This document shows positions 1 through 64,000 of a stretch of DNA of 64,000 nt, one piece after another. Every line of letters starts with the position of its first letter. Within the stretch, counting starts at the first letter, position 1. The DNA is from Siphonodentalium dalli (lineage: Eukaryota; Mollusca; Scaphopoda; Gadilida; Siphonodentaliidae): assembly GCA_032622095.1 (NCBI GenBank), contig CP136067.1, forward strand, positions 181,446,556 to 181,510,555, in the 5' to 3' direction. Made by a program: the position numbers and the translations under genes. The notes under the pieces were generated by a model that searched no databases, was not told the DNA's origin, and saw nothing but the letters and a program-made list of their open reading frames with translations.

Positions 1-598
1 CCCTCACTGAAGAAAAGAGGCCACCTAATGGAGGACGTTGTGGGTAAAGCTGAGATAATCGAGGAAAAGTTCCAATCAGTCTTCACCAAATAAAGAAAAG
101 TCGACAATAAACCAAACCGGAGTTGAAAATTCACCAACATCAAGGATCTGTATACATCAACATAGAAAGAGGTGACCAAATTACTAAAAGACGTCAAGCG
201 AGGTAAGGCTCTGGGCCTGGGCGGTATCCCAAAATTAATATTGTCCTGAAAACATGCACCGTGGCCATAGAACGCCTGGACTTATACTACAATCATCCCG
301 ACAATATAGAGAGTGGAGACCTATATCATGCTATATAAGGACAGGCTAAGTGCTAGCATCGCACCACAGTATACAGTTTCAATAACATCAGTCTGTTGCA
401 AAATCATGGAGAACAAACATACTATGTCGTCATATACATGTCCTCAACCATCTGGAGGAACAAACATCCTTACCTCCTAAAATCATGGTTCAAGAAGGGT
501 CAATCACCATGACTCATGCGTTACTCAACTTCCTACAACTACCGATATACTGACATCCTTCGATAAATAAATACAAAAAGACAGATGTACTTATATGA
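1..598 (+). pseudogene. Degraded CR1-like LINE ORF2 fragment (linker to RT start)
   Basis: Read in shifting frames, the sequence gives the linker before the reverse transcriptase (a GKAEI-EEKFQSVFTK-like stretch at 31-93). It then gives a GKAxGxGGIPK-like stretch near 205-240 and LTSVCCKIMEN, GFKKGQS and a final KKTDVL near 380-595. These are the early RT blocks of CR1/jockey-type non-LTR retrotransposons. Many stops and frameshifts show it is dead. The same piece occurs at 31997-32650. Confidence 0.75.
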
Positions 599-698
599 GT
601 AGGATTGTCTGTTCACCACAGGGGCCGCAGGCTCCTCCGACGCCGAATAAAGGCTCCCGACTGGAGCTCAGCTGGTAATTATATATAGAAAGATAATA
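599..698. other. Unassigned spacer before the 50-bp array
   Basis: A short stretch containing GGGGCCGCAGGCTC is conserved with 32655-32755 in copy B. It joins the CR1-like remnant to the first 50-bp minisatellite unit in both copies. I see no coding content. Confidence 0.5.
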
Positions 699-3600
699 CC
701 ACTGTACCTGTATTGGTTCTTGTGTATGATCCTCACGGATGTTATATCCACTGTACCTGTATTGGTTCTTGTGTATGATCCTCACGGATGTTTATATATT
801 CACTGTACCTGTATTGGTTCTTGTGTATGATCCTCACGAATGTTTATATATCCACTGTACCTGTATTGGTTCTTGTGTATGATCCTCACGGATGTTTATA
901 TCCACTGTACCTGTATTGGTTCTTGTGCATGATCCTCACGGATGTTATATCCACTGTACCTGTATTGGTTCTTGTGTATGATCCTCACGGATGTTTATAT
1001 CCACTGTACCTGTATTGGTTCTTGTGTATGATCCTCACGGATGTTATATCCACTGTACCTGTATTGGTTCTTGTGCATGATCCTCACGGATGTTTATATC
1101 CACTGTACCTGTATTGGTTCTTGTGTATGATCCTCACGGATGTTTATATATCCACTGTACCTGTATTGGTTCTTGTGCATGATCCTCACGGATGTTATAT
1201 CCACTGTACCTGTATTGGTTCTTGTGTATGATCCTCACGGATGTTTCTATATCCACTGTACCTGTATTGGTTCTTGTGCATGATCCTCACGGATGTTATA
1301 TCCACTGTATCTGTATTGGTTCTTGTGTATGATCCTCACGGATGTTTATATATCCACTGTACCTGTATTGGTTCTTGTGTATGATCCTCATGGATGTTTA
1401 TATCCACTGTACCTGTATTGGTTCTTGTGTATGATCCTCACGGATGTTTATATATCCACTGTACCTGTATTGGTTCTTGTGTATGATCCTCACGGATGTT
1501 TATATCCACTGTACCTGTATTGGTTCTTGTGTATGATCCTCACGGATGTTTATATCCACTGTACCTGTATTGGTTCTTGTGTATGATCCTCACGGATGTT
1601 TATATCCACTGTACCTGTATTGGTTCTTGTGCATGATCCTCACGGATGTTTATATCCACTGTACCTGTATTGGTTCTTGTGCATGATCCTCACGGATGTT
1701 TATATATCCACTGTACCTGTATTGGTTCTTGTGTATGATCCTCACGGATGTTTATATCCACTGTACCTGTATTGGTTCTTGTGCATGATCCTCACGGATG
1801 TTTATATCCACTGTACCTGTATTGGTTCTTGTGTATGATCCTCACGGATGTTATATCCACTGTACCTGTATTGGTTCTTGTGTATGATCCTCACGGATGT
1901 TATATCCACTGTACCTGAATTGGTTCTTGTGTATGATCCTCACGGATGTTATATCCACTGTACCTGTATTGGTTCTTGTGTATGATCCTCACGGATGTTA
2001 TATCCACTGTACCTGTATTGGTTCTTGTGCATGATCCTCACGGATGTTCATATATCCACTGTACCTGTATTGGTTCTTGTGTATGATCCTCACGGATGTT
2101 ATATCCACTGTACCTGTATTGGTTCTTGTGCATGATCCTCACGGATGTTTATATCCACTGTACCTGTATTGTTTCTTGTGTATGATCCTCACGGATGTTT
2201 ATATATCCACTGTACCTGTATTGGTTCTTGTGTAAGATCCTCACGGATGTTATATCCACTGTACCTGTATTGGTTCTTGTGTATGATCCTCACGGATGTT
2301 ATATCCACTGTACCTGTATTGGTTCTTGTATATGATCCTCACGGATGTTATATCCACTGTACCTGTATTGGTTCTTGTGTATGATCCTCACGGATGTTTA
2401 TATATCCACTGTACCTGTATTGGTTCTTGTGTATGATCCTCACGGATGTTATATCCACTGTACCTGTATTGGTTCTTGTGTATGATCCTCACGGATGTTT
2501 ATATCCACTGTACCTGTATTGGTTCTTGTGCATGATCCTCACGGATGTTCATATCCACTGTACCTGTATTGGTTCTTGTGTATGATCCTCACGGATGTTT
2601 ATATCCACTGTACCTGTATTGGTTCTTGTGTATGATCCTCACGGATGTTTATATCCACTGTACCTGTATTTGATCTTGTGTATGATCCTCACGGATGTTA
2701 TATCCACTGTACCTGTATTGGTTATTGTGCATGATCCTCACGGATGTTTATATCCACTGTACCTGTATTGGTTCTTGTGTATGATCCTCACGGATGTTTA
2801 TATATCCACTGTACCTGTATTGGTTCTTGTGTATGATCCTCACGGATGTTATATCCACTGTACCTGTATTGGTTCTTGTGTATGATCCTCACGGATGTTT
2901 ATATATCCACTGTACCTGTATTGGTTCTTGTGTATGATCCTCACGGATGTTTATATATCCACTGTACCTGTATTGGTTCTTGTGTATGATCCTCACGGAT
3001 GTTATATCCACTGTACCTGTATTGGTTCTTGTGTATGATCCTCACGAATGTTTACATATCCACTGTACCTGTATTGGTTCTTGTGTATGATCCTCACGGA
3101 TGTTATATCCACTGTACCTGTATTGGTTCTTGTGTATGATCCTCACGGATGTTATATCCACTGTACCTGTATTGGTTCTTGTGCATGATCCTCACGGATG
3201 TTATATCCACTGTACCTGTATTGGTTCTTGTGTATGTTCCTCTCGGATGTTATATCCACTGTACCTGTATTGGTTCTTGTGTATGATCCTCACGGATGTT
3301 TATATATCCACTGTACCTGTATTGGTTCTTGTGTATGATCCTCACGGATGTTTATATATCCACTGTACCTGTATTGGTTCTTGTGTATGATCCTCACGGA
3401 TGTTATATCCACTGTACCTGTATTGGTTCTTGTGTATGATCCTCACGGATGTTATATCCACTGTACCTGTATTGGTTCTTGTGTATGATCCTCACGGATG
3501 TTATATCCACTGTACCTGTATTGGTTCTTGTGTATGATCCTCACGGATGTTTATATATCCACTGTACCTGTATTGGTTCTTGTGTATGATCCTCACGGAT

Positions 3601-6600
3601 GTTTATATCCACTGTACCTGTATTGGTTCTTGTGCATGATCCTCACGGATGTTTATATCCACTGTACCTGTATTGGTTCTTGTGTATGATCCTCACGGAT
3701 GTTATATCCACTGTACCTGTATTGGTTCTTGTGTATGATCCTCACGGATGTTATATCCACTGTACCTGAATTGGTTCTTGTGTATGATCCTCACGGATGT
3801 TATATCCACTGTACCTGTATTGGTTCTTGTGTATGATCCTCACGGATGTTATATCCACTGTACCTGTATTGGTTCTTGTGCATGATCCTCACGGATGTTC
3901 ATATATCCACTGTACCTGTATTGGTTCTTGTGTATGATCCTCACGGATGTTATATCCACTGTACCTGTATTGGTTCTTGTGCATGATCCTCACGGATGTT
4001 TATATCCACTGTACCTGTATTGTTTCTTGTGTATGATCCTCACGGATGTTTATATATCCACTGTACCTGTATTGGTTCTTGTGTAAGATCCTCACGGATG
4101 TTATATCCACTGTACCTGTATTGGTTCTTGTGTATGATCCTCACGGATGTTATATCCACTGTACCTGTATTGGTTCTTGTATATGATCCTCACGGATGTT
4201 ATATCCACTGTACCTGTATTGGTTCTTGTGTATGATCCTCACGGATGTTTATATATCCACTGTACCTGTATTGGTTCTTGTGTATGATCCTCACGGATGT
4301 TATATCCACTGTACCTGTATTGGTTCTTGTGTATGATCCTCACGGATGTTTATATCCACTGTACCTGTATTGGTTCTTGTGCATGATCCTCACGGATGTT
4401 TATATCCACTGTACCTGTATTGGTTCTTGTGTATGATCCTCACGGATGTTTATATCCACTGTACCTGTATTGGTTCTTGTGTATGATCCTCACGGATGTT
4501 TATATCCACTGTACCTGTATTTGTTCTTGTGTATGATCCTCACGGATGTTATATCCACTGTACCTGTATTGGTTATTGTGCATGATCCTCACGGATGTTT
4601 ATATCCACTGTACCTGTATTGGTTCTTGTGTATGATCCTCACGGATGTTTATATATCCACTGTACCTGTATTGGTTCTTGTGTATGATCCTCACGGATGT
4701 TATATCCACTGTACCTGTATTGGTTCTTGTGTATGATCCTCACGGATGTTTATATATCCACTGTACCTGTATTGGTTCTTGTGTATGATCCTCACGGATG
4801 TTTATATATCCACTGTACCTGTATTGGTTCTTGTGTATGATCCTCACGGATGTTATATCCACTGTACCTGTATTGGTTCTTGTGTATGATCCTCACGAAT
4901 GTTTATATATCCACTGTACCTGTATTGGTTCTTGTGTATGATCCTCACGGATGTTATATCCACTGTACCTGTATTGGTTCTTGTGTATGATCCTCACGGA
5001 TGTTATATCCACTGTACCTGTATTGGTTCTTGTGCATGATCCTCACGGATGTTATATCCACTGTACCTGTATTGGTTCTTGTGTATGTTCCTCACGGATG
5101 TTATATCCACTGTACCTGTATTGGTTCTTGTGTATGATCCTCACGGATGTTTATATATCCACTGTACCTGTATTGGTTCTTGTGTATGATCCTCACGGAT
5201 GTTTATATATCCACTGTACCTGTATTGGTTCTTGTGTATGATCCTCACGGATGTTATATCCACTGTACCTGTATTGGTTCTTGTGTATGATCCTCACGGA
5301 TGTTATATCCACTGTACCTGTATTGGTTCTTGTGTATGATCCTCACGGATGTTATATCCACTGTACCTGTATTGGTTCTTGTGTATGATCCTCACGGATG
5401 TTTATATATCCACTGTACCTGTATTGGTTCTTGTGTATGATCCTCACGGATGTTTATATATCCACTGTACCTGTATTGGTTCTTGTGTATGATCCTCACG
5501 GATGTTATATCCACTGTACCTGTATTGGTTCTTGTGTATGATCCTCACGGATGTTATATCCACTGTACCTGTATTGGTTCTTGTGCATGATCCTCACGGA
5601 TGTTATATCCACTGTACCTGTATTGGTTCTTGTGTATGATCCTCACGGATGTTATATCCACTGTACCTATATTGGTTCTTGTGTATGATCCTCACGGATG
5701 TTTATATCCACTGTACCTGTATTGGTTCTTGTGCATGATCCTCACGGATGTTTATATCCACTGTACCTGTATTGGTTCTTGTGCATGATCCTCACGGATG
5801 TTTATATATCCACTGTACCTGTATTGGTTCTTGTGTATGATCCTCACGGATGTTATATCCACTGTACCTGTATTGGTTCTTGTGTATGATCCTCACGGAT
5901 GTTTATATCCACTGTACCTGTATTGGTTCTTGTGTATGATCCTCACGGATGTTTATATATCCACTGTACCTGTATTGGTTCTTGTGTATGATCCTCACGG
6001 ATGTTATATCCACTGTACCTGTATTGGTTCTTGTGCATGATCCTCGCGGATGTTTATATCCACTGTACCTGTATTGGTTCTTGTGCATGATCCTCACGGA
6101 TGTTTATATATCCACTGTACCTGTATTGGTTCTTGTGTATGATCCTCACGGATGTTTATATATCCACTGTACCTGTATTGGTTCTTGTGTATGATCCTCA
6201 CGGATGTTTATATATCCACTGTACCTGTATTGGTTCTTGTGTATGATCCTCACGGATGTTATATCCACTGTACCTGTATTGGTTCTTGTGTATGATCCTC
6301 ACGGATGTTTATATATCCACTGTACATGTATTGGTTCTTGTGCATGATCCTCACGGATGTTTATATATCCACTGTACCTGTATTGGTTCTTGTGCATGAT
6401 CCTCACGGATGTTTATATATCCACTGTACCTGTATTGGTTCTTGTGTATGATCCTCACGGATGTTATATCCACTGTACCTGTATTGGTTCTTGTGTATGA
6501 TCCTCACGGATGTTATATCCACTGTACCTGTATTGGTTCTTGTGCATGATCCTCACGGATGTTATATCCACTGTACCTGTATTGGTTCTTGTGCATGATC

Positions 6601-7960
6601 CTCACGGATGTTATATCCACTGTACCTGTATTGGTTCTTGTGCATGATCCTCGCGGATGTTTATATCCACTGTACCTGTATTGGTTCTTGTGCATGATCC
6701 TCACGGATGTTATATCCACTGTACCTGTATTGGTTCTTGTGTATGATCCTCACGGATGTTATATCCACTGTACCTGTATTGGTTCTTGTGCATGATCCTC
6801 GCGGATGTTTATATCCACTGTACCTGTATTGGTTCTTGTGTATGATCCTCACGGATGTTTATATCCACTGTACCTGTATTGGTTCTTGTGCATGATCCTC
6901 GCGGATGTTTATATCCACTGTACCTGTATTGGTTCTTGTGTATGATCCTCACGGATGTTTATATATCCACTGTACATGTATTGGTTCTTGTGCATGATCC
7001 TCACGGATGTTTATATATCCACTGTACCTGTATTGGTTCTTGTGCATGATCCTCACGGATGTTTATATATCCACTGTACCTGTATTGGTTCTTGTGTATG
7101 ATCCTCACGGATGTTATATCCACTGTACCTGTATTGGTTCTTGTGTATGATCCTCACGGATGTTATATCCACTGTACCTGTATTGATTCTTGTGTATGAT
7201 CCTCACGGATGTTATATCCACTGTACCTGTATTGGTTCTTGTGTATGATCCTCACGGATGTTATATCCACTGTACCTGTATTGGTTCTTGTGTATGATCC
7301 TCACGGATGTTATATCCACTGTACCTGTATTGGTTCTTGTGTATGATCCTCACGGATGTTATATCCACTGTACCTGTATTGGTTCTTGTATATGATCCTC
7401 ACGGATGTTATATCCACTGTACCTGTATTGCTTCTTGTGCATGATCCTCGCGGATGTTTATATCCACTGTACCTGTATTGGTTCTTGTGTATGATCCTCA
7501 CGGATGTTTATATCCACTGTACCTGTATTGGTTCTTGTGCATGATCCTCGCGGATGTTTATATCCACTGTACCTGTATTGGTTCTTGTGTATGATCCTCA
7601 CGGATGTTATATCCACTGTACCTGTATTGGTTCTTGTGTATGATCCTCACGGATGTTATATCCACTGTACCTGTATTGGTTCTTGTGTATGATCCTCACG
7701 GATGTTATATCCACTGTACCTGTATTGGTTCTTGTGCATGATCCTCGCGGATGTTTATATATCCACTGTACCTGTATTGGTTCTTGTGCATGATCCTCAC
7801 GGATGTTTATATCCACTGTACCTGTATTGGTTCTTGTGTATGATCCTCACGGATGTTTATATATCCACTGTACCTGTATTGGTTCTTGTGCATGATCCTC
7901 ACGGATGTTTATATCCACTGTACCTGTATTGGTTCTTGTGCATGATCCTCATGGATGTTT
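699..7960. repeat. 50-bp minisatellite array, about 145 units
   Basis: The unit reads CCACTGTACCTGTATTGGTT, then CTTGTGTATGATCCTCACGG, then ATGTTTATAT. Three length forms of 49, 50 and 52 bp differ in the run of TA before CCACTG. Common variants are TGCATGATCC for TGTATGATCC and CTCGCGG for CTCACGG. Units are almost identical, so every frame shows short repetitive open stretches that are not genes. The matching place in copy B (about 32758-32800) holds a single unit. The last unit (7910-7960) ends in ATGGATGTTTTGG at the junction with the LINE on the minus strand. Confidence 0.97.
1690..5391. repeat. Higher-order duplication of 1851 bp inside the 50-bp array
   Basis: Rare variant units recur at a fixed distance of 1851 bp. 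Examples are CCTGAATTGG near 1914 and 3765, TATTGTTTCTTG near 2167 and 4018, TGTAAGATCC near 2231 and 4082, and TTGGTTATTG near 2720 and 4571. The edges given are approximate. A few single-base differences separate the two (for example TTTGATCTTG near 2670 against TTTGTTCTTG near 4521), so the block of about 37 units was copied recently as a whole. Confidence 0.85.
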
Positions 7961-8576
7961 TGGTGTAAACAGTATTTAATCCATATAATTCATAAAGTAA
8001 TTACAACATAATAACAAGTTATGGTATGGAGTGGATTCGACAGCAAGCTGATAGCTTATATGTGTCGTCTCCGATTACGATGTGACCGAGCCCACGTCGT
8101 GAGTATGCTTGAATTAAGTGCGATGTATTTCAGACAATTTGGTGCTCACAGTTGGCGTTTATTTAGTTTTTGTCTCGCATCAACTCACGCGGTGGGCTCG
8201 TTCGATAGGTGTGTCGAAATTGAGTTTTATGGAACAAACGGTTTAAGTGAGACTAAGAGTTGGTATTGATAATAGTTGGTGTTAGACAAATTAATATCAG
8301 GTCAGTGGGAGAAAAGGGCAGAATAGTAATGTTTCAGATAGAGGAGAATTTAAAGATATGTGGAAAATCTGATGTATAGACAGAATTATTTTGAGGAGCT
8401 GACTTTTAGCATCTGAGCCGACGACGCACCACGGTAACAGTTCACAATGAATTCGAACGCGAAATGTTTTCTTATGTGGTCAGGTTATAAACTAAGCTAG
8501 CTCATTATTGCATATCTTCCGATTTTATTTGGTTATTGTGCGTGTGTGTGGTTTAACGAACGAGTCCTCGGGGTCA
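7961..8576 (-). mobile_element. Probable 3' untranslated part of the 5'-truncated LINE
   Basis: This stretch lies downstream, on the minus strand, of the reverse-transcriptase pseudogene and before the 50-bp array. It has no recognisable protein. It is absent from copy B, where the 50-bp unit runs directly into the MITE at 32803. It is therefore part of the inserted LINE or came in with it. An 82-codon open frame on + (8021-8269) resembles nothing I know and is probably chance. Confidence 0.55.
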
Positions 8577-10084
8577 TTACTGATTGAATTTGAATCGTTT
8601 GGTTCTTAGGATATACTTTTGTACTTCTCTGAAAATGGTTATATTATCGTCATGTAAGAGTTCAGTGGAACCACGGAGTAGCACCTCGGTTGTAATGTTG
8701 CAAAGGCCAGACACTGTGGTTAGTAATGAAGATCTTTGTGAGTCGTATCTTTCGCATTCGAGTAAATAATGATCGGTATCCTCTAGCTCACCGCAAGCGC
8801 ACATGGGTTGGTCAGAAACAAAATTTGAATAGGTGTGGTAATTTAAGTGGCTACAGTGCAGTCTAAGTCGAGAGTGCAAAACCTGCGCATCGCGTGTGTA
8901 GGCATAATAAAACCATTGTTCATGTTAGAATTCAATGACTTTGAGAATGTCACTATTGAATCCATGGCAATCCTGCTTGTGTCAAGGTTATTCCACAAGG
9001 TGGTTGTCGAGGGAAGGAAGGATCTTCTGTGATATTCATTATCGAAAACTGGAACCATGAAACAATTGCCTTGTCTGGTGACACGTCCCGATATCTGACT
9101 GTGAGTTGGAGGTACTAAAGTTCTTAGATATATTGGTGCCTGGCCATACACCATCTTGTAGAATAGCTTCAGTTTGTATTTTTCACGTCGTGATTTTAAA
9201 GTTTCCCAACCAGTTTCTGCTAGGAGTGTCGACTTACTGACAGACCTAGTGGCACCCGTTACGATGCGAGCTGCTTCATACTGTATATTTTCAATAGCAT
9301 CAGATTCCTGTTGCACACAACCATCCCACACTACACAAGAATATTCAAGAACTGATCGAATCAGAGTGAAGTAACATTTTTCAAGACTAGCTCTGTCAAG
9401 ATAAAATCGATATTTTCTTAGTAGGGAAATACGTTTCCAGGCAGTATTCGTCATTTCATTGATGTGTGGACCCCAGCAACCATCTTTACTCAAAATAACA
9501 CCGAGGTGCTTGTGTGAATTGACTTCCTTAATGGGCTGTTGATTCATAGTCAGAGTTGGGTGGCTTAGAGTATTGCGTTTTCGAGTACACGTTAATGCCT
9601 CTGTCTTAAGTTCATTGAATTTAACGAGCCATGTGGAGGACCATTCTTCAAGTCGTATAATATCATGTTGCATCATAATTCCCCCAGTGTTAGGGTCATC
9701 AGTTGACAGCGCAATCGAAGTGTCGTCGGCAAAAAGACGAATATTACATGTCATGTTGTCAACAATGTCGTTAATAAACACAAGAAATAGGATAGGACCC
9801 AATACCGACCCATGGGGCACTCCTGCAGTTATTTTTCCCCACGTTGATTGGCCAGAGCGTAGTATTACACGCTGTTGGCGATCGGAAAGGTATGATTTGA
9901 ACCAACAGAGCATATTATCGCGAATTCCTATTGCATGAAGTTTAAAAAGTAGACCCTCGTGCCAGACTTTATCAAACGCTTTACTCATGTCAAAAAATAC
10001 TAATCGAATGTCGCGCCCTTCGTCCAAAGATTTACTAATTTTGTCAAATATGTCACATAGTTGATAGGCAGTTGAGTCTGTTTT
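8577..10084 (-). pseudogene. Jockey-superfamily non-LTR reverse transcriptase, 5'-truncated and frameshifted
   Basis: The main open part (10027-8843) begins inside the RT domain. It contains DMSKAFDKVWHEGLL (RT block 2), GVPHGSVLGPILF (usually GVPQGS) and the catalytic FADD near residue 99. Next come HLGVILSKDG, the thumb/connector stretch LEYSCVVWDG and a DRRxKYKLKLF-like tail. A second open part (8879-8577) in another frame continues with RLRLHCSHLNYHTYSNF and the zinc-type CACGELEDTDHYLLEC end, so one frameshift near 8880 breaks the gene. Readable codons continue upstream to about 10075, where the MITE starts. There is no endonuclease, so the copy is 5'-truncated. CR1/L2-like or jockey placement is inferred from motif style. 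Copy B lacks it. Confidence 0.85.
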
Positions 10085-10441
10085 AACACTTTACCCAACA
10101 AAACGGCCAAATAAAGCTTCAACAGCCTAAAATATCTTCGGTCTGTCTCAATAGAACCATACAAATATGGATATCATTGGAACCGGCTCATTGACCACAT
10201 TGTGATGGCTACAGTTATGCCCTGTGCCAATGCATTCTCTTATATATGCGAGTCGACCATAGAGAATTTTTTTAACACTTTTTACCATTTTTTCTTACAT
10301 TCTTTAACAATTTTATAATTTTTAATGTGTTAAGCCAATGCATTCTCAAATTTCTCTTATATATGCGAGGCGACCTATGGTCGACTCGCATATATAAGAG
10401 AATGCATTGGCACAGGGCCCTTCTGTTGGGTAAAGGGTTAA
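10083..10441. mobile_element. TTAA-bounded foldback MITE (piggyBac-like), copy A
   Basis: The element is bounded by TTAACACTTTACCCAACA and TGTTGGGTAAAGGGTTAA. Inside are two hairpins built on CCAATGCATTCTC and its complement around ATATGCGAGTCGACC. A member of the same family sits at the homologous place in copy B (32803-33187), so this insertion predates the segmental duplication. TTAA target sites with CCC/GGG termini are the pattern of piggyBac-type elements. No transposase is present. Confidence 0.88.
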
Positions 10442-10892
10442 CAATCGGATTGGGAATTTAGGACGAGGTGTTGGATGTTAAGTTATCCAGCGCTGTTGTT
10501 TGGTTGCACACACTATCCTCCTCAAGTTCATTCCAATATAGGATAGTCCTTGGATGGAAAGTATGTTCAAATTCTAGGGATTTCGGGGTAATCATTTCGC
10601 CTTTATGATCTCGAATGGCCTTGAGTTGTTACACTCGTATTTATCCACTATATTGGATGTTTTGTGGACTTCGAACTTTCGAGCGAATATGCTCCTGCCA
10701 CTGGTGACCTTTGGTTGTAATAGTCCTTTAGACTCCGTAGCTGGGACAAGTCCATTCATTATCTTACCAAACAGTTTTCGTCTCTGGTCTGTCCTTCGGT
10801 CTTGTAAGGATTCTAGATGATGGTGATGTATTATCTCTGGCATAGCCCCTTATTATCTCGAGACGCGTCGTAGTCGCCAGTGATGAATCTAG

Positions 10893-10894
10893 CT

Positions 10895-10932
<38 letters not shown>
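10893..10932. repeat. (CT)n microsatellite
   Basis: About 40 bp of uninterrupted CT lie inside the CR1-like remnant. The homologous tract in copy B is shorter and interrupted (34549-34570), and its inverted duplicate is at 36080-36108. Confidence 0.95.
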
Positions 10933-10936
<4 letters not shown>

Positions 10937-11402
10937 TCAATATCCTTCTTGTCCCACCGAAAAAGAACATTTTGACGGACTATTAAAATTTGTCGATTTT
11001 GGTTTTCTGATTCAAGATATATCTTTACTTTCAGTTATCTGATTGTTTTTAATTCAACTGAATCTCTTCACATTTGGTACATGGTTCAAATTTCGGAATG
11101 CAAAGGACAAGTTTGAAATTGGTCACGGTCCAATGAATTTTGTCAGAGTTAAAAAAGCCACCTTTTCGGGGGGCACGTGGTCAGCGACCTTTTATTTAGA
11201 TATGGATCCCAAACAACGGCCGCGGATTCCAGTTTTGGTCTCAATAAAGTTTCGTATGTTATTCTTTTGCATTTTAACGGGGCTCGTCGTAAGTTTCTGC
11301 GAAGGAATCCAAGTTTTGAATTTTCTTTGTTTGTCATTTTGTTTATATGGGCTGTCACAGTGTCCATTTCTTTTGATATTACCAATCCTATGTAAATACC
11401 GG

Positions 11403-11650
11403 TGTCTGTCACTTGTAGTATTCGGCTGGTTAGTTCGTTGGTGTAAGATGACATTGTATCTTGTAGTATTCGGCTGGTTAGTTCGTTGGTGTAAGATGAC
11501 ATTGTCACTTGTAGTATTCGGCTGGTTAGTTCGTTGGTGTAAGATGACATTGTATCTTGTAGTATTCGGCTGGTTAGTTCGTTGGTGTATGATTACATTG
11601 TCACTTGTAGTATTCGGCTGGTTAGTTCGTTGGTGCATGATGACATTGAC
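11403..11650. repeat. 48-bp minisatellite, 5 units (copy A)
   Basis: There are five units of TTGTAGTATTCGGCTGGTTA, then GTTCGTTGGTGTAAGATGAC, then ATTGTCAC, some with ATTGTATC. They lie inside the CR1-like ORF2 remnant, directly before the codons for VTDTGIYIGL on the minus strand. Since 48 bp is 16 codons, the host frame is kept through the array. The matching locus in copy B has expanded to 6.3 kb. Confidence 0.95.
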
Positions 11651-13832
11651 TTTGTTGACATTATGTAGAATTTTAGCGCACGCCCCATTTTGTTGCCCAA
11701 TTCTCCAGGTTGTGTAGGTCTTTTTGTAATGATACTTGGTCGTCGATGGTGAATATATTTTTGTCTATCAAGCAGTCGTCCGCGAAAAGAGGTACTTGTG
11801 CGTTGAAACACTCCGGGTGGGGGGGGGGGGTCATTTACATGTATATGGCACAGAAATAGTGCATGGTGGTCCCAACACTGATGATTTCCCTTCAATAACG
11901 ACTCTTGATTTATATCTCTTGTCAGGAAGTTCTTTAGCCAATCTGAGATGCACGCCGCGTATGATTATCGGTGCCGCAATGTTTGCAAGGAGTTTTGTAT
12001 GTGCATGGCACGGTACAAAAGCCTTTGCGAAGCCTAGGATTTCCATAAGTACGTCTGTTTGTATTTCTTTATCGAAGGATGTCAGTATATCGGTAGTTGT
12101 TGTAGGAAGTTGAGTACGCAAGAGTCATGATGATTGACCCTTCTTGAACCATGGATTTAGGAGGTAAGGATGTTTTGTTCCTCCAGATGGTTGAGTACAT
12201 GACGACATAGTATGTTTGTTCTCCATGTTTTTGCAACAGACTGATGTTAATGAAACTGGTCGGTATAGTTTTCAGCTAGGTGGATATTTCATTCTTTTCT
12301 TTTTTTGTATACTGGTGCAATGCTGGCACTTAGCCTGTCCTCATATAGGTCTCCACTCTCTAGTTGTCGGGATGATTGTAGTAAGTCCAGGTGTTATATG
12401 GCTATACGGTGCAAGTTTTCAGGACAATATTAATTTTGCGATACCGTCCGGGCCCGGAGCCTTACCTCGCTTGACGTCTTTTAGTAATTTTGTCACCTCT
12501 TTCTAACAGATCCTTCATGTTGGTGAAGTTTCAAATCAGGTTTGGTATATTGTCGTCTTTTTTTTTATTTGGTGAAGACTGATTGGAACTGTTCCTCGAG
12601 TATCTCAGCTTTACCCACAACGTCCTCCGTAAGATGGCCTCCTTTCTTCAGTGAGGGGTGGGACTCCCAATGTTTCCTTGACTTAATGTATGACAAGAAT
12701 GGTTTAGGGCCTTTCTTTTTAAATCCGCAGAGCATGCTGTTATATAGGTGTTTAAATTATGCGGATACATTTTCTACAGACTCTCTGAAACTGTTTGTAC
12801 TTTTACCATGCATTCCTGTTATCTACTGGTACCACTCCACAGAAACTCTCTTAAGTCAATAAAGCTCTACTTCTAAAAGTGAAGTGAAACACTATGCTCG
12901 GGTGTTCAAACTCACATACCAAATAAATGTTCTCCATGAGGCATTTTGTATCTTTATCCCAATATTAAAATAAAATCAGAAATAGATATGGTTTATTGCT
13001 GCAGGGGTCACCACCGGTATTGATGTGACGAAGCAATAAATATGTAGTCATTCTTACTACTTTATGTGTTGATATTTAAAAAATGTTCATCACTAGTTGA
13101 CATTTAGTGTAGAAAATATTTGACAGCAGAGTCTGTTCTTATGTTTTCTCCATTTGCTCCTTATCTTATATTATTTAAACTGTTTTATAGGAAGAATGAC
13201 TCAGGAATCCTGAGTCAGGATACCTTTATAATTTGAATAAAACATAATTTTCAAAAATATTTGGAAATTCATGTACTGTGTCATTCGTTCGATGGTGATG
13301 AGTCTGATGAGATCCCCCCCCCCCCCCATGCATCTACATTTTCCGACCAACATGTTAACCACTGGGCCAAATAAATAAATATTCTGTGTTCTCAGGCACC
13401 TCCCTCATCATTACATTTTTTTTTTTAAAGCCTCGTCAAACTTTAAAACAAATATTTTCTGTTATAAATATTGGATTTGAACAACGAAATTGAATTTTTT
13501 TTCTGGAGTATGTTATTGAGATTTTGAGAAAAAAATAATAATAAAGAGCCTGTCTCTCTCATCTCAAAATTTAGATCTAATTCTCTGAAAAGACAGATAT
13601 TTTATTTTAATGGCCCAGGATATATTTCTGTGGCTCGATAAAATCATCTCATTCTGGACCTTTATAAGTGATGTGATTGTTACATGGGGTTTGTAACTTT
13701 GTATCATATTTTCAAAGATTACTAACACATTTGTAAAGCTAAATTGAGTTATATAAATTATGGTCAGAACATGAGTACAAAATATTGAAAACAGTGACAT
13801 TTAGACCAAGGCATTTATAGCTACTGTATGAG

Positions 13833-13928
13833 TATGGGAGGCCAAATTCACATTTAATAGCTAATTACGCCTAAGCATAATGCATTATGCGCGTAATTGG
13901 TTATTAAATGTGAATTTGGCCTCCCATA
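13833..13928. mobile_element. Short palindromic insertion (TATGGGAGGCC ends)
   Basis: This is a near-perfect palindrome of about 96 bp, with arms GGGAGGCCAAATTCACATTT and the complement. It is missing at the matching place in copy B (about 52745-52755), so it is an insertion. A diverged relative at 60382-60437 is split by another MITE. Confidence 0.8.
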
Positions 13929-14049
13929 TATGAGTTCATAGTACTTGAGTGGTTTCAAACAATGTTCACAGTGGTAGAAAGGCTAACAGTGGTTCAGTTT
14001 ACAAACAAGTATGTTGTTGTTGTAACTTAGGGTTGGGACCATGAATATG

Positions 14050-14261
14050 CAGTAATGCCCTAAATAATCGACTCCTTAACCACAGCAGAACTATGGGTAA
14101 TATTTGAGGATTTAGTCATAAATATGGCTTGTTGCCATTCATCGGAAAGCACTCACTTGAGCTTTCCGATTAATGGCAACAAGCCATATTTCCGACTAAA
14201 TCCTGAAAAATTACCCATTATTCTGCTGTGGTTAAGGAGTCGATGATATAGGGCATTACTG
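14050..14261. mobile_element. Foldback MITE, CAGTAATGCCC family
   Basis: The element is about 212 bp with two complementary halves meeting near 14155. Its ends are CAGTAATGCCC and GGGCATTACTG. The halves include GACTCCTTAACCACAGCAGA and TTGTTGCCATT. A decayed relative lies at the matching place in copy B (about 52885-52970), so this insertion is old. Confidence 0.85.
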
Positions 14262-14292
14262 TATATTTAATGATCCATAAACAGTTAAAGAT

Positions 14293-14868
14293 TCCCTGTC
14301 TAATTTAACACCCCTAATTTTCTATTTCTTCAGTTTTCGGGGGTAAAAATATTTTATTTGAGTCGAGGAACACACCCTTCAAAGCTAAGAGTTATTCGAT
14401 ATTGATTTTTGAAATATAGCAAAAATTATACCGTAAATAGATACGGGAATGCATGGATAAGAGTTGGGAGCAGTGGCTTTGGCAGATTGGAAATGATTTT
14501 TGGAACAAAAGACGACAAAAATTATCTGCAGAAACAAATGTGACAGTATCTTGTTATAGTACATAGTATACTTATTCCCTGATTCAGTAATCATATTATA
14601 GTCATCAAAATAGACCAGTTATAAGTACCATGCTGATCACAAATGTAACAAGATGTTTGTTTACATTTGTGATGACACATGCTGGATAATTCCAGTTCGA
14701 ACCAGGCATCACCATATATTGAATTTGAGGTGGAGAAAATAAATAGCTTTCAAAAATCAAATTTTTTAATACTCTGTGCGTTGAAAGGTGGGTTCCTCAT
14801 CTCAAATCCAATATTTCCCCCCACCCCGTAGTCGAAGAAATAATAATTTAGGGGCATTAAATAGGGCA
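14293..14868. repeat. Large foldback, GAGTCGAGGAAC family, copy A
   Basis: The left arm (CACCCCTAATTTT, then GAGTCGAGGAACACACCCTT near 14363) is complemented by the right arm (GGTGGGTTCCTCATCTC near 14786, then TTAGGGGCATTAAAT near 14850). The family recurs at 46588, 52991, 57298 and 61011. Its right half runs into the region just upstream of gene A. Confidence 0.7.
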
Positions 14869-14889
14869 AGCCATCATGAATGATATAAA

Positions 14890-14911
14890 TTTCAATCTTT
14901 CTGTATTTCAG
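14890..14911 (+). promoter_or_regulatory. Probable 3' splice site upstream of gene A start
   Basis: A pyrimidine-rich tract followed by TGTATTTCAG lies 11 bases before the ATG at 14923. The same tract lies before gene B (about 53905-53925). It suggests a 5' untranslated intron ending here, with the coding exon starting at GTTATTTGAAG. Transcript data would be needed to show that it is used. Confidence 0.55.
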
Positions 14912-14922
14912 GTTATTTGAAG

Positions 14923-16578
14923 ATGACTTCCATGAACAATATGAGCTATCTGAACAATATGAGCTATCTGTGTGGATGGTCTGCTGAAAAGCCCATATTC
15001 GATACCATTCCAAGCAGACTGGAGTACTGGTCTAAAAGGACACCCAATAAAGCAGTGTGTATATTCTATGATGGTGCGGTACGCCTGGGATCAATAACAT
15101 ACTCCGAGCTTCTTAAAGAATGCAAAAAATTTGCATGTTCATTGAAAAAAGCTGGCATTAAAAAAGACGATTTTTTAGGAATTCTTCCATCAAATTCCGT
15201 TGAATATCTCATTGCGTGGTATGGCGGTTTGATGATTGGAGTTGTACCACTTACTTTATACTGGGAAAGCTCCGATATAACACAAGCTCAAAAGACAATT
15301 GATAGAGTGTCAGCAAAAGTGATTGTTCGAACGTATCATGATCAGATGGAAGAAGCATCTTGGAAAGAATTATTAAATATATGCGAGAGTTTAGAAATTA
15401 TCATTTCCCTTGGTTGTGGTAATAACATTGGACCAATGTTCGACTTCAAATCATTTTGTGAGTATTCAAATGGAGAACTGGATGAATTTGACTGCGATCC
15501 GGAAGATATTGCTGTTATTTTACAGTCATCCGGAACAACTGGTGAACCTAAACTTGTTGAGCATACACATAACTCATGGTTGCGAATGTTTGAAGCCATG
15601 TCACGAGATTATCCAAAAGGAACACTTGATGTATTGGTAAGTGCGGCATCGTTTGGATGGATAGTCGGAAGTCCGGCGCTTGAGCTGATCACTGGAGGAA
15701 CGCGAGTAACAAATCGACAAGGTAAACATCTCTCAGCAGCCGAAAACTTTTTCACGATAATTGAAAATGAGAAATGTACGGCAGCAATTACACCTGTGAG
15801 CATGCTAAATGCGATTTCGTTGATGGACGAGATTCCAAAATTCCCATCATGCCTCAGATGTATCATTACAGGTGGTGCCATCATGAAAAAGAGTTACTCC
15901 ATCATGCTTGATCAAGTTGAATGGTTTGTTGTGTTGTATGGAAGTTTAGAGTGTGGCTTTGCTTCGAACGATTACATTACAAAGCCAAGAATGATTGAAA
16001 ATAACACAGCTGGTTATCCGAATTCTGGTGTGGAGGTAAAAATTGTTGACGATAGTGGAAAAATCGTCAAGAGAGGAACCACAGGCCATGTATATACACG
16101 TTCAATCTTTATGTTTAGTGAATATCATCACAATAAGAAACTTACTCAATCTTCAAAGCAATCAAATGGTTGGTATAATATGCAAGACATTGGTTTTGTG
16201 TCGACTGGTGGTAAGTTGTATATAAAAGGACGAGCTGGTGATCAGATCATGAGAGGAGAAGTATATGTCTATTGTTCTGATGCCGAAAATACGTTGAGAC
16301 ATCTGCCCGGAGTAGCAGACGTTGCAGTTACTGCAGTGCCTGATCCAATCATGAATGAGGAGGTTTATGCATTCGTTATCCCGAAAACAGACTCTGGATT
16401 GACCAACGAGAAAGTAAAAGAGCTTGTTTCAACAATGAAAGTAGAGAAGACATTTTATGCTCCAAAATATTTTGAAGTTGTAGAAAAGTTTCCATTCAAT
16501 GCCAATGGCAAACTTGACAGAAAGCTATTGACAAAAATAGCAGTGGAAAATTTGAAAGAAGAGAATAACAACAAATGA
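14923..16578 (+). CDS. Acyl-CoA synthetase-like AMP-binding enzyme, copy A
   Basis: This is a 551-residue single-exon gene of the ANL superfamily, most like the ACSF2 / medium-chain acyl-CoA ligase group. Such enzymes adenylate a carboxylic acid with ATP and transfer it to CoA. Motifs seen: the ATP loop SSGTTGEPK (about residues 202-210), YGSLECG (339-345, usual YGxTE), YNMQDIG (418-424, usual TGD with the Asp kept), GRAGDQIMRG (436-445) and the C-terminal NGKLDRK (528-534) with catalytic Lys530. Length fits the family. I chose ATG 14923, because the in-frame TTG before it is not a normal eukaryotic start. A six-residue direct repeat near the N-terminus (NNMSYL twice) is absent from copy B. 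No clear targeting peptide is seen. The substrate cannot be read from sequence. Confidence 0.9.
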   Translation: MTSMNNMSYLNNMSYLCGWSAEKPIFDTIPSRLEYWSKRTPNKAVCIFYDGAVRLGSITYSELLKECKKFACSLKKAGIKKDDFLGILPSNSVEYLIAWYGGLMIGVVPLTLYWESSDITQAQKTIDRVSAKVIVRTYHDQMEEASWKELLNICESLEIIISLGCGNNIGPMFDFKSFCEYSNGELDEFDCDPEDIAVILQSSGTTGEPKLVEHTHNSWLRMFEAMSRDYPKGTLDVLVSAASFGWIVGSPALELITGGTRVTNRQGKHLSAAENFFTIIENEKCTAAITPVSMLNAISLMDEIPKFPSCLRCIITGGAIMKKSYSIMLDQVEWFVVLYGSLECGFASNDYITKPRMIENNTAGYPNSGVEVKIVDDSGKIVKRGTTGHVYTRSIFMFSEYHHNKKLTQSSKQSNGWYNMQDIGFVSTGGKLYIKGRAGDQIMRGEVYVYCSDAENTLRHLPGVADVAVTAVPDPIMNEEVYAFVIPKTDSGLTNEKVKELVSTMKVEKTFYAPKYFEVVEKFPFNANGKLDRKLLTKIAVENLKEENNNK

Positions 16579-16584
16579 ATGCTA

Positions 16585-16797
16585 CAGTAATGCTCTAAAT
16601 AATCGACTCCTTAACCACAGCAGAATTATGGGTAACTTTTCAGGATTTAGTCGGAAATATGGCTTGTTGCCATTCATAGGAAAGCTCTCAGTGAGAGCTT
16701 TCCGATTAATGGCAACAAGCCATATTTCCGACTAAATCCTGAAAAGTTACCCATAATTCTGCTGTGGTTAAGGAGTTGATAATTTAGAGCATTACTG
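16585..16797. mobile_element. Foldback MITE, CAGTAATGCCC family, just after gene A stop
   Basis: This is a 213-bp palindromic element 6 bp after the stop codon. Copy B lacks it and reads GAATGCTACAAGGCC there, while copy A reads GCTA, then the element, then AACAAGGCC. The target is TA, with the right TA changed to AA. That is Tc1/mariner-style integration. It lies in the likely 3' UTR of gene A and would form a long hairpin in the transcript. Confidence 0.9.
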
Positions 16798-16891
16798 AAC
16801 AAGGCCACTAATCATCGATTGTTTAGTGAGATAATCATTCTTGACAACATTAGCTTAGGAGATGACCTTCATATCATTTAACATGCGTGTG

Positions 16892-17154
16892 TTAACACTT
16901 TAATGATGGGAGCTGTGCTGGTGCAGCATTAAAGATCATGTGCCATTGCATTATCTTACATATGCGAGTCTCTCATATGGAGCCTCGCATATATAAGAGA
17001 ATGTACTGGCTTACAAGGTCAAGGCAAATATTGTAAGGCCAATGTATTCTCTTATTTATGGTAGGCTCCATATGGGAGACTCGCATATTTAAGAGAGTGC
17101 ATTGGCACAGGGTTTTCACAAAATTTCAGGAAGCTCCAGTCATGGAAGTGTTAA
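16892..17154. mobile_element. TTAA-bounded MITE, TTAACACTT type
   Basis: The ends are TTAACACTTTAATGATGG and CATGGAAGTGTTAA. Inside are two copies of the CCAATG-ATTCTCTTA-ATATGCGAG hairpin. The matching element in copy B (55672-55804) has lost its left part. Another relative at 27349-28270 carries a Helitron. Confidence 0.75.
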
Positions 17155-17156
17155 AA

Positions 17157-17821
17157 CCACAGGTCCCCTGGTGCGACAACCCCACCACGAGTATCCACCT
17201 TAATACAAGGTTTGTATCTATCAGACCTGTATTGAGCATAGACTCACTTGCGATCAAAATTCATCAAAATCCCCTGTGCTTGGGAAAATGCCACATAACC
17301 ATTTCTTTAGACCATATTCATACCTTTAATTTGATGTATCTGCTGCATCGATATGTGGAAGAGCATCAACTATATATATGAATATGTGCACACTTTCAAA
17401 ACCGCACAAACCCTTGAATAGATTCCCCATCAAAGCACAGCTGGCACTGCAGAATTCCACTTGTCACAATGATTCACCATGTGTGGTCCTGTCTGTGCGA
17501 CCTCAACAGAGTAAATTCTGCAGTGCTTTATGTACTATGCTATATTTGACGGGAATCTGTTCAGGGATTTGACTGATTTAGAAAGTGTGCACCTATTCTT
17601 ATATATCTTTGGTGATCTTCAACTTAGCGATGCGGGAGATACATCAAATTGAAGGTGCTAATATGGTCTAAAGAACTGGGTTTGTGGCATTATCTCATGC
17701 ACAGGGGATTTTGATGAATTTTGTTTGCACATGAGTCTATGCTCTATATTGGTCGGATAGATACAAACCTTGTATTAATGTGGATACTTGTGGTGGGGTT
17801 GTCGCATCAGGGGACCTGTGG
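17157..17821. repeat. Long foldback of 665 bp, copy A
   Basis: It is bounded by CCACAGGTCCCCTGGTGCGA and the complementary TCGCATCAGGGGACCTGTGG. The arms, about 300 bp each, include ATCAAAATCCCCTGTGC. The centre lies near 17480. The same foldback is in copy B (55804-56857), where a MITE has split the right arm. It looks like a foldback transposon that predates the duplication. Confidence 0.85.
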
Positions 17822-18199
17822 GGTTAACAAACTTATCACATTCCCTGGAATTCATATTTATTTACGTAAATTTAAACACTATTCATTATTATAGCTCAAA
17901 AATAGACATTGAGAATTATGTTGCCATAAAAGAGGGTGATGGTCATCTCATAAGTTATGTTACCGTAGATAGATAAGCGCTGCCTGACCTGTGATCAATG
18001 GTACTGCAAAACTAGTTACAGATGATCTGATGAAGTGAGATGAAATACATGTACATGCATAATCATATTTAATAGAAACGTATTTTTTTTATAATTTTAA
18101 GTGGTTTATTCATAACCAGAAAACATGTACATGAATAATAATATTAAAAACCTTTTTATTCATGATTTTTAATTATTTACTGGTGAGCACATGCTACTG
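17822..18199. other. Non-coding, shared with 56858-57235
   Basis: AT-rich sequence with no recognisable gene. It is the same as the matching stretch of copy B apart from small changes. Confidence 0.5.
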
Positions 18200-18599
18200 T
18201 TAACCCTTTACCCAACAGAATGGCCCTGTGCCAATGCATTCTCTTATATATGCGAGTCGACCATAGGTCGCCTCGCATATATAAGAGAATGCATTGGCTT
18301 AACACATTAAAAATTATAAAATTGTTAAAGAATGTAAGAAAAAATGATAAAAAGTGTTAAAAAAAGATTTTTTTTAGGCCAATGCATTCTCTTATATATG
18401 TGAGGCGACCTATGGTCGACTCGCATATATAAGAGAATGCATTGGCACAGGGCATAACTGTAACTATCACAATGTGGTCAAGGAGCCGGTTCCAATGATA
18501 TCCATATTTGTATGGTTCTATTGAGACAGACCGAAGATATTTTAGGCTGTTGAAGCTTTATTTGGCCGGTTTTGGGCGGTTTGTTGGGTAAAGGGTTAA
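18200..18599. mobile_element. TTAA-bounded foldback MITE (piggyBac-like), A-only insertion
   Basis: It runs from TTAACCCTTTACCCAACAGA to TGTTGGGTAAAGGGTTAA. Copy B reads CTACTATTACATGTAC at the empty site (about 57237). Both internal hairpins are intact. It was inserted after the segmental duplication. Confidence 0.9.
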
Positions 18600-19651
18600 T
18601 ACATGTACAAATTACCCAAGTTTCATCTCATAATTCACACAGGTGCATTTATGTTACTTTTGTGATCACCACAGGCCCCTGGGGAAAATACCAGATATAC
18701 CAATATACAATACTATATATTTCAATGTGTCTTATTAGTATTAAACAAAGGGAAGTCGAGATATTGTATCGAAAGCTAGCGGCTGTAAGCCTGGGTGTGA
18801 TTATACACCAATACCAATTAAATTATTATGATGACAAATGACAAACTTGCAAATTCCTTGTACGATATGTCAAATTCGCTTTAATTGACTCCGTCAATTT
18901 TTATATCAAACAAAAGGAAATTATATGGCCTATTATACACTGGGGATATTTTGGCTGAGTTGACATTTTTTTTAGAATTATTGAGGATTTTAGACAGACA
19001 CCCAGATTTACGACCCGTTTTACCACCAAATATCCATTAGATTTTGCAAGTTTTCGGTATGATATCTTGAGTCAGCTTTCTTTGCTCTTGTTGAGTTATA
19101 TGTCAAAAGATAGAGAGTTTCATTAACTATAAGATAGATTGGGTGATATCTTGGGTGAGATGTCTAATTTCGAGAATTTAGTATGGATATAGAAGTTGGT
19201 GTATTTCTGTAAAAAATCGGACTAGTGAGCCTGGTATAATATATATTGGCATATCTGTTATTTTTCCCCGGGGGCCTGTGGTGATCGCCAAAGGATGCCG
19301 GTTGATTTCACTATCATAATTGAGATGACTAATACCAAGTAAGGTCCCATTTATTCACACAACATAAATATGTAACAAATTAGGTGGCTGTTATTTTATA
19401 CAATGGAATCTATATATAAAATGTGAAGTTTTATAAATTATGTTTATATACATATCCCTGAACAAATAACATCTCTAAATATTATTCATTGAAAGCAATT
19501 GTATATTATTGTCTACAATTATAGTTACAAATATTTTAAAACTACTAATGCTAAAATATGTTGTAAATATGTTTACATCTAACAGTACATTTAATACAAA
19601 TATTCAACAAAGATCACATTTTACAAAAAATTATTAATTCCATTTATTATA
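18600..19651. other. Non-coding right part of copy A
   Basis: This matches 58140-59452 of copy B closely. It contains GGGGCCTGTGGTGATCGCCA near 19270. A CCCCTGG-containing arm near 18675 faces it, suggesting another decayed foldback. I see no coding potential beyond short frames. Confidence 0.55.
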
Positions 19652-19697
19652 TTAACCCTTTCAGTGCCAAGTCCGATTGTTGTATCAACCCATATTT
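19652..19697. mobile_element. Broken end of a TTAACCCTTTCAGTGCC MITE
   Basis: It starts with TTAACCCTTTCAGTGCC and continues AGTCCGATT and ATCAACCCATAT. It matches the reverse complement of the right end of the full element at 50179-50479. Copy B reads ATATTAAATCAG here, so copy A and copy B part company at this TTAA. Confidence 0.75.
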
Positions 19698-19739
19698 CCT
19701 TGATCATTTTTCAAATTTATTGATTATAATAATGTGATA

Positions 19740-20086
19740 CATTGATTTTTGGCCGAATGACCCCAAAATTCCTCGTTCCCATCTACATTCCAATTTCAAC
19801 AGCCATGACAAATTTCATGATGATCAGACTAAAGGTACGACCTGTAGCCCATGCTAAAGGATTTAGTCATACAAAGAGTAAAATCCAAGATGGCTGCTGG
19901 TGGCCATGTTTTTTGGCCGAATGACCCCAATATGACTCGTTCATGTCATTGTTAACACCCATGACACATTTTATGATGATCCGACCAACGATACGACATG
20001 TAGGCCGTGCCAAAGAATTTAGTCATACAAAGAGTAAGTCTAAGATGGCTGCCGACGGCCATGTTTTTTGGCCGAATGACCCCAAA

Positions 20087-20088
<2 letters not shown>
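19740..20088. repeat. Left part of a tandem-repeat element split by the LINE
   Basis: Units of about 155-165 bp contain GACCCCAAAATGACTCGTTC, ATGATGATC, GTACGACCTGTAG and AAGATGGCTGC. About two units lie here and about five more after the LINE (26316-27110). The same element is in inverse orientation at 47581-48402. Confidence 0.85.
20077..20088. repeat. Target-site duplication of the LINE, left copy
   Basis: The 12-bp word TGACCCCAAAAT occurs here and at 26316-26327, directly flanking the LINE. Confidence 0.9.
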
Positions 20089-20119
<31 letters not shown>

Positions 20120-20120
20120 G
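20089..20120. repeat. (ATTG)n tail at the 3' end of the LINE
   Basis: Seven to eight repeats of ATTG on + form the simple-repeat tail of the minus-strand LINE. They stand next to GGGGTTTAACGT, the conserved end of its 3' UTR. Confidence 0.9.
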
Positions 20121-20634
20121 GTTTAACGTCGTTTTAGCAAAAAAAGCCATATCACGACGAGAAGAAACAGATTATCAAAATCAAGTGAAGCAACTGTGAA
20201 TAGAAATGACAGTGAATTAAACTAAAATGAAACAAAATATATACAATTTAAAAACACCCAAATCAGAGCGGGGGTGCTCGATTGGGGTCAGAAACATTAA
20301 GATACTGACCATAGTGTAAACACATATAAAACAAAATATCAAGAATAGATAGTAATACTGTTTTGCAAAATATATTTATATTTAAAATACTGATTTGTAG
20401 TTCATTATTGAGACTATCTTCCATAATAGAAAATATTATGTATATCACAAATTTTTTTTTGGTTCAGAATAAGAACTTGCATGACATGCATGCCAGACTA
20501 TAAACATACAGTGAATATTCAATGAATATATTTGATAGGTGCTGAAATAAAACAATGAATTTGAAGTCAACAAGTATTGTATTTCATTGTAATTACAATG
20601 AACAGTTCTAAAACTTGTAAATATTGATTGATTA

Positions 20635-23600
20635 TTACAGTAGGTGTGAGACATCAATGGCAGATATAAATTTTAAAACACATTTGGGTCTTTTTAAAAG
20701 ATCCTGCATGCTTGTAGCATGTAAGTACCTGGCTCGGGTTGGAGTATTTTCAGTACATTCAATTAAAATATGTTTGACTGTTAAAAGGGGGTTTCCGCTG
20801 CATGTACATACAGGAGGAGTCTCCTTCAGAATAAGATATTTATGAGTCAGACGAGTATGTCCAATTCTAAGTCTTGTAATTATAACGTCATTATGACGAG
20901 GGGAGATCTGGTTATGATTTGTATTAACTGTTGAGATGATATCTCTTAATTTATTTGATGGGAGTGAGTCCCACCTTTCTTGCCATTTTGAGTGTATATG
21001 ATTACGAATTTGTGGTTTTAAATCACTGTGTGGTAAGTTCATATTTTCTATAGGGAAAGTCAAGGCCTGTTTAGCTGCCTTGTCCACCTTTTCGTTTCCC
21101 GGGATACCCATATGGCTAGGTATCCAGTAGAATAAAACGTCGAATCTATGTTTGGACATGATATTGTATTTCTCAGTAACTTTATGTATAATTGGATGAT
21201 CAATCCGATGATTCTGCATAGCCAAAAGACAAGAAAGGGAGTCTGAACAAATTATTGATTTCCTTTTATCGTGTTGATGAATATATTCAAGTGCTTTTAA
21301 AAGAGCAATAGCTTCAGCACTAAATATGGATGTGTGGTCAGGAAGACGGGATTGTATACAGTCATGTTTACAAATGACAGCAGCAGATACCTTTTCAGCT
21401 TCCTTAGAACCATCAGTATTAACGTAAGTATAGTCTTGATGACTATTCCGGAATTCATTAAAATGTTGTTGGTATATGATGGGACTTGTTTCCTTTTTCT
21501 TCAAACTATGTAATTCGGAATGAACTACGGGTCGTTTTGAGAGCCACGGAGGTGCTCTTGGTAATTTGTATTGAGCTACATCTATAAAATCGATACCTGT
21601 ATTTTGTATGTGCTCTTCCATTCGTACGCCAAATGGTTGAGCAATTGTTGGTCGTTTTTTGAATTGGGAGACAAAGCATGGTCTGAATACACAATCATAT
21701 GCTGGGTTAGATTTATTGGCTGCTAGCTGAGCAGTATATTGAAGACTAAGCTTCAAACGACGATCATGTAATGATGGTTCATTTGCTTCCATGTATAAAC
21801 TCTCTACAGGAGAGGTACGAAAAGCCCCAAGACACAAACGGAGACCTTGATGATGGATAGTATCCAGTTTTTTGAGGTATGATTTACATGAAGAGGCATA
21901 CACTATTGACCCGTAGTCAAGTTTTGAACGTATGAGTGATCTATATAAATGTATCAGAACAGTGAAGTCAGAACCCCATGAATTGTTAGATAAAACTTTC
22001 AACAAATTGAGAGTTCTGAGACAACGAGTCTTCAGATCCTCAATGTGTGACCTAAATGTAAGTCTCCGGTCAAAAATGAGACCCAGAAATTTTGTTTCAT
22101 CAACAACGACAAGTTGGTCCTTATCAAGTTTTAAAACAGGATGGTCATGTTGTTTACGTTTCCTACAAAAGTGCACACACTTTGTTTTGGATATTGAAAA
22201 TTTAAAACCATTTCTTTTTGACCAATCAGTAAGTTTGTTAAGGCATAGCTGTAGTTGTCTTTCTATAGTTGCCATATGCTTGCTGCTATAGCATATTACA
22301 AAATCATCTACATATAGTGATCCTAGAACATCCTTTGGGAGTGTTTTAACAATACTGTTGATCTTGATACTAAAAAGGGTTACAGAGAGTATACTTCCCT
22401 GTGGAACCCCCATCTCTTGGATAAAAGGATCCGATAGTGTAGATCCAACTTTAACTTTGAAGGTTCTATCCTTCAAGAAATTGAGAATAAAACCAGGCAG
22501 TCTGCCCCTAAGACCCATATCAGATAGGTCTTTCAAAATTCCATACTTCCAAGTGGTGTCATATGCTTTTTCTAAGTCGAAAAACACTGCGACTGCATGT
22601 TGTTGTTTTATGAAAGCTTCACGTATATATGTTTCTAGGCGCACAAGGTGGTCGAGTGTGCTTCTATGCTTTCTGAAACCACATTGCAAGTTTGAAATTA
22701 AATTATTTGTTTCTAAAAACCAGACCAGTCGATTATTCACCATCCGTTCCATTGTCTTACAAACACAGCTTGTAAGAGCAATGGGTCGATAATTCGTAGG
22801 ATTTGTATGATCTTTTCCTGCTTTTGGAATCGGTATAACATTTGCTTGTTTCCAAATGGTTGGGAAATTTCCAGATTCCCAGATCGTGTTAAAAATCTTC
22901 AACAGGGCAGCTTTGGAAGCATTTGGTAAATGTTTCAGTAATTGATAGGGGATGTCATCCGGGCCTGCCACAGTATCATGCGATTGTGATAGTGAATCTT
23001 CCAATTCTATCAATGAAAACGGTTTATTGTAATCTTCAGCATTTGTAGACCTAAAATTCAATTTTGTTTTTTCCGCCGTTTTCTTATGTCGTTTAAAATC
23101 AGCAGTGTAATTATTTGCTGAAGAGTTTTTGCCCATGGTAGCACCCAATTTGTTAGCTATTTCTGGAATATCAGTGAATGAAGTAGTTCCCTCTAGGAGA
23201 TGTTTAACTCCTTGTCTTGCGTTTTTTCCACGAATTTTTTTTATCATCTGCCAAACTTTTCTCGGGGGAGTTTTGTGATCTATATTATTGACGAATTTAC
23301 GCCATGATGTTTTCTTCTTGTTACAGATGAGACGTTTGGTGACAGCTCGACACTGTCTCATATTATTTAAATTTGACAGACAGGGAAAACGACGGTATTG
23401 TCGTTCTGCTCTCTTTCTGTGATGAATGGATTGTTTAATATCCTCATCAAACCATGGCTTACGTTTAAATGAATTTGTCGAGGATTTTGGTATTGTTTCT
23501 TCAGCAATACTAGTAAGTATATCATTGAAAGTAGCAATCTGATTGACTGTATTTGCGAAGGCATCAGAGATAATTCTTTCTTCACATCTTTGTTGGAATA

Positions 23601-24318
23601 ATGTCCAATCTGCTTTATTAAATTTCCAATATTGGTGAGGGTCGTGTTCTGGTTGCTTACTTTCAATGATAATAGGAAAGTGATCACTACTGTGTAGATC
23701 GCTGCAGATATTCCAGTCAAAATCTGCGAAGATCTCACCTTGAGATAGGGTAAGGTCTATGGCAGTGTATGATCCGTTTCCTGAATGTATGAAGGTTGGA
23801 TTTCCGTCATTAAAAATGCATAGCTGTTGATGGCCTAAAAAAATTTCAACAATATTACCTTGTGTATCTGTATGGATACAAGAGTCATCCCAAAGTGAGT
23901 TATGCGCATTGAAATCTCCTAGTAAAATATATGGTGAAGGAAGTTGGGATGTGAGGTTTATAAAATCTTGTTCTGTAGGAGATGACTTTGGAGGTATATA
24001 AACTGAACAAACTGTGATAGTTTTGGATAGTGTAATTCTTAATGCAACTGCTTGGATATTTGTATTGAGTTGTACAGTGCTATGAATGATAGTATTTTTC
24101 ACTAAGATACTTGAGCCACCTGTGGCCCTACCATCTGTTCCAACTGGACCATATTTTGAGTATATCTGATAATTTTTTAGGGATATAGAGTCTGTTTGTT
24201 TCAGGTGTGTTTCCTGAAGACAAATAACTGCAGGGTTGAACTCTTGAGTCAATAAGGCTACTTCTGAGTGATTATTTTTAAAACCTCGAACATTCCATTG
24301 TACGATTTTGTGAGCCAT
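20635..24318 (-). CDS. LINE ORF2: endonuclease, reverse transcriptase, RNase H
   Basis: The protein has 1227 residues and no interruptions. Residues 1-218 form an AP-type endonuclease that nicks target DNA (QETH with Glu36, GDFNAH 134-139, SDH 211-213). Residues about 450-760 form the reverse transcriptase (NYRPIALTS near 509, FFDLEKAYDTTW near 580, MGVPQGSILS near 636, YVDD 669-672). Residues 965-1085 form RNase H with the acidic set Asp968, Glu1002, Asp1026 and a late His1069/Asp1079. A C-terminal Cys/His finger follows (Cys1171, Cys1173, His1183, Cys1188). All catalytic residues are present. The start ATG is two bases after the ORF1 stop (TAATCATG), which suggests stop-and-restart translation. 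It acts in target-primed reverse transcription. Confidence 0.96.
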   Translation of the reverse strand: MAHKIVQWNVRGFKNNHSEVALLTQEFNPAVICLQETHLKQTDSISLKNYQIYSKYGPVGTDGRATGGSSILVKNTIIHSTVQLNTNIQAVALRITLSKTITVCSVYIPPKSSPTEQDFINLTSQLPSPYILLGDFNAHNSLWDDSCIHTDTQGNIVEIFLGHQQLCIFNDGNPTFIHSGNGSYTAIDLTLSQGEIFADFDWNICSDLHSSDHFPIIIESKQPEHDPHQYWKFNKADWTLFQQRCEERIISDAFANTVNQIATFNDILTSIAEETIPKSSTNSFKRKPWFDEDIKQSIHHRKRAERQYRRFPCLSNLNNMRQCRAVTKRLICNKKKTSWRKFVNNIDHKTPPRKVWQMIKKIRGKNARQGVKHLLEGTTSFTDIPEIANKLGATMGKNSSANNYTADFKRHKKTAEKTKLNFRSTNAEDYNKPFSLIELEDSLSQSHDTVAGPDDIPYQLLKHLPNASKAALLKIFNTIWESGNFPTIWKQANVIPIPKAGKDHTNPTNYRPIALTSCVCKTMERMVNNRLVWFLETNNLISNLQCGFRKHRSTLDHLVRLETYIREAFIKQQHAVAVFFDLEKAYDTTWKYGILKDLSDMGLRGRLPGFILNFLKDRTFKVKVGSTLSDPFIQEMGVPQGSILSVTLFSIKINSIVKTLPKDVLGSLYVDDFVICYSSKHMATIERQLQLCLNKLTDWSKRNGFKFSISKTKCVHFCRKRKQHDHPVLKLDKDQLVVVDETKFLGLIFDRRLTFRSHIEDLKTRCLRTLNLLKVLSNNSWGSDFTVLIHLYRSLIRSKLDYGSIVYASSCKSYLKKLDTIHHQGLRLCLGAFRTSPVESLYMEANEPSLHDRRLKLSLQYTAQLAANKSNPAYDCVFRPCFVSQFKKRPTIAQPFGVRMEEHIQNTGIDFIDVAQYKLPRAPPWLSKRPVVHSELHSLKKKETSPIIYQQHFNEFRNSHQDYTYVNTDGSKEAEKVSAAVICKHDCIQSRLPDHTSIFSAEAIALLKALEYIHQHDKRKSIICSDSLSCLLAMQNHRIDHPIIHKVTEKYNIMSKHRFDVLFYWIPSHMGIPGNEKVDKAAKQALTFPIENMNLPHSDLKPQIRNHIHSKWQERWDSLPSNKLRDIISTVNTNHNQISPRHNDVIITRLRIGHTRLTHKYLILKETPPVCTCSGNPLLTVKHILIECTENTPTRARYLHATSMQDLLKRPKCVLKFISAIDVSHLL

Positions 24319-24320
24319 GA

Positions 24321-25769
24321 TTATGGTGGGGTAATTTTTGTGATCTCCACCCCATTCCGAATCTTGATGTCGGGATCTGGTGGAGGTCTGGATGATTCTG
24401 GTTTGGATAGTCCAAGGGAGGGATTTATCTCCCCTGTGGATTGACTATCCATCATTTCAGTATCAGCTATCTCAATTTGGGATAGAGCACTGAATAGATT
24501 CCTTGTGCTAAGTGGGGTGAATTTTATTATGTCACCAGACATAGTTTCAAATTGGTCTTTGGACTTTTCAGTCTTACTCATCCTCTGGGAAGGAGGGTGG
24601 AGCTGTGGTGTACTTATAATTTCCTTCTTCTTACTTGGAGCAACAATTGGCTTGTTTTGATTAGTATTTGTTTTCTTCGGGACAAATCTTTTCAAGGGTG
24701 AGAAAGCTACTTTGTCTTGTTCTGTTATGTTTTCTGTCTGTGAACTTGAGGATGGTTTATAAATCATCTGATTTCTTGGGGCTATTTGCCGATAATTATT
24801 GATGGAGTCTGCTGGATTTGGATTTTGAACCCTTGTTATAGGGTGATAGGAAACAGTTGTTTGTGCATAGGAATCTTTTGAGTTTTTCATTGTAATTGAT
24901 TTTATTATTTGTGAGAATGATTTACTTGTTTCTAATGTATTTGTAGTATTCTTAGCTATAACAATATTCCGAGCTTCTGGGAATGATACATTCTGTAGGG
25001 TTTTAACTTTTTGGATTTCAAACTCTTCGAGCCATTTTGGACACTTTCTATATGATGCAATATGATCTTCTGAACAGTTGACGCATTTTGGCTTTTGTGA
25101 GCACTGTTCGTCACCAATTGTGTGTTTGTCTTCACCACATCTAAGGCATGTTTCTTGTCGTCTGCATTGATTTTGACCATGGCCATATCTCTGACACTTG
25201 AAACATCTTAACGGGTTTGGAATGAAAGGGGAAACTTTCATTTTCATATATCCTACTATAATTGAGTCAGGTGGAGTGGTGTGGTCAAATGTCAGAAGAT
25301 ACGATCCAAGGGGGATGATTTTATCGCCCTCCTTCCTCGTGAACCTTCTCACACTTGTCACTTCTTGGGTTTTAAGACCTTCTAAAATTTCACTCTCTGG
25401 AACACCATCTAAATCCCTTGTTCTTATTAAGCCCTTGGAGCTATTTAAAGCCGAATGTAAAGTCACAGTAACAGGAACATCAGCCAGTGATGTCACATTC
25501 AGAAGATTATCAACTTGTGTTTTCTTGATTGATTCTAGTAAAAGGCTACCATTTCTTAATTTCTTAATAGAGTTTATTTCACCAGCAAGACCTCTAAGAC
25601 CCTTATCAATTACGAAAGGAGATAATTTCAAAGGGGAATCATCTTTAGATTTCAAAACTAGAAATTTTTTATATGGAATTGATGTTTTATTGACTGGTAG
25701 AAATTCTTCAAGTGGGAGTGTTCTCCTTCTTTTCAATGGTATTTGGTTTGTTTGAGTTGAATTAATCAT
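24321..25769 (-). CDS. LINE ORF1: RNA-binding zinc-knuckle protein
   Basis: The protein has 482 residues from ATG 25769. The frame is open 13 codons further up, but only from TTG. Three gag-type zinc knuckles lie in a row: CFKCQRYGHGQNQC (about 189-202), CLRCGEDKHTIGDEQC (208-223) and CVNCSEDHIASYRKC (229-243). The region before them (about 30-185) looks like the RRM-like fold found in ORF1 proteins of I and jockey elements. The tail (about 245-482) is rich in Ser, Pro, Lys and Gln and probably disordered. The expected role is to coat LINE RNA in the ribonucleoprotein particle. It ends two bases before the ORF2 start. Confidence 0.93.
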   Translation of the reverse strand: MINSTQTNQIPLKRRRTLPLEEFLPVNKTSIPYKKFLVLKSKDDSPLKLSPFVIDKGLRGLAGEINSIKKLRNGSLLLESIKKTQVDNLLNVTSLADVPVTVTLHSALNSSKGLIRTRDLDGVPESEILEGLKTQEVTSVRRFTRKEGDKIIPLGSYLLTFDHTTPPDSIIVGYMKMKVSPFIPNPLRCFKCQRYGHGQNQCRRQETCLRCGEDKHTIGDEQCSQKPKCVNCSEDHIASYRKCPKWLEEFEIQKVKTLQNVSFPEARNIVIAKNTTNTLETSKSFSQIIKSITMKNSKDSYAQTTVSYHPITRVQNPNPADSINNYRQIAPRNQMIYKPSSSSQTENITEQDKVAFSPLKRFVPKKTNTNQNKPIVAPSKKKEIISTPQLHPPSQRMSKTEKSKDQFETMSGDIIKFTPLSTRNLFSALSQIEIADTEMMDSQSTGEINPSLGLSKPESSRPPPDPDIKIRNGVEITKITPP

Positions 25770-26315
25770 GTTATGTAGTATTATTATTCGGTGTACTGGG
25801 ACTGCCAACCGCCACGGATTACCCTTATATCAACGGGCCAACGCAGAGCCTGGTAGTTATTCGTCAGGTTGTGTTGAGCAGTTACCGGTTCACTATACTG
25901 TCACAGTTTGAACCACATATGCAACTTCAAACCGATCGATTGACTCGTTGAGCCACCGCCTTCTGAGGAGTGAAATAATGTCAAGATATAAACCCCACAA
26001 AATTCAGCACAACAGCCATGAAATCATTACAATCCATACTGGGTCGAAAAAAAAGACATTTCTCTCCTCAGGGCATGTCATGACAAGAGCCGATCAGTCA
26101 AGCCGAGCCAACTTGACCGCCTGTCTAGAGTGAATCCTGGGCCAAAGGAGCGTGTTGCAGGAACAGATTCCGCAGGAAATGTCCCACTCAACTCACCAGG
26201 ACCCCATTTTCCACTCGCACAGGTCGCACCTCACGGCAAACGAGGCGCCACATTAGGGGATTCCTACCCCTCGCAGTGGTGCGGTAGGCCTATTCTACCC
26301 CGGGCCCACACAGGG
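25770..26315 (-). promoter_or_regulatory. LINE 5' untranslated region, likely internal promoter
   Basis: About 545 bp lie between the upstream end of the LINE (CCCTGTGTGGGCCC on the minus strand) and the ORF1 start. It is more GC-rich than the surroundings. Non-LTR elements of this type normally carry an internal promoter here. The promoter role is inferred, since no specific motif was identified. Confidence 0.6.
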
Positions 26316-27110
26316 TGACCCCAAAATGACTCGTTCCCATCTACATGTCAATGTTAACATCCATGACAAATTTCATGATGATCAGACCAAAGGTACGACC
26401 TGTAACCCGTGCTAATGGATTGAATTTTGCAATCCAAGATGGCTGCTGGGGGCCATGTTATTTGTCCGAATGATCCCAAAATGACTCGTTCCCATCTACA
26501 TTCCAATTTCAACAGCCATGACAAATTTTATGATGATCAGACTAAAGAGACGACCTGTAGCCCGTGCTAAAGGATTTAGTCATACAAAGAGTAAGTCTAA
26601 GATGGCTGCCGGCGGCCATGTTTTTTTGGCCTAATGACCCCAAAATTACTCGTTCCCATCTACATGTCAATGTTAACATCCATGAAATGTTTTATGATGA
26701 TCCGACCAAAGGTACGACCTGTAGGCCGTGCCAAAGAATTTATTCATGCAAAGAGTAAAATCTAAGATGGCTGCCGAACAACCCCAAAATTACTCGTTCC
26801 CATCTACATGTCAATATTAACATCCATGACAAATTTCATTATGATCAGAAGAACAGTACGACCTGTAGCCCGTGCTAATGGATTGAATATTGAAATCCAA
26901 GATGGCCACTGGCGGCCATGTTTTTTTCCCGAATGACCCCAAAATGACCCTTTCCCATCTACATGTCAATGTCAACAGCTATGCCAAATTTGATAATGAT
27001 CCGACCAAAGGTACGACCTGTAGCCCGTGCTAGAGGAAATTGTTGACGCATCACACACGCACACACACACACACGGACGACAAAGCCATGGCAATAGCTC
27101 AAACTTTACA
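26316..27110. repeat. Right part of the tandem-repeat element split by the LINE
   Basis: This begins with the second TGACCCCAAAAT (26316-26327). It has about five units of 145-165 bp, then (AC)n near 27056-27074, then GACAAAGCCATGGCAATAGC and the end TTTACAAAGTAAAGTTGAGC. The end is the reverse complement of the start of the 47581-48402 copy. Confidence 0.85.
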
Positions 27111-27348
27111 AAGTAAAGTTGAGCTAAAAACTAATCATATAAGAATGGCCTGTGCAAAAGATATGCTTGAGTATAAAACTCGCCATTGTATACACTAGAT
27201 ATTGAATTACCGTTATGTGGACTTTGTGCTAACACGGGCTGACCAATTTTGTATTATCTAATCAAAGAACATTTATCATAATGACATTGGCCATCCTCTA
27301 CTCTAAACTAGAGTAGGTTCCTGTAGGTTCGGGGTTAAACCATTTGGG
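27111..27348. other. No feature recognised
   Basis: Short AT-rich stretch between the tandem-repeat element and the MITE that carries the Helitron. It contains CTCTAAACTAGAGTAGG. Nothing coding is seen. Confidence 0.4.
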
Positions 27349-28270
27349 TTAATATGCGAGTCTCACATGGTATATATCTATTATATATTTTGAAAGATCT
27401 GTGTGTTTGTTTGTGTGTGTGTGTGTTTGAAATCGATGGACTCGAAAACGACTAAGCCAATTTCGATGAAATTTGGTATTTGGATGTGTTTTCGGCCGGA
27501 GACGAACATAGGCATATTTATTTGTCCGTGCGAGGTCAACTTTTCACGTGCGGAGGTCAAATCTGTTTTTACGCCGTTTTTGCGCTAATATATTTCAGTT
27601 CGGTGCTCACAAATCGATTCGATATAGCGCGAATAATAAATTGCCAGTCATATAATTTGCACGGTTAGAATCTGTGGCGTGTCCTCTTTCCAACGATATA
27701 TAATATGTATGTATCCGTTTTAGTTATCTGCCTCAATTATTAGGTACAAGTGGTCCGATGCTTTTATCGGGATAAAATCAATGCGTAATTTCTATGACGT
27801 CGTCAGAGGTCATAAAGTTAGATTACGTTAACTCTCACCCTGCCGATGCATTTGACTGTGTCGCGTTAACTCATCACCGGCCGAGGTATCCGCAAATGAC
27901 ATTGGGCTATATATCTCGGAAACGGGTGTAGCTATCGACTTGAAATTTGGTATGTGAATGTATCTTTCCCCGGATACGAATTTGATCGGGTCGCCGAGCA
28001 CGTGCGACACCAGCTTCGCGCATGCGCAGACCAGATCTAGGAAACGGGTGGAGCAATCGACTTGAAATTTGGTTTTTGAATAGCCCGGACGAAGTCGGGT
28101 CACCTTCTAGTAATATATACACTGGCTTACAAGGTAAAGGTAAATATTGTTAGGCCAATGCATTCCCTTATAGGCTATATTCGAGGCTATGCATGGGAGA
28201 CTCGTAGGCCTATAAAATAATGCATTGTCACCGGGTTTTCGCAACATTTTAGGAATCATGGAAGGGTTAA
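27349..28270. mobile_element. TTAA-type MITE split by a Helitron
   Basis: The left piece (27349-27376) has ATATGCGAGTCTCACATGG. The right piece (28111-28270) has ATACACTGGCTTACAAGGT, GGCCAATGCATTC and GGAAGGGTTAA. Joined, they follow the layout of the MITE at 16892-17154. The left terminal part seems shortened. Confidence 0.75.
27377..28110 (+). mobile_element. Non-autonomous Helitron-like element
   Basis: This is a 734-bp insertion that starts with TC (TCTATTATATATTTTG). It contains GACTCGAAAACGACTAAGCC and ATTTCGATGAAATTTGGTAT, sequence typical of animal Helitrons. It ends with a hairpin (CCCGGACGAAGTCGGG) followed by CACCTTCTAG and a T. It sits between A and T with no target duplication. 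TC at the start, a terminal hairpin and CTAG at the end are the Helitron rules. No Rep/helicase gene is present. Confidence 0.85.
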
Positions 28271-29215
28271 TTAATCACAAGACAATATGTACTGATCAAG
28301 TTCGAATGTAGGCCGGGTCGTTCAGTGTGCAGTCTATATGTACTTACAATGTATTGCACTTGGATGTCACCCTGCTAACCCTTTTCTGCTTCTATACAGG
28401 AAATATCTATGGTCAGCATGGGCTTATCCGAGCTAAATCATCTCTCAGTTGCAGTAGGGGTGGGGGGACGGCATCCGGGTTCCTGTATGTAAATAGTTGT
28501 GGCAATCTATTTCAGACTTGTATACCGTTTCTGATATATGATTTTACTGTTGTTACATTTTAACACAGATTTTCAATTGTTATGGGTGCTCTTACATTTG
28601 TTTCAGGGTAGCATTTATATCCTAGATAAAGTGTGTCGCGCTGGCGAATCATTCGTTAATTATTGTATTAACCCCCGAAGTATAGCTTACGTCAGTTGGA
28701 TATATGGTCAAGTGCAGGTTTGTATATTCTCTAGTGCATTTCAGCTTGCTGAGCGCATGAATTATAATATTAATGGTATTTACAAGTATATGTAAATGTT
28801 TTGTTTAAGAGGGTGGTGTGGCAGTGTTAAAATATATTACATATGTGTGTGAATGTGGCAGAAAGCAATATGTGTGTGTCAGTAGAAAGTGTATATAGTA
28901 TGTAAACATATAGTGTGAAAGTTGGAGCTGGTCTGATTAAGTTACCTCAGTTAAAAAGCCAACCCAAACAATTAAATACTTCTGCATGGTAACAGTAAAG
29001 TTCAATACTTATTCTATATACTTCTGTTTTCCCGCCACCATCCCACCTGCACCAGATTCTAACTTTTTATCCCTCTTTGAAATCTAGTGCCTGGCTGTTC
29101 TCTCTATCTAATATCTAGCCCCCAGAACATGTCCGGCGGTCATGTAGTTCGTAACAGTCGGTCTTGGAGAGTAGTAAGAATAAAAACCATCTCCATTATA
29201 ACGATCTAAGATACA
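28271..29215. other. No gene recognised
   Basis: AT-rich, single-copy looking sequence. Two overlapping short open frames on + (28327-28563 and 28538-28795) match nothing I know. This could be intergenic DNA or an intron. Confidence 0.4.
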
Positions 29216-29218
29216 GGG

Positions 29219-29326
29219 AGTCCGGTGGCCAATTAAAAAAAAGTATGCTCACGCATATACAGGCACACGTGGATATAAATTTATATTATGCATGAGCATA
29301 CTTTTTTTTAATTGGCCACCGGACAC
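29219..29326. repeat. 108-bp foldback
   Basis: The arms are AGTCCGGTGGCCAATTAAAA plus AAAGTATGCTCA and their complement, around a loop near 29270. It is a small palindromic MITE of a family not seen elsewhere in the window. Confidence 0.8.
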
Positions 29327-29412
29327 CATGCAAATTAAATATATATTGTATGTCTCCTCGTGAAACACGATATACATGCACCATTGTGTGGCGTAAATTT
29401 AATTGCCTAAAG

Positions 29413-29670
29413 CATGGGACGAACACATTGGATTTATTAGACCGTGCATGGGACGAACACATTGGATTTATTAGACCGTGCATGCCGTTGCATGGGACGA
29501 ACACATTGGATTTATTAGACCGTGCATGGGACGAACACATTGGATTTATTAGACCGTGCATGGGACGAACACATTGGATTTATTAGACCGTGCATGGGAC
29601 GAACACATTGGATTTATTAGACCGTGCATGGGACGAACACATTGGATTTATTAGACCGTGCATGCCGTTG
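29413..29670. repeat. 34-bp minisatellite, 7 units
   Basis: The unit CATGGGACGAACACATTGGA, TTTATTAGACCGTG is repeated seven times with almost no change. After unit 2 and unit 7 a 10-bp CATGCCGTTG occurs, so the array has its own internal structure of 2 + 5 units. Confidence 0.95.
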
Positions 29671-30278
29671 CATATGGCCTCAACTACCACGATCAGCTGC
29701 ACTTTTCGGTTGTAAGTCAACGACCGGTGCCCTTATAAAGTAAACTATCTGCATGTCCACATTGCATAACAGCACACTATGCCCATGCTATCGACATCTG
29801 CATCGATTTAAACTCGACATCATCTTATTGGAGCTCCACCGCCGGAACCATATAGAGAACTCATATATTCTCGCGCTGCCAGATCATGAGAAACTGTGTC
29901 AGAAACTCAGTGAGCTCGAAACCTTGACCTTTGTTTGCTTTAAACCTGCTTACTCGCTGTTGCATGCATATACATATTGTTAACATCATCTACATTGAAT
30001 TCATTACTTCGGTTATTGCAAATTGTGGCCGTCGAATGTGATATTACAACGAGAATATATATATATATATATATTGTGATACCATCTCTATAAAAAGGTA
30101 AGCTCTATTACAAGTTAATTTACTTTTCAGTCACATGTCATTAAGACATTCATGTAATTTATGTATGGAATTGCGGTATAAAGCAGGTCTAGAAATTGCT
30201 ATTCAATACATCAAGCCGGGCGTCGTAATTGGAACAAAAACGTGGCTCAATGGAATCCAACCGGGAAAGCCGAGTGTA
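29671..30278. other. No gene recognised
   Basis: Mixed sequence with a short (TA)n near 30057-30074. A 76-codon open frame at 29753-29983 on + has no recognisable domain. Confidence 0.4.
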
Positions 30279-30456
30279 CAGTAATGCCCTAAATAATCGA
30301 CTCCTTAACCACAGCAGAATTATGGGTAACTTTTCAGGATTTAGTCGGAAATATGGCTTGTTGCCATTCATCGGAAAACCATATTTCCGACTAAATCCTG
30401 AAAAGTTACCCATAATTCTGCTGTGGATAAGGAGTCGATTATTTAGGGCATTACTG
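30279..30456. mobile_element. Foldback MITE, CAGTAATGCCC family
   Basis: 178 bp with complementary halves and a shortened centre near 30372. It is preceded by TA. Confidence 0.88.
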
Positions 30457-30639
30457 AGTGTATATTTGTGACGCCATCAAGTTTTCAGAAATATATGTCC
30501 ACCGGGGACGTCTGGCCGCTATATAAATGATCGCAGCATCAAAGCTGGGTGGGGGCGTATTCATCAAGTTAGCACACAGGAACAAACACCCTCAATGGAA
30601 TTAACAGAATTGTGACTGACTGAAATTGGATCGGAGCTT

Positions 30640-32650
30640 TCTACATGCCGCATGTACTGAGAAGCGAGAGATGAAACACCTCGAACTGAACAGATCTCCG
30701 AAATCACTAGCAGACAATCAACACACAGATATAGTTATATCTGGAGATTTGAATTGCCCAGACATAAAAATAGACTTGGGAAATATGTTGATTAAACTAG
30801 GAGCTGCAGCTGGGAGCTGCGGAAAAAGATGCACAACAAAAACTAGTTGAAATATGTGTTGAACATGGCCTGATGCAGATGCAGAAAGTTCCCACCATAG
30901 GAGACAACCAACAGCAACTAGATCTTGTCATCACAAACAACACAAGATTGACAAGGCCACGAGCACAACACCCGGTATTTCTGGTCATAGTATTGTTATG
31001 ACGGACTGCACCACAAAGCCATACCACACGAAGACAGTATAGAGCGAATTAATTATCTACGTATTCCAAAAAGCAAAGTGGAACGAGATCGCTTATGATA
31101 TCACTCAATTAGCTGGAGATGACCAAACAACTTCATATGACCTATGGCCTATGGGAAACCTTCAAAACCGGAATAATGAAGTCAGTTGACAAACACACAC
31201 CCCTACTGAGAGGTAGAAATCAAAAGCAACTACCATGGGTGACAAAGAAGTTGCAGGAACTCGGTGCACCCGTTAGAGATGCCGCCTTTACCACGGGGGG
31301 GGGGAATCACATGGTTTCGAAGTTGGCGAGTACCACGCATTCAAAATATGCAAACCCACCAAATCATAATATACGAGAAACTGACACAAAACATAGCAGT
31401 TTGACTGTTACGAGCATATGCTGGTTTATTTTTTTAAACAAGTTGATACCTTATTTGTTCGGAAATACTTACATGTAGTGGTTTTCTATATAACATTCTG
31501 ACCAAAGTTGCCAGTCGGATGTACGTGGAATACACCAGTCCATAAATCTTGGAAAATCTTTCGACTGACAACTTTGGTCAGAATGTTAGAGCAAACAAAT
31601 GTGAATTTGGAATAAATGAGGTATCAGCTTATTTGAAAGATAGTATAGCATCTGCTCGTAGCTGTCAAAATACTATGTAATATGTCATAGTTTATTACCC
31701 TTTTTCCTCGGTTCTGGTCGCGATTTAGATCGCCTCGACCATTTTGAACGCGTGATACTCGATCATCAACTCGAAACCACGTGATTCCCCACCGTGTTTA
31801 CAAACGGGCCAATATATCAAAGGATTAACAGGAATATGATAAGTACAAATAGTTCCAGAGTCTGTAGAAAAGTTATCCGCAGTATTGAAACATCCACACA
31901 ACAGCATGCTCAGCGGATTTGAAAAGAAGGTCCCTAAACCATTCTGGTCATCCATTTACATGAAGTCAAAGAAGCAAGGAAACATTGGAGTCTCACCCTC
32001 ACTGAAGAAAGGAGGCCACATAATGGAGGACGTTGTGGGTAAAGCTGATATACTCGAGGAACAATTCCAATCAGTCTTCACCAAATAAAAAAATGACGAC
32101 AATATACCAAACCTGAGTTGAAACATCGACGTATGTTTGAAACTTCACCAATTACATCAAGAATCTGTATACATCAACATAGAAAGGGGTGACCAAATTA
32201 CCAAAAGACGTCAAGCGAGGTAAAGCTCCGGACGGTATCCCAAAATTAATATTGTCCTGAAAACATTTCAAAACATGCACCGTGGCCATAGAACGCCTGG
32301 ACTTATACTACAATCATCCCGACAACTAGAGAGTGGAGACCTATATATGAGGACAGGCTAAGTGCTAGCATCGCACCAGTATACAAAAAAAAGAAGGAAA
32401 TATCCACCAAGCTGAAAACTATACCGACCAGTTTCATTTACATCAGTCTGTTGCAAAATCATGGAGAACAAACATACTATGTCGTCATGTACATGTCCTC
32501 AACCATCTGGAGGAACAAAACATCCTTACCTCCTAAAACCATGGTTCAAGAAGGGTCAATCATCGTGACTCATGCGTTACTCAACTTCCTACAACAACTA
32601 CCGATATACTGACATCCTTCGATAAAGAAATACAAACAGACAGATGTACT
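30640..32650 (+). pseudogene. Degraded CR1-like LINE ORF2 (endonuclease to RT start), copy B
   Basis: The fragment gives DIVISGDLNCPDI (endonuclease, 30730-30765), then EICVEHGLMQMQKVPTIGDN with LDLVITNN (30850-30945). It continues with KSVDKHTPLLRGRNQKQLPW (31165-31225), KKVPKPFWSSIY (31925-31960), GKADILEEQFQSVFTK (32039-32086) and RT-start remnants to 32650. A block at about 31265-31870 does not fit and looks inserted. The 31997-32650 part is the counterpart of 1-598. It is broken by many stops. Confidence 0.8.
31491..31588. repeat. 98-bp foldback
   Basis: It is bounded by TAACATTCTGACCAAAGTTG and its complement, with about 26-bp arms and a non-complementary middle. It lies in the block inserted into the CR1-like remnant. 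Confidence 0.75.
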
Positions 32651-32755
32651 TATATGAGTAGGGTTGTCTGTTCACCACAGGGGCCGCAGGCTCATATGAC
32701 GCCGAATAAAGGCTCCCGACTGGAGCTCAGCTGGTAATTATATATAGAAAGATAA

Positions 32756-32802
32756 TTCCACTGTACCTGTATTGGTTCTTGTGCATGATCCTCACGGATG
32801 TT
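32756..32802. repeat. Single 50-bp minisatellite unit (unexpanded locus)
   Basis: One unit (CCACTGTACCTG to CACGGATGTTT) lies at the place that in copy A holds the 7.3-kb array, with the same left flank (TATATATAGAAAGATAAT). It is probably the ancestral state or a full collapse. Confidence 0.9.
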
Positions 32803-33187
32803 TTAACCCTTTACCCAACAAACCGGCCAAAAACGGCCAAATAAAGCTGCAACAGCCTAAATTATCTTGGGTCTGTCTCAATAAAACCATAAAAATATGG
32901 ATATCATTGGAACCGGCTCCTTGACCACATTGTGATAGTTACAGTTATGCCCTGTGCCAATGCATTCTCTTATATGTGCGAGTCGACCATAGGTCGCCTC
33001 GCATATATAAGAGAATGCATTGGCCTAAAACACTTTTTACCATTTTTTGTTACATTCTTTAACAAATTTATAATTTTTAATGTGTTAAGCCAATGCATTC
33101 TCTTATATATGCGAGGCGACCCATGGTCGACTCGCATATATAAGAGAATGCATTGGCACAGGGCCCTTCTGTTGGGTAAAGGGTTAA
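32803..33187. mobile_element. TTAA-bounded foldback MITE, copy B
   Basis: It runs from TTAACCCTTTACCCAACA to GGGTAAAGGGTTAA with both internal hairpins. It is orthologous in position to 10083-10441. Confidence 0.9.
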
Positions 33188-35144
33188 CACTCGGATTGGG
33201 AATTTAGGACGAGGTGTTGGATGTTAAGTTATCCAGTGCTGTTGTTTGGTTGCGCACACTATCCTCCTCAAGTTTATTCAAATATAGGATAGGCCTTGGA
33301 TGGAAAGTATGTTCAAATTCTACGGATTTCGCCGTTATGATCTCGAATGGCCTTGAGTTGTTAAGCTCGTATTTATCCACTTTTTGATGTTTTGTGGCCT
33401 TCGAAGTTTCGAGCGAATATACTCCTGCCACTGGCAGTGTTCGCGCTGTCGGTAGCCAAATTAGCCAATGGCTAATCTTTTTCGAATTTGGCTAATAAAA
33501 ATTTCATTTGGCTAAACTTTTGGCTAAACTTTTTTTAACCCCAAATGGAGACTGAAAGCATGATTTTTTAGCAAGTGGGTTTTCGTTGTGAACGATCTAG
33601 TCCGAAAACATCGTAAGTGGAAATATATCGCCGACTGTACAAAGGGAAACCCGATCGCGGACAGTACAAAGGAAAACCCGTCACTCTGCACGAAACAGCA
33701 AAAGGTCATTGTTTTACATTTAATCCGCTAATCCTCCATTGTCTGTCTGGTCACTGGCAGGGCAGGGTTTATGAGCACCGATTGTAAGACAATAGCTTAA
33801 TCAGCCAAATCTGAATCCCGACAGATATTTTGTGGCTATTTGTCGTCAATACCGATGCATTCAAAATAATATGCATGATTTTACGACAGATTGTAATTTG
33901 ATAATGGCGTAACAATATTACGTAATTAGTTTCCAGATGTCACTTAGATATTTTCGCAAGGATAATTAATATTTAATGATTTAAAAAAAGATATTGATAT
34001 AAAACAAAAAAATAATGACATTAAAAAGGACAATCCCGGGTTACCCCCCTCCCTCCCAAATCGTTCTTTCACATAAAGATTAATAAATGTTTAATAAATG
34101 ATATATATATAAATATTTTTAATTCAAAATCAGTTAAATTATTGTGTATGTTACCTGTGTCTGTTAGATTTGACGTTTTAGTCATTAATTGTAAACCGAC
34201 CAGAAAACGATGATTTAATTTGGCCATAGTTTTTTTTAATTTGACCAAAAAACATTTGGCTAAAGTTTTTTTCATTTGGCTAATATAATTTTCATTTGGC
34301 TAAACTTTTGGCTAAAGTTTTTTTCGGTCCAGCGCGAACACTGGCCACTGGTGACCTTTGGTTGTAATAGTCCTCTGGAGTCCGTAGCTGGGACAAGTCC
34401 ATTCGTTAACTTATCAAACAGTTATTGTCTCTGGTCTGTCCTTCGATCTTGCAAGGATTTTAAATGATGGTGATGTATCATCTCTGGCATAGCCCCTTCA
34501 TATCTCGAGACGTCGTAGTCGCCAGTGATGAATCTAGCTGTTGTCTCTCTCTCCCTCTCTCTCTCTCTCGATGATGTCAATATCCTTCTTGTCCCACCGA
34601 AAAAGAACATTTTGACGGACTATTAAATTAGCGGGTGTCCGTCCGTCCGCCCATCGTACGTATCAGCTCAAAACACAGGTTCGGTCGGCACATTTTGCCG
34701 TAGTCATGGCCCCTTTTCGACTTAAAATTTGTCGATGTTGGTTTCCTGATGATATCTATACTTTCAGTTATCTTATTGTTTTTAAATTCAACCGAATCTC
34801 TTGACATTTGGTACATGATTCAAATTTCGGAACGCAAATGACAAGTTTGAATTTGGTCACGGTCCATTGAATTTTGTCAGAGTTAAAAAGCCACCTTTTC
34901 GGGGAGGGGGCACGTGGTCAGCGACCTTTTATTTCGATATGGATCCCAAACAACGGCCGCGGATTCCAGTTTGGTCTCAATAAAGTTTCGTAGGTTATGC
35001 TTTTGCATTTTAACGGGGCTCGTCGTAAGTTTCTGCGATAGAATCCAAGTGTTGAATTTTCTTTGTTTGTCATTTTTTTTTATATGGGCTGTCAGTGTCC
35101 ATTTCATGACTTTCGATATTATCAATCCGATGTAAATACCGGTG
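33188..35144 (-). pseudogene. Degraded CR1-like LINE C-terminal part, copy B
   Basis: On the minus strand it shows TDTGIYIGLIISK (near 35120) and a WDPYRNKRS-like stretch (near 34950). After a (GA)n tract come ARFITGDYDVSRYEGAMPEM, HHHHLKSLQDRRTDQ and GLVPA (34390-34560). It is paralogous to 10442-11400. It is interrupted by the hAT-like element (33435-34343) and by an extra block near 34627-34733. Confidence 0.85.
33435..34343. mobile_element. hAT-like non-autonomous DNA transposon
   Basis: This 909-bp element has terminal inverted repeats CAGTGTTCGCGCTG at both ends. It is flanked by a perfect 8-bp duplication GCCACTGG (33427-33434 and 34344-34351). Copy A has the empty site CTCCTGCCACTGGTGACC (about 10690). 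Eight-base duplications with CAGTG ends fit the hAT superfamily. The inside is AT-rich, with ATTTGGCTAA words repeated near both ends. No transposase frame is seen. Confidence 0.93.
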
Positions 35145-36222
35145 TCTGTCACTTGTAGTATTCGGCTGGTTAGTTCGTTGGTGTAAGATGACATTGTATC
35201 TTGTAGTATTCGGCTGGTTAGTTCGTTGGTGTATGATGACATTGTCACTTGTAGTATTCGGCTGGTTAGTTCGTTGGTGTAAGATGACATTGTCACTTGT
35301 AGTATTCGGCTGGTTAGTTCGTTGGTGTATGATGACATTGTCACGTGTAGTATTCGGCTGGTTAGTTCGTTGGTGTATGATGACATTGTCACTTGTAGTA
35401 TTATGCTGGTTAGTTCGTTGGTGTATGATGACATTGTCACGTGTATTATTCGGCTGGTTAGTTCGTTGGTGTAAGATGACATTGTCACTTGTAGTATTCG
35501 GCTGGTTAGTTCGTTGGTGTAAGATGACATTGTCACTTGTAGTATTCGGCTGGTTAGTTCGTTGGTGTATGATGACATTGTCACTTGTAGTATTCGGCTG
35601 GTGAGTTCGTTGGTGTATGATGACATTGTCACTTGTAGTATTCGGCTGGTTAGTTCGTTGGTGTATGATGACATTGTCACTTGTAGTGTTCGGCTGGTTA
35701 GTTCGTTGGTGTAAGATGACATTGTATCTTGTAGTTTTCGGCTGGTTAGTTCGTTGGTGTAAGATGACATTGTCACTTGTAGTATTCGGCTGGTTAGTTC
35801 GTTGGTGTAAGATGACATTGTCACTTGTAGTATTCGGCTGGTTAGTTCGTTGGTGTATGATGACATTGTCACTTGTAGTATTCGGCTGGTTAGTTCGTTG
35901 GTGTATGATGACATTGTCACTTGTAGTATTCGGCTGGTTAGTTCGTTGGTGTATGATGACATTGTCACTACATTGTGTTTTGAGCTGATACGTACGATGG
36001 GCGGACGGACGGACACCCGCTAATTTAATAGTCCGTCAAAATGTTCTTTTTCGGTGGGACAAGAAGGATATTGACATCATCGAGAGAGAGAGAGAGAGGG
36101 AGAGAGAGACAACAGCTAGATTCATCACTGGCGACTACGACGTCTCGAGATATGAAGGGGCTATGCCAGAGATGATACATCACCATCATTTAAAATCCTT
36201 GCAAGATCGAAGGACAGACCAG
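34433..36222. repeat. Inverted duplication of the CR1 flank around a 48-bp array
   Basis: 34433-34677 (SLQDRR region, GA tract, GTCCGTCCGTCCGCCC) reappears in reverse complement at about 35974-36222. Between the arms lie the CR1-like remnant and a block of the 48-bp array. The right arm then joins abruptly to the inverted part of the array. Confidence 0.88.
35145..35970. repeat. 48-bp minisatellite, first block of copy B (about 17 units)
   Basis: These are units of the LINE-derived 48-bp repeat in the same orientation as at 11403. Diagnostic variants (TATTATGCTGG near 35400, TGTATTATTCGG near 35445) recur in the same order about 2.53 kb downstream (near 37929). Confidence 0.95.
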
Positions 36223-37541
36223 AATACTACAAGTGACAATGTCATCATACAGACACACACCAACGAACTAACCAGCCGAATACTACAAGTCATCATACAC
36301 CAACGAACTAACCAGCCGAATACTACAAGTGACAATGTCATCATACAGACACACACCAACGAACTAACCAGCCGAATACTACAAGTGACAATGTCATCAT
36401 ACAGACACACACCAACGAACTAACCAGCCGAATACTACAAGTGACAATGTCATCATACAGACACACACCAACGAACTAACCAGCCGAATACTACAAGTGA
36501 CAATGTCATCATACACCAACGAACTAACCAGCCGAATACTACAAGTGACAATGTCATCTTACACCAACGAACTAACCAGCCGAATACTACAAGTGACAAT
36601 GTCATCTTACACCAACGAACTAACCAGCCGAATAATACACGTGACAATGTCATCTTACACCAACGAACTAACCGCCGAATACTACAAGTGACAATGTCAT
36701 CATACACCAACGAACTAACCAGCCGAATACTACAAGTGACAATGTCATCTTACACCAACGAACTAACCAGCCGAATACTACAAGTGACAATGTCATCATA
36801 CACCAACGAACTAACCAGCCGAATACTACAAGTGACAATGTCAACTTACACCAACGAACTAACCAGCCGAATACTACAAGTGACAATGTCATCATACAGA
36901 CACACACCAACGAACTAACCAGCCGAATACTACAAGTGACAATGTCATCTTACACCAACGAACTAACCAGCCGAATAATACACGTGACAATGTCATCTTA
37001 CACCAACGAACTAACCGCCGAATACTACAAGTGACAATGTCATCATATACCAACGAACTAACCAGCCGAATACTACAAGTGACAATGTCATCTTACACCA
37101 ACGAACTAACCAACCGAATACTACAAGTGACAATGTCATCATACAGACACACACCAACGAACTAACCAGCCGAATACTACAAGTGACAATGTCATCATAC
37201 ACCAACGAACTAACCAGCCGAATACTACAAGTGACAATGTCATCTTACACCAACGAACTAACCAGCCGAATACTACAAGTGACAATGTCATCATACACCA
37301 ACGAACTAACCAGCCGAATACTACAAGTGACAATGTCATCTTACACCAACGAACTAACCAGCCGAATACTACAAGTGACAATGTCATCATACAGACACAC
37401 ACCAACGAACTAACCAGCCGAATACTACAAGTGACAATGTCATCATACACCAACGAACTAACCATCCGAATACTACAAGTGACAATGTCATCATACACCA
37501 ACGAACTAACCAGCCGAATACTACAAGATACAATGTCATCA
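36223..37541. repeat. 48-bp minisatellite, inverted block (about 27 units)
   Basis: The units are in the opposite orientation to the blocks on both sides. Position x in this block pairs with 77367 minus x in 39826-41144. This includes rare variants such as the CAGACACACACC insertions and CCATCCGAAT, with no length change over 1.3 kb. Confidence 0.93.
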
Positions 37542-40500
37542 TATAGTAGTTGGTTGGTTAGTTCGTTGGTGTAAGATGACATTGTCACTTGTAGTATTCG
37601 GCTGGTTAGTTCGTTGGTATATGATGACATTGTCACTTGTAGTATTCGGCGGTTAGTTCGTTGGTGTAAGATGACATTGTCACGTGTATTATTCGGCTGG
37701 TTAGTTCGTTGGTGTATGAGCACTGTCACTTGTAGTATTCGGCTGGTTAGTTCGTTGGTGTATGGTGATATTGTCACTTGTAGTATTCGGCTGGTTAGTT
37801 CGTTGGTGTATGATGACATTGTCACTTGTAGTATTTGGCTGGTTAGTTCGTTGGTGTATGATGACATTGTCACGTGTAGTATTCGGCTGGTTAGTTCGTT
37901 GGTGTATGATGACATTGTCACTTGTAGTATTATGCTGGTTAGTTCGTTGGTGTATGATGACATTGTCACGTGTATTATTCGGCTGGTTAGTTCGTTGGTG
38001 TAAGATGACATTGTCACTTGTAGTATTCGGCTGGTTAGTTCGTTGGTGTAAGATGACATTGTCACTTGTAGTATTCGGCTGGTTAGTTCGTTGGTGTATG
38101 ATGACATTGTCACTTGTAGTATTCGGCTGGTTAGTTCGTTGGTGTATGATGACATTGTCACTTGTAGTATTCGGCTGGTTAGTTCGTTGGTGTATGATGA
38201 CATTGTCACTTGTAGTGTTCGGCTGGTTAGTTCGTTGGTGTATGATGACATTGTCACTTGTAGTATTCGGCTGGTTAGTTCGTTGGTGTATGATGACATT
38301 GTCACTTGTAGTATTCGGCTGGTTAGTTCGTTGGTGTAAGATGACATTGTCACTTGTAGTATTCGGCTGGTTAGTTCGTTGGTGTATGATGACATTGTCA
38401 CTTGTAGTATTCGGCTGGTTAGTTCGTTGGTGTATGATGACATTGTCACTTGTAGTATTCGGCTGGTTAGTTCGTTGGTGTATGATGACATTGTCACTTG
38501 TAGTATTCGGCTGGTTAGTTCGTTGGTGTATGATGACACTGTCACTTGTAGTATTCGGCTGGTTAGTTCGTTGGTGTATGGTGATATTGTCACTTGTAGT
38601 ATTCGGCTGGTTAGTTCGTTGGTGTATGATGACATTGTCACTTGTAGTATTTGGCTGGTTAGTTCGTTGGTGTATGATGACATTGTCACTTGTAGTATTC
38701 GGCTGGTTAGTTCGTTGGTGTATGATGACATTGTCACTTGTAGTATTCGGCTGGTTAGTTCGTTGGTGTATGATGACATTGTCACTTGTAGTATTCGGCT
38801 GGTTAGTTCGTTGGTGTAAGATGACATTGTCACTTGTAGTATTCGGCTGGTTAGTTCGTTGGTGTATGATGACATTGTCACTTGTAGTATTCGGCTGGTT
38901 AGTTCGTTGGTGTATGATGATATTGTCACTTGTAGTATTCGGCTGGTTAGTTCGTTGGTGTATGATGACATTGTCACTTGTAGTATTCGGCTGGTTAGTT
39001 CGTTGGTGTATGATGACATTGTCACTTGTAGTATTCGGCTGGTTAGTTCGTTGGTGTATGATGACATTGTCACTTGTAGTATTCGGCTGGTTAGTTCGTT
39101 GGTGTATGATGACATTGTCACTTGTAGTATTCGGCTGGTTAGTTCGTTGGTGTATGATGACATTGTCACTTGTAGTATTCGGCGGTTAGTTCATTGGTGT
39201 ATGATGACATTGTCACTTGTAGTATTCGGCTGGTTAGTTCGTTGGTGTATGATGACATTGTCACTTGTAGTATTCGGCTGGTTAGTTCGTTGGTGTATGA
39301 TGACATTGTCACTTGTAGTATTCGGCTGGTTAGTTCGTTGGTGCATGATGACACTGTCACTTGTAGTATTCGGCTGGTTAGTTCGTTGGTGTATGATGAC
39401 ATTGTCACTTGTAGTATTCGGCTGGTTAGTTCGTTGGGGTATGATGACATTGTCACTTGTAGTATTCGGCTGGTTAGTTCGTTGGTGTAAGATGACATTG
39501 TCACTTGTAGTATTCGGCTGGTTAGTTCGTTGGTGTAAGATGACATTGTCGCTTGTAGTATTCGGCTGGTTAGTTCGTTGGTGTAAGATGACATTGTCAC
39601 TTGTAGTATTCGGCTGGTTAGTTCGTTGGTGTAAGATGACATTGTCACTTGTAGTATTCGGCTGGTTAGTTCGTTGGTGTATGATGACATTGTCACTTGT
39701 AGTATTCGGCTGGTTAGTTCGTTGGTGTATGATGACATTGTCACTTGTAGTATTCGGCTGGTTAGTTCGTTGGTGTAAGATGACATTGTCACTTGTAGTA
39801 TTCGGCTGGTTAGTTCGTTGGTATATGATGACATTGTATCTTGTAGTATTCGGCTGGTTAGTTCGTTGGTGTATGATGACATTGTCACTTGTAGTATTCG
39901 GATGGTTAGTTCGTTGGTGTATGATGACATTGTCACTTGTAGTATTCGGCTGGTTAGTTCGTTGGTGTGTGTCTGTATGATGACATTGTCACTTGTAGTA
40001 TTCGGCTGGTTAGTTCGTTGGTGTAAGATGACATTGTCACTTGTAGTATTCGGCTGGTTAGTTCGTTGGTGTATGATGACATTGTCACTTGTAGTATTCG
40101 GCTGGTTAGTTCGTTGGTGTAAGATGACATTGTCACTTGTAGTATTCGGCTGGTTAGTTCGTTGGTGTATGATGACATTGTCACTTGTAGTATTCGGCTG
40201 GTTAGTTCGTTGGTGTGTGTCTGTATGATGACATTGTCACTTGTAGTATTCGGTTGGTTAGTTCGTTGGTGTAAGATGACATTGTCACTTGTAGTATTCG
40301 GCTGGTTAGTTCGTTGGTATATGATGACATTGTCACTTGTAGTATTCGGCGGTTAGTTCGTTGGTGTAAGATGACATTGTCACGTGTATTATTCGGCTGG
40401 TTAGTTCGTTGGTGTAAGATGACATTGTCACTTGTAGTATTCGGCTGGTTAGTTCGTTGGTGTGTGTCTGTATGATGACATTGTCACTTGTAGTATTCGG

Positions 40501-41440
40501 CTGGTTAGTTCGTTGGTGTAAGTTGACATTGTCACTTGTAGTATTCGGCTGGTTAGTTCGTTGGTGTATGATGACATTGTCACTTGTAGTATTCGGCTGG
40601 TTAGTTCGTTGGTGTAAGATGACATTGTCACTTGTAGTATTCGGCTGGTTAGTTCGTTGGTGTATGATGACATTGTCACTTGTAGTATTCGGCGGTTAGT
40701 TCGTTGGTGTAAGATGACATTGTCACGTGTATTATTCGGCTGGTTAGTTCGTTGGTGTAAGATGACATTGTCACTTGTAGTATTCGGCTGGTTAGTTCGT
40801 TGGTGTAAGATGACATTGTCACTTGTAGTATTCGGCTGGTTAGTTCGTTGGTGTATGATGACATTGTCACTTGTAGTATTCGGCTGGTTAGTTCGTTGGT
40901 GTGTGTCTGTATGATGACATTGTCACTTGTAGTATTCGGCTGGTTAGTTCGTTGGTGTGTGTCTGTATGATGACATTGTCACTTGTAGTATTCGGCTGGT
41001 TAGTTCGTTGGTGTGTGTCTGTATGATGACATTGTCACTTGTAGTATTCGGCTGGTTAGTTCGTTGGTGTATGATGACTTGTAGTATTCGGCTGGTTAGT
41101 TCGTTGGTGTGTGTCTGTATGATGACATTGTCACTTGTAGTATTCGGCTGGTTAGTTCGTTGGTGTGTGTCTGTATGATGACATTGTCACTTGTAGTATT
41201 CGGCTGGTTAGTTCGTTGGTGTATGCTGACTTGTAGTATTCGGCTGGTTAGTTCGTTGGTGTGTGTCTGTATGATGACATTGTCACTTGTAGTATTCGGC
41301 TGGTTAGTTCGTTGGTGTGTGTCTGTATGATGACATTGTCACTTGTAGTATTCGGCTGGTTAGTTCGTTGGTGTGTGTCTGTATGATGACATTGTCACTT
41401 GTAGTATTCGGCTGGTTAGTTCTTTGGTGTAAGATGACAT
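37542..41440. repeat. 48-bp minisatellite, main block (about 80 units)
   Basis: The orientation is that of the first block. A higher-order step of 816 bp (17 units) is visible from repeated rare variants: TATGGTGATATTG near 37761 and 38577, TATTTGGCTGG near 37832 and 38648. Near the right end many units carry GTGTGTGTCTGTATG, and two are shortened. Long open frames in several phases (up to 676 codons) are by-products of a 48-bp unit that lacks stops, not genes. Confidence 0.95.
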
Positions 41441-41849
41441 TGACTTTTGTTGACATTATGTAGAATTTTAGCGCACGCCCCATTTTGTTACCCAATTCTC
41501 CAGGTTGTGTAGGTCTTTTGTGATGATACTTGGTCGTCGATAAGATAAGATAAGATAAGATAATGATTTATTGGCAAAAAACATCCACACGAGGACAGTT
41601 TGCTAAAACAATGGATAATGGTATATACAAAACATGTGATAATAGAGTATACAAGAACAAAATTACAAAATATGCTATATAAGATGTACAAGGAATCTCG
41701 AAGAATATCGATGGTGAATATATTTTTGTGTAGCAAGGAGTCGTCCGCGAAAAGAGGTACTTGTGCCTTCAAACACTCCGGGGGGGGGGGGTCATTTACA
41801 TGCATATGACACATATGGTGGTCCCAACACTGATGATTTCCCTTCAAAA
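41441..41849 (-). pseudogene. CR1-like LINE RT part, copy B (before the TIR element)
   Basis: This matches 11651-11890. On the minus strand it includes the active-site region LFADDSLLHKNIFTID, split by a small insertion at 41542-41707. It ends where the 6.8-kb element begins and continues at 48662. A poly-G near 41781-41790 also occurs at 11819-11830. Confidence 0.8.
41542..41707 (-). mobile_element. Short LINE/SINE 3' end with (TCTTA)n tail
   Basis: About 166 bp here are absent from copy A. The flanks share TCGAT (41537-41541 and 41708-41712). On the minus strand the insert ends GCCAATAAATCATTATC followed by TCTTA repeats, the look of a 5'-truncated retroposon tail. Confidence 0.75.
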
Positions 41850-41969
41850 CACTGTGGAGGATCCGCTCCTCGAAATCTCATTCTGCCCGAGCAAATTCCG
41901 ATTCCGTTGTGAGTTTTTCCGCCTGTCGACCGAGCAAATTTCAAATTTACCAGCCGAAAAAACGTAAAA

Positions 41970-42950
41970 ACACAGATATAATGCAAGTTTAATAACATAT
42001 TATGTTAACATTTACCCCTAGCTTCAACCGGGACATGTTCGCCTATAATTTTGTTGCCTATAAAGCCATCAAAATGCTGTAATCGGTGATTTATGTTTTC
42101 GCTCTGATCCCCGCCCTCCATTGGACGGCCCTTAGCTTTTGTCTTCAAAATGATGATGACAGTATTAAAGGGGTATGCATTCAGACTCTTTATGCAGTAC
42201 ATTTTCGGATAATGTTATCAAATGTTATCAATGTCTTCATTTTCATTTTCCTACGTCAGTTTCGCGCCGGAAGTAGCACATTCTACTTTGAAATTATGCT
42301 GAGCGATCGATATATCGATAAGCAGTGCAAACAAGAAAACCATAGTCAGAAATGGTAACGCCACCAAGATTATGGTATTACATATAAATAGAAATTATAA
42401 AAAATACATAAAATATTTTGATAACAATTGCGTTTAAACAAGTAATCCTTCAAATTATTACTAACAAAGTAAACGACTGTGTGGTCATTCAACAGATTAT
42501 AAAGACTTGGACATAGTATACTGTAAATACTAAAATTTAAATGAAATAATTAAAAGATAAAATTTAGCAAGTAGTAAAAGTTAAATTTTCTCATTTTTGT
42601 TTTGGTTAAATAAAGCAATAATTTAAATGTAACATTTGGTTTTAAAAAAATGATTGACCGTGGCTCTTCCAATAATTGCGCGACTGACCTGGTCAATTGT
42701 TCTTAAGAAGTTGTTTTGATAATTACTATGGAGGGAAATAGTTGTGGCTGTGGCTTCGCAAGTAATTACCTTGGTGACGTGATGTTAACAAATATGAACT
42801 CCAGTTAACCAAGGACGCTTCATACCAAATATAAGGTGAATTATTAATTCTTTAGAAGTTGTTTTAAGATTTACTATGGAGGGAAAGGATTGTGGTGCTG
42901 GCTTCGCAACTATTTGACCTCATTGTAACAAATATAAATATTAGTCACTC
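41970..42950. other. Interior of the TIR element, no gene recognised
   Basis: AT-rich. It holds a diverged direct repeat, AGAAGTTGTTTT with ACTATGGAGGGAAA and GGCTTCGCAA, at 42705-42765 and 42855-42915. A 90-codon open frame (42086-42358) is not recognisable. Confidence 0.45.
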
Positions 42951-43342
42951 AGGCAATAGATGTATCTATTCTGTATATTAACTTATTGGGTCTTACGTGT
43001 CTTGAGATGTCTAAATAGTTTTCGATGGACAGATCGCGCAAGGGACCCACGCCAATCTTCTCTGTTGGGATTCCAATTGTTGGCTCATTAAATAGGCACA
43101 TATGCTTAAGATACAGTCGCACGCTCCCGTAAGTCGGGTTTTGGATCACAGTTAATGCAAATATCATTGAAATAATCGGTGTCCCCCAATAAACATCCAT
43201 ATATTGAATATACATGTTTTGGAGCAGAATTAGGCAGTCCATATTGGACGCCATCATGGAATTTATTTTGTTTTGATTTTCACACATAATTATTAGTTAT
43301 ATGGATGGAGTTCTCATTAAACCTCACATCCTTGTATTGGTT

Positions 43343-43810
43343 ACAGTAATACCCAAAGTAATTGACCACTTAACCACATCAGAATTATTGGTAATTTTTC
43401 AGGATTTGAAATCCAGAAAATTTACCAATAATTTTGCTGTGGTCAATTACTTTGGACATTACTGTATGAGGATTGAGTTATCATTAAACCTCAAATCCTT
43501 ATATTGGTTACAGTAATGCCCAAAGTAATTGACCACTTAACCACAGCAGAATTATGTATTTTTTCAGCATTTACAATCCTCAAATTACCCATTATTCTGC
43601 TGTGGTTAAGTGGTCAATTGCTTTGAACATTACTGTATGATGATTGAGTTATCATTAAACCTCAAATCCTTATATTGGTTACAGTAATGCCCAAAGTAAT
43701 TGACCCTTTAACCACAGCATAATTATGGGTAATTTTTCAGGATTTAGAATCATGAAAAAATACACACAATTTTGCTGTGGTTAAGTGATGAATTACTTTG
43801 GACATTACTG
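43343..43810. mobile_element. Three foldback MITEs in tandem (CAGTAATGCCC family)
   Basis: Elements lie at 43343-43464, 43511-43635 and 43682-43810. Each runs from CAGTAAT to ATTACTG and is flanked by TA. The spacers between them are the same 46-bp sequence (TTGAGTTATCATTAAACCTC and neighbours), with related pieces before the first and after the last. The whole unit of element plus spacer has thus been tandemly amplified. Confidence 0.9.
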
Positions 43811-45270
43811 TATGTCGATGGAGTTAAACCTCACATCAGTGTGTTGGGGATTTGGACCTTGACTTGGTACCTTTGGTTTTTAACGCAACAAATGCGCGTA
43901 CACCATATACACAAATTTTTTATGTAACCAGAGTTTTTCTTGGATAAGATGAGTTTGAAGCCTGCTTACATTTCAAAAAGCGGATCTCGACGCTTTGAAG
44001 CAAAAGTTACAAAAGATAAAATGTGTATTTGACGAGACTATAATACAAATGAAAAAATAAATTGAGGGAGGGGTGGGCGATACAGGGAACTAAGGGTTGA
44101 ACCGATATAAATTTGTAGAGCAATAACGACCAATGTTGACATATTATGCATATCAACTCTACTGTTGCAACAAGGCTATAAAATAGGGGGGGGGGGGTGT
44201 CAGAATCTTAGTCATCTCTATATAGTGCCAGAATAGTCATTTATGGAGTTCTATAAGATGTTGGGTTGGTTAGATGGACTCGGAGAAAAAAGGGGTTTGT
44301 ACCGATGAAGTTGATGAACTGACATAAATTAGTGGATCGATGTTGCCATGTAATGCATCGTGACTACTAAAGCAGCAATTATATAAAATTGGGGGGGGGG
44401 GGGGGGGGTATGAAATTATCTCTATAGTTGGCACCATGATTATATAGAAAGGAATAGCAATTGATATACATATACGGTATACTATAGTAATACCATAGAC
44501 ATATAAGTACAAGTATCACGAGATAAAATATTACGTAACATGACTATATATATACCGATGAAAGAAATAAATAAATTGGACCGGGATTAGGGGTTGGGTT
44601 GGTTATATGTGGATAATTGGATATGGAATTCATACCGATGAAACGCGGGGGAAATAGGGGTTGATACTGATACGATAGACCGAAATAAATTTGTCGAGTG
44701 ATAATGACCAATGTTGACGTATAAAGTAACGCGACTGTACTGTCACACAATTATCAGGTAGAACCGGTCAAATATGACAGGGTACAGCACGTAATTATTT
44801 CCTAGATCGAAGAAATGATTTTTTTTTTTCGATGATAAAATTTAAAATCGATTTATGTCTATAAAACTGTCATTTTTTAAAAATTTGAGCTAAAACTTGG
44901 TGTGTATGTGTATAATACTACTATATTCTTAAAATGACAGAGTTCAGCGCGTAATTATGTTTTAGATGGAAGAAATTGAATTTGTTTTCGATAAAAAATT
45001 TACAGCGTGTCCGGCCTACGGGTCATTGAGTATGCTCAATTTTTGTAAACAAACTTTTGTCAATAGCCGTTTTGGTCAAACTAAACCTTCTTCGACCGGG
45101 ACAGCAGATCCGAATAGTAGCTAAGATGTATTTAGATAGAATTATCAAAAGAATATGACCGATCAGGGTACATTTTAAGAGAATAGAGTGGAGAAATCTT
45201 GGTGATAATTCCAGAAAATAAAGATGGAGGTGAATCATAATTAAACTTCCCACAATGCACTTCACTAAAC
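43811..45270. other. Interior of the TIR element with poly-G tracts
   Basis: There are G runs near 44188-44198 and 44392-44408. A diverged repeated block (AATAAATTTGT-GAG with AATGACCAATGTTGAC) is seen near 44110-44145 and 44685-44718. I see no coding sequence. Confidence 0.5.
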
Positions 45271-45718
45271 CAGGGGTTCTCAATGGGTTACACATTATTT
45301 TCAGTCTATCAGATTATTTATATTTTCAACAACAAGTGACTTTAAGTTTACAATTTCAGCCTGTCCTGACTCTATCGATACGATTTAACACATTTTCAAA
45401 AACGTATTATACACCGGTGGCGTTAACTTTACAATTTAAGCATCTACGTGATTCTATCGGTACGATTGAGTAAGGTACAAACAAGAATACATCAGGGGCT
45501 CCCAATGGGTTATATATTATTTTCAGTCTATCAAATTATTTATATTTTCAACAACATATTATTACACCGGTGACTTTAAGTTTACAATTTGAGCCTGTTC
45601 TGACTCTATCGATACGATTTATCATATTTTCATAAACGTATTATACACCGGTGGCGTTAACTTTACAATTTCGGCATCTACGTGATACTATCGGTACGAT
45701 TAAGTAAGGTACAAACAA
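45271..45718. repeat. Direct tandem duplication, about 223 bp x 2
   Basis: Both units begin CAGGGGTTCTCAATGGGTTA or CAGGGGCTCCCAATGGGTTA and end in ACGATTGAGTAAGGTACAAA or ACGATTAAGTAAGGTACAAA. They differ at scattered bases and by small gaps. Confidence 0.88.
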
Positions 45719-46039
45719 TCTCCAAGAATACATTCGCCCTGTCCACCACGCAATATCAAAATCTCAGAAGCTAGAAACACCACAGGTGGCGTAATAATCA
45801 ACGATGATACGAGAGGATAACTATGGTTTTGACTGAAAACGAGAATTATCATGAACGGGTACAAGCATGCAAATACCGATTGGAAAATCGATATTTGCAT
45901 GTACACCTATACCCACGAATGATATAATATCCAGTCAAAAGCATGCAGTAGGTTTCTTTTTATTATATGCGGTTTCGTTATTTCAATTTACAATTATTGT
46001 TGTCAGGCGATTGTTTTGTCGAATTAACTGCAGACGGAA

Positions 46040-46587
46040 TTTCACTTAAGTGCAACAAGAATATTCGTTATTGCGCTTAAACGAAATTAGATATTCCTTA
46101 TTGATCTTATGAGCCCAATAATATCTTCTCTTATTGTGCTTAAGCTCAATTAGAATTGTCCTTATTGCGCATAAGCGTGATTGGGGACTCCTTAAGCGCA
46201 ATTAATATCTCCATCATGAGATCACCCCTCTGTGCAAATACTAGAATCCGAATTGGCCTATACGCGTGGAGTCACCAGGTCACAAATAAACTCCACCCAT
46301 TTCACTATGGACTACACCATTTGAATTAGTGTTTATGTGGCTAATTGTGCTTAAGCGTATTAAGGAAGATTTTGACTTCCACTAACAGCCCAATTAGCTC
46401 TTATTGCACTTAAGCGCAATAATAATATTCCTTATTGCGCTTTTATTGGAGATTCCTTTTTGTGCTTATATATAAGATCAATAAGATATGCCTTATTGCG
46501 CTTAAACGCAATAAAATATTCGCTTAAGCGCAATTAGATATTTCCTTATTGCGCTTAAGCCCAATTAGATCTTCCCCTAATTGTGCT
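46040..46587. repeat. Cluster of CTTAAG-centred palindromes
   Basis: About ten words of the type GCGCTTAAGCGC, or near forms of it, are joined by short AT-rich spacers such as AATTAGATATTCCTTATT. The spacing is irregular, so this is not an ordinary tandem array. It lies in the TIR element, next to a foldback. Confidence 0.8.
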
Positions 46588-47034
46588 TAAAGGTGCATAG
46601 TCGGAATTAACGCTCGTACAATTACTATTTCCTAGGCTTCGGTGGTCAAAAATATTTGATTCGAGTCGAGGAACCCACCCATCAAAGTTCAGAGTGATCA
46701 AATATCGATTTTTGAAATCTATTATTTTTTACCACCGATAATTTTTTTAGTGGCCCAGTAAAAGGTCGATGAGAAGACGGTCTCGGACCAAATTGCGGAT
46801 CAAGATGGATAACTCTAAAATAAAGTGGCTTTTTGTGTCAAATAATTGACAAACCGGTAAAATTTCATTGAACAAAATGTTGATAAATAAGAGGTCTTGG
46901 GCAATTTTGTACTATAGTTGACTAATTTATTTTTGGGCAATTAATCGATTCTGATAACTGGAGCAGCATTTAAAAAACATTGTTGTTGTTGGAATCTGAT
47001 GATATGGGGACCATCGAATCGGTTTGAGTACCTT
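46588..47034. mobile_element. Foldback, GAGTCGAGGAAC family
   Basis: The start TTAAAGGTGCATAGTCGG and the end CGGTTTGAGTACCTTC are relatives of the 57298-57784 termini. It contains ATTTGATTCGAGTCGAGGAA. Confidence 0.75.
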
Positions 47035-47580
47035 CACGCTCAATTATTTATAAATGTCAATTTGACTTCCCATATACATGTACATGTATGTTTGGTCTTT
47101 TTAATAAAGTACCTCAAGATATTATAGGAAAATAAAAAAAAAACATCGCATCAAATTCAACACCAGTGACGTTGTAGATGTGTTGTATCATAAGTTACTA
47201 ATTCGTTCTACTTATAGGTAATCATTATAGGACAATTTACAGTCACGTAGAACCGCCGTGGAGCCAGCAAAACGAAGCAATTAACTGGATTGCGGTAAAC
47301 ATTTATCCATGTCAGGAATCGGAACGCTGAAAATGTGCGTGTCGTGAATCGGAATACTCCGAAAACAGAATCGGAACGATTGGCAAGGTTACTTTTAAGG
47401 CAACGTGTCACGCTAAAATCGCGTATTTTGATCAAGTGTATTTTTAAAGTAACGATGGGTTGGTTTGCGGATATTCGTAAGCAATTTGTTCTACAAAACA
47501 TTATCTTTTTCCGTTCGAAATTCACATTTGTACACCATTCTTTTCTTCTGTTTGTGTGGATTTTAGTGAGCAACGCTTGT

Positions 47581-48402
47581 TAGCTCAACTTTACTTTGTA
47601 AACTTTGAGCTATTGCCATGGCTTTGTCGTCCGTCGTCCGTGTGTGCGTGTGATTCGTCAACAATACAGGCTACATGTCGTACCTTTGGTCGGATCATTA
47701 TGAAATTTGACATAGCTGTTGACATCAACATTTAGACCAGAACGATTCATTTTGGGGTCATTCGGATAAAAAACATGGCCGCCAGTGGCCACCTTGGATT
47801 TCAATATTCAATCCATTAGCACGGGCTACAGGTCGTACTGTTCGTCTGATCATCATGCAATTTGTCATGGATATTAATATTGACATGTAGATGGGAACGA
47901 GTAATTTTGGGTTCATTCGTCCAAAAAACATGGCCGCCGGCAGCCATCTTAGATTTTACTCTTTGCATGACTAAATTCTTTGGCACGGCCTACAGGTCGT
48001 ACCTTTGGTCGGATCATCATAAAATTTGTCATGGATGTTAACACTGACATGTAGATGGGAACGAGTCACGAGTCATTTTGGGGTCATTCGGCAAAAAAAC
48101 ATGGCCGCCAGCAGCTATTTTGGATTTTACTCTTTGTATGACTAAATCCTTTAGCACGGGCTACAGGTCGTACCTTTAGTCTGATCATCATGAAATTTGT
48201 CATGGCTGTTTAAATTGGAATGTAGATGGGAACGAGTCATTTTGGGGTCATTCGGCCAAAAAACATGGCTGCCAGCAGCCATCAGGGATTTTACTCTGTG
48301 TATGACTAAATCCTTTACTGCTCACTTTTTACACTCATTTTTAATCTCTCTATTCATTGCTCATCACAAAAAAAATACCTTCTTTACAAAGTTGAGCTAC
48401 AG
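47581..48402. mobile_element. Tandem-repeat element with TAGCTCAACTTT ends
   Basis: It starts TAGCTCAACTTTACTTTGTA, then GAGCTATTGCCATGGCTTTG and TCGTCCGTCGTCC, followed by four to five units of about 160 bp. It ends TTTACAAAGTTGAGCTA. The ends are inverted repeats, with a 5-base gap on the right. The element at 19740-27110 is a relative in the other orientation. Confidence 0.83.
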
Positions 48403-48661
48403 TGTCATTGACACTTTCATAACTTAGTTCAGCGTGATATATATGCGACTAAAGAATAAGTAAGTAAAGAATAGAATACCTTAGAAACAAATCCTAACAT
48501 TTGAATGTGTCATCCCATGAGTTGCTCCCTCGATATACACCAATTAGTAAACATGGTCGTGGAAAATCGAGCAAACGTTCGCGGAATCGGAACTTATACC
48601 GCTCGGAATCGGAATTTTACTCGGGCGGAATGAGATTTCGAGGAGCATATCATCCACAGTG

Positions 48662-50178
48662 CTTCAATAACGACTCTTGAATTTTATCTCGTCGTAGGAA
48701 GTTCTTTAGCCAAACTGAGATGCATGCCATTATCTAGATCATGCCATGAATCTCTACTCTGTCTAACGCCCGCAGATATCATATTCCACCAGTACAAAAC
48801 CTTGGAACTTTTTGAAGTTTTGACAGGAAACCTTATAAAATCTAAAAAATAACACAGGGAATATATTTCTTTGTAATTATCTGTTTCTTAATAATGTACT
48901 TCACTGTAGGTGAAGGTCCCAACTCTAAACTTCATGATTTAAGTGACTTTGTGAGCGATTTTACTTTGCGTTTCTTACAAATATGTAATTTTTCCTGGGT
49001 AATTAATTGAATGTTTATTGCGATATCGGCTCTCAAAAGTCACAGAAAAGCATGCAATTTCGAGTTTGGACCTTGACATATAGTAAAGTATATTAATAAG
49101 GAACAAATAATAACTAAGTAATATATTCCCTGCGTTATTTTTTCGACATTATAAGGTTCCCTGTCAAAACTTCAAAAAGTTCCCAGGTTTTGTTCTGGTG
49201 GAATATGATCTCTACGGGCGTTAGCCATAGTAGATATTCATGGCATGATCTAGCCATTATCGTGCTGAGTCAAATTAATTAACCGCGGGCTCCACTCCTG
49301 GTGGTGCCCTTCCGTCCTTTAAGTTTCAGCTTTGCAAGGAGTTTTGTATGTGGCACGGTACAAAGGCCTTTGCGAAGCCCAGGATTTCCATAAGTACGTC
49401 TGTTTGTATTTCTTTATCGAAGGATGTCAGTATATCGGTAGTTGTTGTAGGAAGTTGAGTACGCAAGAGTCATGATGATTGACCCTTCTTGAACCATGGA
49501 TTTAGGAGGTAAGGATGTTTTGTTCCTCCAGATGGTTGAGTACATGACGACATAGTATGTTTGTTCTCCATGTTTTTGCAACAGACTGATGTTAATGAAA
49601 CAGGTCGGTATAGTTTTCAGCTAGGTGGATATTTCCTTTCTTAAGCTGGCACTTAGCCTGTCCTCATGTAGGTCCCCACTCTCTATAGTTGTCGGGATGA
49701 TTGTAGTAAGTCAGGTGTTATATGGCTACGGTGCATGTATTCAGGACAATATTAATTTTGGAATACCGTCCGGGCCCGGAGCCTTAACTCGCTTGACGTC
49801 CTTTAGTAATTTGGTCACCCCTTTCTAAGTTTCTATGTTGATGTATACAGATCCTTGATGTTGGTGAAGTTTCCACTCAGGTTTGGTATATTGTCGCCTT
49901 TTCTTTATTTGGTGAAGACTGACTGGAACTGTTCCTCTATAGTATCTCAGCTTTACACACAACGTCCTCCATTAGGTGGCCTCATTTCTTCAGTTGTGGG
50001 GAGGGTGGGACTCCAATGTTTCCTTGACTTCATGTAAATGTATGACTAGAATGGTTCAGGGACCTTCTTTTCAAATCGGCTGACCATGCTGTTATATAGG
50101 TGTACAGACTCTCTGGAACTGTTTGTACTTATCCCATGCATTCCTGTTATCTACTGGTACCACTCCACAGAAACTCTC
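48662..50178 (-). pseudogene. CR1-like LINE RT and linker remnant, copy B (after the TIR element)
   Basis: This continues 41849 and matches 11888-12842. The minus strand again gives the SFDKEIQTDVLMEILGF region (about 49370-49430) and linker remnants to about 50170. A foldback (48729-49260) interrupts it. Confidence 0.8.
48729..49260. mobile_element. 532-bp foldback element
   Basis: The left arm (CTAGATCATGCCATGAAT, TCATATTCCACCAG, TTTTTGAAGTTTTGACAGG) is complemented by the right arm (CCTGTCAAAACTTCAAAAAG to GCATGATCTAGCCATTAT) over about 120 bp. Copy A has no insertion at the matching place (near 11955). Confidence 0.85.
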
Positions 50179-50479
50179 TTAACCCTTTCAGTGCCAGGGG
50201 CCGATCTCATCGGCCCTAATTTACGGTCTGTAAAATCGGCCCTAAAACAAATTAAAAATAAATTTTTTATTTTTTTTTTAGATTTTTAAAATATTATTAA
50301 AATTGTAAATAATTGTAAAAAATAATAACAAATGATGAAAAATTGTTAGGCCAATGCATTCTCTTATATATGCGAGGCGACCTATGGTCGACTCGCATAT
50401 ATAAGAGGATGCATTGGCACAGGGTATATGGGTTGATAGAACTTGATACACAAATCGGACCTGGCACTCAAAGGGTTAA
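50179..50479. mobile_element. TTAA MITE, TTAACCCTTTCAGTGCC type, B-only
   Basis: It runs from TTAACCCTTTCAGTGCCAGG to CCTGGCACTCAAAGGGTTAA, with a CCAATGCATTCTC hairpin at 50354-50417. Copy A has the exact empty site CTCTCTTAAGTCAATAAAGC (about 12846), with a single TTAA. Confidence 0.93.
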
Positions 50480-50905
50480 GTCAATAAAGCTCTACTTCTA
50501 AAAGTGAAGTGAAACACTATGCTAGCTGGGTGTTCAAACTCACATACCAAATAAATTGTCTCCATGAGGCATTTTGTATCTTTATCCCAATATTAAAATA
50601 AAATCAGAAATAGATATGGTTTATTGCTGCAGGGGTCACCACTGGTATTGATGAAGCCATAAATGTGTAGTCATTCTTACTACTTTATGTGTTGACATTT
50701 TTAAAATGTTCATCCCTAGTTGACATTTAGTCTATTTAGTGTAGAAAATATTTGACAGAAGAGTCTGTTCTTATGTTTTCTCCATTTGCTCCTTATTTTA
50801 TATTGTTTAAACTGTTTTATAGGAAGAATGTCAGGATACCTTTATAATTTGAATAAAACATATCATTTTCAAAAATATTTGGAAATTCATGTACTGTGAC
50901 ACTTA
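50480..50905. other. Non-coding, matches 12850-13280
   Basis: AT-rich copy B flank with no recognisable feature of its own. Confidence 0.5.
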
Positions 50906-51889
50906 TGGGGCGCCGTTCCTCTATTTATCCCCTATTTAGAGATATCTCCAATTCATTTGGAGATATCTCCAATTCATTAAGAGATATCTCCAATTGTTAT
51001 GAGATATCTCCAATTGCCAAGGAGATATCTCCATAAAAATATGGAGATATCTCTAAATCACTAGCAGATATCTCTTAATTCACGAGGAGATATCTCTTAG
51101 CCACGAGGAGATATCTCCAAATCTACGCGATTTGCAGATATCTCTTTGTCCAATTAAGAGATATCTCCAAATGACTAAGAGATATCTCCTCGCGAATTAA
51201 GAGATACATGTATATCCAATTCATTAGCAGATATCTCTTAATTGACGAGGAGATATATCTTAGTGGCATGATTTAGAGATATCTCTTAATTCGCGAGGAG
51301 ACATCTCTTAGTGATTTAGAGATATCTCTTAATTCGCGAGGAGGTATCTCTTAGTCATTTGGAGATATCTCTTAATGCTGTCGAATTGGAGATATATATA
51401 TCTTCGTGATCGAGGAGATATCTCTTTAAGCCTGTCCCAGTCATCACTGCCGAATTGTAGATATATCTTAGTGATCGAGGAGATATCTCTTAATTCAGCA
51501 GCCTAAGAGATATCTCCAAATGGCTAATAGATATCTCCTAGCGAATTAAGAGATATCTGTAAATACTCGCGAATTAAGAGATATCTCTAAATCATGCCAC
51601 TAAGAGATATCTCCTCGGGAATTAAGAGATATCAGCTAATGAATTGGATATATCTCTTAATTCACGAGGAGATATCTCTTAGTCATTTGGAGATATCTCT
51701 TAATTGAATGAAGGATATCTCCTCGGTCATGTCGATTAAGAGATATCTCTAAATTGCTAGCAGATATCTCTTAATTCGCGAGGAGATATCTCTAAATCGC
51801 TAGGAGATATGTCTTAATTCACGAGGAGATATCTCTTAGCCACGAGGAGATATCTTCAAATAGGGGATAAATAGAGGAATGGCGCCCCA
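50906..51889. mobile_element. 984-bp TIR element filled with AGATATCT palindromes
   Basis: The termini are TGGGGCGCC and GGCGCCCCA, and inside them are TTCCTCTATTTATCCCC and GGGGATAAATAGAGGAA. Between the termini about 30 exact AGATATCT words are present, mostly as GAGATATCTC or GGAGATATCTCC. Several near forms are also present. Spacers are 8-20 bp, often CACGAG, AATTCATT or AATTCGCGAG. Copy A has no such element (TACTGTGTCATTCG near 13273). ACTGTG on the left and ACTGTC on the right hint at a short target duplication. No open frame is present. Confidence 0.88.
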
Positions 51890-52039
51890 CAGTCACTGTC
51901 ATTCATTGGATGGTGATGATATCCCCCCCCCCCCCATGCATCTACATTTTCCCACCAACATGTTAACCACTGGGCCGAATAAATAAAAATTCTGTGTTCT
52001 CAGGCACCTCCAAGCCTTGAAATAGTGTGTCTGTCATTT

Positions 52040-52171
52040 GCAGAATGAGGTTCCCAGAGGGTGAATTTAGTGACGCTACCCCGCATAGCGGGCTAGCATC
52101 ACCAAATTCACCCTCTGGGAACCTCATTCTGCTGAGGTGTAAGCAGAATGAGGTCCCCAGAGGGTGAATTA
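52040..52171. repeat. Hairpin with a third arm (GCAGAATGAGG)
   Basis: The palindrome 52040-52132 is built of GCAGAATGAGGTTCCCAGAG with GGGTGAATT and the complement, around GCGGG-type words. A third partial arm in direct orientation follows at 52144-52171. Copy A lacks it. Confidence 0.85.
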
Positions 52172-52990
52172 CAAATGTTTTTTTTTAAAAGCCTCGTCAA
52201 ACTTTTTTTTCAATATATTCTGTTAGAAATATTGGAATTGAACAGCGAAATTGAATTTTTTTTCTGGAGTATGTTATTGAGATTTTGAGCAGAAAAAAAT
52301 AATAAATAGCCTCTCTCTCTCATCTCAAAATTTAGATCTAATTCCCTGAAAACACAAATATTTTATTTGAATGGCCCAGGATATGTTTCTGTGGCTTGAT
52401 AAAATCTCATTCTGGACCTTATAAGGGGTGTGATTGTTACATGGAGTTTGTAACTTTGTATCATATTTTCAAAGATTACTAACACATTTCTAAAGCTAAA
52501 TTGAGTTCTATAAATTATGGTCAGAACATGAGTACATAATATTTAAAAAAGTGACATTTACAGTAATGCCCTAATTAATCGACTCCTTAACCACAGCAGA
52601 ATTATTGGTAACTTTTCACTGAGAGCTTTCCGATGAATGGCAACATGCCATATTTCTGACTAAATCCTGAAAAGTTACCCATAATTCGGCTGTGGTTAAG
52701 GAGTCAATTATTTAGGGCATTTCTGCAGACCAAGGTAATTATAGCTACTATATCAGTTCATAGTACTTGAGTGGTTTCAAACAATGTTCACAGTGGTAGA
52801 AAGGCTAAGTGGTGCCAACATTCAGTTTGTGAACAAGTATGTTGTAACTTAGGGTTGGGACGGTCCCAATGGGACCATGAATATAGGGTTATGCTCTAAA
52901 TAATCGAATCCTTAACCACATCAGAATTATGGGTAATTTTTCAGGATTTAGTTTGAAATATGGCTTGTACATCAAAACAGTTAAAGATGC
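52172..52990. other. Non-coding flank of gene B with MITEs
   Basis: This matches 13420-14292. It includes the foldback MITE at 52561-52725 and a decayed one at about 52885-52970. The sequence near 52335-52375 resembles the unit of the 30-bp array at 59941. No coding content. Confidence 0.55.
52561..52725. mobile_element. Foldback MITE, CAGTAATGCCC family, B-only insertion
   Basis: It runs from CAGTAATGCCC to GGGCATTTCTG. Copy A reads GACATTTAGACCAAGG (near 13797), while copy B reads CATTTA, then the element, then CAGACCAAGG. The target is TA. Confidence 0.92.
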
Positions 52991-53530
52991 CCTGTCTAAT
53001 TTAACACCCCTAATTTTATATTTCTTTGGTTTTCGTCGAGGAACCCACCCTTCAAAGCCTAAGAGTTATTCGATATTGATTTTTGAAATATAGCAAAAAT
53101 TCTACCGTAAATAGATACGGACATGTGCGGATGCCATAACAAGAGTCAGGAGCAGTGGCTTTGGCAGATCGGAAATGATTTTTGGAACAAAAGTCGATAA
53201 AAATTATCTGCAGAAACAAACTGGACAGTTTCTTGTTATAGTTGGCATGCAGATACATAGTATACTTATTCCCTGATTCAGTAATCATATTATAGTCATG
53301 AAAATAGACCAGTTATAAATACCATGCTGATCACAAATGTAACAAGATGTTTGTTTACGTTCGTGACGACACATGCTGGGGAATTCCAGTTCGAACCAGG
53401 CATACTATGTATTCAATTCGAGGTGGAGAAAATAAATTGCTTTCAAAAATTAAAATTTTTAATAACTCTGTGCGGTGAAATGTGGGTTCCTTGGCTCAAA
53501 TTAAATATTCCCCCACCCCCATAGTCAATA
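52991..53530. repeat. Large foldback, GAGTCGAGGAAC family, copy B
   Basis: Counterpart of 14293-14868, with GTCGAGGAACCCACCC on the left and GTGGGTTCCTTGGCTC on the right. Confidence 0.7.
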
Positions 53531-53539
53531 AATGATATA

Positions 53540-53703
53540 AATAAACAGAACGACACGATGTTTAAATGGGTTTGTCGATAGGGCATGAGTGCTGTCACGG
53601 AAGGATAGAACGAGAGGCACTTGCGCCTCAAGTTCTATCCTTCCGCGACAGCACGAGTGCCATGTCGACAAACCCATTTACACATCGTGTCGTTCCGTGT
53701 TTA
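53540..53703. mobile_element. Long hairpin insertion upstream of gene B
   Basis: The arms run ACGACACGATGT, ATGGGTTTGTCGA, GCTGTC, GGAAGGATAGAAC and complement, meeting near 53622. Copy A lacks this block and the sequence up to about 53895. Gene B therefore has a different upstream region from gene A. Confidence 0.88.
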
Positions 53704-53904
53704 TTGCACGCTTCGCGTCCTAGAATCCGTGCATTAAAATACAGACTTAGGTTTGTTGAGGCACATGGAGGGCGTGTTTTGTCATGTGTGATGATGCTTT
53801 TATTTCATAGTTCCGGTTTCATGGTTGAGGGGAACGTTCCATACGTATTTGTAAATATGGAACATCAATAACACTGTAATTCTGGGAACAAGCGTGTAAT
53901 AAAG

Positions 53905-53925
53905 TTCAATTTTTCTGTATTTCAG
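53905..53925 (+). promoter_or_regulatory. Probable 3' splice site upstream of gene B start
   Basis: TTTTTCTGTATTTCAG is followed by GTTATTTAAAG and the ATG at 53937. It is conserved with copy A although the sequence just upstream differs, which supports its use as an acceptor. Confidence 0.55.
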
Positions 53926-53936
53926 GTTATTTAAAG

Positions 53937-55574
53937 ATGACTTCCATGAGCGATATGAGCTATCTGTGTGGATGGTCTGCAGTAAAGCCCATATTCGATA
54001 CCATTCCAAGCAGACTGGAGTACTGGTCTAAAAGCACACCCAATAAGTCAGTGTGCATATTCTATGATGGTGCTGTACGCCTTGGATCAATAACATACTC
54101 CGAGCTTCTTAAAGAATGCAAAAAATTTGCATGTTCATTGAAAAAAGCTGGCATTAAAAGAGGCGATTTTGTAGGAATTCTTCCATCAAATTCTGTTGAA
54201 TATCTCATTGCATGGTATGGCGGTTTGATGATTGGAGTTGTACCACTCACTTTATACTGGGAAAGCTCCGATATAACACAAGCTCAAAGGACAATTAATA
54301 GAGTGTCAGCAAAAGTGATCGTTCGAACGGATCATGATCAGATGGAAGAAGCATCTTGGAAAGAATTATTAAATATATGCGAGAGTTTAGAAATTGTCAT
54401 TTCCCTTGATTGTGGTAATAACATTGGACCAATGTTCGACTTCAAATCATTTTGTGAGTTTTCAAATGGAGAACTGGATGAATTTGACTGCGATCCGGAA
54501 GATATTGCTGTTATTTTACAGTCATCCGGAACAACTGGTGAACCTAAACTTGTTGAGCATACACACAACTCATGGTTGCGTATGTTTGAAGCCACGTCAA
54601 GAGATTATCCAAAAGGAACACTTGATGTATTGGTAAGTGCGGCATCATTTGGATGGATAGTCGGAAGTCCGGCGCTTGAGCTGATCACCGGAGGAACGCG
54701 AGTAACCAATCGACAAGGTCAACATCTCTCGGTAGTCAAAAACTTTTTCACGATAATTGAAAATGAGAAATGTACGGCAGCGATTACACCTGTGAGCATG
54801 CTAAATGCGATTTGGTTGATGGACGAGATTCCAAAATTCCCATCATGCCTCAGATGTATCATTACAGGTGGCGCCATCATGAAAAAGAGTTACTCCATCA
54901 TGCTTGATCAAGTTGAATGGTTTGTTGTGTTGTATGGAAGTTTAGAGTGTGGCTTTGCTTCGAACGATTTCATCACTAAGCCAGGAATGATTGAAAATAA
55001 CACAGCTGGTTACCCAAATTCTGGTGTGGAGGTAAAAATTGTTGACGATAATGGAAAAATCGTCAAGAGGGGAACCACAGGCCATGTATATACACGTTCA
55101 ATCTTTATGTTTAGTGAATATCACCACAATAAGAAACTGACTCAATCTTCAAAGCAATCAAATGGTTGGTATAATATGCAGGACATTGGTTTTGTGTCGA
55201 CTGATGGCAAGTTGTATATAAAAGGACGAGCTGGCGATCTGATCATGAGAGGAGATGACTATGTCTATTGTTCTGATGCTGAAAATGCGTTGAGACATCT
55301 GCCCGGAGTAGCAGACATTGCAGTTACTGCTGTGCCTGATCCAATCATGAATGAGGAGATTTACGCATTCGTTATCCCGAAAACAGACTCTGGATTGACC
55401 AACGAGAAAGTAAAAGAACTTGTTTCAACAATGAAAGCAGAGAAGACATTTTATGCTCCAAAATATTTTGAAGTTGTAGAAAAGTTTCCATTCAATGCCA
55501 ATGGCAAACTTGACAGAAAGCTATTGACAAAAATAGCAGTGGAAAATATGAAAGAAGAGAATAACAACAAATGA
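53937..55574 (+). CDS. Acyl-CoA synthetase-like AMP-binding enzyme, copy B
   Basis: This 545-residue single-exon paralogue of the gene at 14923 is about 94% identical. I count about 32 substitutions plus the missing six-residue N-terminal repeat. Motifs: SSGTTGEPK (about 196-204), YGSLECG (333-339), YNMQDIG (412-418, Asp416 kept), GRAGDLIMRGDDYVY and NGKLDRK with catalytic Lys524. The start is the only good ATG and follows the same acceptor-like tract. Near the hinge after GRAGD the two copies differ most (QIMRGEV against LIMRGDD). Both frames are intact despite heavy transposon traffic around them, which suggests both are kept by selection. Fatty or aromatic acid activation is the likely chemistry; the substrate is unknown. 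Confidence 0.9.
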   Translation: MTSMSDMSYLCGWSAVKPIFDTIPSRLEYWSKSTPNKSVCIFYDGAVRLGSITYSELLKECKKFACSLKKAGIKRGDFVGILPSNSVEYLIAWYGGLMIGVVPLTLYWESSDITQAQRTINRVSAKVIVRTDHDQMEEASWKELLNICESLEIVISLDCGNNIGPMFDFKSFCEFSNGELDEFDCDPEDIAVILQSSGTTGEPKLVEHTHNSWLRMFEATSRDYPKGTLDVLVSAASFGWIVGSPALELITGGTRVTNRQGQHLSVVKNFFTIIENEKCTAAITPVSMLNAIWLMDEIPKFPSCLRCIITGGAIMKKSYSIMLDQVEWFVVLYGSLECGFASNDFITKPGMIENNTAGYPNSGVEVKIVDDNGKIVKRGTTGHVYTRSIFMFSEYHHNKKLTQSSKQSNGWYNMQDIGFVSTDGKLYIKGRAGDLIMRGDDYVYCSDAENALRHLPGVADIAVTAVPDPIMNEEIYAFVIPKTDSGLTNEKVKELVSTMKAEKTFYAPKYFEVVEKFPFNANGKLDRKLLTKIAVENMKEENNNK

Positions 55575-55671
55575 ATGCTACAAGGCCACTAATCATCGAT
55601 TGTTTAGTGAGATAATCATTCTTGACAACATTAGCTCAGGAGATGACCTTCATATCATTTGAAATGCGTGT

Positions 55672-55804
55672 GTTATATTGTTAGGCCAATGTATTCTCTT
55701 ATTTATGTGAGGCTCCATATGGGAAACTCAATCGCATATATAAGGGAATGCATTGGCACAGGGTTTTCGCAAAATTCAGGAAGCTCCAGTCATCGAAGGG
55801 TTAA
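55672..55804. mobile_element. Shortened TTAA-type MITE, copy B
   Basis: Counterpart of 16892-17154 with the left hairpin lost. It keeps AGGCCAATGTATTCTC, the second hairpin and the right end GAAGGGTTAA. Confidence 0.7.
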
Positions 55805-56857
55805 CACAGGTCCCCTGGTGCGACAACCCCACCACGAGTATTCACCTTAATACCTTAATACAAGGTTTGTATCTATCAGAACTGTATTGAGCATAGACTC
55901 ACCTGCGATCAAAATTCATCAAAATCCCCTGTGCTTGAGAAAATGCCACATAACCATTTATTTAGACCATATTCGTACCTTTAATTTGATGTATCTGCCA
56001 CATCGATATGTGGAAAATCACCAACGCTATATATGAATATGTGCACACTTTCGAAACCAGACAAACCCTTGAACAGATTCCCACGGCAGAATTCCACTTG
56101 TCACAATGATTCACCATGTGTGGTCCTGTCTGTGTGACCTCAACAGAGTAAATTCTGCAGTGCTGCTATGCTATAATTGATGGGATTCTGTTCAGGGGTT
56201 TGTCTGATTTAGAAAGTGTGCACATATTCATATATCTCTTTGGTGATCTTCAACTTATCGATGCGGGAGATATATGAAATTGAAGGTGCGAATATGGTCT
56301 AAAGAACTGGGTTTGTGGCATTATCTCATGCACAGGGGATTTTGATGAATTTTGTTCGCACATGAGTCTATGCTCAATATTGGACTGATAGATACAAACC
56401 TTCTATTAACCCTTTACCCAACAGAAGGGCCCTGTGCCAATGCATTCTCTTATATATGCGAGTCGACCATAGGTCGCCTCGCATATATAAGAGAATGCAT
56501 TGGCTTAACACATTAAAAATTATAAAATTGTTAAAGAATGTAAGAAAAAATGGTAAAAAGTGTTAAAAAAAAGATTTTTTTTAGGCCAATGCATTCTCTT
56601 ATATATGCAAGGCGACCTATGGTCGACTCGCATATATAAGAGAATGCATTGGCACAGGGCATAACTGTAACCATCACAATGTGGTCAATGAGCCGGTTCC
56701 AATGATATCCAAATTTGTATGGTTCTATTGAGACAGACCGAAGATATTTTAGGCTGTTGAAGCTATATTTGGCCGGTTTTGGCCGGTTTGTTGGGTAAAG
56801 GGTTAAGGTATTAAGGTGGATACTCGTGGTGGGGTTGTCGCACCAGGGGACCTGTGG
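55804..56857. repeat. Long foldback, copy B, split by a MITE
   Basis: Same foldback as 17157-17821. The right arm is cut at a TTAA by the MITE at 56406-56806. Confidence 0.85.
56406..56806. mobile_element. TTAA-bounded foldback MITE, B-only insertion
   Basis: It runs from TTAACCCTTTACCCAACAGA to GGGTAAAGGGTTAA. The left flank CCTTCTA and the right flank GGTATTAAGG join to the sequence of the intact foldback in copy A (CCTTGTATTAATG). TTAA is duplicated. Confidence 0.93.
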
Positions 56858-57297
56858 GGTTAACAAACTTATCACATTCCCTGGAATTCATATTTATTTA
56901 CGCAAATTTAAACACTATTGATTATTATAAAAAAGACATTGAGAATTATCTTGCCATAAAGAGGGTGATGGTAATTTCATAAGTTATGTTACCAAGAATG
57001 ATGAGCGCTGCCTAACCTCTGATCGATGGTACTGCAAAACTAGTTACAGATGATTTGATGAAGTGAGATGAAATACATGTACCTGCATAATCATATTTAA
57101 TAGAAACATATTGTTTTCATAATTTTAAGTGGTTTTTATTCATAACCAGAAAACATGTACATGAATAATAATATTAGAAACCTTTTTATTCATGATTTTA
57201 AATTGTTTATTTATAACCGCAGCTGGTGGGCACATGCTACTATTACATGTACAAGTTACCTCAGTTTTATCTCCAAATTTACACAAGTGCATTTATT

Positions 57298-57784
57298 TAA
57301 AGGTACTCAATCCGAACAGAGGGTCCCCATCTCAACAGATTCCAACAACAACAATCCAATCAGAGGGTCCTATATTACTATTTCTTTGGCTTTGGGGGGT
57401 AAAAAATATTTGATTCGAGTCGAGGAACCCATCAAACAAAGCTCAGAGTTATTAGATATTGATTTTTGAAATTTATTATTTACGCGAGATGAGTACTAAT
57501 AATTGCCTTCAACTGCCGTAATCTGCTCGGGATGTGTACACCAAAATCTATTCAAACAGACAAGGATGGATAACTCTAAAATCAAGTGGTAATAATAACG
57601 CAATTTTGACTGAGTTCTGGGCCAGAAAGTATTCCCGATAATGAAAAATAATAGATTTCTAAAATCGATATCTAACAAATCTGAGCTTTGATGGGTGACT
57701 TCCTCGACTCTAATCAAATATTTTTGACCCCCGAAGCCATTGAAATAGTAATTGAGAGGAGTTTTATCGGATTGAGTACCTTTA
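57298..57784. mobile_element. Foldback element with GGTACTCAATCCGA ends
   Basis: It starts TTAAAGGTACTCAATCCGA and ends TCGGATTGAGTACCTTTAA, with GAGTCGAGGAACCC inside in both orientations. It is the clearest member of its family. Confidence 0.88.
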
Positions 57785-57788
57785 AGAA

Positions 57789-57933
57789 ATGGATGTTGAT
57801 TTGTTTGCGTTCCATAGAGTATGGATGCAAGTTGGTCTGACATTTTGTGTGGAACGCAAAAGCGTTCCACACATGAAAATGTCAGACTAACTTGCATCCA
57901 TACTCTATGGAACGCAACAAAATCAACATTCAT
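57789..57933. repeat. 145-bp near-perfect hairpin
   Basis: The arms are ATG-ATGTTGATTTGTTTGCG, TTCCATAGAGTATGGATGCA and AGTTGGTCTGACATTTT, plus their complement around GGAACGCAAAAGCGTTCC. It directly abuts the foldback at 57298-57784. Confidence 0.9.
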
Positions 57934-58871
57934 TACTTATATTAACACTCAACCGAGTCAACTGGCAGATTAAAATACTTTAAAGCGTCCATTTCCAACG
58001 TTATTATCGTGGTTCGGAGCAAGTTGCGTCTACACAAAAATGGATGCAAGTTGGGGTCAGAGCGCAACGTGACCGACATCATGTGACGTAATTTCGACCA
58101 TCCAACGTCCTGCATTCATGTTCCACAATAGGAATGCACGTGTGAGTGTAAATATGTTACTCTTGTAATCACCATAGGCCCCTGGGTAAAATACCAGATA
58201 CACTGTATACCAATATACAATACAATCTATTTCAATGTGTCTTATTGGACATGAAATTCCCCTTTCTTTTTGTGTAAAATCTTTTAGTATTAAACAAAGG
58301 GAAGTTGAGATATCGTATTAAAAACTAGTGGTCGTAACCCTGGGTGTCAGGTAAGTAGTGATTATACACGGATACCAATTAAATTATTATGACGACAAAT
58401 GCCAAACTTGCAAATTCCTGGTACGATATGTCAACTTCGCTTTAATAGACTCCATCAATTTTTATATCAAACAAAAGGAAATTTTATGGCCTATCAGATA
58501 CACTGGATATTTTGGCATTTTTTTTAGAATTACACACATGTATTGAGGATTTTAGGCAGACACCCAGATTGACAACCCATTTTACCACCAAATTTCCAGT
58601 AGATTTTGCAAGTTTTCAGTATGATATCTTGAGTCAGCTTTCTTTGCTCTTGTTGAGTTATATGTCAAAAGATAGAGAGTTTCATTAACTATAAGATAGA
58701 TTGGGTGAGATGTCTAATTTTGAGAATTTACTATGGATATAGCAGTTGGTGTGTTTCTGTCAAAAATCGGACTAGTGAGCCTGGTATAATATATATTGGC
58801 ATATCTGTTATTTTTCCCCGGGGGCCTGTGGTGATCGCCAAAGGATGCCAGTTGATTTCACTATCATAATT

Positions 58872-59146
58872 CAATCAATCAAGTTTATTGTCTATGTAAA
58901 TCAATAAATGACATTTAGACATCAATTAACATATATACATATAATTTACAGGTTACACGCGTGCGTTGTAATATGTTTCCCCACAGCAACAGGCAGCCTT
59001 GAGCATATTAAAGCCGCACACATTTCTTGGAAGTCCAAAAAATGCATGCAGCTCCAATCTACCCACGACTACCAACCACTGTGGTAACACCCTCATTCCC
59101 ACCACCCTGCCATACCACTTCACCGGGCGCCTTGGTGACTAACACT
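58872..59146 (-). mobile_element. Retroposon 3' end with (TTGA)n tail
   Basis: About 275 bp here replace the copy A sequence at 19322-19360. On the minus strand it ends GACAATAAACTTGATTGATT, typical of a LINE or SINE 3' end with a simple-repeat tail. No protein is seen. Confidence 0.65.
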
Positions 59147-59452
59147 AACACACAACATAAATATGTAACAAAATAGGCAATTGGGTGGCTGTTATTTTAT
59201 ACAATGGAATCTATATATAAAATGTGAAGTTTTATAAATTATGTTTATATACATATCCCTGAACAAATAACATCTCTCAATATTATTCATTGAAAGCAAT
59301 TGTATGTTATTGTTTACAATAGTTACAAATATTTCAAAACTAATAATGCTAAAATCTGTTATAAAAATGTTTACATTTAACAGTACATTTAATACAAATA
59401 TTCCACAAAAATCACATTTTACAATACATTATTAATTCCATTTATTATATTA

Positions 59453-59940
59453 AATCAGAAGTAAAAATAGAATATAACAGAACTTGGTGCTATCTCTCGG
59501 ATATGCATGTTTCCATAAGAATTTACATGCATGTCGTCATGGGGAAACCAAGAACCAAACATCCTTACCAACCTGAACAAACAGCCCCTGTTTAGTGATA
59601 AAGTTCCGTAAAATTCATGTTAGGCCAAATAACTAGAAATACCGTGTTCTAAGGTACCTCCCTCATCACCCAAAAATATGCCTCACAAAAAAAATCACAA
59701 TTTTATCCAGTTTTCAAAGGGTTGAAATCTCATTCTCCAAATTATCCACAGCTAGAAATTTTGATAGGTTTCTATTGAAGACATAATGGTTAAAAGGCAT
59801 TGCAAGATATATTCTATACAATGTTTAAAAAAATGTTTAAATTTTCACCATAAGATTACCCATACAACCATTAATTTTTATAATTCTTTGAAAAAATAAA
59901 AATAATAAATCTCCCCTCCTCATCCAATTTCCCATTGTAA
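59453..59940. other. Diverged relative of the copy A/B flank
   Basis: Near 59610-59665 the sequence GCCAAATAACTAGAAATACC with GTACCTCCCTCATCA resembles 13367-13412. This suggests the start of a third, older copy of the module. No gene is seen. Confidence 0.5.
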
Positions 59941-60250
59941 TTGCGTGAGAACACAGGTATTTATTTGTAATTGCCTGAGAACACAGGTATTCATTTGTAA
60001 TTGCCTGAGAACACAGGTATTTATTTTTAATGGCATGAGAACACAGGTATTTATTTTTAATGGCCTGAGAACACAGGTATTTATTTGTAATTGCCTGAGA
60101 ACACAGGTATTTATTTTTAATGGCCTGAGAACACAGGTATTTATTTTTAATGGCCTGAGAACACAGGTATTTATTTTTAATGGCCTGAGAACACAGGTAT
60201 TCATTTGTAATTGCCTGAGAACACAGGTATTTATTTTTAATGGCCTGAGT
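59936..60250. repeat. 30-bp minisatellite, 10 units
   Basis: The unit CCTGAGAACACAGGTATTTA, TTTTTAATGG occurs ten times at exactly 30 bp (59941-60240), with two alternating types (TTTTTAATGG and TTTGTAATTG). The unit resembles single-copy sequence at 13575-13610 and 52340-52375 (CTGAAAACACA-ATATTTTATTT-AATGG). Open frames on both strands follow from the 10-codon period. Confidence 0.95.
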
Positions 60251-60381
60251 GCAGAACATTATCCTTCATGCCATTCAGATGACATAATCTTGCAAAATCC
60301 AGCTGGCTTTGCCATCATCGCTGAGTGATTTTTGTGAAACCAATTGCTTCAAAGTAATGAGTATGCACTAGAGTAAGAGAG

Positions 60382-60782
60382 GCCAAACTCACATTTATTT
60401 GTGAAGCACAATGTACGCCTAAGAGTAATTAATTAGCTTAACCCTTTACCCAACAAACCGGCCAAAACCGGCCAAATAAAGCTTCAACAGCCTAAAATAT
60501 CTTGGGTCTGTCTCAATAAAACCATACAAATATGGATATCATTGGAACCGGCTCATTGACCACATTGTGATGGTTATAGTTATGCCCTGTGCCAATGCAT
60601 TCTCTTATATATGCGAGTCGACCATATCGAGAATTCTTTAACAATTTTATAATTTTTAATGTGTTAAGCCAATGCATTCTCTTATATATGCGAGGCGACC
60701 TATGGTCGACTCGCATATATAAGAGAATGCATTGGCACAGGGCCCTTCTGTTGGGTAAAGGGTTAAGTGTAAACTTCAGATT
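60382..60782. mobile_element. Palindromic element split by a TTAA MITE
   Basis: The outer element starts AGAGGCCAAACTCACATTTA and resumes after the MITE with GTGTAAACTTCAG. The inner TTAA MITE (60438-60766) runs from TTAACCCTTTACCCAACA to GGGTAAAGGGTTAA, with TTAA on both sides. Confidence 0.8.
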
Positions 60783-61010
60783 CTGAATTAAGCTTAAGTG
60801 TAATAGCCTCTCAAAAAACTCCCCTCAGGTTCAAATGGGTGAGAACTTTGACATATTTCAACCATTGAGTCAATATAATACTTGTGCATAATACAAGTGC
60901 ATATAGGTGAAGGCACTGCCCACACTGACAATTTTAGATCAACCATTATATCCAAGGTAAGAAAAGTAGAAAACCCAATTAGAAAGTAATTCATTTACGC
61001 TTAAAGGTAC

Positions 61011-61445
61011 TGAATCGATTCGATGGTCCCCATACAATCATATTCCAACAACAACAACAGCATTTTTAGAAATGCCGCTTCAGTTATCAGAATCGATTAA
61101 TTGCCCAAAATGAATGCTAACCACTGTCAACTATAGAATAAAATTGCCCAAAGCATGTTATTTATCAACATGTTGTTCGACCAAATTTTGCCTTATTATC
61201 AACAAAAAGCCTCTTGATTTTAGAGTTATCCATCTTCATCCGAAATTTGGTCTGAAACCGTTGGCTTGTCGACTTTGTACTGGGCTACTAATAAGTCTGA
61301 TGGTGAAAATTAACAGATTTCAAAAATCTATATCTAATAACTCTGAGCTTTGATAGGTGGGTTCCTCGACTCGAATCAAATATGTTTTACCCCTGAATCC
61401 AAATAAATAGTAATTGAGGGGTGCTTAATCGGATTATGCATCTTG
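61011..61445. mobile_element. Foldback element, GGTACTCAATCCGA family
   Basis: It starts TTAAAGGTACTGAATCGATT and ends GGGTGCTTAATCGGATTATG, with GGTGGGTTCCTCGACTCGAA in the right half. Confidence 0.75.
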
Positions 61446-61764
61446 AGCATAATTAGCTAATAAATATAACTTTGACCTCGAATACTAGATATATTGACAG
61501 AGACTGTTTGGACAGGTGAGAATGAATACAAACCCCTCCTGGACCAAGAAGTGATCCTGGAGAGGTTATGAGGATCAGGTGACGCGCAGTCCTAGCGACC
61601 AGTCAGGTGGTTTACTATCATAAGGCAGACTGCAGAAAGGCTGTCCTGACGAGGATTCAGATGCTGAACTCGAAGCTCCTTCATCCAGACTAGAATCTGA
61701 AACAAATACAAGAAATAGAATATGTGACCCGCCATATCAAATCCAGTCGTAAGTCGGGATTTTT

Positions 61765-62090
61765 TTACCCTGTGCCAATGCATTCTCTTATATATGCGAG
61801 TCGACCATAGGTCGCCTCGCATATATAAGAGAATGCATTGGCGTAACAATGTTTTATCATATTTTTTTTAAATAAATGTTTCTTACAATTTTTAGGACAT
61901 AAAATAAAAAACATCCATTACCCTGCAGGGAGCCCCACACATATATAGAAGCATACAGAAGAGTGTCGTCTGCTCATGTTTGTCTCGGGCTCTGTATGGG
62001 TGAAATTATAAAATTGTTAAAGAATACAAGAACAAATTATTAAAATTGTAAAAAATTGTTAGGCCAATGCATTCTCTTATATTCGCAAAT
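61765..62090. mobile_element. Decayed TTAA-type MITE pieces
   Basis: One full CCAATGCATTCTC hairpin (61775-61842) and one broken arm near 62065-62085 remain. Clear terminal repeats are not found. An (AT)n stretch follows (62095-62140). Confidence 0.65.
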
Positions 62091-62140
62091 ATAGATATAG
62101 ATATAAGATATATATATATATTAATATATATATATATTTT

Positions 62141-63368
62141 TTCTAATATGAATCCGTATTGGCACTAAATTTTACAATTCCCTGAGCCAATATATACGGC
62201 CATTTAAACGGCTGTGCATTTGTACACACGATGCTGTCACACACTAAATTATCATCCATAAATATACTTCCCTGTCTTGCTATGAATCCGGAAGTGTCAT
62301 GCATGTTAAGCTGTTGTGAAAAAAAAAATAAACTGACAACTTATACTTTTTGTGGCTTCAATATTAAAAGTTCGTTGCATGTTCATTTCCTGAATTTCCG
62401 TTGAACTACGCCAAACTATATTTTACAATTGAGCGTCAAATATAAGCAATATTAAACGAAACACAGCTCAATTAAGGTTCAAAACAGTTTCATTTCTAAA
62501 TCGCGGTCATGTGAAATATTTGCAGGTGGTCACCTGTGATTGCTGCAACACTCGCCAAGAGTGAACAAAATAGGCATAATAAAGTCTAGCCAATCTGAAG
62601 TTTTGCTCTACGGCTAAGCCCAAACCCTGCTACTGAATGGCTGCGGACACACGTGCCACAGTATATAGCTATGGCATATTAGGTGTGACAATATATTATG
62701 GTGGTTTTTTATTTGGTCGTCACAATTAATATGCCATAGATAGCCATGTCGTCCGCTGCATATTCGCACAACGAGCCTTCCAAAGTTCGCTATGATCAGC
62801 CTTTTTCTTGTTTTGATCCTTGTACATATAGTTCGCTTTGTTTATTCCAGACACTTTCTCTCAGCTGCATTTCCCCCAACAGTTGCGACACAGCTTCATT
62901 GGCCCACAAGATATTGTTAGCGGAATTATGCGTAGAACTAAACATCGCAAAATTAAAAATGCAATTGAGGAACTGTCTTAATACGCATGAAATTAATATA
63001 AGTAGATAAACATGCAGTGAGATCATATCAATAAAACGTACTCTTCGTGCATGATATGTGAGTGAATGAGGGATTGCCACGCTCGGTCAAACACAATTCT
63101 GAACGATCGATCGTGCAATTAAATGTCACAGGATATCTGCTGTTGATCTCAAATGACTTAAAGAGGCACTAATAATTAGCAATAAGGTGCATTTATTATC
63201 AATGTAAAAGATAGATGTAACTTTATCTGGAGAGTCGTGCAATAGGTGCTGTTTACCCCAGGTGACAAATAATTTTTTTAAATGACTTGAAGGGCCACTA
63301 ACATATTACGCATTCTTTACCCGAGCAACACCAGGAACCCCTGCTAGTATAGAATATAAGAACAATTA
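62141..63368. other. No gene recognised
   Basis: AT-rich sequence. An 87-codon frame at 62746-63009 on + and a 94-codon frame at 62796-63080 on - overlap and match nothing I know. Confidence 0.4.
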
Positions 63369-63514
63369 AGAAATAAATACACTGCGGATTGGCGTGTATA
63401 GTAGAATTTGACCACAAAGAAACTGATTGTAGGACGACGAGAAGCAGAGTCCTACAATCAGTTTCTGTGGTCAAATTCTACTATATATGTCGATGCGCAG
63501 TATATTTATTTCTT
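63369..63514. repeat. 146-bp hairpin
   Basis: The arms AAGAAATAAATA, TAGTAGAATTTGACCACA and GAAACTGATTGTAGGAC are complemented on the right, meeting near 63437. It is a palindromic MITE-like element. Confidence 0.88.
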
Positions 63515-64000
63515 TTTTAATTCGACCGTATGTTTTGGTTGAAATTATAGTGACATACATTCAACCTGCTATATAATAGCCCAGTTTCTAGCTCTGCGTG
63601 ATATCATTTTCCACCAAACATTTCTTCTCTTAGAACTGTAACGCCAAACACAATGTCACTATTGAATGGCGACCCATTTTCTATGCCTTTTTGGCAAAAA
63701 ATTTCAGTTAATAAAATTCAATATAGTCCGGTAGGTAGTCATTATATGTCTCTTTCTTCAGTCTTTCTTCAACCAATGCCCATGTGGTTTGACTTCTGAA
63801 AGTTTGAGGTATTGGCAGCATTGCACTGATTGTACCACAATTTTTTGTGGTAAAATTCAGAATAACTAGAATTGTACCACAAAACGACAGTCGTGTCTCC
63901 ATGGGAATACAGGCTCCTGACCAATCAGGACGAGCCTTGTATGTAGGTTTAGGCATGGTCGTATTACAATTAACATTACATTGCTGGGCTGCGCATGTGA
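63515..64000. other. No gene recognised
   Basis: An 82-codon open frame on the minus strand (63956-63708) includes SQTTWALVEERLKKETYNDY. It lacks a recognisable domain and could be an exon or chance. ATTGTACCACAA-type words repeat near 63830 and 63870. Confidence 0.35.

Follow-up and report, generated by a model that had tools for sequence, protein, structure and literature searches.

Palindrome arrays as putative transposase docking sites in an IS3EU/GingerRoot-like transposon family of Siphonodentalium dalli

Subterminal repeats that bind a transposase are already known from CACTA and hAT elements, as described in the parts of the literature drawn on here. CACTA (En/Spm) elements carry a short motif many times at both ends, which is bound by the element-encoded protein TNPA and is required in cis (PMC2613891). 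The motif varies between families, co-evolution of repeat and protein has already been proposed, TNPA also has a regulatory role, and the target-site duplication is 3 bp, for example ATA (PMC2613891). In the hAT element Hermes, N-terminal BED domains of the transposase bind many subterminal sites cooperatively, including a quasi-palindrome (PMC10368747). According to published accounts, IS3EU families always end in TA..TA and usually make 6-bp duplications (PMC10045372), and fungal IS3EU/GingerRoot elements have TAYGG..CCRTA termini with TIRs over 30 bp (PMC12730594). Satellite-like tandem arrays are carried by non-autonomous Helentrons of oysters (PMC7492417).

The element described here lies in the window, the whole stretch of 64,000 nucleotides of Siphonodentalium dalli DNA that was analysed, where an original prediction made from the sequence alone had proposed an inverted-ended element with about 30 copies of a palindromic word. 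The core word AGATATCT does occur in 30 exact copies, every one within 50940-51855, compared with a mean of 1.37 and a maximum of 4 in 100 shuffled sequences, and 42 sites are found inside the element when one mismatch is allowed. The inverted ends are real but longer than claimed, with TIRs of 34 bp each (TATGGGGCGCC(G/A)TTCCTCTATTTATCCCCTATTT), and the element measures 988 bp instead of 984 (Table 1). Its flanks align to 13214-13283 and 13279-13403 in the duplicate copy A (window 13.2-13.4 kb) with nothing inserted between them, confirming the predicted absence of the element there, and copy A falls short by about 6 bp at the junction.

Table 1. Features of the window element (window coordinates) and array words of rva_4-linked families (loci)
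Feature	Position or loci	Strand	Basis or note
Whole element, non-autonomous IS3EU/GingerRoot-like TIR element, 988 bp	50904..51891	.	termini, flanks, absent from copy A
Left target-site duplication GACACT, 5/6 identical to right	50898..50903	+	flank comparison
Right target-site duplication GTCACT	51892..51897	+	flank comparison
Left TIR, 34 bp, TATGGGGCGCC...	50904..50937	+	terminus comparison
Right TIR, 34 bp, outer pair CA in place of TA	51858..51891	-	terminus comparison
Palindrome array corresponding to exon-side array of full copies	50939..51425	.	aligns to L002 1693-2226, 84%
Palindrome array corresponding to opposite end of full copies	51425..51856	.	aligns to L002 3-485, 88.6%
Interior lost in window copy	about 51425	.	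alignment to L002
Empty site, duplicate copy A	13275..13290	.	flank alignment
Array word GAGATATCTC	first family		perfect palindrome
Array word GTGATATCAC	sister family		perfect palindrome
Array word CCTGATATATCAGG	L031, L043		perfect palindrome
Array word GGCGTTTAAACGCC	L032, L044		perfect palindrome
Array word TCCTAATTAGGA	L052		perfect palindrome
Array word TCGTGGCCACGA	L056		perfect palindrome
Array word TCGAGATCTCGA	L057		perfect palindrome
Array word AAGTTAGCTAACTT	L058		perfect palindrome

Other repeats share the window. Near-perfect hairpins lie beside the element at 52040-52132 and at about 50350-50415, with 45-nt arms that are 93% complementary, and sequence resembling the latter was found again at L034:968-1036 (L-numbers denote loci fetched from the same genome). 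Two long satellites occupy 699-7960 and 35147-41442, with units of ~49-50 bp (about 145 copies) and of 48 bp, the latter present in both orientations.

The GAGATATCTC family, as the first family is named here, is real and its architecture is unusual. Across the genome (2.23 Gb in 9 contigs), the terminus pattern is matched 71 times in the forward and 73 times in the reverse orientation (144) at no more than one mismatch, and 195 and 190 times (385) at no more than three, with none for the reversed control at either threshold. The larger count probably takes in termini of a sister family and overlaps the 546 matches of that family at three mismatches, as only three positions distinguish the two terminus patterns. 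Twenty paired-end loci taken from the matches listed, together with the window copy, made up the 21 copies first examined, and these hold 7 to 42 exact AGATATCT sites. The proposed genome search thus returned same-ended copies with varying site numbers, and the prospect that no others existed did not materialize for this family. Movement as a unit, also predicted, is borne out by these copies, by the empty site in copy A, and by target-site duplications.

Both sister families have termini of the form TATGGGG..CCCCATA. When the two were pooled, 6-bp duplications were exact at 20 of the 29 loci with both ends (18/25 in the GAGATATCTC family, 2/4 in the GTGATATCAC sister family), 5/6 identical at four (the window copy, L003, L008, and L040), and less well matched at five (L017, L020, L025, L042, and L049). 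The L020 fetch ended before the true right end and its end pair is not real, and the L042 end was called one base off in this count. Two further loci, L004 and L011, have the same flanking sequence, inverted relative to each other, and probably represent a single insertion that was duplicated. Copies of ~500 bp without an interior (L009 and L010) retain 16-20 exact sites and exact 6-bp duplications, and L035, fetched for rva_4 fragments near a terminus, is another short copy. CACTA membership was rejected on ends that begin TATGG, not CACTA, and on a duplication of 6 bp, not 3. Target-site duplications of hAT elements are 8 bp long, and hAT membership was rejected on an 8/8 flank match at 0/29 loci.

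Fuller GAGATATCTC copies are ~2.2 kb long and consist of palindrome arrays at both ends around an interior. In eleven copies of 1.9-2.5 kb, one end carries 9-24 sites and the other 19-27 (18-24 being typical), and the end arrays lie about 0.95-1.6 kb apart. The window copy aligns to both end arrays of L002 with the interior missing and is therefore a deletion derivative, not an element of palindromes alone. The description of an element made almost wholly of palindromes accordingly gives way to that of an internally deleted, non-autonomous copy within a cut-and-paste family of DNA transposons that is IS3EU/GingerRoot-like. Reading of the long copies found no intact transposase inside any GAGATATCTC copy, and no transposase frame was recognized by eye in L014, L020, or L021-L028. 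The suggested search for a transposase gene with the same ends was successful in part, yielding an exon remnant but no complete gene. Long frames in L015, L046, and L049 were considered as an autonomous transposase and rejected, as by eye they resemble non-LTR retrotransposon insertions.

The sites within the arrays are regularly stepped. Among steps of 14 to 32 bp in 11 GAGATATCTC members, 331/411 are 21 or 22 bp and 64/411 are 26-28 bp, with a mean of 21.48 bp for those within 19-24 bp, so the original description of irregular 8-20-bp spacers was misleading. Seven other array words have mean steps of 20.8-22.0 bp, the value of 22.0 resting on six steps only. Two turns of B-DNA span 21.0 bp at 10.5 bp per turn; the step is thus close to two helical turns, placing adjacent sites near one face of the DNA with a slow drift.

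Between copies, divergence is 2- to 4-fold lower in the palindromes than in the spacers. In 14 exon-side arrays, hand-picked and then aligned, the per-pair difference is 3.9% in palindrome columns and 17.2% in spacer columns. When the palindrome mask was slid along the alignment, the observed contrast (0.1258) was reached in 0/536 rotations, with the best rotation (0.1174) close to it, as is to be expected of a periodic array. By identity band, the ratio of spacer to palindrome divergence is 2.2 (16 pairs), 4.5 (19), 4.3 (55), and 5.8 (1), of which the value for the closest pairs, 2.2, is the most reliable, as misalignment of repeats may inflate spacer divergence in the wider bands.

Coding sequence ties these arrays to a protein. 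The prediction that the element codes for nothing holds for the window copy and fails for the family, in which several copies retain an open stretch adjoining one array, with a start like MAEGRAHDILVH. An 80-aa version of this exon from L006 has 33 matches in its own genome, 12 of which lie within about 120 bp of a same-strand rva_4 match and show 35-51% identity. Those 12 belong to the sister family, with the word GTGATATCAC and a TIR, TATGGGGCGCCGTTCTTCTATTTATTACCTATTTA, that is near-identical to that of the first family and has 117+120 genome matches at no more than one mismatch (control 0). With the sister families aligned, the TIR and terminal spacers correspond, and the base that distinguishes the two words is different on both arms at 5/5 terminal sites. 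The frame of the sister family, 230 aa long, joins a related N-terminus to an rva_4 C-terminus (PF24764, profile positions 129-192 of 194, E 3.4e-19) with the catalytic core missing, and it has no internal stop in 4/7 of the longest matches. This core-deleted open frame, found at L036:2393-3082 and in relatives, could act as a repressor. A 13-kb sister copy (C8:58977600-58991415) has no core match and contains an insertion that by eye is non-LTR retrotransposon-like.

Arrays are also found beside rva_4 genes of other families. The genome holds at least 126 PF24764 matches (150/241 candidates scored), and none was found in any of 14 control genomes. Eighteen representative rva_4 loci, with second copies of three, fell into 14 families at 80% core identity, or 16 with the GAGATATCTC and GTGATATCAC families. 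An upstream array of at least five copies on a 20-23-bp step is present within the stretch fetched in 12/16 families, and in 8/16 its unit is perfectly palindromic over 10 bp or more, with no word shared between families; without the starting family, which was chosen for its array, the counts are 11/15 and 7/15. Two of these families, represented by L031 and L058, have cores that are 75% identical and words that are unrelated. The L053 array has an imperfect dyad only, the units of L033, L034, and L055 are non-palindromic, and L051 and L054, which group with L034 and L055, have a 15-bp array and none, respectively. No such array was found upstream in the remaining 4/16 families (L029, L050, L030/L059, and L060/L061); an additional 4-5 kb upstream of four array-less loci contained one 25-bp palindromic array, in L064. 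L029 and its relatives, with many near-identical rva_4 frames (294 aa) of equal score and no array within about 2 kb upstream, suggest a recently active family.

As a control, the window has no other array of at least five copies on an 18-24-bp step, and a single such array, in L028, is present in a further 13 loci (89,175 bases) beyond those of their own family. That array, TTTGGACTTAAGTCCAAA, lies within a GAGATATCTC copy at L028:3970-4232 and has 7-11 copies on a 21-24-bp step. Palindrome arrays with no rva_4 match seen nearby occur in L028, L062/L063, L064, and at 46 kb in the window, the last a cluster of decayed palindromes resembling TTGCGCTTAAGCGCAA (46050-46600) whose core word is also arrayed at L062:542-668, L063:567-693, and L064:4430-4642. 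Given the arrays of L062/L063 and L064, with no rva_4 match seen close by, arrays of this type are not uncommon in the genome.

By eye, several of the rva_4 frames have a WH.D ... GTEN ... NQRIE core. Matches to N-terminal helix-turn-helix domains all fall under Pfam cut-offs, and in 21/21 pairs among seven long proteins conservation is lower in the N-terminal region than in the core, which fits a changing word and is not specific to it. Two insertions were compared for each of two relatives, giving one end as TACGGCGGCC for L031/L043 and TACGGAAGCAC for L032/L044, read from the outside in. These located ends begin TACGG; for neither the L031 nor the L032 family was the other end located in the fetched loci.

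Taken together, it is probable that the element's own transposase docks as a dimer on the sites of these arrays, which would have a role in cis in transposition and, probably, in autoregulation. Pointing to this reading are the conservation of the words over the spacers, the two-turn step, the change on both arms between sisters, and the arrays beside transposase genes. Of the two ideas in the original prediction, a dense array of sites for a dimeric protein is therefore the better supported, as a set of sites predicted from sequence. The AGATATCT words of the GAGATATCTC family would each bind a transposase dimer through the N-terminal region, and the two-turn step would bring bound dimers near one face of the DNA, making cooperative binding possible. 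An array at each end would recruit transposase to the TIR and be needed in cis for transposition, and the array adjoining the start codon would probably also let the protein regulate its own promoter. Counting against docking are the four array-less families of 16, the three or four with imperfect or non-palindromic units, the helix-turn-helix matches under cut-off, the arrays away from rva_4 matches, the lack of an intact transposase inside a GAGATATCTC copy, the possible inflation of spacer divergence by misalignment, and the location of just one end in L031/L032.

Gene position bears on an alternative in which the arrays are operators only, through which the element's own protein or its core-deleted form represses or boosts its own promoter with no role in transposition. 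In the six palindrome families whose start codon can be assigned, the array stops 52-96 bp short of it (L006 96, L031 92, L032 72, L052 84, L056 70, and L036 52 bp), and the stop-free core-deleted frames of the GTGATATCAC family agree with such a function. L057 and L058 have no assignable start, their first in-frame Met lying 291 and 344 bp away, and the gap in other families is 367 bp (L034), 12 or 48 bp (L055), and 26 bp or more (L053). A pure operator, however, would not require short coding-free copies to keep arrays at both ends, and arrays also lie at the end away from the gene, leaving this alternative unlikely. It is rather improbable that the words are read by a host protein, such as a silencing factor or a general DNA-binding protein exploited by the transposon. 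The weak helix-turn-helix assignment of the transposase leaves room for such a reader, but a single host factor would favor one word, whereas families in this one genome have unrelated words and hold the step in common.

That the arrays are satellite-like repeats produced by slippage or recombination, with no binding function, appears quite improbable, even though tandem repeats inside mobile elements are known (PMC7492417), the arrays of L031, L032, and L052 are almost without variation, as if expanded recently, and the units of L033, L034, and L055 are not palindromes. Against this, spacers of the GAGATATCTC family vary around a preserved word, both arms carry a different distinguishing base in the two sisters at all five aligned terminal sites, and the 21-22-bp step recurs among families with unrelated words. 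Slippage as the sole cause was set aside for the GAGATATCTC family on the divergence of palindromes versus spacers and the paired arm change, and with it the in-place origin against which the original prediction was to be judged. Hairpins or cruciforms acting in excision or replication in place of protein sites, which the self-complementary words would allow, are very improbable, as the perfect cores are only 10-14 bp long and separated by 7-12 bp, hairpins do not need a regular two-turn step, and no observation made here demands them.

Docking by the element's own transposase carries a broader and more tentative implication. Each transposase lineage would read its own word, and word and protein would therefore change together. 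It is possible, at somewhat less than an even chance, that a clade of rva_4 (integrase-type) transposons in this genome carries lineage-private palindromes in tens of copies on a ~21.5-bp step, in subterminal sequence beside the start codon, with word and transposase reader replaced together and the architecture kept. If the transposases do read the arrays, this one genome would supply about eight DNA-binding regions, each with its matching site, among them sister pairs with recently diverged words. These would provide a system for the study of how an array of repeated sites and the protein that reads it shift specificity together and of how related transposons avoid mobilizing each other. Should such a lock-and-key relationship be true, the families would also form a natural library in which DNA-binding domains are matched with site arrays, and the core-deleted derivatives would be self-encoded repressors.

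Dense, helically stepped palindrome arrays with a lineage-specific word beside a transposase gene are undescribed in the cited literature, as far as the parts drawn on extend, and searches of the open-licence literature turned up no account of IS3EU-like elements with lineage-specific palindrome arrays. To our knowledge, Helentrons lack TIRs and target duplications of the present kind. Those of oysters are similar in that tandem arrays are carried by mobile elements, and in the source text drawn on no link to a transposase binding site was seen (PMC7492417). Set against published descriptions of IS3EU/GingerRoot elements, the present family agrees in its TA..TA termini, its 6-bp duplication, its 34-bp TIRs (> 30 bp), and its link to an integrase-core (rva_4) protein, and we infer that rva_4 covers IS3EU; it differs in its subterminal palindrome arrays, which are not mentioned in the available parts of PMC10045372 or PMC12730594. 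Hermes likewise has many subterminal sites, with N-terminal reading that is predicted here; as described, its 4-bp motifs are unevenly scattered, its reader is a zinc-finger BED domain, and it belongs to another superfamily. Like CACTA (En/Spm) elements, these transposons have many copies of a short, family-specific motif at both ends, with a reader protein that here is predicted, and unlike them they differ in termini, duplication, and transposase, with units that are palindromes set on a two-turn step.
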